Assembly (NCBI GenBank): GCA_945883435.1
Contig: CAMCXK010000001.1
Location: 1 to 64,000, forward strand
DNA length: 64,000 bases
DNA from: Chthoniobacter flavus
GTDB taxonomy: Bacteria > Verrucomicrobiota > Verrucomicrobiia > Chthoniobacterales > Terrimicrobiaceae
Direction: 5' to 3'
Shown here: one piece after another, positions 1-64,000 of the stretch
Position numbering within the stretch: position 1 is the first letter of the stretch
Layout of the letters: the number at the start of each line of letters is the position of its first letter
Program-made: the position numbers and the translations under genes
Notes under the pieces: generated by a model
Database searches by the model: none
Seen by the model: only the letters and a program-made list of their open reading frames with translations
Told to the model about the DNA's origin: nothing

Positions 1-1032
1 CAGGCGGCGTTGCCAGCGCATGAGCGCCCGGGAATGGATATCCGCCGCCGTGGCGTCTATCGCCGCCTTGGGGGCGATAATCGAGGGGTCGAGGCGCAGA
101 TCCGCCGCAACGCGGTCGCGGATTTTCCGGATCTCCTCGCAGCGCTGCACGTGTTCGCGGGTGGGACGTTTGCGACGTATCTTCTCCGGTTTGGGCCACT
201 CCGCCTCCGGAATTTGAAGGGCGAGGGCGACCACCACTTCGAAGCTGGCCCGTCGCCGTCCATTCATGCGCGGAGTGGAGAAGGCCGCACCCGAGGCCAT
301 TTGGGTGGCTACACGGAGCATATCGTCATTGCCAATGACATGAAACGGTGGACGGTCCCAGGCACGGGCCTCGGAGTCGCGCCAGTGCCATAAAATCCTC
401 AAGATAGCCTGGGCGCGCGGTGAAAGGGCGGAAGATCCGGAGATCCGCCACACGTTTTCGTCATCCCGCTCGCGGGACTCCCTCGCCGAGGAGACCATGC
501 GCTCGACCGATTCGGTGAACCACTGCCACCGGTCCTGCGAGCGAAGTTCCTCTTCCAGCCGATCGGCAATATCGAACAAGTGGCGCGTGTCGTTCATCGC
601 ATACTCCAACATTTCCGGGGGCAGGGGACGAATCGCCCAGTTGGCTTTTTGCGAGGCTTTGGACAGTTCGATGCCCAGGAATTCCTTAACCAGCGCCGCC
701 AAGCCGAATGCGGTGCGGCCGGTCAAACGGGCTGCGATCATCGTGTCGAAAAGATCGGCCGGCTCGAACGTGCCGGTTCGCCGCAGAAGGCGCAGGTCGT
801 AATCGGCGCCGTGAAAAATCAACCGTCGCGCGCATACCGTGTCGTAAAGCGGCTGCAGGTCGAGACCGGCAAGGGGATCGACAAGCGAGTGGGAGCCCCC
901 GGCGGAGATTTGCACCAGACAAACCTTCTCAAAGTAGCAATGCAGGCTGTCGGCCTCGGTATCGATCGCCACTCGGTCGCATTGGCCAAGCTGCGAGACC
1001 AACCCGGCCAGAGCCTCGGGTGCGGATATCAA
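1..1032 (-). CDS. rnd: Ribonuclease D (3'-5' exoribonuclease), C-terminus beyond window edge
   Basis: RNase D trims the 3' ends of tRNA and other small RNAs. The frame is open from 1032 to the window edge (344 codons) and has no ATG start. I chose TTG at 1032-1030, which overlaps the nuoC stop as TTGA. Visible DEDD-exonuclease motifs are 'VAIDTEAD' (D24, E26), 'FHGADYDLRLL' near residue 80, and 'YAMNDTRHL' (Exo III, with Tyr and Asp). The second half, with 'ALSPRAQAILRILWHWRD' and a basic tail, corresponds to the HRDC region. The family is about 375 residues long, so only a short tail should be missing. It follows nuoC directly, so the two are probably co-transcribed, although no functional link is known. 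Identity is firm; the start is inferred from frame and overlap. Confidence 0.88.
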   Translation of the reverse strand, partial: MISAPEALAGLVSQLGQCDRVAIDTEADSLHCYFEKVCLVQISAGGSHSLVDPLAGLDLQPLYDTVCARRLIFHGADYDLRLLRRTGTFEPADLFDTMIAARLTGRTAFGLAALVKEFLGIELSKASQKANWAIRPLPPEMLEYAMNDTRHLFDIADRLEEELRSQDRWQWFTESVERMVSSARESRERDDENVWRISGSSALSPRAQAILRILWHWRDSEARAWDRPPFHVIGNDDMLRVATQMASGAAFSTPRMNGRRRASFEVVVALALQIPEAEWPKPEKIRRKRPTREHVQRCEEIRKIRDRVAADLRLDPSIIAPKAAIDATAADIHSRALMRWQRRL

Positions 1033-1637
1033 GGTTCCGAGAGGAATTTTTCCCTGGTCGGCAATTCCCCGGCGTGCCGGGCCCGCGGTTCGCGAACCTG
1101 CGTGGTGCCGTCGGTGGGAATTGTCACGAAGGGTCCTCCGGCAAGCGGTGCAACCTCAGTGAAGGCGACGCCTGGCATCTCACTGGGTTTGCCCTGAAGC
1201 GGGAAGTCTTTGCGGAGGGGGTGGTAGGGATAACCGTCCCACATCAAAATACGCCGCAGGTCGGGATGCCCGGTGAATGTGATTCCCATCATGTCGTAGG
1301 CCTCGCGTTCGTGCCAGTCGGCGGTCGGCCAAAGATCGGCCACGGAGGGGATGCGTGCATCGTCCTCGCTGACGGTTGTCTTCAGGCGCAGATGCACGGC
1401 ATCGCGCATGGAATAGAGTTCATAAACCACCTCGTAGCGGGGTTCCTCGCCAAAGTGGTCCACGCTGGAAACGTCAATCAGGTAGTTGAAACCAAGGGTT
1501 GATTTGCAAAATTCGCAAACCACCCGAATCGAATCCGGTTGGATGGAAAGACTGGTCTCGTCGCGGAACCGGTTTTGGCCGGTGATCGCTTGGGGAAACG
1601 CCGCGCGAATGCGGTCGGTCATTTCGTCGGATGTCAT
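1029..1637 (-). CDS. nuoC: NADH-quinone oxidoreductase subunit C
   Basis: This is a 202-residue subunit of the peripheral arm of respiratory complex I, which passes electrons from NADH to quinone. The conserved 30-kDa subunit signature is present: '[20 protein letters not shown]' followed by '[20 protein letters not shown]'. The length fits a stand-alone NuoC rather than a NuoCD fusion. The ATG start overlaps the nuoB stop by four bases (ATGA), which indicates translational coupling. The gene downstream is rnd, not nuoD, so the usual nuoA-B-C-D order is broken here. No membrane segment is expected or seen. Confidence 0.95.
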
Positions 1638-2158
1638 AAGGATTCGAGAAGTTCTTTTTTCTGATCGACCAAGGCGTGCTCGGTCATGATCTTTTTCTGA
1701 AGGCGCATTAGGCCATCAAGGAGCGCCTCCGGGCGCGGCGGGCAACCCGAGATGTAAACATCCACAGGAATCAGGTGGTCGATCCCTTGAAGCACGGCGT
1801 AGCTGCGATACATGCCGCCGGACGACGCGCAGGCTCCCATGGCGATGCACCATTTCGGCTCAGGCATCTGGTCCCAAATGCGCTTCACGGCCAGCGCCAT
1901 TTTATAAGTGACCGTGCCGGCGACAATCATCACATCGGATTGGCGGGGAGAAAAGCGCATGACCTCCGCGCCGAAACGGGAGATATCAAAACGGGAGGAC
2001 GAGGCGGCCATGAGTTCGATGGCGCAGCAAGCCAGTCCCATCGGCATGGGCCACAAAGAATTGCTGCGCATCCAATTGATTGCCGCATCGACTTGGGTGA
2101 AGATCACATTGCCCTCGATCTTGCCATCATAGGCTACCGGACTCAATGAGTTGGACAT
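1634..2158 (-). CDS. nuoB: NADH-quinone oxidoreductase subunit B (N2 Fe-S cluster subunit)
   Basis: NuoB carries cluster N2, the last Fe-S centre before quinone in complex I. The 174 residues include the four expected cluster ligands: C44 and C45 in '[10 protein letters not shown]', C110 in '[11 protein letters not shown]', and C139 in '[11 protein letters not shown]'. Their spacing is that of the family. The start at 2158 is the first ATG of the frame. It has only pyrimidine-rich sequence upstream and no Shine-Dalgarno. nuoA would normally precede it, but the upstream neighbour is a DUF1501 gene 75 bases away, so this looks like a split nuo locus with the remaining subunits elsewhere. Confidence 0.96.
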
Positions 2159-2233
2159 GGCTCGAGGTTAGGGAAGATTTGGCCTCCGGCAATCCTAAAA
2201 AAAACCGTTAGCCGGAAGCCGCCTACACGGGAT

Positions 2234-3532
2234 TCACACAAAACTCAAAATTGGAAACTTGCGGCCCAAAACCGGTTCGACGGGTGATTGGAGCCACTTG
2301 GAAAGAATCGTGGCGTAGACACTTCGAAAGTCGATGTCATGGATCAAATCGCCATTCTGAAGCCGGTCGAGGCGAGGCGATTTTCCCTGAAGTCCGGGAC
2401 GCACTCCGCCGCCGATGACAAACAGCGGGGCGGCGGCCCCGTGATCGGTTCCTCCGCTGGCATTCTCCGCAACCCGGCGGCCGAACTCGCTGAAGGTCAT
2501 CAAGAGAACCCGTTGGAAGTTGCCTTGTGCTTGAAGGTCCTGCGTAAAAGCCGAGACAGCGGCATCGAGTTCGCCCATGAGACGGTCGTGGGCTCCTGGC
2601 TGGTTGCTGTGCGTGTCATAGCCTCCCTGCGCCACATAGTAAACGCGGGTGGTCATGCCGCCACCGATCAAGCGGGCGACCAGATTGAGCGAGTTGGCCA
2701 ATTGGGAGGATGGATAGGACACCGTGGAGCGCGAGCGTTTGGTGATCTCAAGAACCTTGTCGGAGCTTACCACGGCGTCCAGTGCGGTCCGTTGCAGGAA
2801 GTCGGCCGGGTCTCCCCCGGTATCGCTTTGTCCGGGCAGCATGCCGATGCTGGCGCCATCCATCGCTTCCATTTCGTTCATCGCCCGGAAGAACTCCTCC
2901 GCGGCGTCGGGGGATTCGCTGCGGGCGAGGTCGAAGCGGAATTGCTCCGGGCGGGCGAACGTGATGCCTCGCGGCGAGGGGGCCGAAAACGCTTGCGGGG
3001 TTTGGTTTCCGATGCTCACGCCCACAGCCGGATCGTCGCCGGGGCAACACGCGTCGAAATAACGTCCCAGCCAGCCGTGCGTTTCGGTTTTCTCGCTGTC
3101 GGAGGCGGTGTGCCAAATCTCGGTGGAGCGGAAATGCGAGCGGTTGGGGTTCGGGTAGCCCACGCCTTGAAGGATGGAAACGTGGCCGGCGTCATAGAGG
3201 GATTTGAAGCCCGTGAGATTCGGATGCAACCCGAGTTCGTCCGAGAGGAAGAGCGTTCTTGAGGGCGGGATGGCCAGCGTGGGACGGGCGCGGAAATACG
3301 AATCGTCGTCACGTGGAACCAGCGTGCTGAGACCATCGTTGCCTCCCGCGAGTTGGAGAATCACCAGAATCGGCGCATCCTTCCCGGTGGGCGTTGCGAG
3401 GGGTGATCCGGCGGCGAGTGCGTCCAGTGAAAGAAAGGTGCGTTCAAGAAACACCGGAACGGTCCATGCCATGGCACCACCAAGGATCGAGGTGCGAAGA
3501 AAGCGGCGGCGGGTATGAAGTGTGGCGTTCAT
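2234..3532 (-). CDS. DUF1501 family Tat-exported protein
   Basis: A 432-residue protein of the DUF1501 family (sulfatase/alkaline-phosphatase-like fold), common in Planctomycetota and Verrucomicrobiota; its biochemical role is not established. The N-terminus has a twin-arginine motif, 'RRRFLRTS' at about residues 8-15, then a hydrophobic stretch, indicating folded export by Tat. Family landmarks are 'ILQLAGGNDGLSTLVP', 'HPNLTG', 'FSEFGRRVAENASGGTDHG' and 'NGDLIHDIDFRSVYATIL'. The frame is open further upstream, but ATG at 3532 is chosen because it gives the Tat signal and overlaps the DUF1800 stop by four bases. The adjacent DUF1800 gene is its usual partner. Confidence 0.9.
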   Translation of the reverse strand: MNATLHTRRRFLRTSILGGAMAWTVPVFLERTFLSLDALAAGSPLATPTGKDAPILVILQLAGGNDGLSTLVPRDDDSYFRARPTLAIPPSRTLFLSDELGLHPNLTGFKSLYDAGHVSILQGVGYPNPNRSHFRSTEIWHTASDSEKTETHGWLGRYFDACCPGDDPAVGVSIGNQTPQAFSAPSPRGITFARPEQFRFDLARSESPDAAEEFFRAMNEMEAMDGASIGMLPGQSDTGGDPADFLQRTALDAVVSSDKVLEITKRSRSTVSYPSSQLANSLNLVARLIGGGMTTRVYYVAQGGYDTHSNQPGAHDRLMGELDAAVSAFTQDLQAQGNFQRVLLMTFSEFGRRVAENASGGTDHGAAAPLFVIGGGVRPGLQGKSPRLDRLQNGDLIHDIDFRSVYATILSKWLQSPVEPVLGRKFPILSFV

Positions 3533-4917
3533 GTGAGTTGGTAGTCGGGGGTGCTCATGAGAAGGTGGATGAGGTCGCGGCGCGAACGGGCGCTGGACGT
3601 GTTCTCGCGAAGGAAGGCCAAGGTCTTCCCGCGAAGGGAAGGAGGCAGGGGGGATTGAAAAAAGCGCTCTCCCAGCAGATCGCATGCGGCGTCCTCCCCG
3701 GTTCCGTCCGGCAACAGGCGGGAGAGGTCGGGCGTTTGTGCGGGGCCGTCTCCCCGGACCAGTTGACCGGCGAGATTGTAGCGCAGCAGAAGGGTCGAAG
3801 AACTGATCCACGCGCGCCCCTGGTCCCAGCCCTTCACATTCGGCGGTGCAAAAAGGTTTTGGCCGAGCTGGGACAGGATGTTCGCGGCAGCCGGTCCCTC
3901 CGGGGGGGCAACTTCGAGAAACCGGCAGGTTTGCAAAAGCCATTGAACGGGACTTTTAATTTGCCGCCGCACGACTTTCGCCGAGTGGAATTCCTCGCTG
4001 GTCCACATCACGGCGAGGAATTTCCCGGTGTCCATGCCAAGGCGGCGGTATTCCCCGCCGAGCTTGCGGGCGAGCGGTTCGGCGGGTTTCTCGCCCGCGT
4101 AGAACTCCCAGAGCTTCGAGGCAATAAACACGGCGCAGCGGGGCTGGGTGACAATCAAATCCACCACCTCGTCGCCCGAAAAGCGCCCGGATTTTCCAAA
4201 GAGGGATTTGGATCCCCCGTCGTGGTCCCGAGGCGCGAATCGAAAGCCTCCCGTGCCGGGTGCGATGCGATAACCGGTGAAGGCGCGGGCGGCTTCACGG
4301 ATGTCATTCTCGGTGTAATGGCCCTCTCCGAGGGTGAACAACTCCATGAATTCGCGCGCGAAATTCTCATTGGGATGGCCGGCCTTGCTGGAATTCAGGT
4401 CGAGATACCGGATCATCGCCGGATCACGGGTCATGTCTCTGGCGAAAATCCCGAACGGCCCCAAGGCGCGGGCGCGCAGGGTTTCGTTTTGCTGAAGCAT
4501 GAAGAACGGATCCTTGACCTTTTGAATGCTGGTCGCCCAGTGGCCGTGCCAGAAAAGAACGGCTTTCTCGCGAACCGGATTGGGAGTGGCCGCCATGCGG
4601 GTGATCCACCAATCGCGCAAGTCGCGCGTGGCCTCGCGCGCGGCGGTTTGCATCTCGCGGCGACGCATGTCCTTCTCGGCCTGGTCGAGGCTTTTGTCTT
4701 TTTGCATTTGCTGGGCCGGGCCCAGGGACGGTTCCAACGCAGGCGCTGGAAACAGGTCCGACTCCTCGCCGCGGGTCAGGAGCCACTCGACGGCCGGCCA
4801 CATTCCCATCGCGTGGAGGTCGGCCACCTCCTTGGGGGTTCCGCCGAAAGCGGCCCTGTTCAGAATGTGGGCGGCCGCGCCGGGGGTCCACTGGTTCGCG
4901 GGAAGTGCCTGCAGCAT
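3529..4917 (-). CDS. DUF1800 family protein, partner of DUF1501
   Basis: A 462-residue member of the DUF1800 family, usually encoded next to DUF1501; the function is unknown. Typical features are 'AAHILNRAAFGGTPKEV' near the N-terminus, 'VLFWHGHWATS', 'NENFAREFMELFTLGEGHY' and 'NVKGWDQGRAWISSSTLLLR'. No clear signal peptide is present, so if it works outside the cytoplasm it may leave with its Tat-exported partner (inference). It is translationally coupled to the DUF1501 gene by an ATGA overlap. The upstream gene lutC ends 67 bases before it on the same strand, so read-through from the rhamnose/lactate operon is possible. Confidence 0.9.
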   Translation of the reverse strand: MLQALPANQWTPGAAAHILNRAAFGGTPKEVADLHAMGMWPAVEWLLTRGEESDLFPAPALEPSLGPAQQMQKDKSLDQAEKDMRRREMQTAAREATRDLRDWWITRMAATPNPVREKAVLFWHGHWATSIQKVKDPFFMLQQNETLRARALGPFGIFARDMTRDPAMIRYLDLNSSKAGHPNENFAREFMELFTLGEGHYTENDIREAARAFTGYRIAPGTGGFRFAPRDHDGGSKSLFGKSGRFSGDEVVDLIVTQPRCAVFIASKLWEFYAGEKPAEPLARKLGGEYRRLGMDTGKFLAVMWTSEEFHSAKVVRRQIKSPVQWLLQTCRFLEVAPPEGPAAANILSQLGQNLFAPPNVKGWDQGRAWISSSTLLLRYNLAGQLVRGDGPAQTPDLSRLLPDGTGEDAACDLLGERFFQSPLPPSLRGKTLAFLRENTSSARSRRDLIHLLMSTPDYQLT

Positions 4918-4984
4918 GGAAGATCAAACCCTCCAAGCTATCAAAAGTTGCGGTGGAGTTTGAAAAAATGTTCCCCCGCGCCGG

Positions 4985-5593
4985 TCAGACGATCAGGCAG
5001 GCCTGGGCACCCGGGCCGTGAACGCCTTGGATGAGGATGCCCTCGACATCGGCGGTCTTTGAAGGGCCGGTGACCCAGATGACATTGGGGTCGTCGGGGT
5101 GGGCCGCCAGAGCGTCGGCGATGGTGAGGTGTATTTCGGATCGGCTCACCAGTGCGATATGGTGCCACGGGGCGAGGGCGGCCAGACGGTCGGGGGTCGA
5201 TTCGTCGCTGAGGATGATCGAACCCGATTCGGCGATGGCTCCGGCGGCCGGTGTGAAGGCCGCGTCGATATCATCGACATCGGCGCGCCGATACGTATCC
5301 ACCACTTCGGCGAAAGCGCCACACAGCGACTTCAGGCGTTCCAGTGGTCCGGGCACACAAACCTTCGAGACGTTTTGCGTGCGCAACCAATCTGCGCACG
5401 CGGACGGGTCGGTAAAGCACCTGGTTCCCGTCGCCTCGGCGCGCTGGACGAACAATGCCATTTTGTCGGCCGATCGATCAAGCCAGCAGGGTTCGGCCGC
5501 CCCCGGGGGAATCTCCGGGCGCGGGGTGCGGCTTGGAAGGGGGGCCAGAGCCGAGCGGATGGAGGAAAAAATGTTTTCTCGGGCGGTGCTCAT
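4985..5593 (-). CDS. lutC: LutC/YkgG (LUD domain) lactate utilization protein C
   Basis: LutC is the third component of the LutABC (LldEFG) iron-sulfur L-lactate dehydrogenase complex, which oxidises L-lactate to pyruvate. The 202-residue protein carries a LUD domain with 'AIAESGSIILSD', 'APWHHIALVSRSEIHLTIAD' and 'VIWVTGPSKTADVEGILIQG', close to the ends of known LutC proteins. The start is ATG at 5593, which overlaps the lutB stop by four bases. An upstream extension of the frame reads antisense-like residues inside lutB and was rejected. It is the last gene of the deoR-rhaB-lutA-lutB-lutC run. Confidence 0.92.
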   Translation of the reverse strand: MSTARENIFSSIRSALAPLPSRTPRPEIPPGAAEPCWLDRSADKMALFVQRAEATGTRCFTDPSACADWLRTQNVSKVCVPGPLERLKSLCGAFAEVVDTYRRADVDDIDAAFTPAAGAIAESGSIILSDESTPDRLAALAPWHHIALVSRSEIHLTIADALAAHPDDPNVIWVTGPSKTADVEGILIQGVHGPGAQACLIV

Positions 5594-6978
5594 CGGGAGT
5601 GTCTCGATTTCATCCAGCGGCGGAACGAACCGCCCCGCCACTCGGGGAGGGTGCGGGTTTTGAGCCATGGCTGAAGGTAGGGGAGGGGAAGTTTGTCGAG
5701 TGGCACAAGATTCATGGCGCGACTGCCCTGCATCGCGGCGCGCCAGAGAAGGGGACTTGAGGCCAGCATGGCAAAAGCCCCCATCGGAGGGGTGCCGGGC
5801 GAGGGGGCGTGCTCCTCGTGGCCGCGATTGCGCAGCTTCAACAGCAGGTCGGGAATGGGGATGTCCACCGGGCAGACCTCGTTGCACGCTCCGCAAAGGC
5901 TGGACGCTTTCGGGAGGTCGGCGAGTTCCTTGAATTTTTTGCCCGCCAGCAAGGGTGACAGGACAGCCCCCACGGGACCCGGATACACGCTGCGATACGC
6001 ATGGCCGGAGGCCTGGCGGTAAACCGGACACACGTTCAGACAAGCTCCGCACCGGATGCAGCGCAGGATTTCCCGGCAATCGGAAGCGAGGATTTCCGAC
6101 CGGCGGTTGTCGACGAAAATGACATGCATCTCGCGGGGGCCGGAAGGGCGGCCGGTGAGCGCCGGGCCATTGATGAACTCCGTGTAAACCGTGAGCTGCT
6201 GCCCGGTGGCGGACCGGCCCAGCAGATTCAAGAGCACGGCCAGATCGGCATCCGAAGGGATGACTTTTTCGATGCCCACGAGGGCGATGTGCACCCTGGG
6301 TGCCGCGAGGCAAAAGCGGGAATTTCCCTCGTTGGTGACGAGAACAAGACGGCCCGATTCGGCGGACACAAAGTTGGCCCCGGTAATCCCCGCGTCGGCT
6401 TCAAGATACTTGCGGCGCATGAACGAGCGTGCCCGGCGGGTGATTGTTTCGGGGTCGTCGTTGTAATCGCCGAGTCCCTCGCGCTCAAAGCTGCGGGCGA
6501 TGTCGCGGCGGTTTTTGTGAATGATCGGTTTGACAATGTGGCTCGGATGGTCGCCGTCGATCTGAATGATGTATTCCCCGAGATCGGTTTCCACCGACTC
6601 GATACCCCGTGTGGCCAGATGGTCGTTGAGGTGGATTTCCTCGGAAATCATGCTTTTCGACTTCACCACTTTCCGGGCGCCGGCGCGTTCCAGAATGCCG
6701 GAGACGGCCTGGCAGGCGTCCTCGGCAGTCACGGCGAAATGCACATGGGCTCCGTGGCGGTGGAGACTTTTTTCCGCCTGCTCGAGATAGGTGTCGAGAT
6801 GTTCGATCGAGTGCTGGCGGATTTGGCCTGCGAGGCGGCGCAGTTCGTCCGGGGTATCGTAGTCTCCGCCGAGGATGCTGTAGCGTTTGAGCGTGCCGGC
6901 GGCGCTGTTGTCATGGACCGCTTTTTGGACCCCGGGATCGAGGCGGCGCGCGAAGAGTTCGACTTTTTGCTCAGGCAT
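5590..6978 (-). CDS. lutB: LutB lactate utilization protein B (LUD domain plus two 4Fe-4S motifs)
   Basis: LutB is the large Fe-S subunit of the LutABC L-lactate oxidising complex. In 462 residues the N-terminal two thirds form a LUD domain ('RKVVKSKSMISEEIHLND', 'ITGANFVSAESGRLVLVTNE'). The ferredoxin-like segment has C307-x2-C310-x2-C313-x3-C317 and C362-x2-C365-x3-C369. The start at 6978 overlaps lutA by eight bases, and the stop overlaps lutC by four, so all three subunits should be made in step. Length and domain order match the family. Confidence 0.95.
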   Translation of the reverse strand: MPEQKVELFARRLDPGVQKAVHDNSAAGTLKRYSILGGDYDTPDELRRLAGQIRQHSIEHLDTYLEQAEKSLHRHGAHVHFAVTAEDACQAVSGILERAGARKVVKSKSMISEEIHLNDHLATRGIESVETDLGEYIIQIDGDHPSHIVKPIIHKNRRDIARSFEREGLGDYNDDPETITRRARSFMRRKYLEADAGITGANFVSAESGRLVLVTNEGNSRFCLAAPRVHIALVGIEKVIPSDADLAVLLNLLGRSATGQQLTVYTEFINGPALTGRPSGPREMHVIFVDNRRSEILASDCREILRCIRCGACLNVCPVYRQASGHAYRSVYPGPVGAVLSPLLAGKKFKELADLPKASSLCGACNEVCPVDIPIPDLLLKLRNRGHEEHAPSPGTPPMGAFAMLASSPLLWRAAMQGSRAMNLVPLDKLPLPYLQPWLKTRTLPEWRGGSFRRWMKSRHSR

Positions 6979-7726
6979 GGGTGTGAAGGGCGGATTGAAG
7001 GATTTGTGCGAAGTGCAGCGGCTTGACGGGCTTGCCCGAGCGCTCGGCGAGACCGCCGAGGTGCATGAGGCAACTCATGTCGCCGGAGACGACAAAATCG
7101 GGATTGCCCGCCGTGATGTGTTCCAGTTTCAGGCACCCCATCGAACTGGAAACATGGGGGAAACTCACCGAGAAGGTTCCTCCGAAGCCGCAGCATTGCT
7201 CGGCTTCCCCAAACGGCACGACTTCGAGCCCCTGGATCGATTGCAGGAGTTGCAGAGCGGCATCGCCGCTTCCGGTGCCCCGGGTGTGGCAGGCGCGGTG
7301 GAACGCGATTCTCGCCGGAAATCGTCCCGGCCAGGATTGAATGCCGAGACCATTCACCAGAAAATCCGCCAACTCCCAACTGCGTGACGCGAGGTGTTTG
7401 ACGGCGGGCAGGTCGGTTTCTTTTTCAAATTCCAAAACCGCTCCGTGGAACAGCATGGCGGCACAGGAGCCCGAGGGGACAACAACCGGTTTTTCGCCTT
7501 CAAAAACCTTCACCGTGTGTCGCATGACCTCGCGGGAGGCCGGCCAGTCGCCGCAATTGAAGGCTGGTTGACCGCAACAGGTCTGGTTTTCCGGGAATTC
7601 AATATCGCATCCCGCGTGCTCGAGCACCTCCACTGTGGCTTTCGCAACAGAATCAAAAAAGGCGTCACACAGGCACGTGGCCATCAACTGAACGGAGCGT
7701 CCGGCAGGGCGGGAAGAGATTGTCAT
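6971..7726 (-). CDS. lutA: LutA lactate utilization protein A (CCG-domain subunit)
   Basis: LutA is the 251-residue heterodisulfide-reductase-like (CCG domain) subunit of the L-lactate oxidising LutABC complex. Two cysteine-rich modules are seen: 'ENQTCCGQPAFNCGDW' near residue 50 and 'EAEQCCGFGGTFSVSFP' in the C-terminal half, with 'FHRACHTRG' between. The frame continues upstream into rhaB. ATG at 7726 is chosen because it gives the normal family start (then 'VQLMATCLCDAFF') and an ATGA overlap with the rhaB stop. This overlap ties lactate oxidation directly to the rhamnose kinase gene. Confidence 0.94.
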   Translation of the reverse strand: MTISSRPAGRSVQLMATCLCDAFFDSVAKATVEVLEHAGCDIEFPENQTCCGQPAFNCGDWPASREVMRHTVKVFEGEKPVVVPSGSCAAMLFHGAVLEFEKETDLPAVKHLASRSWELADFLVNGLGIQSWPGRFPARIAFHRACHTRGTGSGDAALQLLQSIQGLEVVPFGEAEQCCGFGGTFSVSFPHVSSSMGCLKLEHITAGNPDFVVSGDMSCLMHLGGLAERSGKPVKPLHFAQILQSALHTHA

Positions 7727-9192
7727 GAGGCGAGGAAAGAATGCATGAGCGATTTTTTGGTGCTCCACCCGGCGGAGGAACCCGGTTCGAAGGATTGCAA
7801 TCCGGCAGACCGGGCAATGATCGAGCGTCCCTCGGCGAGCGATTGGATCGAGCCGCAGGCGATCATTTGCGAAAGCACATTGCCGACCGTAGTGGCCTCG
7901 ACGGGGCCCGCCACGACCCGCAAGCCCGAGGCGTCGGCCGTCATCTGGTTGAGCAGGGCGTTTTTGGAACCCCCGCCGACGATGTGAAGAGTGTCGGGGA
8001 GTGCGGGAGTCAAATGGCGGAGATGGTTGATGGACACCGCATATTTTACGGCCAGGCTCTCCAAGATGATGCGAATCGTTTCCTCCGGGCCCGACGGGGC
8101 TTTCTGGCCGCGGGATACCAGCCAATCCGCGATGGCCCGCGGCATGTCGCATGGCTTTGAAAACGCGGCATCGTCGGGGTTGATCAACAGAGACGTCTCA
8201 ACCGTGCGTGCGAGTTCGACCATTTCGGCATAGTCCCACGATTTGCCCTCTTCCATCCAAACGCGCCGGCATTCCTGAAGAAGCCACATGCCTGCGATGT
8301 TGCTCAGGAATCTTGTTGTTCCCTCCAGTCCGTGCTCGTTGGAAAATCCCGCCATTTTTGCGGTCCGGTCGAGCACCGGGGATTCCAGTTCGACGCCCAG
8401 GAGCGACCATGTCCCGGAGCTGAGAAAAAGGGGGTGATTTGTGCAGGGCACTCCCGCAACCGCCGAGGCGGTATCGTGACTGCCGCACGTCGAGACCATC
8501 ACGTCCACCAATCCCGTGCGTCGGGCGACCTCGGGAAGAATCGGGCCGAGAATGACCGAAGGCTCGACAAGGCTTCCCATCAAGCGCCCGGGCAACCCGA
8601 GTTGCGCGATCAAATCGAGGTCCCACGCCATCTCTCCCGCCCGGAGCAGCCCGGACGTGCTGGCGATCGTGCGCTCGTTGGCTGCCACACCGCACAAACG
8701 GTGATTTAGATAGTCGGGGATGAACAACAATTGCCGGGCACGTTCGAGAGCCCCGGGCGTGTGTTCGGTTTCCGCCATCAATTGGTAAACCGTATTGAAA
8801 AACAGGGGATAAATGCCGGCCCGCTTCCAAAGGGTGCCCTCGCCGCAAATCCGATCCGCCTTTTCGATCAAGCCATCGGTGCGGGGGTCCCGATACATCC
8901 AAGGTTGGTTGACGAGCGTGCCACCGGCATCCAGCAGGGCATAATCGACACCCCACGTGTCGATCGCCACGGACACGATGTCGCGCCCATACCGTGCCGC
9001 GGCAACGGCCAGACCGGCCTCGATGTCGGCTGTGAGACGGTCGATCGGCCAGTGCCATCCGTCGGCGAGTTGTTCGCCCCCGTTGGGAAAGCGCGCCGCC
9101 TCTTCGATCTCGAGGGTGTGGCCGTCGAAGTGTCCGGCCATGACGCGCCCTCCCGACGCGCCCAGATCCACTGCGAGGAAGGTTTTTTTCAT
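7723..9192 (-). CDS. rhaB: Rhamnulokinase
   Basis: RhaB phosphorylates L-rhamnulose to L-rhamnulose-1-phosphate. The 489-residue protein is a FGGY-family sugar kinase. It has the ATP-binding 'FLAVDLGASGGRVMAGHFDG' at the N-terminus, 'AIDTWGVDYALLDAGG' and 'VNQPWMYRDPRT' (typical of rhamnulokinases), and the C-terminal 'LHIVGGGSKNALLNQMTADA'. ATG at 9192 overlaps the stop of the deoR-type regulator by four bases. It continues by another ATGA overlap into lutA. The family is normally about 480-490 residues. No rhamnose isomerase or transporter gene is in the window. Confidence 0.95.
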   Translation of the reverse strand: MKKTFLAVDLGASGGRVMAGHFDGHTLEIEEAARFPNGGEQLADGWHWPIDRLTADIEAGLAVAAARYGRDIVSVAIDTWGVDYALLDAGGTLVNQPWMYRDPRTDGLIEKADRICGEGTLWKRAGIYPLFFNTVYQLMAETEHTPGALERARQLLFIPDYLNHRLCGVAANERTIASTSGLLRAGEMAWDLDLIAQLGLPGRLMGSLVEPSVILGPILPEVARRTGLVDVMVSTCGSHDTASAVAGVPCTNHPLFLSSGTWSLLGVELESPVLDRTAKMAGFSNEHGLEGTTRFLSNIAGMWLLQECRRVWMEEGKSWDYAEMVELARTVETSLLINPDDAAFSKPCDMPRAIADWLVSRGQKAPSGPEETIRIILESLAVKYAVSINHLRHLTPALPDTLHIVGGGSKNALLNQMTADASGLRVVAGPVEATTVGNVLSQMIACGSIQSLAEGRSIIARSAGLQSFEPGSSAGWSTKKSLMHSFLAS

Positions 9193-9953
9193 AGGGCGGC
9201 CTCCCACCGGGCTCCGCTGCGGTTGGCGGCTTCCAGAACGCTCGAATCCGGTTCCTGGTCGGTAATCCAAAGGTCGATCTCGGCGAGTTGGGCGAAGTAG
9301 TGGTTGGCGTGCATGGTGGTTTTGGAATGGTCGGCGAGAAGGATGGCGGAATCGGCCCTGTGGATCACATGGCTTTTGAGGGTGGCATGGTCCTCGGAAG
9401 CTTCGCTGAGACCATGTGCCGGGTGGATGCCACGGCATGAGAAAAACGCGGCATCCAATCGCAGGAGTTCCAATCCCAACCACGCGGCCCGCCCGGTGCA
9501 GGAGAATGAAGATCCCCCGACCTGACCGCCGAGCATGTGAACGGCCACGCCGGGTTTTTCAAGAAGCGCCATGGCGGTCGGAAGGGAGTTTGTCAAAACC
9601 GTGACGCGCTTTTCGGGGGGAAGCAGTGCGGCGAGTTGGAGAACGGTCGTGCTGGAGTCGAAAAAAACCACCGATCCATCGCGGAGGTGTGCCAGCGCGG
9701 CGCGGGCGATCCTTGTTTTGGCGCCCACGTTTTGGGCCATGCGCTCGCCCAATGGTGACTCGCCGCGGCCGGCTTCGATCCTCAGGGCTCCGCCGTGCGT
9801 GCGAACAAGCGCTCCCTCGCACTCGAGTTTTTCGAAGTCCCGGCGCACCGTTTCCTCGGTGACGCCAAGTTCCGCTGCCACTTCGGCCGTGCGCAAGCTT
9901 CCCCGCGCGTTCACGAAACTGACCAGTCGGCGATGTCGTTCGAGGGCAAGCAT
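9189..9953 (-). CDS. DeoR-family transcriptional regulator of the rhamnose/lactate genes
   Basis: A 254-residue DeoR/GlpR-type regulator. The N-terminal winged helix-turn-helix reads 'RHRRLVSFVNARGSLRTAEV' and then 'AAELGVTEETVRRDFEKLE'. The C-terminal sugar-phosphate-sensing domain has 'VVFFDSSTTVLQLAALLP', 'VLTNSLPTAMAL' and 'ILLADHSK'. The effector is probably a phosphorylated rhamnose intermediate (inference). ATG at 9953 is the family start; the open frame upstream lies in the divergent promoter. It is first in its operon, coupled to rhaB by ATGA, and transcribed divergently from rhaEW. Autoregulation and control of both operons is therefore the simplest reading. In Bacillus subtilis a DeoR-family regulator also sits in the rhaEW operon. 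Confidence 0.9.
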   Translation of the reverse strand: MLALERHRRLVSFVNARGSLRTAEVAAELGVTEETVRRDFEKLECEGALVRTHGGALRIEAGRGESPLGERMAQNVGAKTRIARAALAHLRDGSVVFFDSSTTVLQLAALLPPEKRVTVLTNSLPTAMALLEKPGVAVHMLGGQVGGSSFSCTGRAAWLGLELLRLDAAFFSCRGIHPAHGLSEASEDHATLKSHVIHRADSAILLADHSKTTMHANHYFAQLAEIDLWITDQEPDSSVLEAANRSGARWEAAL

Positions 9954-10013
9954 TGGAAAAGTTTCAATTTTCGTGTTGGACAAATCAAGAAAAATCCCAC
10001 AGAAACAAAAATT
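9954..10013. promoter_or_regulatory. Divergent promoter/operator region between the deoR-type gene and rhaEW
   Basis: These 60 AT-rich bases must hold both promoters and any operator for the DeoR-type regulator. An imperfect inverted repeat is visible: AATTTTCGTGTTGG (about 9966-9979) against the reverse complement of CCACAGAAACAAAAATT (about 9997-10013). The TTTC/GAAA half-site flavour resembles DeoR-family operators. I see no convincing -35/-10 pair and no Shine-Dalgarno before the rhaEW ATG. The assignment is inference from position and composition. Confidence 0.5.
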
Positions 10014-12233
10014 ATGCCACAAGACCCCAACTCCCTGAAGCACGTCACCGCCCACTGGAAGACCACGGATTCCGTGGCTCCGGATTCGGTGGATGAACTG
10101 ATCCACCGCTCGAACTGCTTGGGTGCCGATCAGCGCATCACCAACACTGGCGGCGGCAACACCTCTTCAAAAATCTGCGAACGGGACCCCTTGACCGGCG
10201 AGATGGTCGAGGTGCTGTGGGTCAAGGGATCGGGCGGCGATTTGCGAACCTCGAAAAAGGAGAATTTCTCCTCCCTCTACCAATCCAAGCTTGTCGATTT
10301 GCAGCGCCTCTATGGCGCCCGCACCGACAAGGGCCTGAAGTCGCCGGCCGAGGACGAGATGGTGTCCATGTATGCGCACACGACGTTCAACCTGAACCCG
10401 CGCCCCTCTTCGATCGATACGCCTCTTCACAGTTTCATTCCCCATCCGCACGTGGACCATACCCATCCGAACGCGGCGATTTCAGTGGCGGCCTGCGCCC
10501 GCAGCATCGAAGCCACCCGCGAGATTTACGGCAACGAGGTGGTCCATATCCCGTGGATGCGCCCCGGCTTCGAACTCGGATTGGCGATGCAAGAGGCTTG
10601 CGAACACCATCCGGAAGCCAAAGGGTTCATCATGGGCCAGCACGGGATTATCAACTGGGGAAAAACCGGCCGTGAATGCTATGAACGCACGCTCGAACTG
10701 ATCGAAAAAGCGGCTGCGCACATCGAGAAAAAGCAGGCCGAACGCGGTGGAGAGGCTTCCATCTTTGGCGGGGTTTTGCATGACTCGCTGCCCGCCGCCA
10801 AGCGCAGGGATGTTTTTGCCGCCCTTCTTCCCTGGCTCCGCGGCCAGGTGAGCACGCGCAAGCGTTTCATCGCCACGGTGCAGGATGACGAGGCGGTTCT
10901 CCGGTTTGTAAATTCCAAGGATGCCGCCCGTCTTTCGGAACTCGGCACCAGTTGCCCCGATCATTTCCTGCGCACCAAAATCAAGCCCTTGTTCATTCCC
11001 GAGGTTCCCGCAGCCGGGGCGACTGTGGAGGAGATCGTCGCCGAATTGAAATCCCGGCTGTCCGCTGGTCTTGAAAAATACCGCGCCGACTACGCCGCTT
11101 ACTACGAGGCTTGCAAACGCCCGGATTCGCCCGCGATGCGCGACCCGAACCCGACCGTGATCCTCCTGCCGGGGCTCGGAATGGTGGCGTTCGGAAAGGA
11201 CAAATCGGAATCCCGTGTGACGGCCGAATTCTACAATTGTGCGATCGAGGTCATGCGCGGCGCCGAGGCTCTTGGTGGCTACATCTCGCTGCCCCAGCAG
11301 GAGGCGTTCGATATCGAATATTGGTCATTGGAAGAGGCCAAACTCCGCCGCATGCCACCCGACAAGGAACTCGCCGGACGCGTGGTGATTGTTATCGGAG
11401 CGGGCAGTGGCATCGGTCGCGAAACCGCCCTGCGATTGGTTCGCGAGGGGGCTCACATTGTTTGTGTCGATCTCAACCTCACCGCCGCCCAGGCCACAGC
11501 GGATGAAATTCTCAAGAAAACCGGCTTGGGCATTGGTGTGGCCGGTTCGGGAATCTCCGGTTGCGGACCCGCCATCGCCCTCCAGGCCGATGTGACCAGG
11601 CGGGAAAGCATTCGCGCCATGCTCAATGAGGTCATCTTCGCCTACGGTGGTTATGACTCGATCGCTGTCACGGCCGGAATTTTCGTTCCCAGTGACACGA
11701 CCGGGCACATTCCCGATGACAAATGGGCGTTGACGTTTGCGATCAATGTCACCGGCAGTTATCTGGTGGCCGACGAATCCGCCCGCGATTTCAAGGCCCA
11801 GGGACTGCGGGGATCGATCGCCCTCACCACCAGCGCGAACGCTGCCGTCGCGAAGAAAGGGTCCTTGGCCTATGACACCTCAAAAGCCGCCGCCAACCAT
11901 CTCGTGCGCGAACTGGCCATGGAATTGGCCCCTCTGGTGCGGGTGAACGGTGTGGCGCCGGCCACTGTCGTCCAAGGCAGCGCGATGTTCCCCCGCGACC
12001 GTGTCATCGGGTCGTTGGCAAAATACAATATTCCGTATTCCGACGACGAGCCCACGGATTCGCTCACCACGAAATTGGCCCAATTCTACGCCGACCGCAC
12101 ACTCACCCGTTCGCCGATCACTCCGGCCGACCAGGCGGAGGCCTACTACCTTCTTCTCACCGACAAGTTGTCCAAGACAACCGGCCAGATCATCACGGTG
12201 GACGGCGGGTTGCATGAGGCGTTTTTGCGTTGA
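10014..12233 (+). CDS. rhaEW: Bifunctional rhamnulose-1-phosphate aldolase / lactaldehyde dehydrogenase
   Basis: RhaEW splits L-rhamnulose-1-phosphate into dihydroxyacetone phosphate and L-lactaldehyde, then oxidises lactaldehyde to L-lactate. Residues 1 to about 430 form a class II aldolase/adducin domain with metal-ligand histidines in 'HTHPNAAI' (about H149, H151) and 'HGIINWGKT'. From about residue 455 follows a short-chain dehydrogenase with the NAD motif 'GAGSGIG' near 462 and the catalytic 'YDTSKAA' (Y about 620, K about 624). The total of 739 residues fits the known fusion. ATG at 10014 is chosen over upstream frame extensions because family similarity begins there. The lactate product is the substrate of LutABC, encoded divergently. 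Confidence 0.94.
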   Translation: MPQDPNSLKHVTAHWKTTDSVAPDSVDELIHRSNCLGADQRITNTGGGNTSSKICERDPLTGEMVEVLWVKGSGGDLRTSKKENFSSLYQSKLVDLQRLYGARTDKGLKSPAEDEMVSMYAHTTFNLNPRPSSIDTPLHSFIPHPHVDHTHPNAAISVAACARSIEATREIYGNEVVHIPWMRPGFELGLAMQEACEHHPEAKGFIMGQHGIINWGKTGRECYERTLELIEKAAAHIEKKQAERGGEASIFGGVLHDSLPAAKRRDVFAALLPWLRGQVSTRKRFIATVQDDEAVLRFVNSKDAARLSELGTSCPDHFLRTKIKPLFIPEVPAAGATVEEIVAELKSRLSAGLEKYRADYAAYYEACKRPDSPAMRDPNPTVILLPGLGMVAFGKDKSESRVTAEFYNCAIEVMRGAEALGGYISLPQQEAFDIEYWSLEEAKLRRMPPDKELAGRVVIVIGAGSGIGRETALRLVREGAHIVCVDLNLTAAQATADEILKKTGLGIGVAGSGISGCGPAIALQADVTRRESIRAMLNEVIFAYGGYDSIAVTAGIFVPSDTTGHIPDDKWALTFAINVTGSYLVADESARDFKAQGLRGSIALTTSANAAVAKKGSLAYDTSKAAANHLVRELAMELAPLVRVNGVAPATVVQGSAMFPRDRVIGSLAKYNIPYSDDEPTDSLTTKLAQFYADRTLTRSPITPADQAEAYYLLLTDKLSKTTGQIITVDGGLHEAFLR

Positions 12234-12260
12234 AAAGCCGGGTTCCAAAGCGTCGTCCGG

Positions 12261-12275
12261 CGGGAGCGACTCCCG
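12261..12275 (+). other. Short perfect hairpin after rhaEW
   Basis: CGGGAG-CGA-CTCCCG forms a perfect 6-bp stem with a 3-base loop, 28 bases after the rhaEW stop. The trailing sequence is TTGGGCGG rather than a T-run, so it is at best a weak intrinsic terminator, or a fragment of a repetitive palindromic element. It separates rhaEW from the next cluster. Confidence 0.4.
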
Positions 12276-12348
12276 TTGGGCGGCGTGAATTGCGCACTTC
12301 GGGATTGTCAAAGCTGTCCCTCCTGCAATTCTGATCGTAAGAAAGTTC

Positions 12349-13689
12349 ATGGCCAAGGGACCGAAAGACCTGTTTCAAAAATGCCGGGATTACCGCGACA
12401 GCGACGATGCCCGGGCCCAAGGATTCTATCCCTACTTCCGGGCGATCGAGGAGCCGCACGGCAACTATGTGATCTGCAACGGGGAACGGAAAATCATGAT
12501 CGGGTCGAACAACTACCTCGGCCTGGCCCAGGACGAACGCGTGGTCGAGGCGGCCTGTGAGGCGACTCGCCGCTATGGTGTGGGTTGCACCGGTTCGCGT
12601 TTGCTCAACGGCACAATCAAGTTGCATGTGGAGCTTGAGGAGGCCCTCGCGGCTTTTCTCGAGCAGGAGGCGTGCATTCTCTACAGCACGGGATTTTTTG
12701 CCAACCAAGGCGCCTTGATCGCCCTGACCGAAGATGATGATGCCATCCTCTGCGACCGGGAGAACCACGCCAGCATCATCGACGGATGTCAGTTTGCACC
12801 GGCCAAGCTCATTCCCTTCCGGCACAACTCCGCCAGTTCCCTGGAAATGCGGCTGAAGCGCCTCCCTGATGAAGCAGGTCGCCTGGTGATCATGGACGGT
12901 GTCTTCAGCATGTCGGGCGATATTGCCGACCTGCCGGAAATCATTCCAGTGGCGAAGCGCCATGGAGCCACGGTTTACGTGGACGAGGCGCACTCGCTGG
13001 GGGTCCTTGGCCGCCAAGGGCGCGGCACCGTGGACCATTTCGGCGTCAAGGACTCGGTGGACATCGTCATGGGGACGTTTTCCAAATCGCTTGGCTCGAT
13101 GGGAGGCTTTATCGCGGGCGACGGCCGCATGGTCGAATATCTCAAGCACCGCTCGAGGTGTCTGATCTTCACGGCCGCGCTCCCCCCGTCGGTCGCCGGT
13201 GCGGTCAAAAAATCCCTCGAACTCATGCAAGAGGAAACCTGGCGGATCGACCAACTCTGGAAAAACACCCGGAAAATGCACGAGGGCTTCCGGAGCATTG
13301 GTTTCAATATCGGGGAAACCAAGACCCCGATCGTTCCGATTCTGATCGGCAGCGAGGCCAAGGCCTTCATTTTCACCCAGCGGTTGTTCGAAGAGGGCGT
13401 CTTCGCGACGCCCGCCATCTACCCGGCGGTGCGCTACGGGGAAGCCATCGTGCGCACCAGCTTCATGGCCACCCACACCGACGAGGACCTCGACCGCGTG
13501 CTGGAGATTTTTGAAAAACTCGCCCGTGAACTCGGCACCTTTGACGACCCCGCTTATGCCAACCCCGGCCGCCGCAAAAACATTTTCGATTTCCGTCTGT
13601 CGGACGCCTCGGGAGAGGGTGATGTTCGAGCAAACGGGGGAGTGGTTGCACCGGAGGAATCCGGCCTTTGTGCCGCCGTTTCCCGGTAG
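12349..13689 (+). CDS. Alpha-oxoamine synthase, serine palmitoyltransferase-like
   Basis: A 446-residue PLP enzyme of the alpha-oxoamine synthase family (BioF, KBL, HemA, serine palmitoyltransferase), condensing an amino acid with an acyl thioester. The PLP lysine is K246 in 'MGTFSKSLGSMGGFIA', with 'VDEAHSLGVLG' (D212, H215) and 'GCTGSRLLNGTIKLHVELE'. The N-terminus ('GFYPYFRAIEEPHGNYVICN', 'MIGSNNYLGLA') resembles bacterial serine palmitoyltransferases more than BioF, as recalled family similarity. No other biotin genes are nearby. Instead it overlaps an acyltransferase gene and precedes an MsbA-like exporter. First committed step of sphingolipid synthesis is therefore the favoured but unproven role; AONS or KBL activity is the alternative. 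Confidence 0.8.
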   Translation: MAKGPKDLFQKCRDYRDSDDARAQGFYPYFRAIEEPHGNYVICNGERKIMIGSNNYLGLAQDERVVEAACEATRRYGVGCTGSRLLNGTIKLHVELEEALAAFLEQEACILYSTGFFANQGALIALTEDDDAILCDRENHASIIDGCQFAPAKLIPFRHNSASSLEMRLKRLPDEAGRLVIMDGVFSMSGDIADLPEIIPVAKRHGATVYVDEAHSLGVLGRQGRGTVDHFGVKDSVDIVMGTFSKSLGSMGGFIAGDGRMVEYLKHRSRCLIFTAALPPSVAGAVKKSLELMQEETWRIDQLWKNTRKMHEGFRSIGFNIGETKTPIVPILIGSEAKAFIFTQRLFEEGVFATPAIYPAVRYGEAIVRTSFMATHTDEDLDRVLEIFEKLARELGTFDDPAYANPGRRKNIFDFRLSDASGEGDVRANGGVVAPEESGLCAAVSR

Positions 13690-14737
13690 CGTTGCCAAGT
13701 TTCTCAAGCCCGACTCGACCTTTCAAACGCGCCACGGATCGATCACCCCGCTCCTGGCCTCTCAAGATGGGCGCCCGGTGGGTCGCTTGGCTGTGATTGC
13801 GAATCGCTCCCACAACAGCTATCACGGCGACCGCACGGGTTTTTTCGGGTTTTTCGATTGTGTGAACGACCCTGTCGTGGCAGCGGCCTTGTTTGAACAA
13901 GCGGCGGCCATTCTTCGCGCCGGGGGGTTGGAGACCGTTCGCGGTCCTTACAACCCCAGCATCAATGATGATTGTGGTATTTTGATGAACGGATTCGAGC
14001 GGCCTCCGATGGTCGGCCTTCCTTGGAATCCGCCCTATTATTCCGCCTTGCTGGCCGGACTCGGTTTTCAGAAGGCCCGCACGCTTTACGTGCTCAACCT
14101 CCCGATGCACCGCCGCGAGCCACCCGAGCGCCTCGCCCGGATTGCCTCGCGTCTCGAGAAACGTGCCAACCTCTCGATGAGACCGATCGATATGACCCGT
14201 CTCCGGGAGGAGCTCGAAATTGTCCGGACCGTTTACAACGCCACGCTCGAGCGCAATTGGGGCTTTGTTCCAATCGGCTCCGAAGACATCCTCGACTCGG
14301 CGGCGGAACTCCGGGCCATCGCGGATCCCCGCTTGCTTTTGATTGGCGAGTCCGCCGGCCGCCCGGCCGGAGTTGCCATCACGTTGCCGAATTTCAACGA
14401 GATTCTTGCCGGAGCCAAGAACACCCCCCGCTGGCTCCGCTTGCCGCACATCCTTTGGCTGATGAAATCCCGGCGCATCCGCACCTGTCGGCAGACGGTG
14501 CTCGGTGTCGTGCCCGAATTCCGCGACCGCGGCCTTCATGCCTGGCTCGTTCACGGCCAGTTCTGCGAGGCCAAAAAGCACCACACCGACGCTGTTCTCG
14601 GATGGCTCGAGGACACCAACGCCGAGATTATCGACGTTTGCAAACTGGTTGGCGGCGAACCCGACCGCGAATGGGCGATTTTTGAAAAACCCCTCGGCCC
14701 GGGAGACGAGCTTGCGAAGCCGTCGATGCTGGCCTAG
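13622..14737 (+). CDS. GNAT-like acyltransferase (YghO-like), candidate ceramide-synthase-type enzyme
   Basis: A 371-residue protein with a GNAT-like C-terminal half ('VLGVVPEFRDRGLHAWLVHG', 'VLGWLEDTNAEIIDVCKLVG') and the N-terminal pattern of YghO-like proteins ('RNPAFVPPF', 'DRTGFFGFFDCVNDP', 'GLETVRGPYNPSINDDCGIL'). I chose ATG at 13622, with GTG directly before it as an alternative. Either overlaps the end of the upstream synthase gene by about 70 bases in another frame. Bacterial ceramide synthase of Caulobacter is a GNAT-type acyltransferase, so N-acylation of a sphingoid base is a reasonable inference beside a serine-palmitoyltransferase-like gene. The substrate is not shown by sequence. 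Confidence 0.75.
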   Translation: MFEQTGEWLHRRNPAFVPPFPGSVAKFLKPDSTFQTRHGSITPLLASQDGRPVGRLAVIANRSHNSYHGDRTGFFGFFDCVNDPVVAAALFEQAAAILRAGGLETVRGPYNPSINDDCGILMNGFERPPMVGLPWNPPYYSALLAGLGFQKARTLYVLNLPMHRREPPERLARIASRLEKRANLSMRPIDMTRLREELEIVRTVYNATLERNWGFVPIGSEDILDSAAELRAIADPRLLLIGESAGRPAGVAITLPNFNEILAGAKNTPRWLRLPHILWLMKSRRIRTCRQTVLGVVPEFRDRGLHAWLVHGQFCEAKKHHTDAVLGWLEDTNAEIIDVCKLVGGEPDREWAIFEKPLGPGDELAKPSMLA

Positions 14738-14749
14738 CTACAATCCCCG

Positions 14750-16534
14750 GTGAACATCTACGCCCGCACCATCCAATACTTTCGCCCGTTCGCATGGGCG
14801 ACAGCCGGAGGAGTCGCGCTCACCCTCGCCAACATCGGCTTCAATCTGCTCAAGCCCTGGCCGTTCAAATTCATCGTCGACGGAGTTCTGGATTCCTCGG
14901 CCGGCACGGCCGATTCCCGGGCGCTTTTGCACCAGTGGTTCGGCGACGCCCCGCCGGCAGGTGTCGTGCTGGTTCTTTGCCTCGTCATGGTGGCGATCAG
15001 CCTTGTCGGAGGCCTGCTCAATCTGGCGTCCAACTACCTTTTCGTCCGCGTGGGCCTGCAAGCCTTGCTCAAGCTCCGCACCGATCTGTATGCCGCTCTT
15101 CAGGCATTGCCGCTGAAGTTCCATGACGCCCGGCGGAGTGCCGATTCCAGCTTCCGTGTGGCCTACGATTCGCAAAGCATCCAAACCATCTACAACAAAG
15201 GTTTCGCCACCGTTCTTTCCTCGGCTGTCATGCTGGGAGCGACTTTTGTGGTCATGTTGCGAATGAACTGGCCCCTCACGCTGGCATCGCTGGCGATCCT
15301 GCCGCCGGTGGTCTGGGCGATCCGCCACTACGCCGTGCGGGTGCGCACCCAATCCACAGCGATTCAAGAACGCGAAAGCGATCTTCTCACGATTGCCCAG
15401 GAGGGATTGAGCCAGATCCGGATGGTTCACGCCTTCGGCCGGGAGTCGTTCGAAATCGACCAGTTCCGCCGCCGGGCCTCGCGCAGCCTGGAGGCCAACA
15501 TGCGCCTCAACATGACCTCGGTGGCCAGCGCGCTGGTGGTTGGCACGCTTATGGCCGCCGGAACGGCGCTCATGTATTATGTCGGCTCGTTGCAGGTCTT
15601 GAACCCCGCCGCCCGCTTCACTCTCGGAGACCTGCTGGTTTTTTCATCCTATCTCATCATGCTCTACCAGCCTCTGGAGCAGTTGACTTACACCGCGTGG
15701 GCATTGGAAGGTGCGGCCGCCGGCACCCAGCGTTGTTTTGAGGTGCTCGACCGTCAAAACGACGTGCCGGATGCCCCGGGAGCCGTCGATCTCCCGGCCG
15801 TGAAAGGGCAGATCGAATTCCGCAACGTCGGCTTCTCGTATCAGGACGGCCAGCCGGTGTTGAATGGCGTCGAAGTCCTCATCCGTCCCGGTGAATGCGT
15901 CGCGTTTGTGGGTGGCACAGGAGCCGGCAAAAGCACGCTCCTCAGTCTGGTGCCCCGCTTCTACGATCCCACCGCAGGGCGCATGCTCATCGATGGCCAC
16001 GATCTCAAGGCGGTCACCAAAAAAAGCCTCCGCGCCGGCATCGGCATGGTCTTGCAGGATACTGTTCTTTTCAGCACCACGATTCGCGAAAATATCGCTT
16101 ACGGAAAACCCGGAGCCACGGATGCCGAAATCGAAGACGCCGCCCGCAAGGCCCAGGCGTGGGCGTTTATTGAAAAACTGCCGCAGGGACTCGACTCTCC
16201 CGTGGGTGAGCGTGGAGGACATCTCAGCGTCGGCCAGCGCCAACGCATCGGCATCGCCCGGGCTTTTTTAAAGGACGCTCCGATTCTTCTCCTCGACGAA
16301 CCCACCAGTGCGCTTGATCCCTCCACCGAGCATGCCATCATGGAGACCATTGCCGAACTCATGCGGGGCCGCACCACGCTGATCATCACGCACCGCTTGA
16401 CCACCGTTCATTCGCTCGGCCGCATCGTGGTTCTCGAGGGAGGGCGCATTGTCGAAGACGGTCCCGGTCCCGATCTGGTCAAAACCAATGGATCCTACGC
16501 CGCCCTTTACCGTGACACAATGGCGGGCCACTGA
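14750..16534 (+). CDS. MsbA-like ABC exporter, fused membrane and ATPase domains
   Basis: A 594-residue half-transporter. An N-terminal six-helix exporter domain (about residues 15-310) is followed by an ATPase with Walker A 'GGTGAGKSTLL' (about 388-398), Q-loop 'MVLQDTVLF', signature 'LSVGQRQRIGIARA' (from about 492), Walker B 'ILLLDEPTSALD' (to about 520) and H-loop 'ITHRLTTVHS'. It should work as an inner-membrane homodimer that flips lipids or exports a hydrophobic compound. The start is GTG at 14750, 12 bases after the acyltransferase stop. Its neighbours suggest the cargo could be the lipid they make (inference); a generic lipid or drug exporter remains possible. Confidence 0.88.
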   Translation: MNIYARTIQYFRPFAWATAGGVALTLANIGFNLLKPWPFKFIVDGVLDSSAGTADSRALLHQWFGDAPPAGVVLVLCLVMVAISLVGGLLNLASNYLFVRVGLQALLKLRTDLYAALQALPLKFHDARRSADSSFRVAYDSQSIQTIYNKGFATVLSSAVMLGATFVVMLRMNWPLTLASLAILPPVVWAIRHYAVRVRTQSTAIQERESDLLTIAQEGLSQIRMVHAFGRESFEIDQFRRRASRSLEANMRLNMTSVASALVVGTLMAAGTALMYYVGSLQVLNPAARFTLGDLLVFSSYLIMLYQPLEQLTYTAWALEGAAAGTQRCFEVLDRQNDVPDAPGAVDLPAVKGQIEFRNVGFSYQDGQPVLNGVEVLIRPGECVAFVGGTGAGKSTLLSLVPRFYDPTAGRMLIDGHDLKAVTKKSLRAGIGMVLQDTVLFSTTIRENIAYGKPGATDAEIEDAARKAQAWAFIEKLPQGLDSPVGERGGHLSVGQRQRIGIARAFLKDAPILLLDEPTSALDPSTEHAIMETIAELMRGRTTLIITHRLTTVHSLGRIVVLEGGRIVEDGPGPDLVKTNGSYAALYRDTMAGH

Positions 16535-16549
16535 GCGGGCGTCGCGACG

Positions 16550-18517
16550 TCATCGGCTGAGGCGGTTCCTATCGACGGAATAAATTGTAAGTTTGGGCTT
16601 GTTCAACGTGTCAGCGGCGATCCGATATATTCTTTCACCATCAGTAAAAGTTGCAGCTCCATCGCCAAAAAGTGCGATACTTGAGGTTAACTGCTCCTTC
16701 ATTTTTCGCCATGGTTTGGCGGTAATGGATTCCCCGCTGTTGACACTAGTCCTGCGCTCCATCTCTCTTATTTTGTATTCTAGGGTAACTAATAAATAAA
16801 TCTTATCATTATCGAGTGTGTCAAAAAGAATTTTAATCCGCTCCAATCTTTTTTGAATCTCATATTGAAACGTTGATTGATTCTCAAGTTCTTGCAAGGG
16901 TTCGAAACCGCTATCATTTGGAATTGCGAGTGATGTTTTTAATGCCCATGTGCCTTTGTGCAATATCTCAGAATATGTTTCTGGAAATATCAAAAAATCC
17001 TGAGGATTGTTTGATGGAACACGTTTTTGCGACTTCGTATCCGCATCGAATAGCGAAAATATAGACGATCCGGGTTGTAAATTCACCTTGGAGTCAACCT
17101 TGAGCTTATAAGGTGCATTGTTAGTCGAAGCGGCTTGTTCCCATGTAATCTGACCAACCCTTGATTCCGTTTTCTCAGATAAGTAGCCTAAGAATAAACC
17201 ATCGCGAGTTTCAACAACTGAAAGAACACCGCCATTGCGCGTAAAACTATCATTATCTGATTGATCGGCTGGCTGAACAATCCAAGCCCTGGACATTATG
17301 CTGTCTGTATTTGATAAAATAGCACCTGATGAATCAAACGGATCAAACAAAAGACTATTAGCTGTTAAAGAATACGGCGTGAATTTTGTATGAATATTAG
17401 TATTTGGTATGGCTGAAAGCGGATCTTGTGGAGCATCATTCCACCACCTTCGTGTTGAATTGTCACCAGTCATTGAGAAATCACTCCATCGAATTGCGCC
17501 AAATCGCATCCCACCGATATTTTTTGGAAAGAAGACCGCGGCAGAGTCTGTGTTCTTCCAGTTTAAAGCTTTTAACAAAAATCCCGGACGAACATAACCA
17601 AGAACCTTCGCAGGGTATGCATCTTTAGCGAGATTTCGAAAAGCAACTTTTCGCTCGAACTCGGCCCCCGCAAAGCTCCCTGCCTCGGAATACTTTAAAA
17701 TAATGCTATCCGCCGCTTCACAAAATGCCGCGTCGCCACCGGAAAGTTCATAGATAGGACTTCTTGATTTGGCGACAATACCACTTGCAAGAATCTCTGA
17801 AAGCGGAATGCCATTGAACTCTGGATCGATATCTTGATTTGAAATCGAGACCTCGCTTGCGGAAACATTGTCTGCAGGAGTAGACAGTAATTTCCCTTTA
17901 AAATCTGTTTCGGAATTAAATAATACTACGGATCCTTTTGATCTCTTTATTATTGCGTCAGACCTTTTTTGTTGTTCGGCTATAAATGTTTCAAATTTAG
18001 CTGAATACAAACTCAGTTGTTTTTGAATAGACTCGGGGAACATTTCAACTGGCCAGCTATAACGACGAGAATTTGTATCTCGGAATTTTACCTCCTCACG
18101 GGATACTTCAGTAATAAATACGTCATTAAACGTCTGACCACCCGCTTCGATTGAATCGAAGTGCATCATCGGAAAAAGATCAACCAGGTGTTTGTTGACT
18201 TTTGGATTTAAACCATTTGTCTGATTTGATTCATCAATAACAGATTCTAATTCTAAAATGTTATCTATTGTATTTCTTGCAATTAGCAAATTCTCGCTTT
18301 TTAAAAGAATGTTAAATGCTCCTGGTGGAAAACTTACGCACATGAAGACATGGGATAAGGGCATATCAAGAACCGACCGACCGTTAAGGACATACTGCAT
18401 TGTGACGAGTGTGTTGGGTTCACTAGATTGCTCTGCACTTTGCAAGGTAGGTATAAAAAGTATAAATAAAAAAGCCGCTATGCAACGTGCAATTTGATTT
18501 GCTCTTGTCAAATTCAT
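16550..18517 (-). CDS. Exported protein of unknown function, AT-rich gene
   Basis: I do not recognise this 655-residue protein. It starts with a signal peptide ('CIAAFLFILFIPTLQSAEQ'), so it is probably secreted or periplasmic. There are no further membrane segments and no catalytic motif that I can name. It is rich in Ser, Asn, Asp and Lys. Two stretches are worth a profile search: 'GGMRFGAIRWSDFSMTGD' and the segment around 'YLVTLEYKIREMERRTSV'. The gene is clearly richer in A+T than its neighbours on both sides, suggesting recent transfer. ATG at 18517 is preferred over a TTG at 18535 because it opens the signal peptide. It is convergent with the ABC exporter and follows the pilus operon on the same strand after 142 bases. 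Confidence 0.75.
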   Translation of the reverse strand: MNLTRANQIARCIAAFLFILFIPTLQSAEQSSEPNTLVTMQYVLNGRSVLDMPLSHVFMCVSFPPGAFNILLKSENLLIARNTIDNILELESVIDESNQTNGLNPKVNKHLVDLFPMMHFDSIEAGGQTFNDVFITEVSREEVKFRDTNSRRYSWPVEMFPESIQKQLSLYSAKFETFIAEQQKRSDAIIKRSKGSVVLFNSETDFKGKLLSTPADNVSASEVSISNQDIDPEFNGIPLSEILASGIVAKSRSPIYELSGGDAAFCEAADSIILKYSEAGSFAGAEFERKVAFRNLAKDAYPAKVLGYVRPGFLLKALNWKNTDSAAVFFPKNIGGMRFGAIRWSDFSMTGDNSTRRWWNDAPQDPLSAIPNTNIHTKFTPYSLTANSLLFDPFDSSGAILSNTDSIMSRAWIVQPADQSDNDSFTRNGGVLSVVETRDGLFLGYLSEKTESRVGQITWEQAASTNNAPYKLKVDSKVNLQPGSSIFSLFDADTKSQKRVPSNNPQDFLIFPETYSEILHKGTWALKTSLAIPNDSGFEPLQELENQSTFQYEIQKRLERIKILFDTLDNDKIYLLVTLEYKIREMERRTSVNSGESITAKPWRKMKEQLTSSIALFGDGAATFTDGERIYRIAADTLNKPKLTIYSVDRNRLSR

Positions 18518-18659
18518 AGGTTCATTTCTATGCAACCCTATAAATGTCCAGAATAATTATTACTCCGGCAATATAAAGGGTGGAGTAAAAAACCGGTCTT
18601 CTTGTCTGCAATTATGCTCCCATGTGCCTTCTATTAATTTGCCCGAGTAATATCTGGGC
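18518..18659. other. AT-rich spacer between pilus operon and orphan exported gene
   Basis: These 142 bases hold no open frame of note. Two short inverted repeats are visible: TTACTCC...GGAGTAA (about 18559-18587) followed by an A-run, and GCCC...GGGC near 18640-18658, just after the secretin stop. Either could form a weak terminator for minus-strand pilus transcripts, but neither has a strong stem plus T-run. Promoter signals for the AT-rich orphan gene would also have to lie here; I cannot name them. Confidence 0.4.
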
Positions 18660-21260
18660 TTATTTGCCGCGGTAGCGCTGGAAATTGGGCTGGGGGAGGT
18701 CGTCGGGCAGTCCGATGGGGTCGACGGTTTCCTCTTCGTCGTCTTGCTGAATCAAGGGTTGGCCCTCGGCGTTCATGAGGCGCGCAGTGACGAAGACGAT
18801 CAAGTTGCGTTTGATTTTTTGATCTACATTTGAGCGGAAAAGACGGCCGGCCAGCGGGATATCGCCGAGGATCGGCACTTTGTCGTTGACCCGTTGCACG
18901 TCCTCGCGGATCAAGCCGCCCAAGGCCACGGTTTGACCATCCCAAATACTCACGCTGGTGGTCACTTTGCGAACCGAGAAAATCGGTTGGTTGATCACGT
19001 TGGGTGTGATGGTAAAAATCCCGATGCCTGAAGGGTTGCCCGCAGTGATCTCACGAGGATCGTAACGTGGGCCGATGATCGGCGAGCCATAGTTGACAAA
19101 GCCATCAAATTCCGTGACTTCCGGTGTGAGATTCAGATCGATCGTGTAGTTGTCGGCGCCCACTTGGGGTTCGACTTCCAAGCTTACGCCCAAATCACGC
19201 TTTTCAAATGCCGTGGGCGTCGAAGGAGTGACAAGACCGGAGGTTACGACGATGCCCCCGCCATCGCCACCTGTGGTCAATTGACCGCTTTCAGCTTCAG
19301 GAACCTCCGGTGGGTCGAACTCGGTTGGAAAGGGAAATTCTCGGACAATCTTAATGGTTGCTTTATTTCCACTCTTGGTGGTCACCTTGGGAGCCGACAT
19401 CAGGTCCACACCTTTTTGTTGGCTGAGGGCACGAATGACGACTTGGAACTGCGGGTTGGTAAAGATTCCCGCGATGCCAAAAATGGCGGGTGAGGCCACG
19501 TTCGCTCCCTGAGGAACACCTGCGATGAGCGCATCCAAGCTGTTGGCAGTGATGGCCGAGTTGTAACTGGTGCCGATGCCGTTGCGATTGCCGCCGGTGA
19601 TTGGATTTTGGCCAGCATTGCCAAAAGGAAAGTTCGCGTAGTAATCGCCTGAGAGTCCTTGATTCCCCTCTTGGGAGGGATCGGTATCTGCGCGGGTGCC
19701 GCCATCTCCATAAACGCCGCCGCCGATGCCGAACGGACCGAGCAGCCAGTCGAAGCCGAGTTCATCCACATTGTTTTGTGTGATTTCCACAAACTTGCTC
19801 TCAATTTCCACTTGGGTTGGCGGGACCCCCATATCGCCTTCGACCAAGGTGTCGATGAGTTCGATGGCTCCTTGCGTGTTGCGCACGATGAGTTTACTGC
19901 CGGAGGGAATGTATTGCGCAAAAGAACCTTCTGGGAACGGAACTCCTTGCTGGGTGAGATATTCCGTCGCATTGCGGCTGCCCGTGATGCGTGTATTGGA
20001 GGAGGCCGCTTGGGCGCCCGGGCGGGGGGTGGAGGATTCTGCTGTTGTCGAGGTTGGCGGGATGAAGCCTGGAGAGACCCGATATTGCTTGGTCACGAGT
20101 TCATCGGTATTTTCCGTGGCGGGAACGATGAGGACCGCAGAGGGGTCGATTTTGTATTTCATCCCCGCCAGTTCAGTCAGGTAGCGAATCGCCTCGATGA
20201 GCGGCACGTTGCGGAGATCCATCGTGATCTTGGTATCTTCGGTGACTGTCGGGGTTGCGGTTTCGCCTGGCAAGGGAGCTTCCGCTGTGGCAGTTGGCTG
20301 TGGGCTTGCGGTGGCAAGCTTCAACACAATATTGACGCCCTTCTTTTTGGCATCGTCCGTGCTGTTGTCGAGTTTGCGGCTTTTCTCTTTGAGAAAAGCC
20401 ACGACCTCCCGCACGGAGGAATCTTCCAAATTAATCCGGTCGATGATGATGGAATTCAGCTTGCGGGTGATGGCATCTTTGGACACGGCGGCTTGGAATC
20501 CATTATCAGCGCCCGCTGTGGAGCGGCTTCCGCCGCCAAACCGACGAACCGGGCGCTCCCAGGCGCGGTCCACAAGCCAAAGCATGCGGCTGCGGGTTTC
20601 GTTGTAGGCCTCATTGTAGTAGGTGGTGCGTTGCTGGGCAACTTGTTCCATCCCATTGCGGGCCGCCGTGTTGTAGGGATCAATGTTCAACACCTGCTCG
20701 TAACGCTTCATCGCGAGATCGTAACGACCGGTGGCAAAGTAGCCTTGAGCTTGATTCAAAAGTTTGGATGCCTCATCGGTATTGGCGGCGGATCGTGGGG
20801 TCACGGTGCGGTTGTAGTAACCGGGTTGCTCGAGATTGGCCAAGAATTGGACTGCTGGTTTGAAGGAGGGATTGATCTGGGGTGAAAGGATCGTTTTGGC
20901 CACACTTTCCGCATCGGCAAAGCGACCTTGGGAGACGAGCCAATTGGCGTAGTCGATGCCGCAGCGGCTGAAGTCGTTCACGATCTCGCTGCGCCGAGCG
21001 GCTGCGATGGAGCTGCCGTGGGTGAGTTCCACGGCCTCAAGATATTGAGTGTAGGCTGCTTCCAGATTTTTATCCGCTTTGCTGCGGCTGGCTTTTGAGA
21101 CCAAGCTCTCCGCTTGCAGAAGGTCTTCTTGGCGGCGGATGATTTCGCGCTCGGAAAGAGCGACCGCATCCAGCGCCCAAGAGGGAGCGGGAGCCATGAT
21201 CACGGTGGCGGCGAGAATCAGGCGGCGAACCATAGGGTGCATCGGTTGAAAAAGCATCAT
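18660..21260 (-). CDS. Amuc_1098-like type IV pilus secretin, second copy
   Basis: An 866-residue outer-membrane secretin of the Amuc_1098 family. It has a signal peptide ('LILAATVIMAPAPSWALD'), then TPR-like repeats ('GYFATGRYDLAMKRYEQVLN'), short N-domains ('IIIDRINLEDSSVREVVAFL') and a C-terminal secretin core. The core includes 'VRKVTTSVSIWDGQTVALGG' and 'VPILGDIPLAGRLFRSN', followed by 'QKIKRNLIVFVTARLM'. A glycine/asparagine-rich insert sits near 'FGIGGGVYGDGGT'. The protein should form the multimeric gate through which a pilus or secreted substrate passes. It lies three bases after an equally organised paralogue, so the two arose by tandem duplication. The start could also be an internal ATG at 21233. 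It is the last gene of the operon. Confidence 0.9.
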   Translation of the reverse strand: MMLFQPMHPMVRRLILAATVIMAPAPSWALDAVALSEREIIRRQEDLLQAESLVSKASRSKADKNLEAAYTQYLEAVELTHGSSIAAARRSEIVNDFSRCGIDYANWLVSQGRFADAESVAKTILSPQINPSFKPAVQFLANLEQPGYYNRTVTPRSAANTDEASKLLNQAQGYFATGRYDLAMKRYEQVLNIDPYNTAARNGMEQVAQQRTTYYNEAYNETRSRMLWLVDRAWERPVRRFGGGSRSTAGADNGFQAAVSKDAITRKLNSIIIDRINLEDSSVREVVAFLKEKSRKLDNSTDDAKKKGVNIVLKLATASPQPTATAEAPLPGETATPTVTEDTKITMDLRNVPLIEAIRYLTELAGMKYKIDPSAVLIVPATENTDELVTKQYRVSPGFIPPTSTTAESSTPRPGAQAASSNTRITGSRNATEYLTQQGVPFPEGSFAQYIPSGSKLIVRNTQGAIELIDTLVEGDMGVPPTQVEIESKFVEITQNNVDELGFDWLLGPFGIGGGVYGDGGTRADTDPSQEGNQGLSGDYYANFPFGNAGQNPITGGNRNGIGTSYNSAITANSLDALIAGVPQGANVASPAIFGIAGIFTNPQFQVVIRALSQQKGVDLMSAPKVTTKSGNKATIKIVREFPFPTEFDPPEVPEAESGQLTTGGDGGGIVVTSGLVTPSTPTAFEKRDLGVSLEVEPQVGADNYTIDLNLTPEVTEFDGFVNYGSPIIGPRYDPREITAGNPSGIGIFTITPNVINQPIFSVRKVTTSVSIWDGQTVALGGLIREDVQRVNDKVPILGDIPLAGRLFRSNVDQKIKRNLIVFVTARLMNAEGQPLIQQDDEEETVDPIGLPDDLPQPNFQRYRGK

Positions 21261-21263
21261 AAC

Positions 21264-23729
21264 TTATTGGGGAAGAGGCTCCGTAAGAACGTCGCCAGGG
21301 ATGGCTTCGGAGAGCATGCCTTCGACATCGACATCCGGAATATCCGAGTCATCCTCCTCCACTTCGATGATCGGTTGGCCGGCCGGATCCAGGAGGCTGG
21401 CTGTGACAAACATGATCAAATTGCGCTTGATGTGTTGGTCGACATTCGAGCGGAAGAGACGTCCGGCCAACGGGATATCCCCAAGGATTGGCACTTTGTC
21501 CTGAACTTGCTGAACATCTTCCCGCATCAGGCCGCCGATGACCACGGTTTGTCCATCATAGACGGAAACTTGTGTTTCCACCTCGCGGGTGGAGAAGACA
21601 GGTTGATTGATGGTATTGGGAGTTGCTTCAAATGTGCGGGACGGAAGCAAGAATTCAACGATCGGCGCGATCACGGTCGTGACCGAAGCGGCCACTGTGG
21701 CATTGATCGGGCTACCGTAATTGATAAATCCGTCGAATTCGATCACGCGCGGGGCCAACCGAAGGTCGATGGTATAGGAATCCGAGCCAACGGTAGGCTC
21801 CACTTCCAAAGTAATGCCGGTATTTTTCGTATCCCAAGCGGTGGGGGTATTGGGAACCACTGGCGTGTATTGAGATCCGTTGGTCGCCGAAAGTTGGGGC
21901 GGGTCGAACTCGGTCGGGTAACGGAATTCGCGAACGATTTCGATGGTGGCGCTTTTGCCGCTTTGTGTGGTGACTTTGGGTGCGCTCACCAAGTCGATGC
22001 CTTTTTGTTGGCTCAGGGCGCGCATGACGATTTGAAATTGCGGATTGGTAAAGACACCGGCTACGGCCAACGCAGCTGGTGCGGGGCCAACGGGAGAGCC
22101 CAGCAAGATGGCGTCCAAAGCATTCAAGCTGATGGCCGAGGTTCCACTCCGGTTGCCTGCGGTGACAGGCCCGGCTGTTCTGGAACTGGCTCCGATGGGG
22201 AGACCATTTACGCCGGGGTTGCTCAGAGGGTAACCAGCAGAGTCAATCGAACGACCGAATCCTTCGGTGCCGCCGGAGCCATAGACTCCGGAGCCACCGG
22301 CGAGCGCAAACTGGCCAACCAGCCAGTCGAAGCCGAGTTCATTGAGGTTGTTTTGATTGACTTCGAGAAACTTGGCTTCGATTTCGATCTGGGTCGGTTT
22401 GGTGGTGGCCGCGGTATCCACAAGGGCATCGACGAGATCGAGGTTGGTTCGAGTGTTTTTGACGATCAAGCGGCTGGTGGTTGGAACGTAGTAGGCGCTG
22501 GCGCCGGGCGGGAAGGTCACTTGTTGTTTCTCCAAGTAATCTTTGGCCATCGAGCGACCGGCTGTGGCACCGCCCGCGGCACCTCCCGTTCCTCCGGGGA
22601 TATTTTGAATGAAGCCGGGTGGGACTTTGTATTCCTTGGTCACGAGTTCATCGGTATTTTCGGTCGAAGGAACCACGACGACGGCAAAGGGCTCGACTTT
22701 CACTTTGAGGCCGACCGCATCGGTCACAAAGTCCAGCGCAGCCCGCAGGGAGACGTCCCTGACAGAGAGGGTGATTTGGCTGTTTTCCTCGGAAAAATCG
22801 GCAGGCAACTTGGTCACGATGTTGATGCCGCGTTTGGTCGGGTCAGCTTCCTCGGAGTCGAGATCGGCGGCGCGTTTTTTGATAAATGCGAGAGCCTCAC
22901 GGATCGAGGCGTCTTCAAAGTTGAGTTCGGGAATGGTAATCGCGTCGAGTTTTTCGAGAATTGCCTGGCTGGACTTGGTCGAAATCTCGGGCTGGGAAAT
23001 GATCGAACTCGGTCCATCGGTGAATTTGCGGACCGGGAGTTCCCAAGCTTTGGCAACTTGGGAAAGCATATCGCCGCGGGCTTCGTTGTAAGCCGCATCG
23101 GCATAGCGTTGGCGGGCTTGGTTGATTTTTTCCATCAATCGACGGGCGGCGATGTTATATTTGTCAATGTTGAGGGCTTGCTCGCAACGGCGGAAGGCCA
23201 GATCGAAGCGGCCTGTGGCGTAGTAACCTTCGCCTTCGTTGAGAAGTTTTTTCACTTCCTCGATGTTCGCCACATGGCCAGGCGTGAGTGTGCCGCGGTC
23301 CACGAAGCCTTGGGGATCGAGGATTTGCGCACGAAGGGCCAAAGCGGCGGAATTCGCCGGGTCGTAGCGGTCTTCAAGAAGGACATCGATGGTGCCGCGG
23401 GCATCGGCATAGCGGCCCTCGGACAGGCGTTGCTTGGCAAGGAGAACGCAGGCTTGGCCAAAGAGCTGGACGGCCGACTGGCGAAGGGCGGAAGACGCCG
23501 CTCCGCTCGCGGGCAGGATATCGACGGCGCTCTTCGCATAGGCATAGGCGGATTCGTAATCCTTGCCAGCAAGGGCTTCGGTGGCCTTCGGAAGAAGTTC
23601 GTTTTCCACGTAGCGGGCTTTGGCGTCACGTTCGGCGATTTCGCGCTGGGCCATGCCTTCGATGCCCGGGTGCTGGGCGTGGGCGAGGGAACCGAGCGCA
23701 AGGACAAGGAGGAGCGGGATGGCACGCAT
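21264..23729 (-). CDS. Amuc_1098-like type IV pilus secretin, first copy
   Basis: An 821-residue secretin. The signal peptide is 'AIPLLLVLALGSLAHAQ'. TPR-like helices follow ('GEGYYATGRFDLAFRRCEQA'), then N-domains ('ITIPELNFEDASIREALAFI', 'LRAALDFVTDAVGLKV') and the secretin core with 'VETQVSVYDGQTVVIGG', 'VPILGDIPLAGRLFRSN' and 'HIKRNLIMFVTASLLD'. It ends in an acidic tail ('EVEEDDSDIPDVDVEGM') that the second copy replaces with different sequence. ATG at 23729 is chosen; upstream codons in the frame overlap the preceding gene and lack a signal peptide. The gap to the Amuc_1099-like stop is seven bases. The two secretins share core motifs nearly verbatim but differ in N-terminal and loop regions. 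Confidence 0.92.
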   Translation of the reverse strand: MRAIPLLLVLALGSLAHAQHPGIEGMAQREIAERDAKARYVENELLPKATEALAGKDYESAYAYAKSAVDILPASGAASSALRQSAVQLFGQACVLLAKQRLSEGRYADARGTIDVLLEDRYDPANSAALALRAQILDPQGFVDRGTLTPGHVANIEEVKKLLNEGEGYYATGRFDLAFRRCEQALNIDKYNIAARRLMEKINQARQRYADAAYNEARGDMLSQVAKAWELPVRKFTDGPSSIISQPEISTKSSQAILEKLDAITIPELNFEDASIREALAFIKKRAADLDSEEADPTKRGINIVTKLPADFSEENSQITLSVRDVSLRAALDFVTDAVGLKVKVEPFAVVVVPSTENTDELVTKEYKVPPGFIQNIPGGTGGAAGGATAGRSMAKDYLEKQQVTFPPGASAYYVPTTSRLIVKNTRTNLDLVDALVDTAATTKPTQIEIEAKFLEVNQNNLNELGFDWLVGQFALAGGSGVYGSGGTEGFGRSIDSAGYPLSNPGVNGLPIGASSRTAGPVTAGNRSGTSAISLNALDAILLGSPVGPAPAALAVAGVFTNPQFQIVMRALSQQKGIDLVSAPKVTTQSGKSATIEIVREFRYPTEFDPPQLSATNGSQYTPVVPNTPTAWDTKNTGITLEVEPTVGSDSYTIDLRLAPRVIEFDGFINYGSPINATVAASVTTVIAPIVEFLLPSRTFEATPNTINQPVFSTREVETQVSVYDGQTVVIGGLMREDVQQVQDKVPILGDIPLAGRLFRSNVDQHIKRNLIMFVTASLLDPAGQPIIEVEEDDSDIPDVDVEGMLSEAIPGDVLTEPLPQ

Positions 23730-23736
23730 GGAGGAA

Positions 23737-24714
23737 TCAGGGAGCATTGAGTGGGAGAACGCGGTAGACTTGGCCATTGGCGATGTCTTGGATTTGAGCG
23801 TTGTCGGCAGAAACATCAATCAATTTCAGTTTCACGCCGGTTTCGGGTTTCACGGAAAATTCGTCCCCTTTTTTCAGGGTGAAATCCGCGTCTCCCGGGA
23901 AAAGAAGATTGCGGAAGGTGCCGAACGAGGTCGGGTCGTCCTTTTCTTTGTTAAACACCAGAACAATGGATTCACCGGTTTCGATGTTTTCGACGGTCAA
24001 TTCGGAGAGGTTTTCGACGACGCCTTTGTCGTTTGGGCCTTCTTTGGCTTCGTATCGGATGAGCTTGTAAGGAGCTCCTTCGACAAGGTCGCCGAGTGCG
24101 CGGTATTGTGTTTTCTGGGAGCCTCTGGAAATGTCTTTCAGGTTGATTTGAAATTCCTTGCCTTCGCCCGAGGGGTCGCCTTTGAACACAAGGCGGAAGG
24201 GCTTGGGTGAGAATTGAACGAGCTTCAGCTTGTTCAGAGCAGGTGGGCTTTGTTTGGGATCAACCGGGCTGGTTTTTGCCAGAAATTCTTCCAAATTGGT
24301 GAAGCCATCGGAGTCGGAGTCCGAGTCCTTGATCGCCATATCGGTGTAATCGAGGCCGTTGCGGAGGAGCCATTCATTGTCAATGGGCGGGTGAAGTTGC
24401 TCGGAACCCTCGATCGGATCGATGAGTTTGCCATCCTTCAGGAGATAAGCCCTGGAGACAAGAAGCGATCCGCGGGGGGAGTCGGAAGGGAGGTCGGCGG
24501 CGGATTTCCAGCGTTGAGGCTGGGAGACGGTAGCGGCAGCTTGCTGAAGCGCAGTAAAATTTGGTTGCTCAAAGGTATTATCCGGGGCAGTGGCGGCGGC
24601 CGGAAGAGAGGAGTCCGAGAATCCGCTGGTAGCCAGCCACGCGGCATTTCCAACGAGCGCAAGGGTGGCAAGGATCAGAAAGGCGAGATCGTAGTTTTTC
24701 TTAACCCACTCCAT
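23737..24714 (-). CDS. Amuc_1099-like pilus-system protein
   Basis: A 325-residue protein in the position and with the architecture of Amuc_1099 of Akkermansia, annotated as a pilus-like system protein of unknown mechanism. A single N-terminal membrane anchor ('FLILATLALVGNAAWLATSG', about residues 11-30) precedes a periplasmic region. The segment 'DSDSDSDGFTNLEEFLAKTS' is a calcium-binding DxDxDG loop like those in thrombospondin type 3 or dockerin repeats. The C-terminal part contains 'LTVENIETGESIVLVFNKEK'. It may play the part of PilP or GspC, bridging inner-membrane components to the secretin (inference). Spacing to its neighbours is three and seven bases, inside one operon. Confidence 0.87.
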   Translation of the reverse strand: MEWVKKNYDLAFLILATLALVGNAAWLATSGFSDSSLPAAATAPDNTFEQPNFTALQQAAATVSQPQRWKSAADLPSDSPRGSLLVSRAYLLKDGKLIDPIEGSEQLHPPIDNEWLLRNGLDYTDMAIKDSDSDSDGFTNLEEFLAKTSPVDPKQSPPALNKLKLVQFSPKPFRLVFKGDPSGEGKEFQINLKDISRGSQKTQYRALGDLVEGAPYKLIRYEAKEGPNDKGVVENLSELTVENIETGESIVLVFNKEKDDPTSFGTFRNLLFPGDADFTLKKGDEFSVKPETGVKLKLIDVSADNAQIQDIANGQVYRVLPLNAP

Positions 24715-24717
24715 AAG

Positions 24718-25608
24718 CTATTTTTTCGGGTCCTCCGGCAAATCGGCGAAATCGAGCAGTTCCACTTCAACAACAGCCTTGACGCTTTCGCGACCGAGAA
24801 CGGCTTGAATTTTTTCGGTTTCGAGTCCAGCGGATTCAAAAACAGAAGCCTGTGTCTGCGGTGTCGCACGGGGCGGTGGAGTGGGGGAGGAATTTTCCAA
24901 TGTCACCGAACGGATGAGAAGGAGGGCAGGATTGGTCTGGATCGCGTTAAAAGCGTTGATGACTTTTTCTTGGGGGCCTGTGAAGGAGAGGGTGAAGGTC
25001 GAAGCGTTGAGAGGAGGTGGAGTCGGAGAGGCTGCGGGCTTCGGCGGTCCCGGTGGTTGGGCTGCGGCCGGGGTGGGCTTGGGTTCGGCGCGCTTCACCC
25101 CGTCGATCGAGACGACGGGCATTTGCACCAGCGGGTCCACGAGCGAACGAATGACTTGAAACTCGCGATTCAGAGCCGGCGTTTCTTGCTGTGAAGGGGG
25201 GGTGTCTTTGAAGGGCTCGAAGCCGTAGAAGAAATCGTCGGGAAGCTGAACGTTTTTTTCGATGGCGGTCTTTTGCAGGGCATTGACCGCGTTCCTGAGT
25301 TCGTCTTGAAATTCCTGGGGATTGGCCGGAGCGGCGGGGGCCTCCAGAGCGATGAGGCTGGCGCGATAAGAGCGCAAGGCGGAGCGGTAGGCATCCACGG
25401 AGTCCTGAACGGCCTTGAGATTGGGCTCGTTGGGAAAAGGTTTTTTTGAATCGAGGGATTGGATTTTTCCAAGTTGAGCCTGTCGTTCGTCAACGGCTTG
25501 TTGCAGGCGGGTGGAGGCATCGAAGGCCAGATAGCCCGTGGCACCGGTGCCAAGAAGGGCCACGGCTAAAATGGCGGATGGAATGGGGTTTTGCTGAAGC
25601 CAGTTCAT
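24718..25608 (-). CDS. Amuc_1100-like pilus-associated membrane protein
   Basis: A 296-residue homologue of Amuc_1100, the Akkermansia protein reported to signal through TLR2. The layout matches: one N-terminal membrane helix ('AILAVALLGTGATGYLAF', about residues 10-28), a long coiled-coil-like stretch ('QQAVDERQAQLGKIQS') and two PilO/GspM-like alpha-beta domains ('PALNREFQVIRSLVDPLVQM', 'FTLSFTGPQEKVINAFNAIQ'). The end is 'VKAVVEVELLDFADLPEDPK'. A Pro/Ala-rich linker lies between the domains. ATG at 25608 overlaps the stop of the PilM-like gene by four bases; longer starts would lie inside that gene. It probably acts as the PilO-like alignment subunit. Confidence 0.9.
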   Translation of the reverse strand: MNWLQQNPIPSAILAVALLGTGATGYLAFDASTRLQQAVDERQAQLGKIQSLDSKKPFPNEPNLKAVQDSVDAYRSALRSYRASLIALEAPAAPANPQEFQDELRNAVNALQKTAIEKNVQLPDDFFYGFEPFKDTPPSQQETPALNREFQVIRSLVDPLVQMPVVSIDGVKRAEPKPTPAAAQPPGPPKPAASPTPPPLNASTFTLSFTGPQEKVINAFNAIQTNPALLLIRSVTLENSSPTPPPRATPQTQASVFESAGLETEKIQAVLGRESVKAVVEVELLDFADLPEDPKK

Positions 25609-27350
25609 GGCAGGCGGATCGGTTGCTTCAACGGCAGAAGAAGTGTGTAGTCGTAGGCCCATGCCTCACCGGTCGGAGTGGTGCGTTTGGTGATGACTTG
25701 CGCCATGTCATCTCCGATTGCAAAAACGGCACTGGGTTTGAGATTGGCAAAAAATTCGTCGATGACGCCGGCTCCCTTGCTGTTCGGCGGATTGTCGAGA
25801 TACAGGCCATTGATTTCGATCGCGACAATGCCTTGAGGGACGTCGGTGGGCCGGGGCTGGGCGGGGGACCCGGGGCGGGCCGGCGGGGCTTTTTTGTCTT
25901 TGGGTTCCGGCGGAGTGATCGGGCCGGTGACAGGTTTGAGTTGCGTAACCCAGATGAAGCGGTCGGGAAGCATGTCGGCGAGTTCGTCGAGGATCGAGGT
26001 CCAAGCCGAACGCTCGGTCGCGACAAGGAGGAAGGGGGCCGCTTCCAAAGCAAGAGCGTCTTTTTCTACGAGGGCCGTGGCGATGCCTTGGGCTAGGCGC
26101 TCTTTGCGGGAGGCTTCGGCGGCAAGTGTTGCGGATTCATCGGAAACCCGCGTGGCTTGGCGGTCAAGGTGAAGCCACCAAAGGACGGGGGTGGCGATCA
26201 GAAAAAGGGCTGCGAGCGCGAGGCGGGGGATTTTGCGGGTTGTTTCCCGGGCGGCACGGACTTCCGGCGGGAGAAGGTTGATTTCAACAGGACAATTTTG
26301 CAGTGACCGGGTTGCGCACCCGACGAGCTCTGCCAAGCCGGAGGTTTTGACGCCATCCGGAATGGCACCGGGACCCGTCCGCACATTGCGCAAGGGGTTG
26401 AACATTCCGACGGGGAGTTGGAGTTTTTCTGCAAAGAACTCAATTGTGTAAGGCATGCCAGCCGCAGCACCGGTGAGAAGAATGCGCTGGGGACTCACGC
26501 CACCATGACTCGTGCGGTGGAAGTTCACCGAGCGGGCGATCTCCGCATGCAGTCGGGTCATGGTGTTGCGCACGACTTTCGAGATGCGGGCCGTGGTTGC
26601 ATCTTCCGGTTCGGCGTAGGCACCGCCCAGACCAACAATGCCTTTTTCGATCTTCAGCTTTTCCGCCAGCGTGATGTCCTGCTCGAATTCCTTGGCAATG
26701 GCAGCGCTGATCGTATTGCCGCCGATCGGAATGGTGCGGCTGAAAAAGCGGTCGTTGTCGATAAAAATGAGATTGGTCGTGCGGGAGCCGATGTCGATCA
26801 GCAGCGTGCAGCCGGTCGCCTCGGGGTAGTTGAATCGAAATGCGTTGAAGAGGGCTGTGGGCGCGAACTCCACGATGCCCGGGTTGAACCCGCCCTTGCC
26901 GGCGGCTTGCACCAACCCGCCGAGTTGATCGGACTTGATTGCCACGAGGGCCACATCCCAAGTTTCGCCACGGCGCTGTCCGAGAATTTGTGCATCCCAA
27001 ACCACTTCGTCGATCGGGAAGGGAACGTTTTGCTGGGCTTCGAAAGGAATGATGGAAGCGACGTCCTCCGCGGCCGCCCCGGGAAGCTTGACAAACCGGG
27101 TGAATACCGACTGCGAGGGCAGGCAAAGAGTCGCATCGAACTTTTTTGGAAGGTTGAGTGCGCTGCGAAGTTCGGTCGAAACAGCCTCGATTTGGGCATT
27201 CCGCGTGGCGTCGGCGGCCGGATCGACAATCAACTCGGAGGAGCGGTAGGAAAGCAGCTCCAACCCGCCTTCGGCGGTGTGTTGGAAGACCGCCGCGCTG
27301 GCGGTTTGCATTCCGAGATTGAACGCTATGGTGCTTGACGGGCGGGCCAT
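25605..27350 (-). CDS. Amuc_1101-like PilM-PilN fusion protein
   Basis: A 581-residue fusion. Residues 1 to about 345 form a PilM-type actin-like ATPase, with 'IPFEAQQNVPFPIDEVVWD' at 101-119, 'LLIDIGSRTTNLIFIDND' at 183-200 and 'LLTGAAAGMP' at 291-300. After a linker, a membrane helix at about 377-395 ('LALAALFLIATPVLWWLHL') and a periplasmic domain with 'WTSILDELADMLPDRFIWVT' correspond to PilN. It should form the cytoplasmic ring and inner-membrane anchor of the pilus machine. A proline-rich linker ('PPARPGSPAQPRP') lies in the PilN part. It starts five bases after the Amuc_1102-like stop and is coupled to the next gene by ATGA. Confidence 0.93.
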   Translation of the reverse strand: MARPSSTIAFNLGMQTASAAVFQHTAEGGLELLSYRSSELIVDPAADATRNAQIEAVSTELRSALNLPKKFDATLCLPSQSVFTRFVKLPGAAAEDVASIIPFEAQQNVPFPIDEVVWDAQILGQRRGETWDVALVAIKSDQLGGLVQAAGKGGFNPGIVEFAPTALFNAFRFNYPEATGCTLLIDIGSRTTNLIFIDNDRFFSRTIPIGGNTISAAIAKEFEQDITLAEKLKIEKGIVGLGGAYAEPEDATTARISKVVRNTMTRLHAEIARSVNFHRTSHGGVSPQRILLTGAAAGMPYTIEFFAEKLQLPVGMFNPLRNVRTGPGAIPDGVKTSGLAELVGCATRSLQNCPVEINLLPPEVRAARETTRKIPRLALAALFLIATPVLWWLHLDRQATRVSDESATLAAEASRKERLAQGIATALVEKDALALEAAPFLLVATERSAWTSILDELADMLPDRFIWVTQLKPVTGPITPPEPKDKKAPPARPGSPAQPRPTDVPQGIVAIEINGLYLDNPPNSKGAGVIDEFFANLKPSAVFAIGDDMAQVITKRTTPTGEAWAYDYTLLLPLKQPIRLP

Positions 27351-27355
27351 GGAGG

Positions 27356-27979
27356 TCAGCGGGAGGCAGGCAGGTCGGGTTGGTGGTAATCGGAGGCGAG
27401 GTGGGCGAACGGAGTTTGGCTCTTACCAACAATTTTGCCCTCAACCACATTGAATGTGGAGGTGTCGTCCCACCAACCTTTGCCACTGGAAATTTTTGAT
27501 TTCCACGACAAGGGTTCTGGAGATTCGGAACCCGAAGTGGCCACCACTCCGGCATCCACAACCGCTTGCTGGATGGTGGTGGGTGGTTTTCCGTCAAAAT
27601 ACTTCAGCAACGTTTGAGGGGAGACGAACGCGGCCACATGAAGTCCTTTTTCCAGTGGAAAATCCGAGTGGGCCACCTTGCCTGTGAGCAAAGTGCGTTT
27701 GCCGTCCTCGGTGATAGCGGAGTTGTTGAGCAGGAGGTAATACTGGAAGGTCACATCTCCGGATACAGCCTCTGCATCCTTGTCGCTGGAGGAGCGGTCG
27801 AGTGTGACCTCGATTTCCAACCAATGCGATGGTCGACCGGTGGAGGATTTGCGATAGTTCGATTGAATGGTGGGCGATTCGACGAGCGTTGGTTCTATTT
27901 TTTTGAGAACAAACTCGGTTTCGGCAAACAGCAGAGCCGGGGTGAAGGAAAAAGCGGCGGCGAGCAGGATGCGTTTCAT
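27356..27979 (-). CDS. Amuc_1102-like pilus-system exported protein
   Basis: A 207-residue exported protein at the head of the pilus operon, matching Amuc_1102 in place and size. It has a clear signal peptide ('RILLAAAFSFTPALLFAET'), then a beta-rich domain with 'SHWLEIEVTLDRSSSD' and 'TFQYYLLLNNS', and near the end 'WWDDTSTFNVVEGKIVGKSQ'. Amuc_1102 has been reported to have an immunoglobulin-like fold; its exact role is not known. The start at 27979 is the only one giving a signal peptide. The upstream stretch is pyrimidine-rich with no Shine-Dalgarno. The uxs gene ends 21 bases before it on the same strand. Confidence 0.87.
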   Translation of the reverse strand: MKRILLAAAFSFTPALLFAETEFVLKKIEPTLVESPTIQSNYRKSSTGRPSHWLEIEVTLDRSSSDKDAEAVSGDVTFQYYLLLNNSAITEDGKRTLLTGKVAHSDFPLEKGLHVAAFVSPQTLLKYFDGKPPTTIQQAVVDAGVVATSGSESPEPLSWKSKISSGKGWWDDTSTFNVVEGKIVGKSQTPFAHLASDYHQPDLPASR

Positions 27980-28000
27980 GGAAGGAAGGAGGAGGGAAAA

Positions 28001-28948
28001 TCAGACACGACCCCGGAAAAACTCGATGGTTTCGCGAATCCCTTGGTCGAAGTCCACCCTTGGCTCCCAGCCAAGAATGGTTTTAGCCCGCGTGATGTCG
28101 GGTTGGCGCACTTTGGGATCGTCCACAGGAAGCGGTTTGTGCTCGATCGGGCAGGCGGAACCCGTAATGCGCAGGATTTCCTCGGCAAACTGACGGATGG
28201 TCATCTCGCGGGGGTTGCCGATATTCACCGGTTCATGAAATGAACTCATCATCAGGCGGAAGATGCCGTCGATGAGATCCGAGACGAAGCAGAAGCTGCG
28301 CGTTTGGGTGCCGTCACCGAAAATGGTGAGGGGGCGTCCGGTCAACGCTTGGCCGATGAAAGCCGGCACCACCCGGCCGTCGTCCAGCCTCATGCGCGGT
28401 CCGTAAGTGTTGAAAATACGGACGATGTGGGTGTTCATTCCGTGGTAGCGATGGTAGGCCATGGTGATGGCCTCGGCGAAGCGTTTGGCTTCGTCGTAAA
28501 CCCCGCGCGGTCCGATCGGGTTGACGTTGCCCCAATAGTCCTCGGTTTGAGGGTGGATAAGCGGGTCGCCGTAGCACTCGGAGGTTGAGGCCAGCAGGAA
28601 AGCCGCGCCCTTGGCCTTTGCGAGTCCGAGGGCGTTGTGCGTGCCGAGTGACCCCACCTTCAACGTCGGGATTGGGATTTTCAGATAATCGATCGGGCTG
28701 GCAGGACTCGCGAAATGCCAGACGTAATCGACTTCACCCGGTATGTAGATGAAATCGGTGACGTCATGGCAAATGAACTTGTAGTGCGGGTTGCCGGCGA
28801 GATGTTCGATGTTTGCAACGTTTCCCGTGATGAGATTGTCAATGGCGATGACCCGGTGGCCTTCGCGCAGGAGGCGGTCGGTGAGGTGTGAGCCCAGAAA
28901 GCCCGACCCGCCGGTAATCACGCTTGTGGGTTGTTTGGTCTCGGCCAT
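28001..28948 (-). CDS. uxs: UDP-glucuronate decarboxylase (UDP-xylose synthase)
   Basis: A 315-residue short-chain dehydrogenase/epimerase that converts UDP-glucuronate to UDP-xylose for surface glycans. The NAD-binding motif is '[17 protein letters not shown]' at the N-terminus. UXS-typical stretches are '[20 protein letters not shown]', '[20 protein letters not shown]' and '[10 protein letters not shown]' with the YxxxK pair, then '[20 protein letters not shown]'. Length is typical of the bacterial enzyme. It sits 14 bases after ilvC and 21 before the pilus operon on the same strand, so it may supply sugar to a pilus- or surface-linked glycan (inference). Confidence 0.9.
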
Positions 28949-28962
28949 GGGTGGGGGGAAGG

Positions 28963-30499
<1,537 letters not shown>

Positions 30500-30603
30500 G
30501 AATGAAGGGTGCGGATGCTGGGGGAGTTCGGCGCCGGAGTCAATCCTTTCCCTGTCCGCCACGGTGAATTTTTCGCGGCTGTTTCCAATTTTGAAGTTTT
30601 GTC

Positions 30604-30643
30604 TCCCAAAAACAAATTGGGAGAAGTCTCGTGGACATCTCCC
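30604..30643 (-). terminator. Intrinsic terminator after the H1-like gene
   Basis: On the minus strand GGGAGA-T-GTC-CACGA-GAC-T-TCTCCC folds into a 9-bp stem with one T-T mismatch and a 5-base loop (30619-30643), followed by AATTTGTTTTT. It lies 36 bases past the H1-like stop and upstream of ilvN. It would end H1-like transcripts and mark the start of a new transcription unit for ilvN-ilvC-uxs-pilus. Two further small hairpins (30649-30661 and 30660-30673) lie between it and the stop codon. Confidence 0.7.
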
Positions 30644-30678
30644 AATCTGGTTGTTCCAACCGCGCAAGCGCGGAGGGG

Positions 30679-30933
30679 TTATTTTTTCTTGGCAACCGCT
30701 TTTTTGGCGGCGGGTTTTGCAACCACTTTTTTGGCGGCCGGTTTGGCAGCGGCAGCTTTCTTCACCGGGGCGGCTTTTTTCGCAGGAGCTGCTTTTTTCG
30801 CAGGAGCTGCTTTTTTCACCGGAGCGGCTTTTTTGGCGGCGGGTTTCGCAACCACTTTTTTAGCGGCCGGCTTGGCGGCAGCTGCTTTCTTTGCAACAGG
30901 CTTCTTGGCAGCAGGTTTTTTGGCGCTAGGCAT
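30679..30933 (-). CDS. Histone H1-like Lys/Ala/Pro-rich DNA-binding protein
   Basis: An 84-residue protein made almost only of Lys, Ala, Pro and Val, like bacterial H1-type proteins and the C-terminal tails of eukaryotic H1; it should bind DNA without sequence preference and compact the nucleoid. It is built from repeats: 'KPAAKKVVAKPAAKKA' occurs twice (about residues 21-36 and 64-79), flanking a tandem 'APxKKA' block (four units, two Val and two Ala variants). There is no folded domain. It is one of the very few genes here with a good Shine-Dalgarno (AAAGGGGGG seven bases before ATG), so it is probably highly expressed. Its upstream region holds three DnaA-box-like sites, which may link it to replication control (inference). 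Confidence 0.85.
   Translation of the reverse strand: MPSAKKPAAKKPVAKKAAAAKPAAKKVVAKPAAKKAAPVKKAAPAKKAAPAKKAAPVKKAAAAKPAAKKVVAKPAAKKAVAKKK
30698..30762. repeat. Intragenic direct repeat, copy A (H1-like gene)
   Basis: These 65 bases recur at 30827-30891, 129 bases (43 codons) away, with only a few, mostly synonymous, differences. The pair encodes the duplicated 'KPAAKKVVAKPAAKKA' segment. Such repeats can recombine and change the length of the protein between strains. Confidence 0.75.
30827..30891. repeat. Intragenic direct repeat, copy B (H1-like gene)
   Basis: Partner of the repeat at 30698-30762. Between the two copies lie shorter tandem units (GCAGGAGCTGCTTTTTTC twice) that encode the 'APAKKA' block. 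Confidence 0.75.
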
Positions 30934-30975
30934 TCAATATCCCCCCTTTCTCTCCGCATTTGCGGGAAATTGGCT

Positions 30976-31016
30976 TGTGAATAGATTGTGAATAACTCAC
31001 TGCCGAATGTGAATAA
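30976..31016. promoter_or_regulatory. Cluster of three DnaA-box-like 9-mers, candidate origin or DnaA-controlled promoter
   Basis: TGTGAATAG (30976-30984), TGTGAATAA (30987-30995) and TGTGAATAA (31008-31016) lie in the same orientation. The last two match the DnaA box TTATNCACA exactly on the other strand; the first has one mismatch. Start-to-start spacings of 11 and 21 bases put all three on one helix face. An AT-rich block at 31041-31068 follows. The cluster lies in the 149-base gap between coaC and the H1-like gene, 2 kb from the point where gene direction switches. It could be an origin of replication or an operator for the H1-like promoter; the sequence alone does not decide. Confidence 0.55.
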
Positions 31017-31040
31017 GTAGCGTTCGAGAGCCCGTCAACA

Positions 31041-31068
31041 CCTTTTTTTGAAAAAATCAAAAAAATTT
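31041..31068. other. AT-rich block next to the DnaA-box cluster
   Basis: A 28-base stretch containing TTTTTTT-GAAAAAA-TC-AAAAAAA, striking in a GC-rich chromosome. Next to the 9-mer cluster it could be a DNA-unwinding element. On the minus strand it also provides T-runs just after the coaC stop (31083), so termination of coaC transcripts is an alternative role, though no strong stem precedes it. Confidence 0.45.
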
Positions 31069-31082
31069 CCGGAGGGGATTTT

Positions 31083-31628
31083 TCAGAGGCGTTCGAAAAA
31101 ACCGACGACCTCGGCAACGATCGCTTCCGGTTCGAGCAGGCGACCGGTTCCTTGGTAACCGCAAGCGAGTTCGCCCGATGCGGGACCGAGAAAACGGACT
31201 CCTCGGGAGGCCAAGCGGTCGGCGTTGTCGCGCGTGGCCGGATGCAACCACATTTTTCCGTTCATGGCAGGGGCCAGCCAGACCGGCGCGGGTGTGGCAA
31301 GGGCGATTGAAGTCAGCGCATCGTCCGCGATCCCGTGGGCGAGTTTGGCAAGGGTGTTGGCGGTGGCCGGGGCGACGAGAAAAAGATCGGCGGAATCGGC
31401 GATTTCGATGTGGCCCGGATGCCAGGATTCCTTCTCATCGAAAACGCCAACGGTGACGCGTTCCCGGGTGAGCGTTTGGAAGGTGAGGGGGGTGACGAAT
31501 TCGGTGGCGTGTCGGGTCATGACAGTGCGCACGCGGGCCCCGGACCGGGTGAGTTGGCTGGCGATCTCAGCCGCTTTGTAGCAGGCGATCGAGCCGCAAA
31601 CGCCCAGAACAATGGTTGGATTTTTCAT
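31083..31628 (-). CDS. coaC: Phosphopantothenoylcysteine decarboxylase, stand-alone CoaC
   Basis: A 181-residue flavoprotein that decarboxylates 4'-phosphopantothenoylcysteine in coenzyme A synthesis. Typical HFCD-family motifs are 'IVLGVCGSIACYKAAEIASQ', 'FLVAPATANTLAKLAHGIAD' and 'WLAPAMNGKMWLHPA', with 'LACGYQGTGRLLEP' corresponding to the cysteine-containing substrate loop. In most bacteria CoaC is fused to the synthetase CoaB; here the protein ends after the decarboxylase domain, so coaB must be a separate gene elsewhere. ATG at 31628 overlaps the gmk stop (ATGA). Confidence 0.9.
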   Translation of the reverse strand: MKNPTIVLGVCGSIACYKAAEIASQLTRSGARVRTVMTRHATEFVTPLTFQTLTRERVTVGVFDEKESWHPGHIEIADSADLFLVAPATANTLAKLAHGIADDALTSIALATPAPVWLAPAMNGKMWLHPATRDNADRLASRGVRFLGPASGELACGYQGTGRLLEPEAIVAEVVGFFERL

Positions 31629-32239
31629 GTGATGCGAAGCCGTTTGGTTGAAAGCCGCTCGGCCGTCATGATGGCGCGGAAAGCGGCCACGTTTTCCTCC
31701 ACTGTTCCCGAAGGGATTGTGTAGCGGTAATGCGGCCACTGGGCCATTTCTCCGGCTGCGTTGTCGATTCGAAGCGCGATTTCCGCGGCGCTTTCGGTCC
31801 CGCGCGCCGTCAATCTCCGGCGCAGTTCATCCAGCCCGGGAGGCATGAGAAAAATATCGACCAGCGATGAGCGGATGATCGGATCCCCGCACGCCCGGAT
31901 GCTGGAGGCTCCTGCGGTGTCAACGTCCACGAGCACATCCCGGCCCGCGGCAAGATGTCCGCAAACAAACGATTTCGGCGTTCCGTAGAACCTTCCGTGC
32001 ACACCGGCGTATTCGAGGAAATCCCCGGCGGCGGCCCGCGCTTGAAACGCTTCGTCGTTTAGAAAAAAATAAGCTTGACCATCAACTTCGCCTTGCCGGG
32101 GCGCCCTGGTCGTGCATGAAACGGAGTAGACGAAGCCGGCATCGGCTCCCAGACCATTGATCAATGTGGTCTTTCCGGCGCCCGAGGGAGCCGACACGAC
32201 AAAGAGAACGCCTTGGCGGTGAAAGGTGATTTTATTCAA
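31625..32239 (-). CDS. gmk: Guanylate kinase
   Basis: Gmk phosphorylates GMP to GDP. The P-loop is 'FVVSAPSGAGKTTLINGLGA'; the GMP-binding region includes 'SVSCTTRAPRQGEVDGQAYF' and 'FLEYAGVHGRFYGTPKS', and 'DVDTAGASSIRA' replaces the usual 'DIDVQGA'. I chose TTG at 32239, which overlaps the end of yicC and puts the P-loop at the family's usual distance from the start. An ATG at 32293 inside yicC would add 18 residues. The neighbours yicC and coaC follow the common yicC-gmk-(rpoZ)-coaBC order; rpoZ is missing. Confidence 0.92.
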   Translation of the reverse strand: MNKITFHRQGVLFVVSAPSGAGKTTLINGLGADAGFVYSVSCTTRAPRQGEVDGQAYFFLNDEAFQARAAAGDFLEYAGVHGRFYGTPKSFVCGHLAAGRDVLVDVDTAGASSIRACGDPIIRSSLVDIFLMPPGLDELRRRLTARGTESAAEIALRIDNAAGEMAQWPHYRYTIPSGTVEENVAAFRAIMTAERLSTKRLRIT

Positions 32240-33098
32240 TGTTGGCGATTTGTTCGCGGATCCGGTCCAGGCCGGTTTTCGCTTCGATGACAAGGGCCGT
32301 CACGGCGGCGGATTGGGATTTGGATGCGATCGTGTTGAATTCGCGGCCGAGTTCCTGAACCAGAAACTCCAGAGTCCGGCCGACCGGTTGGGTGTCTTCA
32401 AGCTTTTGTTGCAACCGGGAGGCGTGAATCCTGGCACGATCGATTTCCTCGGTGATATCGGATCGTTCGGCAAAAAGGGCGATTTCGGCGAGGAGACGGG
32501 GATTGTCGGTTTCCAGGGGAATGGCCGCCTGCGCGATCCGCTGCAGAAGGAGACTGCGGTGCGAGGAGACAATCTCCGGCGCCTGGGCGGCGATTTGTGA
32601 GAGGATCGAATGCAACCCCCCGGCCTGGCTTTTCAAAATCTCCTTGAGGGCCAGTCCTTCAGCGGCACGGGCGGCCTCTAGAGCATCCAGGGAGGATTCG
32701 AGGGCCTTCAAAACCAAATCCTCTACTTCCCCCCCCCCGTCTTCCGCGATTCTGCAAACCCCCGGTGCGGCGAGAACCTCCGCCAGCGTCAATTCGCCGG
32801 CGAGATTCAGAAATCCCTTCAGTGCCCGGGCCTCGTGCGCGAATGCCTCCGCCGCCTCGCGGTCGATGCGGGAGCCCGCCCCCACAGACAATTTTTGAAG
32901 ACCCACGTTGATCTGAACCCGGCCCCGGGACAACCGGCGATGCACCGCCTCGCGCATTTGCTGTTCCGGCATCTGGGGCGTCCGGTCACCGTGCACCACC
33001 ACTTCGAGAGACTTGCGGTTGACCGAATGGCACTCGACCACCACAGCCCAGCTAGGCGAGCGGGATTCGCCCCGCCCGTGACCGGTCATACTTTTCAT
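32232..33098 (-). CDS. yicC: YicC family endoribonuclease
   Basis: A 288-residue YicC-family protein (YicC_N plus DUF1732). The Escherichia coli member has been described as an RNase. The start 'MKSMTGHGRGESRSP' is the hallmark N-terminus, followed by 'VVECHSVNRKSLEVVVH'. The C-terminus ends with 'EEIDRARIHASRLQQKLED', 'GRTLEFLVQELGREFNTIAS' and 'KSQSAAVTALVIEAKTGLDR', all conserved. ATG at 33098 is clear; the longer frame upstream has no similarity. It heads the yicC-gmk-coaC operon and is divergent from the deacetylase gene across 76 bases. Confidence 0.94.
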   Translation of the reverse strand: MKSMTGHGRGESRSPSWAVVVECHSVNRKSLEVVVHGDRTPQMPEQQMREAVHRRLSRGRVQINVGLQKLSVGAGSRIDREAAEAFAHEARALKGFLNLAGELTLAEVLAAPGVCRIAEDGGGEVEDLVLKALESSLDALEAARAAEGLALKEILKSQAGGLHSILSQIAAQAPEIVSSHRSLLLQRIAQAAIPLETDNPRLLAEIALFAERSDITEEIDRARIHASRLQQKLEDTQPVGRTLEFLVQELGREFNTIASKSQSAAVTALVIEAKTGLDRIREQIANIE

Positions 33099-33174
33099 GG
33101 GTCGTTGAGTATCCCACACTTCGGAATCGTGTCCAGCGCGCGGAATGTTGCTGTTTTTCCTTTGATTCTGTGTC

Positions 33175-33939
33175 ATGGGTCTGGCAATGCGATTCTCAAA
33201 ACACCTCGGGCTTCTTGTCACAATTTGTGTTGTGGCATTTTCCGTCTCCGCCTGCGCCAACCCTCTTCCCGTGCCGCCCTCTGTGGACGCCTTGCCAACG
33301 GTGACACGCAAACCCAGCTACAATTCCTGCAACACCGGAGGACCACATGTGGCCTTGACTTTCGATGATGGACCCCATCCGCAATTGACGCCTGCGTTGC
33401 TGGATCTTCTGGCCCGCCGGGGCGTGAAAGCCACATTTTATGTAATCGGCAAAAATGTGAACGCGCATCCCGATATTGTTGCGCGGATGGTCGCCGAGGG
33501 CCACGAAATCGGCAACCACACGATGAACCATCCTTCGCTTCCGAAGCTCGGGGCGGCAGCCGTCTCCGCGGAGATTTCCGGCACCAACGATGCCATTCGA
33601 AATGCTGCGGGTGTGACTCCCGCAACCATGCGCCCTCCCTACGGGGCCATTACCCCCGCGCTTACCAGGCGGTTGAACGACGAGTTCGGATTGTCCGTGA
33701 TCCTCTGGTCGGTTGATCCCCAAGACTGGAAAATCCGCAAGGCAGGCCATGTGTCGCAACACCTCATCGACAACGCCAAGCCAGGAGCGATTCTTCTCGC
33801 CCATGACATTCATCCCTCCACCATCGAAGCCATGCCGGCGGCTCTGGACGCGCTTCTTGCCAAAGGCTACCAGTTCGTAACCGTTTCGGAGCTGATCACC
33901 CGGGATCGTCCACCGGAGCCGGGGCTTCAGAAGCCCTAA
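33175..33939 (+). CDS. Polysaccharide deacetylase (NodB domain) lipoprotein
   Basis: A 254-residue carbohydrate esterase family 4 enzyme that removes acetyl groups from an N-acetylated glycan (peptidoglycan, chitin oligomer or exopolysaccharide). Conserved motifs are 'ALTFDDGPHPQLTPALLDLL' (catalytic Asp pair), 'GHEIGNHTMNHPSL' (metal-binding HxxxH), 'RPPYGAIT', 'WSVDPQDWK' and 'ILLAHDIHP'. The N-terminus ends with a lipobox-like 'FSVSAC', suggesting an anchored lipoprotein. The start may instead be the ATG at 33187. It lies just upstream of the exopolysaccharide export genes, so modification of that polymer is plausible. Confidence 0.9.
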   Translation: MGLAMRFSKHLGLLVTICVVAFSVSACANPLPVPPSVDALPTVTRKPSYNSCNTGGPHVALTFDDGPHPQLTPALLDLLARRGVKATFYVIGKNVNAHPDIVARMVAEGHEIGNHTMNHPSLPKLGAAAVSAEISGTNDAIRNAAGVTPATMRPPYGAITPALTRRLNDEFGLSVILWSVDPQDWKIRKAGHVSQHLIDNAKPGAILLAHDIHPSTIEAMPAALDALLAKGYQFVTVSELITRDRPPEPGLQKP

Positions 33940-33947
33940 CAGGCACC

Positions 33948-35306
33948 ATGCGGACAGCCGCTCTCCGAATTGCTTTGTTTCTGGCCTGCGGGGGTTTCGT
34001 AACGGCTCAAGACGGCGAACCACAGGAGCCCCCCGTTCCGCCCGGTGATATATCCGTGGAGCTGGAGTCCCCTCCACGCTCGGAGGTTGTTCTCGACACC
34101 GACACCTCCCAACCCGAAGAAGCCCCGGCCATTGATGCCCCCGAGAACTTGATTGAGGAACCTCCCCTGCCGGACGAGAGCCCTAGCGCCTCTGGAAAGT
34201 TTCAGGAGCAGCCCCAAGGTTTGTCTCTTTACGCGCGGCAGGGCTACGATTCGAATGTTTTCACGAGTTACACGGACCCCAGTGGAAGTCTTTACTCCAA
34301 TCTCGGAGGGGCTTTGGAATATGAAACAGCCTCTCCCCGGTTGGACATGGTAGGATCTTTAACCGCTGGTTTGACTTATTATTATTCGATTCCCTACTAC
34401 CAATATGAATTCAATGGGGCTTTTTCCTTGCGTCTGGCATATCGTCCCAATGCCCGCTGGACACTGACTCTGGTGACTTCGACTTCCTATTTGCCGCAGC
34501 CCGATCTTGCGACTCCCGGGGCCACAAACCAATACAACGGATCATTTATCTACTCAACCACGACGCTGGGGGCGAACTACCTTTGGTCAAGAAAAGTCGC
34601 GACAGAAACGAAATACAACTTCACTCCAGTTTACTATTTTGACCAAGCCTACAACGACCAACAAGGTCGTGTGGAGCAGACATTTGGACAGTCTATTCAA
34701 TGGCTGGTGAATCCCAAAACCAAGCTTTTGCTCGAATACCGCGCCAATCCCGTCACTTACTTTTCAGCTCCCTTGGATAACTTTGGTCAATTCGCCCTTG
34801 TGGGAATGGATCAAGTTTTCAACCCGCGTGCCAAAGGTGATGCCCGTTTGGGCGTGGAGCAGCGTTTTTACAACTCGGAGAATGATAATCGCAGCTACCT
34901 AGGGCCATTTGCAGAGTTCAATGTGTCCTACGAATACAAAAAATTCTCCGTGCTAACCGCCAATCTCCGCTACGGAACCGAAGCATCGGGAATCGGTGGT
35001 TCGGCCACGCGGGATACCTTTCGACTCGGTTTGGGGGTGGTGCACGGAGTGACGCCGAAACTTTCCTTTTCAGCCTCTGTCAACTACCAAAACAACTACT
35101 ACAATGAATTTGACAAAAACGTCACATATCCGGACTTCACAGAAAACGTGATCCAGTTCTCGCTCGGCGCGAATTTTCAGTGGAGCAAGCTTGTGGGATT
35201 GGAACTCGGCTACACCTATACCAATGACAGTGCCCCGGAGTTTATCGCTCCGGCTCTAGCCTACGAGCGCAACATGGCTTTTGTGGGGATTCGGATCAGT
35301 TATTAA
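33948..35306 (+). CDS. Outer-membrane beta-barrel protein of the exopolysaccharide locus
   Basis: A 452-residue protein: signal peptide ('LRIALFLACGGFVTAQ'), a Pro/Glu-rich linker (about residues 20-85) and a long series of amphipathic strands rich in Tyr, Ser and Thr, ending in 'MAFVGIRISY', the aromatic terminus expected of outer-membrane barrels. It resembles the beta-barrel porins found with exopolysaccharide export operons (BBP2/EpsL-like). No enzyme motif is seen. It lies eight bases after the deacetylase gene and 51 before the Wzc-like gene. Export or anchoring of the polymer is inferred from context. Confidence 0.8.
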   Translation: MRTAALRIALFLACGGFVTAQDGEPQEPPVPPGDISVELESPPRSEVVLDTDTSQPEEAPAIDAPENLIEEPPLPDESPSASGKFQEQPQGLSLYARQGYDSNVFTSYTDPSGSLYSNLGGALEYETASPRLDMVGSLTAGLTYYYSIPYYQYEFNGAFSLRLAYRPNARWTLTLVTSTSYLPQPDLATPGATNQYNGSFIYSTTTLGANYLWSRKVATETKYNFTPVYYFDQAYNDQQGRVEQTFGQSIQWLVNPKTKLLLEYRANPVTYFSAPLDNFGQFALVGMDQVFNPRAKGDARLGVEQRFYNSENDNRSYLGPFAEFNVSYEYKKFSVLTANLRYGTEASGIGGSATRDTFRLGLGVVHGVTPKLSFSASVNYQNNYYNEFDKNVTYPDFTENVIQFSLGANFQWSKLVGLELGYTYTNDSAPEFIAPALAYERNMAFVGIRISY

Positions 35307-35357
35307 AATGTCGATTCGTTTGACCTCTCCCGCATCCCGTGTTCAACTAAATATTCC

Positions 35358-37511
35358 ATGAATAAAGAACAAACCGGCGAGTCGTCCCTCCATTTTTTGG
35401 ACTACTGGAGGGTCGTCCGGATTCGATTGCCTCTGGTCGTATTGGTTTTCCTTCTTGTGGTGGTGACGACGGCTGTGGTGACGTATTTCCTGCCGAAGCA
35501 ATACGAGTCGAGTGTCACGATGCAGGTGAAGCAAAACGACACCTACCTCAAGGTTTTTGACGACCGGTCCGGGGGAATGATCGACCCCAGGTTCATCACC
35601 ACGCAATTTGAAATCATCCAACGCAAGGAAATTCTCAACCCCGTGATCGAAGCCCTTGGTCTGGAGGCCAAATGGAGGAAGCAATTTGGCATCGCAGGCA
35701 AGGAACAGACCCTTTTCCGACTGAGAAAAATGATCGATGTCCGGGAAATCCGGAATACCGAGTTGATCCAGATCAGTGTCATGGCCCAAGACAGGATGGA
35801 AGCGGCAGAAATTGCGAATCGAATTGCCGAGGAATACCAGCGCCGCCGCGTGGAGGAGCAGCAAGGCACGATCTCCCGCTCGCTGGTCCAACTCAAGGAG
35901 GAGGTCGCCAAACAATCGCGCCGGGTCTCGGAACTGCGCGAAGAGGCGCAAAAAATCCGTATTGAAAACAATATTCAGGACCTCAATCCCGACAGCGTCG
36001 AAGACCCCATGCAAGCCGCCAACGAGGTGCTTCTCGCCGTCGAACAACAAGTCAGCACGGAGCGCCTTCGGGTCTCCACCCTCCGTGCCAAATATGAGCA
36101 AATCTCCCGCCTCACGGACGATCAAATCATGCGGAGCATCAGCACGCTGGATGTCCCGGACCCGACGATTCTGCAAATGCTTCCCCAATACCAAGAGGTT
36201 GCCTCCGAGGAGGCCCGCATGCTCAACAGCGGCTTGGGACCCAACCATCCGACTGTCAAATCGCTGCGGGCCAAAAAGGAGGTCATGGAACAGCAATTGG
36301 CGGCTCAAATCGCCTCACTGCGGGCCAGCATGGAAGCAAACGTCAGAATCGGCGAGGATTCGATCAAAGAACTGGAAAAGCGCCTTTCCGAGTCCCAAAG
36401 CCAGCAGCAAACATCCAAAACCAGGGCAGCCACTTACTACGAAGCTAAAAATAATTACATTCAGGCAAAAAAGGTCTTGGAGGCCGCCGAGTTGCGCCTT
36501 TCGACGGAGACGATGCAACGCACCATGCCGCAGGATCCTGCGGTGATTTGGGAGCGGGCCGAGCCCGCCGAGTTGCCCTCCCGGCCGAGGGTTTTGCTCA
36601 ACATGATTCTAGGAGTGGTTGTTGGACTCGGTTTCGGAATTGGTCTCGCTTTTTTCATCGAGTATCTGGACACCAGCGTGAAGACGATGGAGGAGGTGGA
36701 GTCATTGCTCAAGGTGCCTGTGCTGGCGGTGATCCCGAAAGGTATCAGCCTTCTGCTCAACGAACCCGATGACAACCCCGATGCCGAGGCCTACCGAATC
36801 ATGCGGACGAACATCGAATTCAACCGTAAATCCCCTTCGGCTAGTGCGATCACCTTGGTGAGCGGTGGCGCCGGTGAAGGAAAATCCACCACCTTGAACA
36901 ATCTGGCTTATACTTTCGCAAAAGGTGGTTACTCGACCTTGATCGTCGATGCGGACCTCCGTCGACCGTCGCAGCACCGGATTTTCGGTGTTGCAAACAC
37001 CAAGGGACTGAGTGACGTCATTACCACCACCATGCCCTTGGAAAGCGTCGTTCAAACGACGAAAGTCGAAAATCTTTTTCTTATGACCAGTGGGCAAATT
37101 CCTCGAGACACCGTCGGGGTTTTGAATTCGCAACGCATGATTGATTTTATCAAAGAGGCGAAAAACAAGTTCGACATTGTGTTTCTCGACTCGCCGCCCA
37201 TTCTGGGAGTCAGTGATGCCTCGGTTATCAGCAGCGAGGTGGATTTGACGATCATTGTGGTGCAACACCGCCGCTTTCCGAAATCAATGCTTCAGCGTGT
37301 GAAACAGGCCATCGATAACGTCGGAGGCACAACGCTGGGAGTTGTTCTTAACAACGTGGATGTTCGCCACGATGATTATTATTCCTACTACACCAGTTAT
37401 TACTCGTATTACCAGAAGCCGGTCTCTGGAAAAAAATCCGCTCCCGCCTCACAGGATGCGCCTTTGCGAACGGCTTCCACCTCATCCACTTCGAAAAATG
37501 CGGACTACTGA
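35358..37511 (+). CDS. Wzc-like polysaccharide co-polymerase with tyrosine kinase domain
   Basis: A 717-residue chain-length determinant fused to a BY-kinase. The Wzz domain is flanked by membrane helices at about 24-45 and 411-435, with a long coiled-coil region between them ('RRVSELREEAQKIRIENN'). The cytoplasmic kinase has Walker A 'SGGAGEGKSTTLNNLAYTFA' (about 501-520), Walker A' 'TLIVDADLRRPSQH' and Walker B 'FDIVFLDSPPILGVSDA'. The tail has a tyrosine cluster ('YYSYYTSYYSYYQ', about 673-685) that is the usual autophosphorylation site. It controls polymer length and export together with the Wza-like protein encoded next. Confidence 0.94.
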   Translation: MNKEQTGESSLHFLDYWRVVRIRLPLVVLVFLLVVVTTAVVTYFLPKQYESSVTMQVKQNDTYLKVFDDRSGGMIDPRFITTQFEIIQRKEILNPVIEALGLEAKWRKQFGIAGKEQTLFRLRKMIDVREIRNTELIQISVMAQDRMEAAEIANRIAEEYQRRRVEEQQGTISRSLVQLKEEVAKQSRRVSELREEAQKIRIENNIQDLNPDSVEDPMQAANEVLLAVEQQVSTERLRVSTLRAKYEQISRLTDDQIMRSISTLDVPDPTILQMLPQYQEVASEEARMLNSGLGPNHPTVKSLRAKKEVMEQQLAAQIASLRASMEANVRIGEDSIKELEKRLSESQSQQQTSKTRAATYYEAKNNYIQAKKVLEAAELRLSTETMQRTMPQDPAVIWERAEPAELPSRPRVLLNMILGVVVGLGFGIGLAFFIEYLDTSVKTMEEVESLLKVPVLAVIPKGISLLLNEPDDNPDAEAYRIMRTNIEFNRKSPSASAITLVSGGAGEGKSTTLNNLAYTFAKGGYSTLIVDADLRRPSQHRIFGVANTKGLSDVITTTMPLESVVQTTKVENLFLMTSGQIPRDTVGVLNSQRMIDFIKEAKNKFDIVFLDSPPILGVSDASVISSEVDLTIIVVQHRRFPKSMLQRVKQAIDNVGGTTLGVVLNNVDVRHDDYYSYYTSYYSYYQKPVSGKKSAPASQDAPLRTASTSSTSKNADY

Positions 37512-38058
37512 TCTACTTCGTTTGGCCGCCGGTTTTTTTCTGGCGACCGCCTGGGTCCACGCGCAAGACGCTGTTTTGCGTGCGGGAGACATCTTGGAAC
37601 TCCGCCTTGGCGGGGTGCCACCGGAAGAAATCCAACAAGTTTCAGGTCCCTATACGGTTGACGGAGATGGTTTTCTCAACTTACCCCACATTGGCAAGGT
37701 CCGTGCGGGGGGAGCCACCCAAGCCCAGCTTCAGAACAGCATTGAGACGGCTTACCGTGCCCAGCAGATTTACACCAATCCCTCCATCACGCTGACGATT
37801 CCAAACACCGCGCGGTTCGTAAACACGGGAGGAGAGGTCAAAGTTCCGCAGCGGGTGCCATTCACCGCCGATCTCACTTTGCTGGGGGCGATCAGTGGCT
37901 CCGGAGGTTTTACGGAGTTTGCGGATCAGGGAAAAGTGCGACTGCTCCGGGACGGGAAAGTCACGATTGTAAACGTCAAGGAAATCCGACGCAACCCGAC
38001 CAAGGACATCCCTCTCAAGCCGGGGGACAAAATCGAGGTGCCCCAGAGTTTCTGGTGA
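37498..38058 (+). CDS. Wza-like polysaccharide export protein
   Basis: A 186-residue exported protein with a signal peptide ('LLRLAAGFFLATAWVHAQ'), a Poly_export domain ('LRAGDILELRLGGVPPEEIQ', 'YTVDGDGFLNLPHIGKVRAG') and one SLBB domain ('VNTGGEVKVPQRVPF', 'IPLKPGDKIEVPQSFW'). It is short compared with Wza (about 380 residues) and lacks the C-terminal amphipathic helix, so it may need the separate beta-barrel protein to cross the outer membrane (inference). ATG at 37498 overlaps the end of the kinase gene by 14 bases in another frame. Confidence 0.9.
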   Translation: MRTTDLLRLAAGFFLATAWVHAQDAVLRAGDILELRLGGVPPEEIQQVSGPYTVDGDGFLNLPHIGKVRAGGATQAQLQNSIETAYRAQQIYTNPSITLTIPNTARFVNTGGEVKVPQRVPFTADLTLLGAISGSGGFTEFADQGKVRLLRDGKVTIVNVKEIRRNPTKDIPLKPGDKIEVPQSFW

Positions 38059-38065
38059 ACCCGGC

Positions 38066-38626
38066 ATGGGGGACCGGCCTGTCATTGTTTTTGATCCGCC
38101 CGATCCGCTGTGGTTTTGCGTGAAAACCAAGCCGCGTCTGGAGCGTGCGGCGCGCCTGTCCATCGAGCACGATGTCGGAATGGAGGTCTTTTGCCCGATG
38201 CTCCGTTTTGAGCGTGCGAGACGGTCGGGTCGTGTGCGGGTGACCGAGGCAATGTTCCCGGGATATGTCTTTGCGAGGTTTGCCTACGCCTCCCATCACC
38301 GGCATATTGCCGCCTGCCGAGGGGTCTCCCACATCTTGAAATTCGGCGGACTGCCTTCGGTGGTTCCCGAGGCCGTGGTCGAGGAACTCCGGCTCTCGGT
38401 GGTCGGGGCTGATACGATTGAAATTCCGGCTGCGATTGAACCGGGCGAGGAGGTGAAGCTGCTAAAAGGACCTTTTTCCGGAATTCAAGCCCTCGTCACG
38501 CAGGTGTTGCCGGCCCAGACACGCGTCAAGGTGCTTCTGGAACTGCTGGGCATGGAGCGAGAGGTGGAGGTGGATGCGTCGGATGTGCTCCCTTTGATTC
38601 CACATCCTTTGGCCCGAACCCCATGA
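38066..38626 (+). CDS. NusG/RfaH-like transcription antitermination factor
   Basis: A 186-residue NusG-family protein with an N-terminal NGN domain ('LWFCVKTKPRLERAARLSIE', 'MFPGYVFARFAYASHHRHIA', 'GVSHILKFGGLPSVVPEAVV') and a C-terminal KOW domain ('EEVKLLKGPFSGIQALVTQV'). Specialised paralogues such as RfaH and LoaP let RNA polymerase read through long polysaccharide operons. Its place inside such a locus suggests that job here. Its stop overlaps the start of the glycosyltransferase gene by four bases (ATGA). Confidence 0.9.
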   Translation: MGDRPVIVFDPPDPLWFCVKTKPRLERAARLSIEHDVGMEVFCPMLRFERARRSGRVRVTEAMFPGYVFARFAYASHHRHIAACRGVSHILKFGGLPSVVPEAVVEELRLSVVGADTIEIPAAIEPGEEVKLLKGPFSGIQALVTQVLPAQTRVKVLLELLGMEREVEVDASDVLPLIPHPLARTP

Positions 38627-40587
38627 ACCATAAAAACGCCGTTCACACGCTTGAAGAGGCTCTGGCCCTTCATAAATCGATGCGCCATGACGAGGCGGAA
38701 AAACTCTACTCGCGCGTGCGCCTTGCCCAGCCCCGGAACTTCGACGCCTGGTTTCTATCGGGTGCCATGGCCTTCCAGCGGGGGGGGCATTTGGAGGAAG
38801 CCGTTCACTTGCTCACCCGGGCCCGCAAATTGAATCCCGCCTCGCTCGAGTGCCGTCTGTTCCTCGGGATGGCCCTCGCGGATCTCAAACGCTTTGCCGA
38901 AGCCGAGCCCCATCTCTCCGCCGTCTTGAAAAAAATCCCGGGCCAACCGGAGGCTTGGGAGAATTTGGTCCACTGCCGCCGGGCCAACGGAGATGCCGGC
39001 GGTGCCGTGGAGGCGGCGCGCCGCTTGTGCGAACTTCAATCCACCTCCGCCCAAGCCCACAATCTTCTGGGTGAAACGGTGGCGCTGGCTTCGGGTTTCG
39101 GTCCCGCCGAGGAGCATTTTCGGAAGGCTGTGGAGTGCGATGCGGGTGACCCTGCCGCGTGGAGCAACTTGGGGCTCGCGCTGCTGGAGAGGCCCGGCGC
39201 CGTTCAGGAGGGAATGGACTGCTTCGACCGGGCCCTGGGAATCGATCCCTTCTTTCAAGCCGCAGCGGCTTCACGTGCCTTGGGGTTGCTGCGTCTTTAC
39301 GAAACCCGGGAGGCGCTCGACGCCCACAACAGCCTCCTGTGGATGTCCCCGGGCGATGCCCGGACGATGAGCGCCCGGAATATGATTTTGAATTATCTGG
39401 ACTCACCAACGTGCGAGGAATTGGCCGGGGCGCACCGCGAGTTCGGAGAACTTTTTCCGCCTGTTGAAGAACGGGTGTTTTTCAATCCGCGGGAGCCGGA
39501 GCGCCCGCTGCGTGTGGGTTTTGTCTCGCCCGATCTTCGAACCCACTCGGTCGCCTTTTTTCTGGAGCCCCTTCTGCGACACTTGGACCGTTCGCGGTTT
39601 GCGGTTTTTCTCTACCACAACCACCATCTCGAAGACGCCGTTAGCGCGCGACTGCGCGCATTGTCCACAAAATGGTCCAACATTTCGGCCATGGACCATC
39701 AGGCGGCCTGCGAAGCCATCCGCAAGGATGCGCCCGATATCCTGATCGATCTGGCAGGCCATTCCTCGCTGAACCGACTTCCCGTGTTTGCCATGCGCCC
39801 GGCGCCAATTCTGGCGACCTACCTTGGCTACCCCCACTCCACCGGGCTTCGAGAAATCACTTGCCGCCTCGTGGATGACACCACCGATCCGCCCGGGCCC
39901 GCCGATGGCCTTGCCTCCGAGCGACTGGTGCGGTTTTCGACATGTGCATGGCTTTACCAGCCGCCTGTCGAGGCCCCTGATCCGTCTATTCATAGCGAGA
40001 GCGTCACATTCGGGTCGTTTAACAATTTTCTCAAAGCCAGTCCTGCCACCCTGGCCGCCTGGTCCGCGCTTTTGGACCGTATCCCCGCGGCGCGACTGGT
40101 TCTGAAAAGCCCGAACTTCGACGACCCTGAGGTGGCCCGGCGAATCCGCAGCCATCTCGAATCCGCCGGACTCCCCCTCGCGCGGGTCGAACTTTGTGGC
40201 CTCCAACCGCGCTTGGAAGACCACCTTGGCCAGTATCGGCGGATCGATGTTGCATTGGACACCTTCCCCTACAACGGCACCACCACCACCTGCGAAGCCT
40301 TGTGGATGGGGGTGCCAGTGGTCACCGTGCGTGGAGACCGGCACGCGGCACGGGTGGGCGAGTCGCTTCTGCGGGCGGTGGGCCATCCGGAGTGGTGTGC
40401 CGCGGATGTGGAGGAGTATGTGAATGTCGCGGTGCGTCTGGCTTCGGACCGCGAGGGGCTTGCCGCCCTTCGTTCCAGCCTGCGCTCGGAGATGGCCGCC
40501 AGCATTCTTCTCGACCATCCCGCGCAGGCCGCCCGTTTCGGCGATTCCCTCCGGGCCATCTGGCGGGATTGGTGCGCCTCCCCCTGA
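38623..40587 (+). CDS. TPR-domain GT41 glycosyltransferase (O-GlcNAc-transferase-like)
   Basis: A 654-residue fusion of N-terminal TPR repeats (about residues 5-250, e.g. 'PAAWSNLGLALLERPGAVQE') and a GT41/SPINDLY-type catalytic region from about residue 290. Catalytic-region landmarks are 'RVGFVSPDLRTHSVAFFLEP', 'DILIDLAGHSSLNRLPVFAM', 'ILATYLGYPHSTG', 'VTFGSFNNFLKASPATLAAW' and 'VALDTFPYNGTTTTCEALWM'. The enzyme should transfer GlcNAc or another sugar from a nucleotide sugar to proteins held by the TPR groove. It is translationally coupled to the NusG/RfaH-like gene. It may glycosylate a component of the exopolysaccharide machine or an exported protein (inference). Confidence 0.92.
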   Translation: MNHKNAVHTLEEALALHKSMRHDEAEKLYSRVRLAQPRNFDAWFLSGAMAFQRGGHLEEAVHLLTRARKLNPASLECRLFLGMALADLKRFAEAEPHLSAVLKKIPGQPEAWENLVHCRRANGDAGGAVEAARRLCELQSTSAQAHNLLGETVALASGFGPAEEHFRKAVECDAGDPAAWSNLGLALLERPGAVQEGMDCFDRALGIDPFFQAAAASRALGLLRLYETREALDAHNSLLWMSPGDARTMSARNMILNYLDSPTCEELAGAHREFGELFPPVEERVFFNPREPERPLRVGFVSPDLRTHSVAFFLEPLLRHLDRSRFAVFLYHNHHLEDAVSARLRALSTKWSNISAMDHQAACEAIRKDAPDILIDLAGHSSLNRLPVFAMRPAPILATYLGYPHSTGLREITCRLVDDTTDPPGPADGLASERLVRFSTCAWLYQPPVEAPDPSIHSESVTFGSFNNFLKASPATLAAWSALLDRIPAARLVLKSPNFDDPEVARRIRSHLESAGLPLARVELCGLQPRLEDHLGQYRRIDVALDTFPYNGTTTTCEALWMGVPVVTVRGDRHAARVGESLLRAVGHPEWCAADVEEYVNVAVRLASDREGLAALRSSLRSEMAASILLDHPAQAARFGDSLRAIWRDWCASP

Positions 40588-40643
40588 TCTCGTCTTGATG
40601 GCGCTTGGCAGGTGACGGCTTCATGCCTACAAAATCCCGAAGA

Positions 40644-40874
40644 ATGAAAACCACCCATCTCCTGCCGCTGTTGTTCGCCGCCGGCACAGCTTCGGCACTG
40701 GCCCACGCGGGGCATCACCACGAAACCGGCCTGCCTGATTTCGCCGCCCATTTTTTCCTCGGACTGCAATCTCTCCTCCTGATCGCCGTTCCCTCGCTCG
40801 TGGTTGTTTTTGTCCTCCGCGCCGCACGTCGCAAAAAATCCCGTTCCGTCCACCGCTCCCATACACACTCATGA
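40644..40874 (+). CDS. Small histidine-rich membrane protein
   Basis: A 76-residue protein with a signal-like N-terminus ('LLPLLFAAGTASALAHAG'), a His-rich stretch ('HAGHHHETGLPD'), one membrane helix ('SLLLIAVPSLVVVFVLRAA') and a basic, His-containing tail. The opening resembles the start of HupE/UreJ metal transporters but stops after one helix, so it is either a remnant or a small metal-associated membrane protein; I cannot name it. ATG at 40644 is chosen because it opens the signal-like segment. Its stop overlaps the deoxyhypusine-synthase-like start (ATGA), so it is translated as part of that unit. Confidence 0.65.
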   Translation: MKTTHLLPLLFAAGTASALAHAGHHHETGLPDFAAHFFLGLQSLLLIAVPSLVVVFVLRAARRKKSRSVHRSHTHS

Positions 40875-41848
40875 CACCCGGCCCCGTCTCCCGCTTCATC
40901 GACCACCACTACCGCCACTTCAATGCTGCCGCGCTCAAGGATGCGGCGGATGGCTATATCTCCCACCTCGACCAAGGCGGCATCATGCTCGTCACGCTCG
41001 CTGGAGCCATGAGCACGGCCGAACTCGGTCTCTCGCTCGCGGAAATGATCCGCCAGGGAAAAGTCCACGGCATCGTGTGCACCGGAGCAAACCTCGAGGA
41101 GGACATCTTCAACCTTGTGGCGCACGATTTTTACGAACGCATCCCGCACTACCGCGACCTGACGCCGGCCGATGAACAGGATCTTCTCGCCCGCCATATG
41201 AATCGCGTCACCGACACTTGCATTCCCGAAATGGAAGCCATGCGCCGGATCGAAAACGTCATTCTTCAGGAGTGGATGAACGCCGACCAGAAGGGCGAGC
41301 GTCTCTTCCCGCACGAGTTTTTCTGGCGCATCCTGGACTCGCCGGAACTCCAGAAAAGTTTCCAGATCGATCCCGCCAACAGCTGGATGGTGGCGGCAAA
41401 AGAGAAAAACCTGCCGATGTTTGTTCCCGGCTGGGAGGACTCCACCCTCGGCAACATGTATGCCGGCCACTGCATCGAAGGGGATGTGAAAAATGTCCAC
41501 ACTGTCCGCACCGGCATCGAATATATGATTGCCCTTGCCGACTGGTATGCTCCCACGAGCCACCAGACGCCGGTCGGCTTTTTCCAGATCGGGGGCGGCA
41601 TTGCGGGTGACTTTCCGATTTGCGTGGTTCCAATGTTGCATCAGGACCTGCGCCGCACCGATGTGCCACTCTGGGCGTATTTCTGCCAGATCAGCGACTC
41701 AACCACCAGCTACGGCAGTTATTCGGGCGCCGTGCCGAATGAAAAAATCACCTGGGGCAAACTGGGTGAGAAGACACCGAAGTTCGTCATCGAGTCCGAC
41801 GCCACCATCGTTGCCCCGTTGATTTTCGCCAAGGTTCTCGGCTGGTAA
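40871..41848 (+). CDS. Deoxyhypusine synthase-like enzyme, probable homospermidine synthase
   Basis: A 325-residue deoxyhypusine synthase family protein. Conserved segments include 'IMLVTLAGAMSTAELGLSLA', 'GIVCTGANLEEDIFNLVAHD', 'NMYAGHCIEGDVKNVHTVRT', 'FFQIGGGIAGDFPICVVPML', 'SYGSYSGAVPNEK' and the catalytic lysine K297 in 'TWGKL'. True deoxyhypusine synthase modifies archaeal/eukaryotic IF5A, which bacteria lack. Bacterial homologues that have been studied make homospermidine from spermidine or putrescine, so a polyamine role is favoured. No other polyamine gene is visible nearby. The start overlaps the small membrane protein gene. Confidence 0.88.
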   Translation: MTPGPVSRFIDHHYRHFNAAALKDAADGYISHLDQGGIMLVTLAGAMSTAELGLSLAEMIRQGKVHGIVCTGANLEEDIFNLVAHDFYERIPHYRDLTPADEQDLLARHMNRVTDTCIPEMEAMRRIENVILQEWMNADQKGERLFPHEFFWRILDSPELQKSFQIDPANSWMVAAKEKNLPMFVPGWEDSTLGNMYAGHCIEGDVKNVHTVRTGIEYMIALADWYAPTSHQTPVGFFQIGGGIAGDFPICVVPMLHQDLRRTDVPLWAYFCQISDSTTSYGSYSGAVPNEKITWGKLGEKTPKFVIESDATIVAPLIFAKVLGW

Positions 41849-41891
41849 AAACACGGATTTCCCCCGATCCAACAGACCAACCCCACCGTCG

Positions 41892-42782
41892 ATGCACATT
41901 CTGGATATTCTCAAACCTGGAAAGCCCACGGTTTCGTTCGAGTTTTTTCCGCCGAAGACCGTCGAGGCCCAAGAGGCGCTCTACGAGACCATCCGTCAAT
42001 TGGAATCCATCCGTCCGGGCTTTGTGAGTGTGACCTACGGAGCCGGCGGTTCCACGCGGGAACTCACCCACGACCTCGTGGTGCGGTTGAAAACCACCAC
42101 TTCGCTGGACCCCGTGCCGCATCTGACCTGCGTGGGGCACACCCGCGACGAAATCGCCGTGATTCTTGACCGTTATGCCGCGGCCGGAGTCAGCAACATC
42201 CTGGCGTTGCGTGGCGATCCCCCCCGTGACAGGCCGAACCACGACCACTCGGCCGATGCGTTTCCCCAAGCTGCCGACTTGGTGCGGTTCATCCGCGCCC
42301 ATCGCGGCCATCCCGATTCAAGAGGGTTTGGCATCGGTGTGGCGGGCTTCCCCGAGGGCCATCCGGCGACTCCCAACCGACTCTTGGAAATGGAACACCT
42401 CAAGGCCAAGGTGGACGCGGGCGCCGACTACATTTGCACCCAGCTTTTTTTCGACAACCACGACTTTTATGATTTTCGCGACCGTTGTGTTCTGGCCGGC
42501 ATCGACGCGCCTGTGATCGCGGGCATCATGCCAGTGACCAGCGCCGCGTCGATGCGGCGAATGGCCGAACTCGCGGGCGGCGCGCGCTTCCCGGCGCGGT
42601 TGTTGAAAGCCCTCCAGCGGGCCGGCGACTCCCCTGAGGCCTTCCGGCAAATCGGCCTGCACTACGCCACCGAGCAATGTGCCGACCTTCTCGACCACGG
42701 TGTCGACGGCATCCACCTTTACACGCTCAATCAATCCACCGCGACCCGCGAGATTTGCCACCGTCTCGGCCTCGACCGCTGA
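41892..42782 (+). CDS. metF: Methylenetetrahydrofolate reductase
   Basis: A 296-residue flavoenzyme that makes 5-methyltetrahydrofolate for methionine synthesis. The family start 'TVSFEFFPPKTVEAQEALYE' carries the catalytic Glu, then 'VSVTYGAGGSTRELTHDLVV', 'HLTCVGHTRDEI', 'NILALRGDPP', 'YICTQLFFDNHDFYDFRDRC' and 'IAGIMPVTSAASMRRMAELA'. Length is normal. It starts 43 bases after the deoxyhypusine-synthase-like gene and has no Shine-Dalgarno. The end 'GIHLYTLNQSTATREICHRL' is also typical. Confidence 0.97.
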   Translation: MHILDILKPGKPTVSFEFFPPKTVEAQEALYETIRQLESIRPGFVSVTYGAGGSTRELTHDLVVRLKTTTSLDPVPHLTCVGHTRDEIAVILDRYAAAGVSNILALRGDPPRDRPNHDHSADAFPQAADLVRFIRAHRGHPDSRGFGIGVAGFPEGHPATPNRLLEMEHLKAKVDAGADYICTQLFFDNHDFYDFRDRCVLAGIDAPVIAGIMPVTSAASMRRMAELAGGARFPARLLKALQRAGDSPEAFRQIGLHYATEQCADLLDHGVDGIHLYTLNQSTATREICHRLGLDR

Positions 42783-42807
42783 CCTCCACCTCCGGCCAAG
42801 CCGCTCC

Positions 42808-44022
42808 ATGACGCCTTACGATGCCTTGATTGTCGGTGCCGGTTTCTCCGGCCTGACTCTTGCGGAGCGTCTTTGCACCGGGCGCGGGTGGCGCTGCCTC
42901 GTAGTCGAAAAACGGGACCACATCGGAGGCAATGCGGCCGACCGGTTCGATGCCCACGGGGTCCTCGTCCACTCCTACGGTCCCCATTATTTTCGCACCA
43001 ACTCCGCCCGCATCCGGGACTACCTGTCGCAATTCACCGCGTGGCATCCGGTCGATTACACGATCCTTTCCTTCGCGGCGGGACGCCACTGGCCGTTTCC
43101 CGTGAATTTGAACACCTTCGAGGCTTATCTCGGGCGTTCCTCGACAACCGCGGAGATGGAGTCCTGGTTGGAAAGCCACCGCCTTCCGATTGAAAACCCT
43201 TCCAATTCCGAAGAGGTTATTCTTTCGCAGGTGGGGCGGGAATTTTACGAATTGTTCTTTCGCGGCTACACCCGCAAGCAATGGCGCCGTGAACCCCGTG
43301 ATCTGGATGCAAGCGTGTGCGGTCGCATCCCCCTGCGAACCGTGCGTGACAACCGCTATTTCAATGACACTTTCCAGGCCCTGCCAAAGGACGGCTATAC
43401 CCGGCTTTTTGAAAACATGGTGCGCGCCTGCGGAGACCGTCTGGAAATCCGCCTCCGCACCGCCTATCGGGATGTGATTCCTCACACGCGTTTCCGCAGG
43501 CTCGTATTCACGGGACCGGTGGACGAATTTTTTGACCACCGTTTCGGCCCGCTGCCCTACCGTTCCCTGAGATTTGAACCGGAATCGTTCACCCCGGAGG
43601 ATTTAAATCGCCGTCCGACCCCTCGCGATCAGTCGACGTTCCCGGTGCCCCTGCACCATTTCCAGCCAGCGGTTCAAGTCAACTACCCTGGTGACGAACC
43701 CTTCACGCGCATCGTGGAGGTCAAGCATGCCACCGGCCAAGTGTGTGAAAACACAACCATCGTTCGCGAATACCCGGCCGATTTTGCGCCGGGGTCGGAG
43801 CCTTATTATCCGATTCCCGCCCCGGATACGGCGGCTCTTTACCGTCGCTACGAGGAATTGGCCGGTCACGTCGCGACACATCCCCGCGACATTCTTCCGG
43901 AGTCCTGCGGCTGCGAAGGTATTTCCTTTATCGGACGGTTGGCGACCTACCGCTACTACAACATGGATCAGGTCGTCGGCATGGCACTCAAGGAATTTGA
44001 AAAACTCGCCAGCGTGCCTTGA
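42808..44022 (+). CDS. glf: UDP-galactopyranose mutase
   Basis: A 404-residue FAD enzyme that converts UDP-galactopyranose to UDP-galactofuranose, a precursor of surface polysaccharides. It has the FAD-binding 'ALIVGAGFSGLTLAERLC', 'VVEKRDHIGGNAADRFDAHG', 'HSYGPHYFRTNS', 'FFRGYTRKQWRREPRDLDAS', 'RYFNDTFQALPKDGYTRLFE' and 'FIGRLATYRYYNMDQVVGMA'. ATG at 42808 begins the FAD motif at the usual distance; upstream codons overlap metF. The product could feed the exopolysaccharide locus a few kilobases upstream (inference). Confidence 0.94.
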   Translation: MTPYDALIVGAGFSGLTLAERLCTGRGWRCLVVEKRDHIGGNAADRFDAHGVLVHSYGPHYFRTNSARIRDYLSQFTAWHPVDYTILSFAAGRHWPFPVNLNTFEAYLGRSSTTAEMESWLESHRLPIENPSNSEEVILSQVGREFYELFFRGYTRKQWRREPRDLDASVCGRIPLRTVRDNRYFNDTFQALPKDGYTRLFENMVRACGDRLEIRLRTAYRDVIPHTRFRRLVFTGPVDEFFDHRFGPLPYRSLRFEPESFTPEDLNRRPTPRDQSTFPVPLHHFQPAVQVNYPGDEPFTRIVEVKHATGQVCENTTIVREYPADFAPGSEPYYPIPAPDTAALYRRYEELAGHVATHPRDILPESCGCEGISFIGRLATYRYYNMDQVVGMALKEFEKLASVP

Positions 44023-44030
44023 GGGCCGGA

Positions 44031-45131
44031 TCAAGCCGGAAGACCTGCCTCCACCACGCGTTGCAGCTCCTCCGCGAAGCGGCGGTTCTGATCCATTGTC
44101 CCGACGGAAACACGAATCCATTCCGGCAAGTTGTAGCTCCGCATGGCGCGCACGATGATTCCGCGGCGCAGCAGGGACTGGAAGACGCGATCGCCGTCGC
44201 CGACACGCACCAACACGAAATTCGCAGCACTGGGCACATACTCCAGGCCCATCCCGGTGAATGTTTGCTGCAGAAACTCCCGTCCCTCGTGGGTCAGTTC
44301 GCGGGTGCGCCGCATGTGGTCCTCGTCCAGCAAGCCGGCCAGCGCGCCCGCCTGCGCAATGCCGTTGGCATTGAATGGCTGCCTGGTTTTCTGAAGAACG
44401 GCCACCAGGGACGCCGGGGCGAGTCCGTAGCCGATTCGCAGGTTGGCCAAGCCTTGGATTTTCGAAAAGGTCCGCATCACCACAACCGGGCGCCCCTCGC
44501 GGACAAACTTCAGCACATCGGGCGGGTGATCCAAAAACTCAAAATACGCCTCGTCGAAGACCACCAGCACATGGTCGGGCACACGCTTCATGAAGTCGTC
44601 GATGGCCTGCTGACCGACCAGCGTGCCGGTTGGGTTGTTCGGATTTGCGATAAAGACCTGCTTTGTCCGCGGTGTGATGGCTGCAAGCATCGCCTCCAGA
44701 TCATGCGTGTAGCCGGGATCGGGCACCGCCACCGTCTTCGCACCGAAAAGCTGTGCCATGAGGGAATACACCGCAAAAGCGTGGCCGGCCGTCACCACTT
44801 CGTCACCGGGCTTTAAAAACGCATGGCCGATGAACTCGATGATTTCGTTCGACCCGTTGCCTAAAATCACATTCTCACGCTCCAGGCCCAGCTTTTCCGC
44901 AATCGCATTGCGCAACGCCCACGCGCCGCCATCGGGATAAAAATGCGCTCGGTCGAGTGTCTCACGCATCGCTTGCAGAGCCTTGGGCGATGGACCAAGC
45001 GGATTTTCATTCGAGGCGAGTTTGATGATCTGCGAGGGATCCAAGCCCATCTCGCGGGCAAGTTCCTCGACCGGCTTGCCGGGTTCGTAAGCGACCAGGT
45101 CGCGCACATGATCATGGGCGGTGTTCCACAT
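44031..45131 (-). CDS. hisC: Histidinol-phosphate aminotransferase
   Basis: A 366-residue class I/II PLP aminotransferase for histidine synthesis. Characteristic segments are 'IIKLASNENPLGPSPKALQA', 'FYPDGGAWALRNAIAEKLGL', 'ILGNGSNEIIEFIGHAFLKP', 'FIANPNNPTGT', 'VVFDEAYFEF' and the PLP lysine K224 in 'TFSKIQGLANLRIGYG'. Length is normal. Some HisC-like proteins act on aromatic amino acids, so substrate range is not certain. It is convergent with glf and shares its strand with the frameshifted LysR gene just upstream. Confidence 0.92.
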   Translation of the reverse strand: MWNTAHDHVRDLVAYEPGKPVEELAREMGLDPSQIIKLASNENPLGPSPKALQAMRETLDRAHFYPDGGAWALRNAIAEKLGLERENVILGNGSNEIIEFIGHAFLKPGDEVVTAGHAFAVYSLMAQLFGAKTVAVPDPGYTHDLEAMLAAITPRTKQVFIANPNNPTGTLVGQQAIDDFMKRVPDHVLVVFDEAYFEFLDHPPDVLKFVREGRPVVVMRTFSKIQGLANLRIGYGLAPASLVAVLQKTRQPFNANGIAQAGALAGLLDEDHMRRTRELTHEGREFLQQTFTGMGLEYVPSAANFVLVRVGDGDRVFQSLLRRGIIVRAMRSYNLPEWIRVSVGTMDQNRRFAEELQRVVEAGLPA

Positions 45132-45148
45132 GCCGCGAGAATCGCCTC

Positions 45149-46049
45149 TTAACGCGGCAGATTCAAGGCCTGCGATTTCAAATGCGCGGCCAAGCCGTCA
45201 ACGCCCCGCTCCGCAGTCCGGCGGGGTCTAAGCAACACCAAACGGCTCGTGAGGACCGGAGCTGAAATGCGCACGAACCGGCATCCCCCGTGTGGCAGCT
45301 TGGACGAGTGGCCGGGTAACAGCGCCCCCCCTCGGCCAGTCGCCACCTCGGCCAAAAGCAGGGAAATTGATTCGGCATCCTTCACCTGCCGGGGCACGAA
45401 GCCCGCCTTCCGGCAGAGGCTTCGAAAAAAAGCGTTGCGCCCCGGGAAATGGGAGTCGGCCAGCGAGATCCATTTTTCGTTTTTCAGCTCGATCAAGCGC
45501 ACGTTCCGGCGCCGGGCGAGTCCATGCCCCTCGGGAAGCACTGCCTCCATGCGGTGGCTCCACAGGGTTTCAACATGGAATGGCTCGCCATCGCTTTTTT
45601 CAAAGTTTCCCAGCAACACCAAGTCCAGGTCTCCCGCGGCCAGACGCTCCAGCAGCAGGCGCGGCGGCAAGTCGTGAAACTCGACATCGACACCCTCCTG
45701 GGTGGATTGGAATGCCCGCACAGCCGGCGCAACCAGGTCGTCCAAAAAGGGTGTGATAAACCCGAGGCGCACCACAGGACGCACTTTTCCGAACTCGGCC
45801 CGCACCCGCGCCTTCGCCTCCTCCGCATCCAAAAGAATCCTCCGCGCCCGGGGCAAAAAAACCTCTCCCGCCCCGGTCAGATGAATGCGCTGGCGCACCC
45901 GCTCAAACAAGGGCGCGCCGAGTTCCTCCTCCAGAAGCTTGATTTGTCGGCTCAGCGCGGGTTGCGAGACATGAACCCTCCTCGCCGCTTCCGAAACACC
46001 CCCCGTGGTCGGCAGCCGCCACAAAATAGCGCAGTTGATGAAACTCCAT
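45149..46049 (-). pseudogene. LysR-family transcriptional regulator with a one-base frameshift
   Basis: The intact product would be about 299 residues. Reading from ATG at 46049 gives the canonical LysR start 'MEFHQLRYFVAAADHGG'. The rest of the helix-turn-helix, 'VSEAARRVHVSQPALSRQIK', and the whole effector domain ('VVRLGFITPFLDDLVAPAVR', 'VDVEFHDLPPRLLLERLAAG') are in another frame. The break is at a run of six G on the minus strand (45999-46004); five G would restore one open frame. The remaining frame can open upstream only into non-LysR sequence. It may be a real mutation, a phase-variable tract or a base-calling error. The intact gene would be divergent from pirin and Old Yellow Enzyme genes, the sort LysR regulators control. 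Confidence 0.85.
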
Positions 46050-46147
46050 CCACTACCGCGTATGTCCAAGATTCCATAACCGCAAGGCATGAATCGTAGA
46101 GAAAATGAGCATGAGACAGCCTTGCGCGAACCAGTCATGATGTTCCC

Positions 46148-46876
46148 ATGTCAACCACCGCATCACCGCTTCGGCTCCGCCCCGCCTCAGCCCGTGGAGC
46201 GACCCGCCTGGGCTGGCTCGAAAGCAGGCATTCCTTCCAATTCGGCGACTATGCCGACCCGCTGCATCCGGGCTTTCACTCGCTGCGCGTGATCAATGAC
46301 GACCGTGTGGCACCCGGCGGTGGATTTCCCTCGCACCCACACCGCGACATGGAGATTTTCAGCTATGTCCTCTCCGGACGCTTGGAGCACACGGACAGCC
46401 TAGGCCACAGCCGCGTGCTTCATCCCGGCGAAATCCAACTCATGCGCGCGGGCCGGGGAATCCTGCACAGCGAAAAAAATCCCTCGACCACCGAGCCGGT
46501 TCAATTTTTGCAAATTTGGATTCAGCCGTCTACGCGCGGCCTGGAGCCGGCCTACACCGAGTGGCATCCGCAAGGAAACCCGGCTTCCAAGATTCTGGTG
46601 ATCTCTCCGGACGGACGCGATGGAACCGCCCGGATCGCCCAGGACGCTTTCGTCCACCGCCTTCGCCTGGCAGCCGGGGAATCGGTGACCCACTCAGTGG
46701 CACCGGGGCGGGCGGCATGGCTTCAAATCGCCACTGGCACCGGCCAATGCAATTCGATTTCCCTTCGGGAAGGCGACGGACTCGCTTGCGAAGCCCCGCT
46801 GCTTCTCGACATCCGCTCGACAGGCGGTCTGGAAGCCCTTCTTTTCGACCTCACCACCACACCATCACATGAATAA
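46148..46876 (+). CDS. Pirin family protein
   Basis: A 242-residue bicupin of the pirin/YhhW type. The metal site is visible in 'GGGFPSHPHRDMEIFSYVLS' followed by 'GRLEHTDSLG' (three His and one Glu in the conserved pattern). The stretch 'IQLMRAGRGILHSEKNPS' is also typical. YhhW-like members show quercetin 2,3-dioxygenase activity in vitro, but the physiological substrate is unknown. The gene overlaps the Old Yellow Enzyme gene by eight bases, so both are made together, perhaps for redox or electrophile detoxification (inference). Confidence 0.92.
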   Translation: MSTTASPLRLRPASARGATRLGWLESRHSFQFGDYADPLHPGFHSLRVINDDRVAPGGGFPSHPHRDMEIFSYVLSGRLEHTDSLGHSRVLHPGEIQLMRAGRGILHSEKNPSTTEPVQFLQIWIQPSTRGLEPAYTEWHPQGNPASKILVISPDGRDGTARIAQDAFVHRLRLAAGESVTHSVAPGRAAWLQIATGTGQCNSISLREGDGLACEAPLLLDIRSTGGLEALLFDLTTTPSHE

Positions 46877-47945
46877 CACCACCACATCCCTGTTCCAGCC
46901 GGTCGCTCTTGGCGATTTGGCGCTTCCCAACCGCATCCTCATGGCTCCCCTCACGCGTTGCCGCGCCGAGGCGGGGCACGTGCCGGGCGCGCTCATGGCC
47001 GAATACTACGCCCAGCGTGCGTCGGCCGGACTCATCGTCGCCGAGGCCACCATGGCCATGGAGGGAAATTCCGCTTTTTACTCCGAGCCGGGTGTTTACT
47101 CGGAGGCGCAAATTGCCGGTTGGCGGGCGGTGACCGATGCGGTTCACGACAAGGGCGGACGTATCGTCCTGCAAATCTGGCACGGGGGCCGCGCCTGCCA
47201 TCCCTACTTCAACGGCGGTCGCACACCGGTCGCCCCGAGTCCTCTTGCGATCACGAACGATGAAATCCACACCCCGGAGGGAAAGAAGCCGCATGTCGAG
47301 CCGCGCGAACTCCGCGACGATGAAATTCCGGCCTTGGTGGAGGGCTTTCGACGGGCTGCTGAAAATGCCCGCACTGCGGGATTTGACGGAGTCGAGATTC
47401 ATGGAGCCAATGGCTATTTGCTCGATTCGTTTCTGCGGGACGGTGCCAACCGCCGCACCGGTGCCTATGGCGGATCCTTCGAGGGCCGTGCGCGCCTGCT
47501 CCTCGAGGTGATTTCGGCCGCCTCCTCGGTGTGGGGCGGTCGCCGCGTGGGCGTTCGCATTTCGCCCCTCAACAGCTACAACAGCATGATCGACAGCGAT
47601 CCGGTCGGACTGTCGATCTGGCTGGCGGAAAAACTCGACACGCTCGATCTGGCCTACCTTCATGTCATGCGGGCGGATTTTTTCAATCAGCAGCACGGCG
47701 ATGTGCTCACGCCAATCCGTCGGCATTTCCACGGCCCGATTGTCGCCAATATGGGCTATTCTCCAGTCGAGGCCGCAGAGGCGGTGTCGAGCGGGCAGGT
47801 CGATGCGGTCGCGTTCGGCACGGCCTTTCTCGCCAACCCTGATTTGCCGGCGCGCATCCATACCGGTGCGCCTCTCAACACCCCGGACAGTGCGACTTTT
47901 TACTCGCCTGGCCCGAAGGGTTACACGGATTACCCGACGCTTTAA
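46869..47945 (+). CDS. Old Yellow Enzyme family ene-reductase (NemA-like)
   Basis: A 358-residue FMN-dependent alkene reductase that uses NAD(P)H to reduce activated double bonds and some nitro compounds. Features are 'LPNRILMAPLTRCRAEAGHV', 'IVLQIWHGGRACHP', 'GFDGVEIHGANGYLLDSFLR' followed by 'DGANRRTGAYGGSFEGRARL', and 'VDAVAFGTAFLANPDLPARI'. Size and motifs match the NemA/XenB group. It is co-translated with the pirin gene. The nearby LysR gene would be the natural regulator but is frameshifted. Confidence 0.94.
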   Translation: MNNTTTSLFQPVALGDLALPNRILMAPLTRCRAEAGHVPGALMAEYYAQRASAGLIVAEATMAMEGNSAFYSEPGVYSEAQIAGWRAVTDAVHDKGGRIVLQIWHGGRACHPYFNGGRTPVAPSPLAITNDEIHTPEGKKPHVEPRELRDDEIPALVEGFRRAAENARTAGFDGVEIHGANGYLLDSFLRDGANRRTGAYGGSFEGRARLLLEVISAASSVWGGRRVGVRISPLNSYNSMIDSDPVGLSIWLAEKLDTLDLAYLHVMRADFFNQQHGDVLTPIRRHFHGPIVANMGYSPVEAAEAVSSGQVDAVAFGTAFLANPDLPARIHTGAPLNTPDSATFYSPGPKGYTDYPTL

Positions 47946-48024
47946 GTCGCCGGCGTTGACAGCAAGAACCGTCGCGGAGGGAGGCTTGCCTTTCCCGCGG
48001 CGCGAGGGGTAGAAGCATGTCCGT

Positions 48025-48942
48025 ATGAGTAAGCTTCCCTCCCTTCTTTTGACCGCTTGGGCGCTTTGCCTGGGCGCGTCTTGCACGACGATCACGGTGG
48101 ACGCACCGCAACCGGCGGAGTTGAGCCTTGGCCGGAATGCCCGTGTTTCGATTGTTCCCGAGGCTGGATCCGACTGCGGGGAACTCGCCCACGCCCTCTT
48201 CCAGCTTTTTTCCGGTCAGGGTTACTACCAGTTGGTGGACCGGGCGAATATCGGAGATGCCATTCAAGAGCGGCAGTTTCAACGCATGAGCTTCGTGGAA
48301 AACCGCACCTCGGGCCGCATCAAGGGGGTGGATGCCTTCATTTACCTCCAAGCGGAGGGCCTCTCGGGCGCGCAGAGCGACTCGAGTTCGTTCACCTACA
48401 ACGGTAAAACAGTCACCACCTACACCACCAAGACCACGGCAAACTACATCGCCAACTACCGCGCGGTTCTCTCCTCGTCATCGCAGATTGCCGGTGGCCG
48501 CCGCATCGAATTGAGCGATTCCAAATCCGCCTATTCCTCCGATGGCTACCCCGCCGCCCCTGATCCCTACCCCATGATCGCCTCGATGCGCCAATCCGCC
48601 GCCCGGCAGATTTTTCAAAGCCTCCACCCCAGCATTTTGAAAATCCGGCGCTCGATCGGTGGAACCAAAAGCCCCTCGGCCAAACAAGCTGTCCGCCTCG
48701 CAAATGCGGGTCTGTGGCCGGAGGCCACCAGCGCGGCGGAGGCCGGCACGCGCGAATTCCCCGATGATCCCGAGGCCCGCTACATTCTGGCGATTGTTTA
48801 CCAGGGCACCGGTCGCTACGCCGATGCGGAACGCGTGCTGAAGGACCTTGTCGCTCAATCGGCGAAATCCAAATACCTCAATGCCATTCGGGAAAATCAA
48901 GGGGTTTGGCAAAATGCCGCCCGCTTCCAGCAGCAAATGTGA
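48025..48942 (+). CDS. Lipoprotein with TPR-like C-terminus, unknown function
   Basis: A 305-residue lipoprotein: the signal peptide ends in the lipobox 'CLGASC'. The middle region ('GYYQLVDRANIGDAIQERQF', 'IKGVDAFIYLQAEGLSG') resembles the CsgG/TolB-like N-domains that sense or assemble at the outer membrane. The C-terminal 80 residues look like TPR helices ('RYILAIVYQGTGRYADAERV'). Its stop overlaps the GTG start of the next gene, which also has a CsgG-like pattern, so the two probably form a complex. The exact role is unknown. Confidence 0.72.
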   Translation: MSKLPSLLLTAWALCLGASCTTITVDAPQPAELSLGRNARVSIVPEAGSDCGELAHALFQLFSGQGYYQLVDRANIGDAIQERQFQRMSFVENRTSGRIKGVDAFIYLQAEGLSGAQSDSSSFTYNGKTVTTYTTKTTANYIANYRAVLSSSSQIAGGRRIELSDSKSAYSSDGYPAAPDPYPMIASMRQSAARQIFQSLHPSILKIRRSIGGTKSPSAKQAVRLANAGLWPEATSAAEAGTREFPDDPEARYILAIVYQGTGRYADAERVLKDLVAQSAKSKYLNAIRENQGVWQNAARFQQQM

Positions 48943-49721
48943 CTGTGCGACAGGTTTTCCTCCTCCTGTCGGTGTTCTTTCTTGTTTGCGCCACCTCGTT
49001 GCGGGCGGCTCCACCCTCGATTGCCGTGATTGCCGAGGACGCAAGCTCCGAAACCGAACCGGGCGGTTTGGATCTGGTGGAGTCGTTGGCGGAATCCGGT
49101 CTGTCGCGATCCGTGGATGTCCGCCTCATTAGCCGCCGTCACTTGGAGAAAATTCTCGCCGAGCAAGGCCTCGCCTACCAAAACATCGTTCACGACCGCA
49201 GCCGCCTGGGACGTCTCGCCGGGGCTGACATCCTGCTCGTGGTCCGCATTGTGAAAAACCGTGTCACCCGCTCACGCGAAACGGTCTCCGCCTATGGCAT
49301 GACCGAACACATCGTGAGCACTCAAAGCGACGCCGCCATCGCGGTGCAGGCTCTCGAGGTCGAAAGCGGTCGCATCCTTGCCCAACGGCAATTCACCCGC
49401 CGGAATCCCTCCAACCACCGTGCTCTGGAAGACTGTGCGGTCGGCATGGAAACCGCGTTGACCACGCTGTCATTCGGCCCGCTGGCGCGTGACGAAGCCC
49501 TCCCGCGCCACAAGGTGGTGGTTCGTCCCACCGCCGGTGACACGGACATTCCGGGCCTCGACCTCTTCATTGATGGCAATTTTATCGGGAATACCCCCAT
49601 CACCACCGATGTGGAGGAAGGAGTGCGTGAAGTCGCCTTGCGCAAGGGATCCCGCACCCTCTGGAGCAACCGTGTCCAGGTCCTCAAGGAAATCTGGCTC
49701 ACTCCCGATCTTGGCCATTGA
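48939..49721 (+). CDS. Exported CsgG-like protein with C-terminal PEGA domain
   Basis: A 260-residue exported protein. The signal peptide is 'VFLLLSVFFLVCATSLRAA'. The first domain carries a CsgG-like pattern, 'RLISRRHLEKILAEQGLAYQ' and 'LAGADILLVVRIVKNRVTRS', with 'AIAVQALEVESGRILAQRQF'. The C-terminus ('LDLFIDGNFIGNTPITTDVE') is a PEGA-type surface domain. The start is taken as GTG at 48939, overlapping the lipoprotein stop as GTGA; GTG at 48945 is possible. The pair may form an outer-membrane complex of unknown cargo. Confidence 0.75.
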   Translation: MTVRQVFLLLSVFFLVCATSLRAAPPSIAVIAEDASSETEPGGLDLVESLAESGLSRSVDVRLISRRHLEKILAEQGLAYQNIVHDRSRLGRLAGADILLVVRIVKNRVTRSRETVSAYGMTEHIVSTQSDAAIAVQALEVESGRILAQRQFTRRNPSNHRALEDCAVGMETALTTLSFGPLARDEALPRHKVVVRPTAGDTDIPGLDLFIDGNFIGNTPITTDVEEGVREVALRKGSRTLWSNRVQVLKEIWLTPDLGH

Positions 49722-49914
49722 GGTTGTGGAATCAAGAAAGCAGTCGCCCGCCTTGTAGTGGCGGTTATGACCGCCGATGCCAAGCGTCTCGCTTTGGGAC
49801 ATTCACAAGATCGCTTCCACAAGTGGACTCCGTCATCTGAGGAAGAATCCCAAAAACACAAACGGCGGACTCCTGAAGAGTCCGCCGTTTGGTAGAGTTG
49901 GTAGATTCCGAATC
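49722..49914. other. Spacer between CsgG-like and PEP-CTERM genes
   Basis: The longest gap without a gene in the window (193 bases). It holds the terminator at 49846-49890 and otherwise no open frame with coding character. The two flanking genes converge on it. Confidence 0.6.
49846..49890 (-). terminator. Strong intrinsic terminator after the PEP-CTERM gene
   Basis: A perfect 13-bp stem, AAACGGCGGACTC (49860-49872) with GAGTCCGCCGTTT (49878-49890), and a 5-base loop. On the minus strand it is followed by GTGTTTTTGGG, giving a T-run. It lies 24 bases after the stop of the PEP-CTERM gene and also sits between convergent genes, so it could stop plus-strand transcripts too, although the T-run fits the minus strand. 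Confidence 0.88.
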
Positions 49915-50499
49915 TTAGTGGGTCGCCGTGCGACGGCGGGCAACCACCATCAGGAAAACACCGGCAATCGCCATCAAAACATATGTCCCGGGCTCGGGAA
50001 CGGCTTGAAGACCAATTACTGGACTACCGCCGTTATAGGAATACGATCCTCCAGTGAAGCCTGTAAGATTATTTACAACGGTATTGCCAGTGAACTCGGG
50101 ACTTGCCACAGAGCTCACACCAAACGTTGGAGCTGTCCAGGACGGATCACTCAAAACAATCTGGTTGACAGAGGTGGAATAAGCGGATCCTTCGGGGCTA
50201 TTGTAAATACTCAGAAAAAGATTAGTCCCGACGGAAATAGTGTTGTTATTATTTTGTGACAATGTTACATCCAGTTCGTTGGGACTTCCGCTAGCATAGT
50301 ATCCAGTGTTAAGACCAACGGTAGGCGTGGAAGTAAGTAGCGGAGTGAATGTTCCTGAACTAAATGTTCCCCACATTGCCGAAATTGTTCCGCTTATTCC
50401 TGTTAAGGATAGTGTATCACTGTAGATACTGAATGTTCCAGCTTTGCTGAAGGTTAGTGTTGCTAGTGCAATAAGGATGGTTGATGCTATTTTTTTCAT
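49915..50499 (-). CDS. PEP-CTERM sorting-domain protein
   Basis: A 194-residue exported protein with a signal peptide ('IASTILIALATLTFSKAG') and the C-terminal sorting signal 'AVPEPGTYVLMAIAG' followed by 'VFLMVVARRRTATH'. The signal comprises a VPEP motif, a membrane helix and an Arg-rich end. Exosortase cuts such proteins at the envelope in exopolysaccharide-producing Gram-negatives; no exosortase gene is in the window. The middle is rich in Ser, Thr, Asn and Gly with no known domain. The gene is AT-richer than its surroundings. Upstream lies the TIGR02597 gene on the same strand, 50 bases away. Confidence 0.9.
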   Translation of the reverse strand: MKKIASTILIALATLTFSKAGTFSIYSDTLSLTGISGTISAMWGTFSSGTFTPLLTSTPTVGLNTGYYASGSPNELDVTLSQNNNNTISVGTNLFLSIYNSPEGSAYSTSVNQIVLSDPSWTAPTFGVSSVASPEFTGNTVVNNLTGFTGGSYSYNGGSPVIGLQAVPEPGTYVLMAIAGVFLMVVARRRTATH

Positions 50500-50549
50500 G
50501 GTGTTCTTGTTTTTTGTTTACTGCTGATTTACTTATACTATTTAGAAAA

Positions 50550-51581
50550 TCATTGAACGACTGGGCTGCCAAGAATGTAGTTTGTGTCGGCTTGACGTTT
50601 TAAAACCATGAAGGCGTTGTTGTCAGAGAACAATTGATCAGATGTAACGACAGTCGTAGTTCCTTGGATTCTCCAAGTGACACCGTCGCCACGTAAAAAG
50701 TAGTTAGTAAACGTATCTGTTGAGGGATTGTAAATTTGGAGCTGGTCTGCACTGGCGGCATTATTATTACCAGTCCATCCATTGGTGGCGTTTCCTCCCA
50801 AACTTTGAGGGGAATATGATACAGGATATCCAGGTGCCCTGAACGAAGGACCCTGTGGCATCGGGAATGCGAAATCATTGGTCCTAACAGAACCAACAGA
50901 TGTAAAGACAGTAGGCGAAGAGCGCTTTGTAACTAAAAAACCTGTTCCAGAGGGAACTGAAAATTTCGTGGCATTAGTGGTTGTGCCTTGAATTCTCCAT
51001 GTCACAGAATCGCCCCTCAAAAAATAATTCGTGAATGTATCTGTAGAAGGGTTGTAAACAGATATCATGTCAGCGCTTGCGGCATTATTATTTCCGACCA
51101 AAGCAGGGCTGAAGAATGATTGCAACTGAGTCAAGGTAACATGCTTTCTAAGAGCGATGCTAGCTCCAACCAAAGAGTCGCTGCTTAATACAGAAGTATT
51201 ATTAGGGCTAACAGTGTCTACAGTGATTGAAGCATTTCCAGTGGTAATCGTGGCAGCAATATTAACCTCCCAGCGTTCGCCCTCAAGAGGGCCTGACAAG
51301 ACTTCGATGTAAAATGGAAATCCAGAATTATCAGCGGAATTAAGAATTGAACCAATATTTTCTGATGTCGAAAGCGACACTACGGAATTTGTGTTTCCTG
51401 AAACTTGAGCCGTAACCGCATTCGCGTTGATGAGAGGGTTTGAAAGTGAAGTTACACCGACGGGGATTGACTTTGATTGAAACCCCACAGGATCGGTGGT
51501 GGCGGTGGTGGCATTCTGGGCGTGGGAGGAGATGACGGCTCCGGCGAGGAGTGCTGCGGTGAGAAGGATGGCTGGTTTCAT
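50550..51581 (-). CDS. TIGR02597 family exported protein with internal repeat
   Basis: A 343-residue exported protein of the TIGR02597 family, known mainly from Verrucomicrobiota and without assigned function. It has a signal peptide ('ILLTAALLAGAVISSHAQ') and an early family motif 'TDPVGFQSKSIPVG'. A 38-residue unit occurs twice, each with 'NNNAASAD', 'YNPSTDTFTNYFLRGD' and 'VTWRIQGTTT'. A beta-rich surface or extracellular role is likely (inference). The gene is AT-rich like its PEP-CTERM neighbour. No Shine-Dalgarno precedes the ATG. Confidence 0.87.
   Translation of the reverse strand: MKPAILLTAALLAGAVISSHAQNATTATTDPVGFQSKSIPVGVTSLSNPLINANAVTAQVSGNTNSVVSLSTSENIGSILNSADNSGFPFYIEVLSGPLEGERWEVNIAATITTGNASITVDTVSPNNTSVLSSDSLVGASIALRKHVTLTQLQSFFSPALVGNNNAASADMISVYNPSTDTFTNYFLRGDSVTWRIQGTTTNATKFSVPSGTGFLVTKRSSPTVFTSVGSVRTNDFAFPMPQGPSFRAPGYPVSYSPQSLGGNATNGWTGNNNAASADQLQIYNPSTDTFTNYFLRGDGVTWRIQGTTTVVTSDQLFSDNNAFMVLKRQADTNYILGSPVVQ
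50659..50772. repeat. Intragenic repeat, copy 1 (TIGR02597 gene)
   Basis: About 114 bases encoding the second (C-terminal) 'YNPSTDTFTNYFLRGD' unit. It corresponds to 50983-51096, 324 bases (108 codons) away. The DNA has diverged at many third positions while the protein is nearly identical, so the duplication is old and kept by selection. Confidence 0.65.
50983..51096. repeat. Intragenic repeat, copy 2 (TIGR02597 gene)
   Basis: Partner of 50659-50772; encodes the first 'YNPSTDTFTNYFLRGD' unit of the protein. Confidence 0.65.
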
Positions 51582-51711
51582 AGAGTAATGTCAGCGGGGT
51601 GTTCGGGGAGGCGCGTTACAAGGACAAATCATCCGTGACTTTCGCCACCGGTCAAATGGATTTTTGTGACAAAGAGAAAAATTTTTTTGAACTGTTGAAT
51701 GGAGCCGTTTG

Positions 51712-52902
51712 TCAAAGGGACTCGGGGGCATTGAGAAGCTCGCTGATGCGCTTGAGCAGGCGTCCGGCGGCGCCCCCATCGAGGACGCGGTGGTCGAAGC
51801 TGAGGGTGAACTGCGCTTCGACCACGGGAACGAATTCCTCCAGCGCGGGATTCCAGAACGGAACGGTTTGGCCGGTTCCCATGCCGAGAAGAAGGGTTTG
51901 CTCGGGAAGGGGAATCGGTGTGGCAAGGGTGAGGCCGAAGGTTCCGTAATTGGTGATGGTGGCGATCGATCCGCCGGTGTCCGAGGCCGGGAGGCGGCGC
52001 TGGCGGGCGAGGTCCACCAGGCGGTTGTAGCGGGTCACAAGGTCGGCAAGCGGGAATTGATCGGCATTCCGGAGCACCGGCACGAGCACGCCGTCCTCGG
52101 CTTCCACGGCAAATCCGATATCGACCGAGGGCGGGTGGACGATGCGGTCGCCTACGAGCCGGCCCGCCGGGGCGCTGTTCTCGCCAAGGGCGATGGCGAG
52201 GGCGCGAAGGGCGTAAAGGGCGGGACCCGCCTTGGCGGATTGGGCCTTGCGGTGGGCCAGCAGGCGGTCGAGCTGGACTGGCAGAACGACGGTGGCCAGC
52301 GGCCGCGTCCAGCTGCGGATCATGGCATCGGCAACCGCCTTGCGCATGGGCGAGGCGGCGGTGATTTGGTTGTTTTCGATGCTGCCGAGGAAGCGTTCGA
52401 GGTCATCGATCGTCACACGTCCGCCGGCGCCGCTTCCGGCGATCCCTGCAAGGTCGGCGGCGCGCAGGCCGAGTTCCGCCATGCGGGCTTTCATGCGGGG
52501 TGAAAGGTAGGAGACCCCGGTGGCGTGGGCAGGAACAGGCAATCCACCGGTGACGGTCGGCTCCACTTTCGAAGGCGCGGCGGCGGGTTCCCGGGACTTC
52601 GGAAGCGAGGTGCGAACGGGTTCGCGCGGGGTGTCCAGGCCCAGGCGGGCGGCTTCTCCGGCGTCCACCTCGATATGACCGAGCACGGCTCCGACCGGAT
52701 AGCTGGTGCCGGCTTCGACGGCCAGATCGGAGAGGCGGCCGGAGCAGGGCGCGGAGACGGCCATGACCGCCTTGTTGGTCTCGACCTCCATGAGGTCGCC
52801 ATCCGCTTGCACGGAGTCGCCGACTTGGAAAAGCACGCGAACGATGGTGGCCTCGGCGATGGATTCGCCGAGTTGGGGCATGAGGATGGGAACGGAAGCC
52901 AT
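51712..52902 (-). CDS. 2-oxoacid dehydrogenase E2 (dihydrolipoamide acyltransferase)
   Basis: A 396-residue E2 core enzyme. It has an N-terminal lipoyl domain ('PILMPQLGESIAEATIVRVL'; lipoyl Lys in 'MEVETNKAVMAVSAP'), an Ala/Pro-rich linker, a peripheral subunit-binding domain ('YLSPRMKARMAELGL', 'GSGAGGRVTIDDLERFL') and a catalytic domain ending in 'FTLSFDHRVLDGGAAGRLLK', where His and Asp act in acyl transfer. The substrate could be pyruvate, a branched-chain 2-oxoacid or acetoin; sequence inspection does not settle this. It follows E1beta after two bases. No E3 gene is in the operon. Confidence 0.92.
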   Translation of the reverse strand: MASVPILMPQLGESIAEATIVRVLFQVGDSVQADGDLMEVETNKAVMAVSAPCSGRLSDLAVEAGTSYPVGAVLGHIEVDAGEAARLGLDTPREPVRTSLPKSREPAAAPSKVEPTVTGGLPVPAHATGVSYLSPRMKARMAELGLRAADLAGIAGSGAGGRVTIDDLERFLGSIENNQITAASPMRKAVADAMIRSWTRPLATVVLPVQLDRLLAHRKAQSAKAGPALYALRALAIALGENSAPAGRLVGDRIVHPPSVDIGFAVEAEDGVLVPVLRNADQFPLADLVTRYNRLVDLARQRRLPASDTGGSIATITNYGTFGLTLATPIPLPEQTLLLGMGTGQTVPFWNPALEEFVPVVEAQFTLSFDHRVLDGGAAGRLLKRISELLNAPESL

Positions 52903-52904
52903 GG

Positions 52905-53867
52905 TCAGATGTGGAGAAGTTGACGCGCGGCGGCGGCGATGGTGGATGCGGTGGGGCGGTGGACAGCCCAAAGCTCGGGGTGGTAGGGGACGGGGGTGTC
53001 TTTGGCGTTGATGCGCACGGGGGCGGCATCGAGAAGGCCGAATCCCTCGGTGGAAACACGGGCGATCACCTCGGCGGCGACGCCTCCCCAGGGCCATTCC
53101 TCGCTCACGCAAAGAAGGCGGCCGGTGCGGGCGACGGAAGCGAGAACCGTGTCGGTGTCGAGTGGCTTCACACTTCGGAGATCGACGACTTCAAGCTCGA
53201 AGCCATCCTGCGCCAGAAGTTCCGCGGCGGCGAGGGACTCGTGGAGCATGGCGCCATGGGTGACAACCGAGGCGTCCCGTCCGGGGCGGGCGATACGGGC
53301 CTTGCCGATCGGAAGGGCCTCGTCGGGGAGGCGTTCGGCTTTGAGGTGGTAATAAAGAAATTTGTGCTCGCAAAAGACCACCGGATCGTCGAGGGCCACG
53401 CTTTCGAGAAGCATGGAGTAGGCATCCTCCACGGTTGCAGGGGTCAGGACAACAAGACCCGGCCAGTGGGAGTAAACGGCTTCCAGGCTCTGGCTGTGGA
53501 AGGGGCCTCCGCCCGAGGTCCCGCCGGACGGGAGGCGGACCACGATCGGGCAGGGCGTGCCGGTGCGGTAGAACAGCGTGGCGGCGTGGTTGACGATCTG
53601 GTTGAGTCCGCAGGTCGAGAAGTCGGCGAACTGCATTTCCACAATCGGACGGGCGCCTTCAATGGCGGCTCCGATGGCGATGCCGACGATGGCGTCCTCA
53701 CTGAGTGGCGAGTCGAGAACGCGGCCCGGGAATTCCGTGGAAAGGTTTTTGGTGGCCTTGAAAGCGCCGCCGAAGGTGCCGATATCCTGGCCATAGAGAA
53801 AAACGCGCGGATCGGTGGCAAGGGCCTTTTGCTGGGCCAGGCGGATGGCTTCGAGGTAGGTGATCAT
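52905..53867 (-). CDS. 2-oxoacid dehydrogenase E1 component, beta subunit
   Basis: A 320-residue transketolase-like beta subunit that pairs with E1alpha to decarboxylate the 2-oxoacid. Conserved stretches are 'VFLYGQDIGTFGGAFKATKN', 'DSPLSEDAIVGIAIGAAIEG', 'PIVEMQFADF', 'NHAATLFYRTG', 'SGGGPFHSQSLEAVYSHWPG' and 'ELEVVDLRSVKPLDTDTVLA'. ATG at 53867 overlaps the E1alpha stop by four bases, coupling the subunits in equal amounts. The longer open frame upstream lies within E1alpha and is rejected. Confidence 0.93.
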   Translation of the reverse strand: MITYLEAIRLAQQKALATDPRVFLYGQDIGTFGGAFKATKNLSTEFPGRVLDSPLSEDAIVGIAIGAAIEGARPIVEMQFADFSTCGLNQIVNHAATLFYRTGTPCPIVVRLPSGGTSGGGPFHSQSLEAVYSHWPGLVVLTPATVEDAYSMLLESVALDDPVVFCEHKFLYYHLKAERLPDEALPIGKARIARPGRDASVVTHGAMLHESLAAAELLAQDGFELEVVDLRSVKPLDTDTVLASVARTGRLLCVSEEWPWGGVAAEVIARVSTEGFGLLDAAPVRINAKDTPVPYHPELWAVHRPTASTIAAAARQLLHI

Positions 53868-54874
53868 GGGGTGCCCGGGTTTTCGCGCATTGTGGCCGTG
53901 GAGAGGGCGGTCCAATCCTCTTCCGCCGGATCGGGGATCGGTTCGCGGCGCACGCGGTCGGCAGCGGCATTGACTTCGCGCTCGGCTTCGTTGCGCCAGG
54001 AGCGGAGGTCGTCCGCAGACGCCCATTTCTGATCCAGCAAATGGGATTCCGCGAGCTGAAGGCAGTCCGCGCCAAGGCGGGATTTTTTCAAGGATTCCTC
54101 CACGTAGGAGGCGTCGTCATGTTCGCCATGGCCCACGAGGCGGAGAAGGTCGGCGACGACCAACTGCGGACCACCGCCTTCGCGGGCCTGGTGGATCGCG
54201 GTCCGCAGGGTGCGCAGGCAATCGGCCAGATCGGTGCCGTCCGCCCGGTGGCCGGTCACGCCGTATCCGGCGGCCTTGTCGAGAAGGTCGGCACAGGCGT
54301 ATTGGCGGGAATTGGGGGTCGAGTAGGCGTAGCGGTTGTTCGCGACCACCACCAGAAGGGGCAATTTGTCCACCGCCGCCGCATTCAGGCCTTCGTGAAA
54401 GGCTCCCGTCGAGGTGCCCCCGTCGCCGAGACATGTCGCGCCCACAATGCCGGATTCCCCGCGCAGGCGGCGGGCCAGCAATCCTCCGGCGACGGCCGGA
54501 ACCATGGCTCCCAGATGGCTGATCATCGCATAGTAACCATCACGTGGACGGCCCCTGTGGATATTCCCGTCGCGTCCGCGCATCGATCCGAGTGCCGAGC
54601 CGAGATAGGTGCGCAAGGTGTCCAAAACCGTGTCGCCGAACGCGAGTCGGCCCGCCTGGTCCCGGATGAGCGGGGCGAAGAGATCTCCACGCCGGAGCTG
54701 GATTCCCACCGAGACGCTGAGCGCCTCTTGGCCCTTGCCAAGGAACACGCCTCCCTTGATCATTCCCGCACGGTAGAGGGCGGCCAGCTTGTCTTCGAGA
54801 ACCCTCGAAACAAGCATGACGCGATACGCCTTGATGTAGTCGGACGTTGAAACCGGAGCAACTGGCTTGGCCAT
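53864..54874 (-). CDS. 2-oxoacid dehydrogenase E1 component, alpha subunit
   Basis: A 336-residue thiamine-diphosphate subunit. The ThDP motif is 'GDGGTSTGAFHEGLNAAAVD' with 'LPLLVVVANNRYAYSTP'. Earlier motifs are 'MLVSRVLEDKLAALYRAGMI', 'GQEALSVSVGIQL' and 'GRDGNIHRG'. The phosphorylation-loop-like 'GHGEHDDASYVEESLKKSR' corresponds to the family's 'HGRDDDASY' region. ATG at 54874 is preceded by AAGGA at proper spacing, one of the few Shine-Dalgarno-like sites in the window. It heads the E1alpha-E1beta-E2 operon. Confidence 0.93.
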   Translation of the reverse strand: MAKPVAPVSTSDYIKAYRVMLVSRVLEDKLAALYRAGMIKGGVFLGKGQEALSVSVGIQLRRGDLFAPLIRDQAGRLAFGDTVLDTLRTYLGSALGSMRGRDGNIHRGRPRDGYYAMISHLGAMVPAVAGGLLARRLRGESGIVGATCLGDGGTSTGAFHEGLNAAAVDKLPLLVVVANNRYAYSTPNSRQYACADLLDKAAGYGVTGHRADGTDLADCLRTLRTAIHQAREGGGPQLVVADLLRLVGHGEHDDASYVEESLKKSRLGADCLQLAESHLLDQKWASADDLRSWRNEAEREVNAAADRVRREPIPDPAEEDWTALSTATMRENPGTP

Positions 54875-54992
54875 GTGAAATTCCTTTTTAAGGCCAAGTG
54901 GCCGCCGGTTGCAAAACTTTCCCAAGGAACCGCTGGCGCCCCGGGACACGAATTCACTGGCGTCGTCGATCGGATTCGAGCAGTTGCGGGGA

Positions 54993-55445
54993 GTGGAAAC
55001 ATTTTTTTTTGAAGCCTCGTCGCCGGTGACAGCCAGCCCGGAGGCCCTTTTTGCGTTTCATGAAAATCCCGCCAACATCAGGCTGATCGCCCCGCCCTCG
55101 CTCAAGTTGGCATCTGTCGAATCGGCCGAACGTGCCGTGGAGGGTGGAGAATTCCGGATTCGGGCGCGTCAATTCGGACTGCCGATCGACTGGACCGGGC
55201 GGTGGGAGGTCGTGGAGCCACCGGTGCGATTGGTGGATGTCGGAGTGCGGTCGCCATTTGCCTTGTGGCGTCACAGCCATTGTTTCCGGGCCGAGGGCGC
55301 GGGGGCGGTGATGACCGACCGGGTCGAATATGTCCTGAGCGGCGGGGTGGCGGGTCGTTGGATGTCCGCTTTGCTGCTGCCTTTCGTTTTTGCAGGGATG
55401 TTCCGGGCGCGTCACCGGGCCACGCGGCGGTATTTTGCTCAGTAG
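54993..55445 (+). CDS. SRPBCC-fold (START-like) small-molecule-binding protein
   Basis: About 150 residues with the SRPBCC/polyketide-cyclase-like pattern: 'SPEALFAFHENPANIRLIAP' at the start, 'WTGRWEVVEPPVRLVDVGVR' and 'FALWRHSHCFRAEGAGAVMT' followed by 'DRVEYVLSGGVAG' in the middle, and a C-terminal hydrophobic helix ('ALLLPFVFAGMFRARHRATR'). Such proteins bind hydrophobic ligands; no specific function is known. The start is uncertain: GTG at 54993 fits the family length, while TTG at 54984 or 54909 would lengthen it. It converges with lpxK, overlapping by seven bases. Confidence 0.7.
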   Translation: METFFFEASSPVTASPEALFAFHENPANIRLIAPPSLKLASVESAERAVEGGEFRIRARQFGLPIDWTGRWEVVEPPVRLVDVGVRSPFALWRHSHCFRAEGAGAVMTDRVEYVLSGGVAGRWMSALLLPFVFAGMFRARHRATRRYFAQ

Positions 55446-56629
55446 ATCCTCTCCGGCACCAAAATCCCGCGGGGACGGACGAGACGGTCCACAAAACGGG
55501 TCCAGTTTTTTTGGCCCGAAAGAATTTCGATTTCCACACGCATGTAGAGAATCGGAACCTCCGGATTCGGAATCCGGGGAATGCGGACAGCGTCCTTCTC
55601 GGTAGTCAGAATGGCATCCAGATTGCGTTTCGCGCAGCGGCGTATGAAGCGTTCGATTTCCTTGACGGAGTAGCGGTGGTGGTCGGCGTAGGAGCGGGTG
55701 AGTTCGACATCCGCTCCCAGGCTGCGGAGGGCGTTTTCGAAGCTCTCGGGAACCGCGATGCCGGAGAGGGCGCCCACGCGCAGGCCTTGAAGCGATTCCA
55801 GCGCGCGGGTTTCGCCCGTTGAAAAATTGCGCAGGTGTTTCGGGCGGTGGGTGCACTCGATGATGTCCGCGGTGGTGTTCCATCGGCGGATTTCGGCCAC
55901 AAGAGCCGAGTTGTCACCGCCGTCGCATTTGGTCAGAAAAATGTGGGTGGCCCGGCGGAGGTTGGCGGGGGGCTCCCGCAAGGTCCCCCGGGGAAGCATG
56001 TGGCCGTTGCCGAAGGGGGACGTGCGGTCGATCAGGGCGATTTCCAGTCCGTGCCGCATTTTGACGTATTGAAAACCATCGTCGAGGATGAGCGTGTCCA
56101 CGCCAAAATGCTCGATGGCGTAAATGCCGCTTTTGACACGGTCGCGATCCACAAGAACAACCACGCCGCGCAGGTTGTTGGCCAGCATGAAGGGTTCATC
56201 GCCCGCGGTGCGCGAGTCCAGGAGAAGGGAGCGCCCGTCCGAGACGATGCGCGGCGCAAACGCCTTGCGGCGGCCCAGCAGGGCGTCGAGCACGCGTGCC
56301 AGCAGCGGGCGGGGCACGCTTTTGTAGCCGCGGCTCAGGATCGCCACCCGGCGGCCGCCGGCAGTGAGGTCCCGCGCCAGCATTTCGACCACGGGGGTTT
56401 TGCCGGTTCCTCCGACCGTAAGGTTGCCCACGCTGATGACGAGGCATCCGTGCGAATGACATTTCAGAACGCGGTTGCGGTAAAGGGCGAGTCGGCCTTG
56501 GACGGCCGCGCGGTAGATGAAGGACAGGAGCAGGAGAACGGCACGGAGCGCTCCCGCGCGGCGTCCGTAGCGCCGGTCCAGAATGACGTCCATGGCGAAG
56601 GACTCCAGCCCTTCGATCCAGCGTCTCAT
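55439..56629 (-). CDS. lpxK: Tetraacyldisaccharide 4'-kinase (lipid A)
   Basis: LpxK phosphorylates the 4' position of the lipid A precursor at the inner membrane. The 396-residue protein has an N-terminal membrane helix ('[17 protein letters not shown]'), the P-loop '[20 protein letters not shown]', '[10 protein letters not shown]', '[13 protein letters not shown]', '[20 protein letters not shown]' and '[14 protein letters not shown]'. ATG at 56629 overlaps the thrB stop by four bases. Its presence shows that the organism makes lipid A, hence a Gram-negative envelope. It is slightly longer than the usual 330-350 residues. Confidence 0.93.
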
Positions 56630-57465
56630 GCGATGCGGAGTCCGGAGTTGTCGGCCCGGACCACAATGGCGCAGGCCTCGTCGAGACCGCAGGCCGCGAT
56701 CATGGCCCTGGCAACGCTGGCGGGATCGGACAGCGAGACGCAGGCGATCGAGGAGCCCGCCCCGCTCAGCCATCCGCCCAACGCTCCCGCACGGCAGGCC
56801 GCTTCGATGACCGGCTCCAGAAAGGGCAGGAGCCGCGCGCGGTGGGGTTGGTGGAGATGGTCCACGAAGCAGCCTTTGAGCTTGCGGTAATCCCGCGTGG
56901 CGAATGCCGCCGCCACAGCGGCCGATTGGCCGGCGTTCACCGCGGCTAGGCCCAGCGGAACAGAATCCGGCAGGACCGCGCGCGCGGATTTGGTTTCCAG
57001 TTCCATCGCCGGGATTAGAATGGCGAATGCAAGGTCTTGCGAGACCGTGTGGCGCTGCACCGCGCCGTGTTTTGGAGCGATGCAGAATCCGCCAAAGACC
57101 CCCGGAGCGGCATTGTCCGGATGGCCTTCAAGACTGGCACAAAGTTCGAAAAGGCGGTGCCTGGAAAGCGGCTTTCCCGCGAGGGCGTTCAGGCCTGCGA
57201 GGATGCCGAGGCGCACTGTCACGCTGGACCCGAGGCCCCGGGAGCGTGGCACGCCACCCTCCACCGACCAATGGAAGGCGCGGGGTTTGATTCCGGCGGC
57301 CGCGAAAAACGCCTCTGCGGCCTCCAGAGCCATGGGGCCGGGGGCGCCGCCCTTGCCGAGGGTGACGGTGGTGGTGTTGTGGATTTGCAGGGCGATTCCG
57401 AGGGAGTCGAATCCGGGCCCCAGATTGGCTGTGGTGGCGGGAACGCGCACCTGAACGCTCTTCAT
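56626..57465 (-). CDS. thrB: Homoserine kinase
   Basis: ThrB phosphorylates homoserine on the way to threonine. The 279-residue GHMP kinase has 'VRVPATTANLGPGFDSLGIA' at the start, the ATP loop 'VPRSRGLGSSVTVRLGILAG', 'EGHPDNAAPGVFGGFCIA' and the C-terminal 'GALGGWLSGAGSSIACVSLS'. The frame opens further upstream; ATG at 57465 is the family start (ATG at 57477 is possible). Its coupling to lpxK by ATGA is unusual in function but clear in sequence. The promoter must lie in the 134 bases before the divergent LpxH-like gene. Confidence 0.94.
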   Translation of the reverse strand: MKSVQVRVPATTANLGPGFDSLGIALQIHNTTTVTLGKGGAPGPMALEAAEAFFAAAGIKPRAFHWSVEGGVPRSRGLGSSVTVRLGILAGLNALAGKPLSRHRLFELCASLEGHPDNAAPGVFGGFCIAPKHGAVQRHTVSQDLAFAILIPAMELETKSARAVLPDSVPLGLAAVNAGQSAAVAAAFATRDYRKLKGCFVDHLHQPHRARLLPFLEPVIEAACRAGALGGWLSGAGSSIACVSLSDPASVARAMIAACGLDEACAIVVRADNSGLRIA

Positions 57466-57599
57466 GGCAGTCAGCATTCCCGAAATCGGCGAATGCGGCA
57501 AAGACAACTTTGCGCGGAGGACGCGGAGCCTATGTGACGGAATTGTCACAATCGCCCGTTTGGCAGGGCGCGCGGCTCCGTTCATTCAGGGGACCCAGC

Positions 57600-58466
57600 A
57601 TGAGCACGCGATACCGCACCGGCTGGATTTCCGACGTTCACCTCGGCACGCGGGGAAGCAAGGCCGCCGCCCTGCTCGAATTCCTGCGCGATGCGGAGTT
57701 CGATAGACTTTACCTGGTCGGGGATCTGATTGACATCTGGGCGCTGCGGCGCGGCATCTACTGGCCGCAGGAGCACAACGACGTCATTCAAAAGCTCCTC
57801 CGCAAAGGCCGCAAGGGAACAGAAATCATTTATATTCCCGGCAACCACGACGAGTTTCTGTCCGGCTTCCATGGGGAATACGCCAGCGTGACGCTTCAAA
57901 AAAACGCGGTGCACACCACGGCCGACGGGCGAAGGATTCTGGTGATGCATGGTCACGAACTCGACACTGTGGTTCAAAACCTCGGATGGCTGGCCCATGT
58001 CGGGGACATCGGCTATGTGCTGTTGATGCGCTGCAACGGGGTGGTGAACTTCTTCCGCCGGTTGGCCGGGCTCGGGCATTGGTCGCTGAGCGCATATGTC
58101 AAAGCCGAGGTCAAAAACGTCGTGAGCTTTATTGGAAAATTCGAGGAGTCGATCGTGCGCTACGCCCGTGATTTTGAAGTGGACGGTGTTCTCTGCGGGC
58201 ACATTCACACGCCTGCTGTGCGGGAGATGTCGGGAACGACTTATTACAACTGTGGCGACTGGGTCGAAAGCTGCACGGCGATGGTCGAGCACTCCGACGG
58301 TCGCATCGAATTGCTTGCATTCGATCCCGAGGCCAAAGCCGCGGAACCGGAGGCCGTCGAGGACCTGGAGGCCGTCCCTGTAAGAATCGGAGAAGGACTC
58401 GCGGTGTCGCGGTCGGGCCATATCCACCAGGAGGGCAGTAGTCTCCTGATGCGCTCCTCGCGATAA
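57600..58466 (+). CDS. UDP-2,3-diacylglucosamine diphosphatase-like metallophosphoesterase (LpxH-like)
   Basis: A 288-residue calcineurin-like phosphoesterase of the COG2908 group. Metal-binding motifs in order are 'WISDVHLGTRGSKAAALLEF', 'YLVGDLIDIWALRRGIYWPQ', 'IYIPGNHDEFLSGF', 'LVMHGHELD' and 'VLCGHIHTPAVREM'. Many members of this group act as lipid A pathway hydrolases, and the gene is divergent from thrB-lpxK, which supports that role. The substrate is not proven. ATG at 57600 is chosen because the upstream frame has no similarity. The last 223 bases overlap the end of the convergent helicase gene. Confidence 0.85.
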   Translation: MSTRYRTGWISDVHLGTRGSKAAALLEFLRDAEFDRLYLVGDLIDIWALRRGIYWPQEHNDVIQKLLRKGRKGTEIIYIPGNHDEFLSGFHGEYASVTLQKNAVHTTADGRRILVMHGHELDTVVQNLGWLAHVGDIGYVLLMRCNGVVNFFRRLAGLGHWSLSAYVKAEVKNVVSFIGKFEESIVRYARDFEVDGVLCGHIHTPAVREMSGTTYYNCGDWVESCTAMVEHSDGRIELLAFDPEAKAAEPEAVEDLEAVPVRIGEGLAVSRSGHIHQEGSSLLMRSSR

Positions 58467-60700
58467 CGGGCGTCAATCAGGAGGAGGCTTCCACAGTCCG
58501 ATTCGGAGCGGATGAGGCGTCCTGCCGCCTGCGCCACCCGCTGAAGGCCGGGCACAAGGTAGGCGTGGTCGAAACCGCCCGGATGCGCGCAAGCGACAAG
58601 ATCCCGTTCGAGCGAGAGACCCGGCAGGCCGATGCCGATGATGGTTGCTCCGGCAAGGACCGTTCCGGGGAGGTCGATTCCCTCTGCGAAATTTCCCCCG
58701 AGCACGGCCAGAAGGGTGTTTCGCGGCCCCTGGCGGAACCAGTCCAACTGGGCTGTGCGTTCCCCCGGGGTGGCCCCGGGATTTTGAAGTTGCAGATCGA
58801 TCGTTTCAAGAAGTGGAGCGAGCGAGCGGGCATAGGAAAAGGAAGGGCAGAACACCAGATGATTTCCCTCCACTTGGTGCAGATGGAGGTTCACACAATG
58901 CGCTGTGGCGGGGAGGGTCTCTGCGCGGCGGTTGTGGGTGAGGGCGATCGGTGAGGTTTGAATCCTGAGTTGTCCTGGGTTGAAGGGGCTTGCGAAGATC
59001 ATGACCTGATCGGCGGGCGAGCCGCCCAGAGCCTGTCGCATCTCCTCGAGTGGCGAGAGTGTCGCGGAGAAGAAAATCGCGGATCGAAACCGTTCGAGAT
59101 CGCGTTTCAGCCGGGGCGAGGCGTCGCTGCAAAAAATCCGCACACTGCTTTCGTCCGGCGACACCATCACGGCGCAGGAATTATCCTTGGCCTCCAGCGC
59201 GCGAACCCACCGGCGAAGCGCCGACCAGATTTCAATCCAATCCTCCATCGGTGATCCGGGGGGGAGCGAGGCGAGGTGGGATTCCGTGCGGGCAAAGAGC
59301 GACCGCAAACGGGAGGCGAAGCCTTCCGGAATACCGTCTGCGATAAAAGAATCCCTATGAGAGGCCCTCACGGGAGGCGCGGTGGAGGCGCGCGGCCAGT
59401 CGGAAAGATTCAAGAATTCCCGGGCCAAGCTGGCCAGGGATTTTGCCATTCCGTTCGCATGCCGGGCTTTTCCAGGGCCGGGTGGCGACTCCAAAAGACG
59501 CTTGGTGATTGTCGCCGAGTGAATCTCCCGTGAACGGTCCACGAGATTGTGGGCTTCGTCCACCAGCAGAACGTCGTTTGCGCTGGCTGGAGCCAGTGAG
59601 GCATCCGGATCGAAAGCGTGGTTGAAGTCCCCGACAACCACGTCCACCCAGGGAACGGCATCGGATGCCAGTGCGTGAGGACACACACGATGGGTTTCTC
59701 CAATTTCCCTCAGAGCCGCAGGATCGGCCATTCCCCGCTCCAGAAGTGTTTTCAAGGCCGTCTTGCGGCGGTCGTGGTATCCGATGGCGAATTCGCAGGC
59801 CCGGGGATCGCAAAGCCCGGATTTGAAGCAGAGGGATGGCCGCGCGGCCAGAATCAGGGCGTTCAAGTCGGGGACACTTTGCCGGAGCCGGTTCAGGGCC
59901 TCGGTGGCGGCCCGGCGGCCCGAGGTTTTCGCGGTTAGAAAGCGGACTTGGCCCGCTTCGGGCAATGTCAGGGCACGAACCGCGGGGTAGAGAACAGCCA
60001 TGGTTTTGCCAAGGCCTGTGGCGGCTTCGATGAACAAGTGTTTTCGCTCCCGGATTGCGCGGTAGACCGAGCGCGACAGGGTCCGTTGTCCCGCGCGGAA
60101 GGCCTCGAATGGAAATCCAAGGGTGGCCAGCCGGGTGTTGCGACGATCCAGACGGAGGCTGTGGGATTCGCACCAGTGGCTCCATTCCTCCAGTGTCCGG
60201 TGGAAAAACTCCTCCAGGGTTGAGCGGTCGTGCAGGAACGGAATCGTGGTTTCGCGGCCTGAGTCGATGCGGAGATAAGTCAGGCGGACTTCCACCTGCG
60301 GCCAATCGCCGTTCATCGCGAGCATCGCCGCGTAGATTTTCACCTGGGCAAGGTGCACGGGATCCGCCTGGCCATTCCAAAAGGCGTCCACCGATTTGAT
60401 CTCCTCCACCACAGGAGGGCGTTTCTCGCGCGAGAGCAAATCCACGCGTCCCGCAAGTTGCCACGGACGACCGTGCACAAGTCCATTCCACTCCACCGGA
60501 ACTTCGCTCTCAAAGTCCCTCCCCCGCCGTTCGCGGGCGGTCTGGTGCGCTTGGATGCCTTGCCGTGCGCGATCGGAAGTTCGAAAGGCGGAGTCGCCGG
60601 CGAGGTCCCCTCTGCGGTGGATGAATTCCACCATTTCTTTCACCGGCCTGCGAACCGGAGGCGGTGGGGCGGGCGGTTCTTGCACGGCTGTCGGAGTCAA
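58244..60700 (-). CDS. PD-(D/E)XK nuclease fused to DinG/XPD-type helicase
   Basis: An 818-residue fusion. The first 150 residues hold a RecB/Cas4-like nuclease core ('[20 protein letters not shown]', supplying Asp and the ExK pair). A superfamily 2 Fe-S helicase follows, with Walker A '[20 protein letters not shown]', four cluster cysteines ('[17 protein letters not shown]' and 'HRVCPHA'), the DEAH box '[16 protein letters not shown]' and motif VI '[15 protein letters not shown]'. It probably acts in DNA repair. The start is TTG at 60700, overlapping the sensor kinase stop (TTGA). After 'RRLLPSWW' the last 60 or so residues are Ser-rich and read antisense to the LpxH-like gene, suggesting loss of an earlier stop. 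Confidence 0.87.
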
Positions 60701-62670
60701 ATGCGGGGAGCTGCGCGCGGGAGCTGCAGTTTGAAAATCGAGCCCTTGCCTGGCGAGCTGCTGGCAGTGATGTCGCCTCCAAGGAGACGGGCGAAGCGCC
60801 GGCTGATGGCCAAGCCGAGACCCGTGCCTCCGAACTTGCGTGTGGTCGAATCGTCGGCCTGGGTGAAGGGTTCGAACAGCCGGGCCAATTGGTCCGGAGT
60901 CATGCCGATACCGGTGTCCATGACTTGAAAGCTGATGGTGCCGGGCTCCCCCGGCGAGACCTCGACGGTTACGGCGCCGTCGCGGGTGAATTTGCAGGCG
61001 TTGGAGACCAGATTGAGAAGAGCCTGTTTGATTTTTCCGCTGTCGCTCCGCATCGGAAGGGGCCCGGCGGGCAGATTGAAGGCCAGCGAGTTGGCATTTT
61101 TACGGGCGAGGGGAACGGCCATCGATTCGACCTCCCGCACGATCGTTGCCGCATCGAAGTCTTCCATTTGAACCATCATCTTTCCCGCCTCGATTTTTGA
61201 GAGGTCGAGCACTCCGTTGATGAGATCCAGAAGATGCCGCGCGGAGGAGAGAATTTTTTCCAGATCCGCCGCATCGTCCGGCCGGCTTGGAGCGGCGTCC
61301 TCGGCCAGCATTTCCGCGTAGCCGATGATGGCATTGAGCGGCGTCCGGAGTTCGTGGCTCATGTTTGCCAGAAAAGCGCTCTTGGCCTGGTTCGCAAGGG
61401 TCGCCTCGTCGCGGGCGGATTCCGCTTCGGCAACCGCGATTTCGAGTTGGGCGGTGCGCTGGCAAACCGTGGCCTCGAGCGAGTGGTTGAGGTCGGCCAG
61501 TTCATGCTCTCGGGCGAGGATACGGCGTGCCATCGATTGGAAATTGCCGGCGAGTTGGCCGATTTCATCCCCGCGAGAGGCCAGAGAGTCCAGCATGGCA
61601 GGGTCGAGCCGGCGCTGTTCCAGGGCGCTGGCGGCGAGCCCGAGTCCGGTGATCGGGCGCGTGAGCTGGCGGGAGACGAGAAAAGCCGCCATGAGAACGA
61701 CAAGGATGCCTGCGGAGCCGATGGCCACCGTGGTCCAAACGACACGCATGACCGGAGCGAGAATGACGCTCTCGGGAACATTCAGCACCATCTTCCACCC
61801 GGTTATTGGAGCCGTGGCCCAGCAGGCGAGAAAGGTTCGGCCATTGTGGCGGAAATGGGCGGCCCCCTCCGGAGAGGAGGAGATGGCGGGCCCGTCGGGG
61901 AGTATCAAGGCATCCGCCCCGTCGAATCCCTGCCGCACCACGAGTGATTGGTCGGGGTGGGAGATGATTTTTCCCGAGGCGCTGAGAAGGTAGGCTGTTT
62001 GGTGCTCGTCCAGAGTGTTGTGAAGCGACATGTGGGTTTGCACAACCAGCTCTTGTATTTCCTTCAAGGCGAGGTCTGCTCCCGCGACGCCGATTAGAGA
62101 ACCGTCGGCCGCCTCGACCGGGACCGTGATACTGACCATTCCCTCCTCGCCCGATCCCGTGTCGAAGTAGGGTTCGGTGTAGGTTGTTTTCCGGGACTGC
62201 TTCGGACCGGCATACCAGGGTTGCTTTTGAAAATCGTATTGGATGGGGGTCGGGGCCGGCCAGTCCTTGCGGCAAAAGTAAAGCGAGGCGCCGGGAGCGC
62301 GCCAATCGCTGTTCTCGTAGGCCATCGAGACCCCGTAGAGCCCGGGGGTTTTGAGCAGAAGGGAACGCAGGAAGGCGGACATGTCCGGGTGGGGAATGGC
62401 GGATTGGGATTCCTGAAGGGCGGCGATGGACTTTGGAAAAGCCACCATTCCCGAGACGATATCGTCGAGTTGGCGCGCAGAGTCGCGCACTTCATCGAGG
62501 GCACGCGACTCCGCCAGGCGGAGGAGTTCCGCCCGGGCGAGGTGGAAGCCCGCCCAGACCGTGACTGCCAGAGCGGCGATTGCAGAGGCTCCAAACGCCA
62601 GCAGGAGGCGTTGTCCGATGCCGAACCCCGCCCTGCGCGGGACGGGAGGGGAGGGGTCGGAGGCACTCAT
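60697..62670 (-). CDS. Membrane sensor histidine kinase with Cache-type sensor domain
   Basis: A 657-residue histidine kinase. Membrane helices at about 22-45 and 310-335 enclose a periplasmic Cache domain ('[20 protein letters not shown]', '[20 protein letters not shown]'). Next come a HAMP domain ('[20 protein letters not shown]'), a coiled coil, the phospho-acceptor H439 in '[20 protein letters not shown]', and the ATPase boxes '[17 protein letters not shown]', '[20 protein letters not shown]' and '[20 protein letters not shown]'. No receiver domain or response regulator is adjacent. It lies just downstream of a STAS/RsbW/RsbU-like set, so it may sense a signal for that switch (inference). 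Confidence 0.93.
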
Positions 62671-62679
62671 GCAACAGAC

Positions 62680-63297
62680 TCAGGGATTCATTCCGCGGGC
62701 AATGTCGGAATCCGCGCCGCGGGCGATGAAATGGCCGAGTCCGGCGGTTTCCAAGGCGCTCGAGACGGCTGGCGACGGGTTGAGGAACAGCACGCGGCCC
62801 TTGCGGGCGGCCGCGCTCTTGACGGCGGTGAGCAGCAGCCGGATTCCCAGCGAGGAAAGAAGGTCGGTGGTGGAAAAATCGATCAGCACGCGAAAGCCGT
62901 CCCGCTCGAAAAAGTTTCGAAATTCCTTTTCCACGACCGCCACTCCGCGCATGTCGAGGTGGCCGGCGAGGGAGAGGTGCGTGACACCGTTGATTTCCCG
63001 GGATACGAGCCGGACGGTCTCCGGCTTGGGCGGGATGTTTTCGAGCAGCGCTTCGATGTGCCGCTCGCGGAGCCGGTTGACGGCGAGGTGGAGAAGATCG
63101 AGACCGGTTGGGTCGATGTGGCGGAGGCGGGCGATTTCAATGACCACCCTGGAAGGGGCGCATTCGATGGCGTGTGAGGTGTGTTCCTCCAAAGTGCTTC
63201 GGCCTGATTGGTCCAAGGACCCGTCCAACTGAAGCACCGCTTCGAGAGCGCCGCCGGGGAGGTTTTTTTTGTGAAGCGTAACGGTGAGTTTGGTCAT
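62680..63297 (-). CDS. Double-STAS anti-sigma factor antagonist
   Basis: A 205-residue protein of two STAS domains in a row. Domain 1 (about residues 15-90) has 'VLQLDGSLDQSGRSTLEEHT' and 'LRHIDPTGLDLLHLAVNRLR', with Thr at the usual phospho-serine position. Domain 2 (about 105-195) has 'THLSLAGHLDMRGVAVVEKE' and 'FSTTDLLSSLGIRLLLTAVK', with the expected Ser. STAS proteins bind RsbW-type kinases when unphosphorylated and so release a sigma factor or other partner. ATG at 63297 overlaps the RsbW-like stop by four bases. Confidence 0.87.
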   Translation of the reverse strand: MTKLTVTLHKKNLPGGALEAVLQLDGSLDQSGRSTLEEHTSHAIECAPSRVVIEIARLRHIDPTGLDLLHLAVNRLRERHIEALLENIPPKPETVRLVSREINGVTHLSLAGHLDMRGVAVVEKEFRNFFERDGFRVLIDFSTTDLLSSLGIRLLLTAVKSAAARKGRVLFLNPSPAVSSALETAGLGHFIARGADSDIARGMNP

Positions 63298-63707
63298 GGG
63301 CGGGTTTTCCAAAGTTTGAGCCGGTTTGTGTTGCCGATGCGCCGATATTCGATCCCGTCGCTCCATTTTCGCAAGAGTGGAATGCCGAGGCCGCCGGGTT
63401 CCCGCTCGTTGAGCGGGAGTCCGGTGTCAGGGGCGGGGTGGAGAAGCGGATTGAAGGGAGTGCCAAGGTCCTCGAAAACGGCTTCCAGACGCGTGTGGTC
63501 ATTCAAATCAAGCTGAATCGACAGCATACCGGGACAGCCGTCCGGATGCGCGTATTTCGCAAAGTTCGTTCCGATTTCCTCGACGGCAAGCAGGGCGAGT
63601 GGACGGGCCCAGTCGCTTTCGGGGTTGGAATCCATCCATGCGGCGACCGATTCCAGGGCTTTGTGGATTTCCTCGATGCGGTTGGGAACGGTCAGCGAAA
63701 GGGACAT
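63294..63707 (-). CDS. RsbW-like anti-sigma regulatory serine/threonine kinase
   Basis: A 137-residue HATPase_c_2 (RsbW/SpoIIAB) protein. The N-box is 'LLAVEEIGTNFAKYAHPDG', the next box 'VFEDLGTPFNPLLHP', and the G-box 'EREPGGLGIPLLRKWSDGIE'. It should phosphorylate the STAS partner and hold a sigma factor or other target inactive. It is coupled to the STAS gene by ATGA and starts two bases after the phosphatase stop, so the module is phosphatase-kinase-antagonist. No sigma factor gene is in the window. Confidence 0.9.
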   Translation of the reverse strand: MSLSLTVPNRIEEIHKALESVAAWMDSNPESDWARPLALLAVEEIGTNFAKYAHPDGCPGMLSIQLDLNDHTRLEAVFEDLGTPFNPLLHPAPDTGLPLNEREPGGLGIPLLRKWSDGIEYRRIGNTNRLKLWKTRP

Positions 63708-63709
63708 GG

Positions 63710-64000
63710 TTAGAATTCCACGGCGAGAATTGAAAAATCGTCTTCCAGGGACCCGCTCCCGCGCATGGAGAGGGCATGTATTTCAAGTTGGTCCAGGGCC
63801 TCCGCATTCCGCGATTTGGCGGCCAGAAAATCCACCAATCCGTTGAAATCCCAAGAGGGTCCGCCGGGTGGCTGAATTTCGTAGCAACCGTCGCTGCAGA
63901 CAAAGAGGCGGTCGCCCGGAGCAATCGGGTGGGAGGCCTCCTTGTAGGGGGTGTTTTCCAGCACGCCGACGATCAATCCCTCCGTGGAAAGGCGCTTGGG
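63710..64000 (-). CDS. RsbU-like PP2C/SpoIIE phosphatase, C-terminal end only
   Basis: The last 96 codons of a SpoIIE-type serine phosphatase, cut by the window edge. 'LIVGVLENTPYKE' and 'IAPGDRLFVCSDGCYEIQPP' match the conserved C-terminal part, including the SDG metal-binding Asp. The end 'SGSLEDDFSILAVEF' carries the final D-D-x-S-x-L motif. Such phosphatases dephosphorylate the STAS antagonist and switch the system on. The sensor part of the protein lies outside the window. Confidence 0.87.
   Translation of the reverse strand, partial: PKRLSTEGLIVGVLENTPYKEASHPIAPGDRLFVCSDGCYEIQPPGGPSWDFNGLVDFLAAKSRNAEALDQLEIHALSMRGSGSLEDDFSILAVEF

Follow-up and report, generated by a model that had tools for sequence, protein, structure and literature searches.

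The pilus cassette described here ends in two full-length, diverged secretin genes in tandem. As judged from sequence, the pair goes back to one ancient duplication and was kept in six related families, which apparently belong to one order, the Chthoniobacterales. The doubling is genuine, conserved and old, and within its clade it is nothing unusual; our searches of the open-access literature found no account of it. Both pores are probably needed by the single pilus machine of the genome.

The operon consists of six co-directional open reading frames, read from the sequence on the minus strand at 18660-27979 of the window (the whole stretch of 64,000 nucleotides analyzed). They encode Amuc_1102-, 1101-, 1100- and 1099-like proteins, together with two full-length Amuc_1098-type secretins (copies A and B):

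27356..27979, minus strand: Amuc_1102-like protein, 207 aa with signal peptide, first gene of the cassette (NF042424, 72 bits versus a cut-off of 55)
25605..27350, minus strand: Amuc_1101-like PilM, 581 aa (Pfam PilM_2, E 8e-23; NF045709, 558 bits versus a cut-off of 650)
24718..25608, minus strand: Amuc_1100-like protein in the PilO position (NF038287, 181 bits versus a cut-off of 180; PDB Amuc_1100 6kny, E 2e-12)
23737..24714, minus strand: Amuc_1099-like inner-membrane-anchored protein in the PilP position (NF042425, 194 bits versus a cut-off of 50)
21264..23729, minus strand: secretin copy A, the upstream paralogue, 821 aa from ATG 23729 (NF042912, 822 bits; copy-A clade 100/100)
18660..21260, minus strand: secretin copy B, the downstream paralogue, 866 aa (NF042912, 833 bits; copy-B clade 100/100)

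The genes are separated by 5 bp (1102 to 1101), 3 bp (1100 to 1099), 7 bp (1099 to secretin A) and 3 bp (secretin A to secretin B), and 1101 and 1100 share a 4-bp ATGA overlap. These junctions and the ORF coordinates bear out the first-pass annotation, which had described a six-gene operon with spacings of at most seven bases, and NCBIfam and Pfam matches confirmed the counterparts of Amuc_1102, 1101, 1100, 1099 and the two 1098-like secretins that it had named. The likely start of 1100 is ATG 25608 and not position 25662 of the longest ORF; for secretin A it is ATG 23729 and not the TTG at 23819. Gene order 1102-1101-1100-1099-1098, as present in the window, recurs in the majority of the cassettes that were read throughout the phylum, most of them headed by 1102 and usually with one secretin at the end. 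Just upstream of 1102 (window 28001-28948) lies a sugar-nucleotide epimerase/decarboxylase-like gene that many genomes of the order, and one Verrucomicrobiaceae-like locus (L128), likewise have next to the cassette; the transcription unit may therefore extend beyond 1102 on this side. Downstream of the operon and on the same strand, window positions 16550-18535 encode a protein of 661 aa, apparently with a signal peptide, which had no family match and is absent beside the cassette in the relatives read.

Both secretins match NF042912 over their full length and exceed its curated equivalog cut-off for the Amuc_1098 secretin (NCBIfam, 750 bits), and the 1100, 1099 and 1102 homologues are likewise above their NCBIfam cut-offs. 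The 1101 homologue is by its sequence clearly a PilM; it fails the cut-off of NF045709 and is therefore named a 1101-like PilM and not a family member by that rule. Its C-terminal half is probably PilN-like, i.e. a fused PilMN: a distant 1101 homologue gave a weak PilN match (E 0.0027) in its C-terminal part, and no window protein gave a Pfam match to PilN or PilO. The roles of 1100 as PilO and 1099 as PilP are read from gene position only. Based on the PilM at 1101 and the weak PilN match in the distant homologue, we read the cassette as the verrucomicrobial pilM-to-pilQ cluster of a type IV pilus, i.e. the alignment complex and the outer-membrane secretin. The 1099-like protein (window 23737-24714) contains an Asp-rich stretch, DSDSDSDGFTNLEEF, which resembles a TSP3 calcium-binding repeat; Pfam found this repeat in a distant 1099 homologue (L132).

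Copy A is composed of a TPR-like helical region, N-domains and the secretin domain followed by a conserved tail of its own, and copy B is built alike save for the tail. Pfam detected the Secretin domain in both copies and TPR matches in B only, and a similar helical repeat region is present in the structure models of both. These AlphaFold models (mff8614cd45c1 for A, m8629ec92d022 for B) are of moderate confidence (mean pLDDT 72, pTM 0.35-0.36) and, being single chains, carry nothing on ring composition. The best solved-structure match of copy B is the pilus secretin PilQ of V. cholerae (PDB 6w6m).

Phylogenetic analysis of 82 rows placed all upstream copies in one clade and all downstream copies in another, both supported with 100/100 and each with all six families (f1, f2, f7, f9, f12 and f13); the split was seen again in a rerun with 55 rows. 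In the same order, families f3, f4, f6, f8, f10 and f11 have a single copy, and a few f6 and f4 genomes show a second match that is non-adjacent or a fragment. The six tandem-pair families also form one clade in a tree of 1101, 1100 and 1099 calculated with a quick method (SH-aLRT 98), so that one change of state suffices. In the AU test, A and B as one clade gave a p-value of 0.39, which fits a duplication either before or after the split from the single-secretin families. A recent, lineage-specific duplication is ruled out by the recurrence of the pair and by the A and B clades. Families f15 and f18 have dispersed second copies, and f19 (G196) has a tandem pair; these doublings outside the six families look independent, with less certainty for f19 because of its long branches.

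Wherever a contig from the six families was read across the site, the genome carried the pair, and this includes the window's own family. The doubled secretin had at first been singled out as the unusual part of the cassette; this holds in comparison with Akkermansia but not within its own clade. It had been added that two secretins in all relatives would make it ordinary, which applies within the clade. Two genomes of the own family (G019, G023) gave no secretin match, probably because of a gap in the assembly, as 1101 is truncated by a contig end in both; three others (G015, G004, G024) matched neither a secretin nor 1101. In G021 two A-B pairs were detected (L109, L110, L277), the second of which, located on a contig of 4.8 kb, is almost identical to the pair of G017 and may be contamination.

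The two copies share 44% identity over 835 aligned columns. The first-pass annotation had reported a common core motif, and indeed VPILGDIPLAGRLFRSN is present in both A and B; the core is conserved between the copies, with only 7 sites fixed differently. No 60-column window suggested gene conversion between A and B. The tails are distinct: that of copy B is much like the tail of the single secretins, with an acidic stretch, VEPLGLP or similar and a final K, whereas in the tail of copy A most members of f1, f9 and f13 carry a separate motif, SEAIPGDxST or a similar sequence. Between families, tail identity amounts to 0.37 for A:A, 0.46 for B:B and 0.20 for A:B. A pilotin binds the C-terminal S-domain of type II secretins, and by analogy it is plausible that the tails of A and B bind different partners. 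For pairs with unsaturated dS, dN/dS was 0.08-0.20 in both copies and somewhat higher in B; at the sequence level this indicates that both are under purifying selection, and it rules out the decay of one copy, which had been raised as a way in which the pair could be vestigial. The rates of A and B covary weakly (partial r 0.44), a value confounded by shared ancestry and fold and too low to serve as evidence.

Copy A was always found upstream and copy B downstream, in 22 loci and in 25 named public loci (the two sets comprise partly the same contigs), the latter of which were sorted cleanly by profiles from copies A, B and singles. Three lone B copies among the named public loci start at most 3 bases from a contig end, and the apparent singles in G118, G080 and G016 are contig cuts. 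Not a single clean loss of one copy was found in the loci read of the tandem clade, from which G079 with one short match was left out. The A/B junctions are gaps of 3-21 bp or overlaps of 4-8 bp, except for 58 bp in G047 and 137 bp in G106, and even small genomes of 1.7-2.1 Mb (G049, G067, G106) retain both copies. In G036, the pair resides at a separate locus with its 4-bp overlap kept, and 1102-1101-1100-1099 is intact elsewhere without a secretin. The pair is thus relocated as a unit in one family, which favours joint action over two independent gates.

The first reading had found no pilin, PilB/PilT or PilC gene in the six-gene operon and had proposed to search the remaining genome for pilins and a PilB ATPase. 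The operon indeed lacks such genes, and they are encoded elsewhere: together with PilM, the type IVa pilus set of the genome includes one PilC, PilT-type ATPases, 32 prepilin-type N-termini and two adjacent PilB-type ATPases (tandem, L254:3105-6496, PilB/GspE-type), the latter slightly below the curated PilB cut-off (620 and 604 versus 676 bits). Adjacent PilB-type pairs also occur in Akkermansia-type genomes and in single-secretin relatives, which speaks against a link between the doubled PilB and the doubled secretin. Only one PilM/1101 was found in the genome, which speaks against a second platform for a second secretin. Two separate machines, one of the options first suggested, are disfavoured by the single PilM/1101 and the single PilC besides one T2SS GspF, and the one PilM suggests that one machine probably uses both secretins. 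Besides the pair, the genome encodes two more secretins: on contig 26 a GspD-like protein of type II, and on contig 70 (L143, G000 contig 70) a type III SctC, which belongs to a type III secretion cluster that also includes SctJ. In G008, a 4.8-Mb genome of the own family, 122 prepilin-type N-termini were counted.

Our preferred explanation, to which we give about an even chance, is an ancient tandem duplication after which both copies became necessary and jointly serve one pilus machine. The secretin gene was duplicated in an ancestor of the six families, after which the copies diverged, each acquiring or retaining a conserved C-terminal tail of its own, and both would then have become required. 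Made together from genes whose start and stop codons often overlap, A and B would serve the single machine of the genome by acting together, whether in one mixed ring or in two types of ring employed at once. One old duplication, intactness, selection, linkage and the single PilM are directly supported; non-redundancy and joint function we infer. Two homomeric rings on one platform would predict equal co-retention if both are useful, which counts against joint action. A hetero-oligomeric channel, as suggested at first, is possible, and co-retention, coupled reading frames and joint relocation count slightly in its favour. That A and B form an obligate mixed ring, fixed in all six families, appears doubtful to us. 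The solved secretin structures we know of are homomeric rings, with which an obligate mixed ring, if true, would contrast. A clade that retains two diverged, co-directional secretin genes, often overlapping, for one pilus machine offers a natural way to test whether secretin rings can be mixed or one machine can work with two gates.

Somewhat unlikely, yet the strongest alternative, is a division of labour, in which A and B form separate homomeric rings that both dock on the one inner-membrane complex and serve different filaments or conditions. The helical, N-domain and secretin regions are complete in both copies, the conserved tails are paralogue-specific, and the genome would offer material for it with its 32 prepilin-like N-termini and its tandem pair of PilB-type ATPases. 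However, independent gates should sometimes be lost or separated, which was seen in none of the loci read, in G036 the two copies relocated together, and two PilB-type ATPases are also present in single-secretin relatives and do not track the secretin pair. It is improbable that one copy forms an accessory or adaptor ring, e.g. a periplasmic collar or an assembly factor, while the other alone forms the channel: the tails and, to some extent, the rates differ, the second copy is shorter in f13b and the second secretin of the rhizobial T3SS is a precedent (PMC3459982), but the whole secretin domain and the core motifs are kept in both, with the 7 differently fixed sites. We regard a mere dosage effect as very improbable. 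Amuc_1098 is the most abundant outer-membrane protein in Akkermansia (PMC4960237), and one operon, short spacing and strong selection on both copies would suit a need for more of such a protein, but the identity of 44%, the separate ancient clades, the lack of conversion and the different conserved tails speak against it. An assembly or contamination artefact is practically out of the question: although the draft genome is split into 126 contigs, the pair is internal to one of 129 kb, and its recurrence in many genomes, some of them in few contigs (G008, 3; G014, about 20), refutes this reading.

The Amuc_1098-1102 cluster of Akkermansia resembles the window operon in its five gene families and their order, and immuno-electron microscopy has placed Amuc_1098 in the outer membrane (PMC4960237). 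Whereas the window has a tandem pair, Akkermansia-type genomes (genus g40, e.g. G231) have a single secretin in the cluster, and their second NF042912 secretin is encoded at a distant locus. In the tree, this distant copy groups with the Akkermansiaceae secretins and not with A or B, which does not support the orphan as an orthologue of either. Behind the orphan, two genomes (L125:10694-12334, L127:1645-3204) carry a gene whose N-terminal sequence is similar to it and which had no family match above cut-off.

With the type IVa pilMNOPQ operon, the cassette shares PilM, the inner-membrane proteins and then the secretin, and in both systems the PilB-type and PilT-type ATPases, PilC and prepilins are encoded elsewhere in the genome; it differs in a PilN apparently fused to PilM (weak match), in the N-terminal TPR region of the secretin and in its doubling. 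TadD of the Tad pilus is a TPR protein. In RcpA-TadD (PDB 8odn), the secretin works with a TPR protein, whereas in the window the TPR region is within the secretin itself. Two secretin genes per system are also known as RhcC1/RhcC2 of the rhizobial T3SS, where the second secretin derives from a Tad locus and the first has lost much of its C-terminal part (PMC3459982); the window secretins, in contrast, are full-length tandem paralogues.
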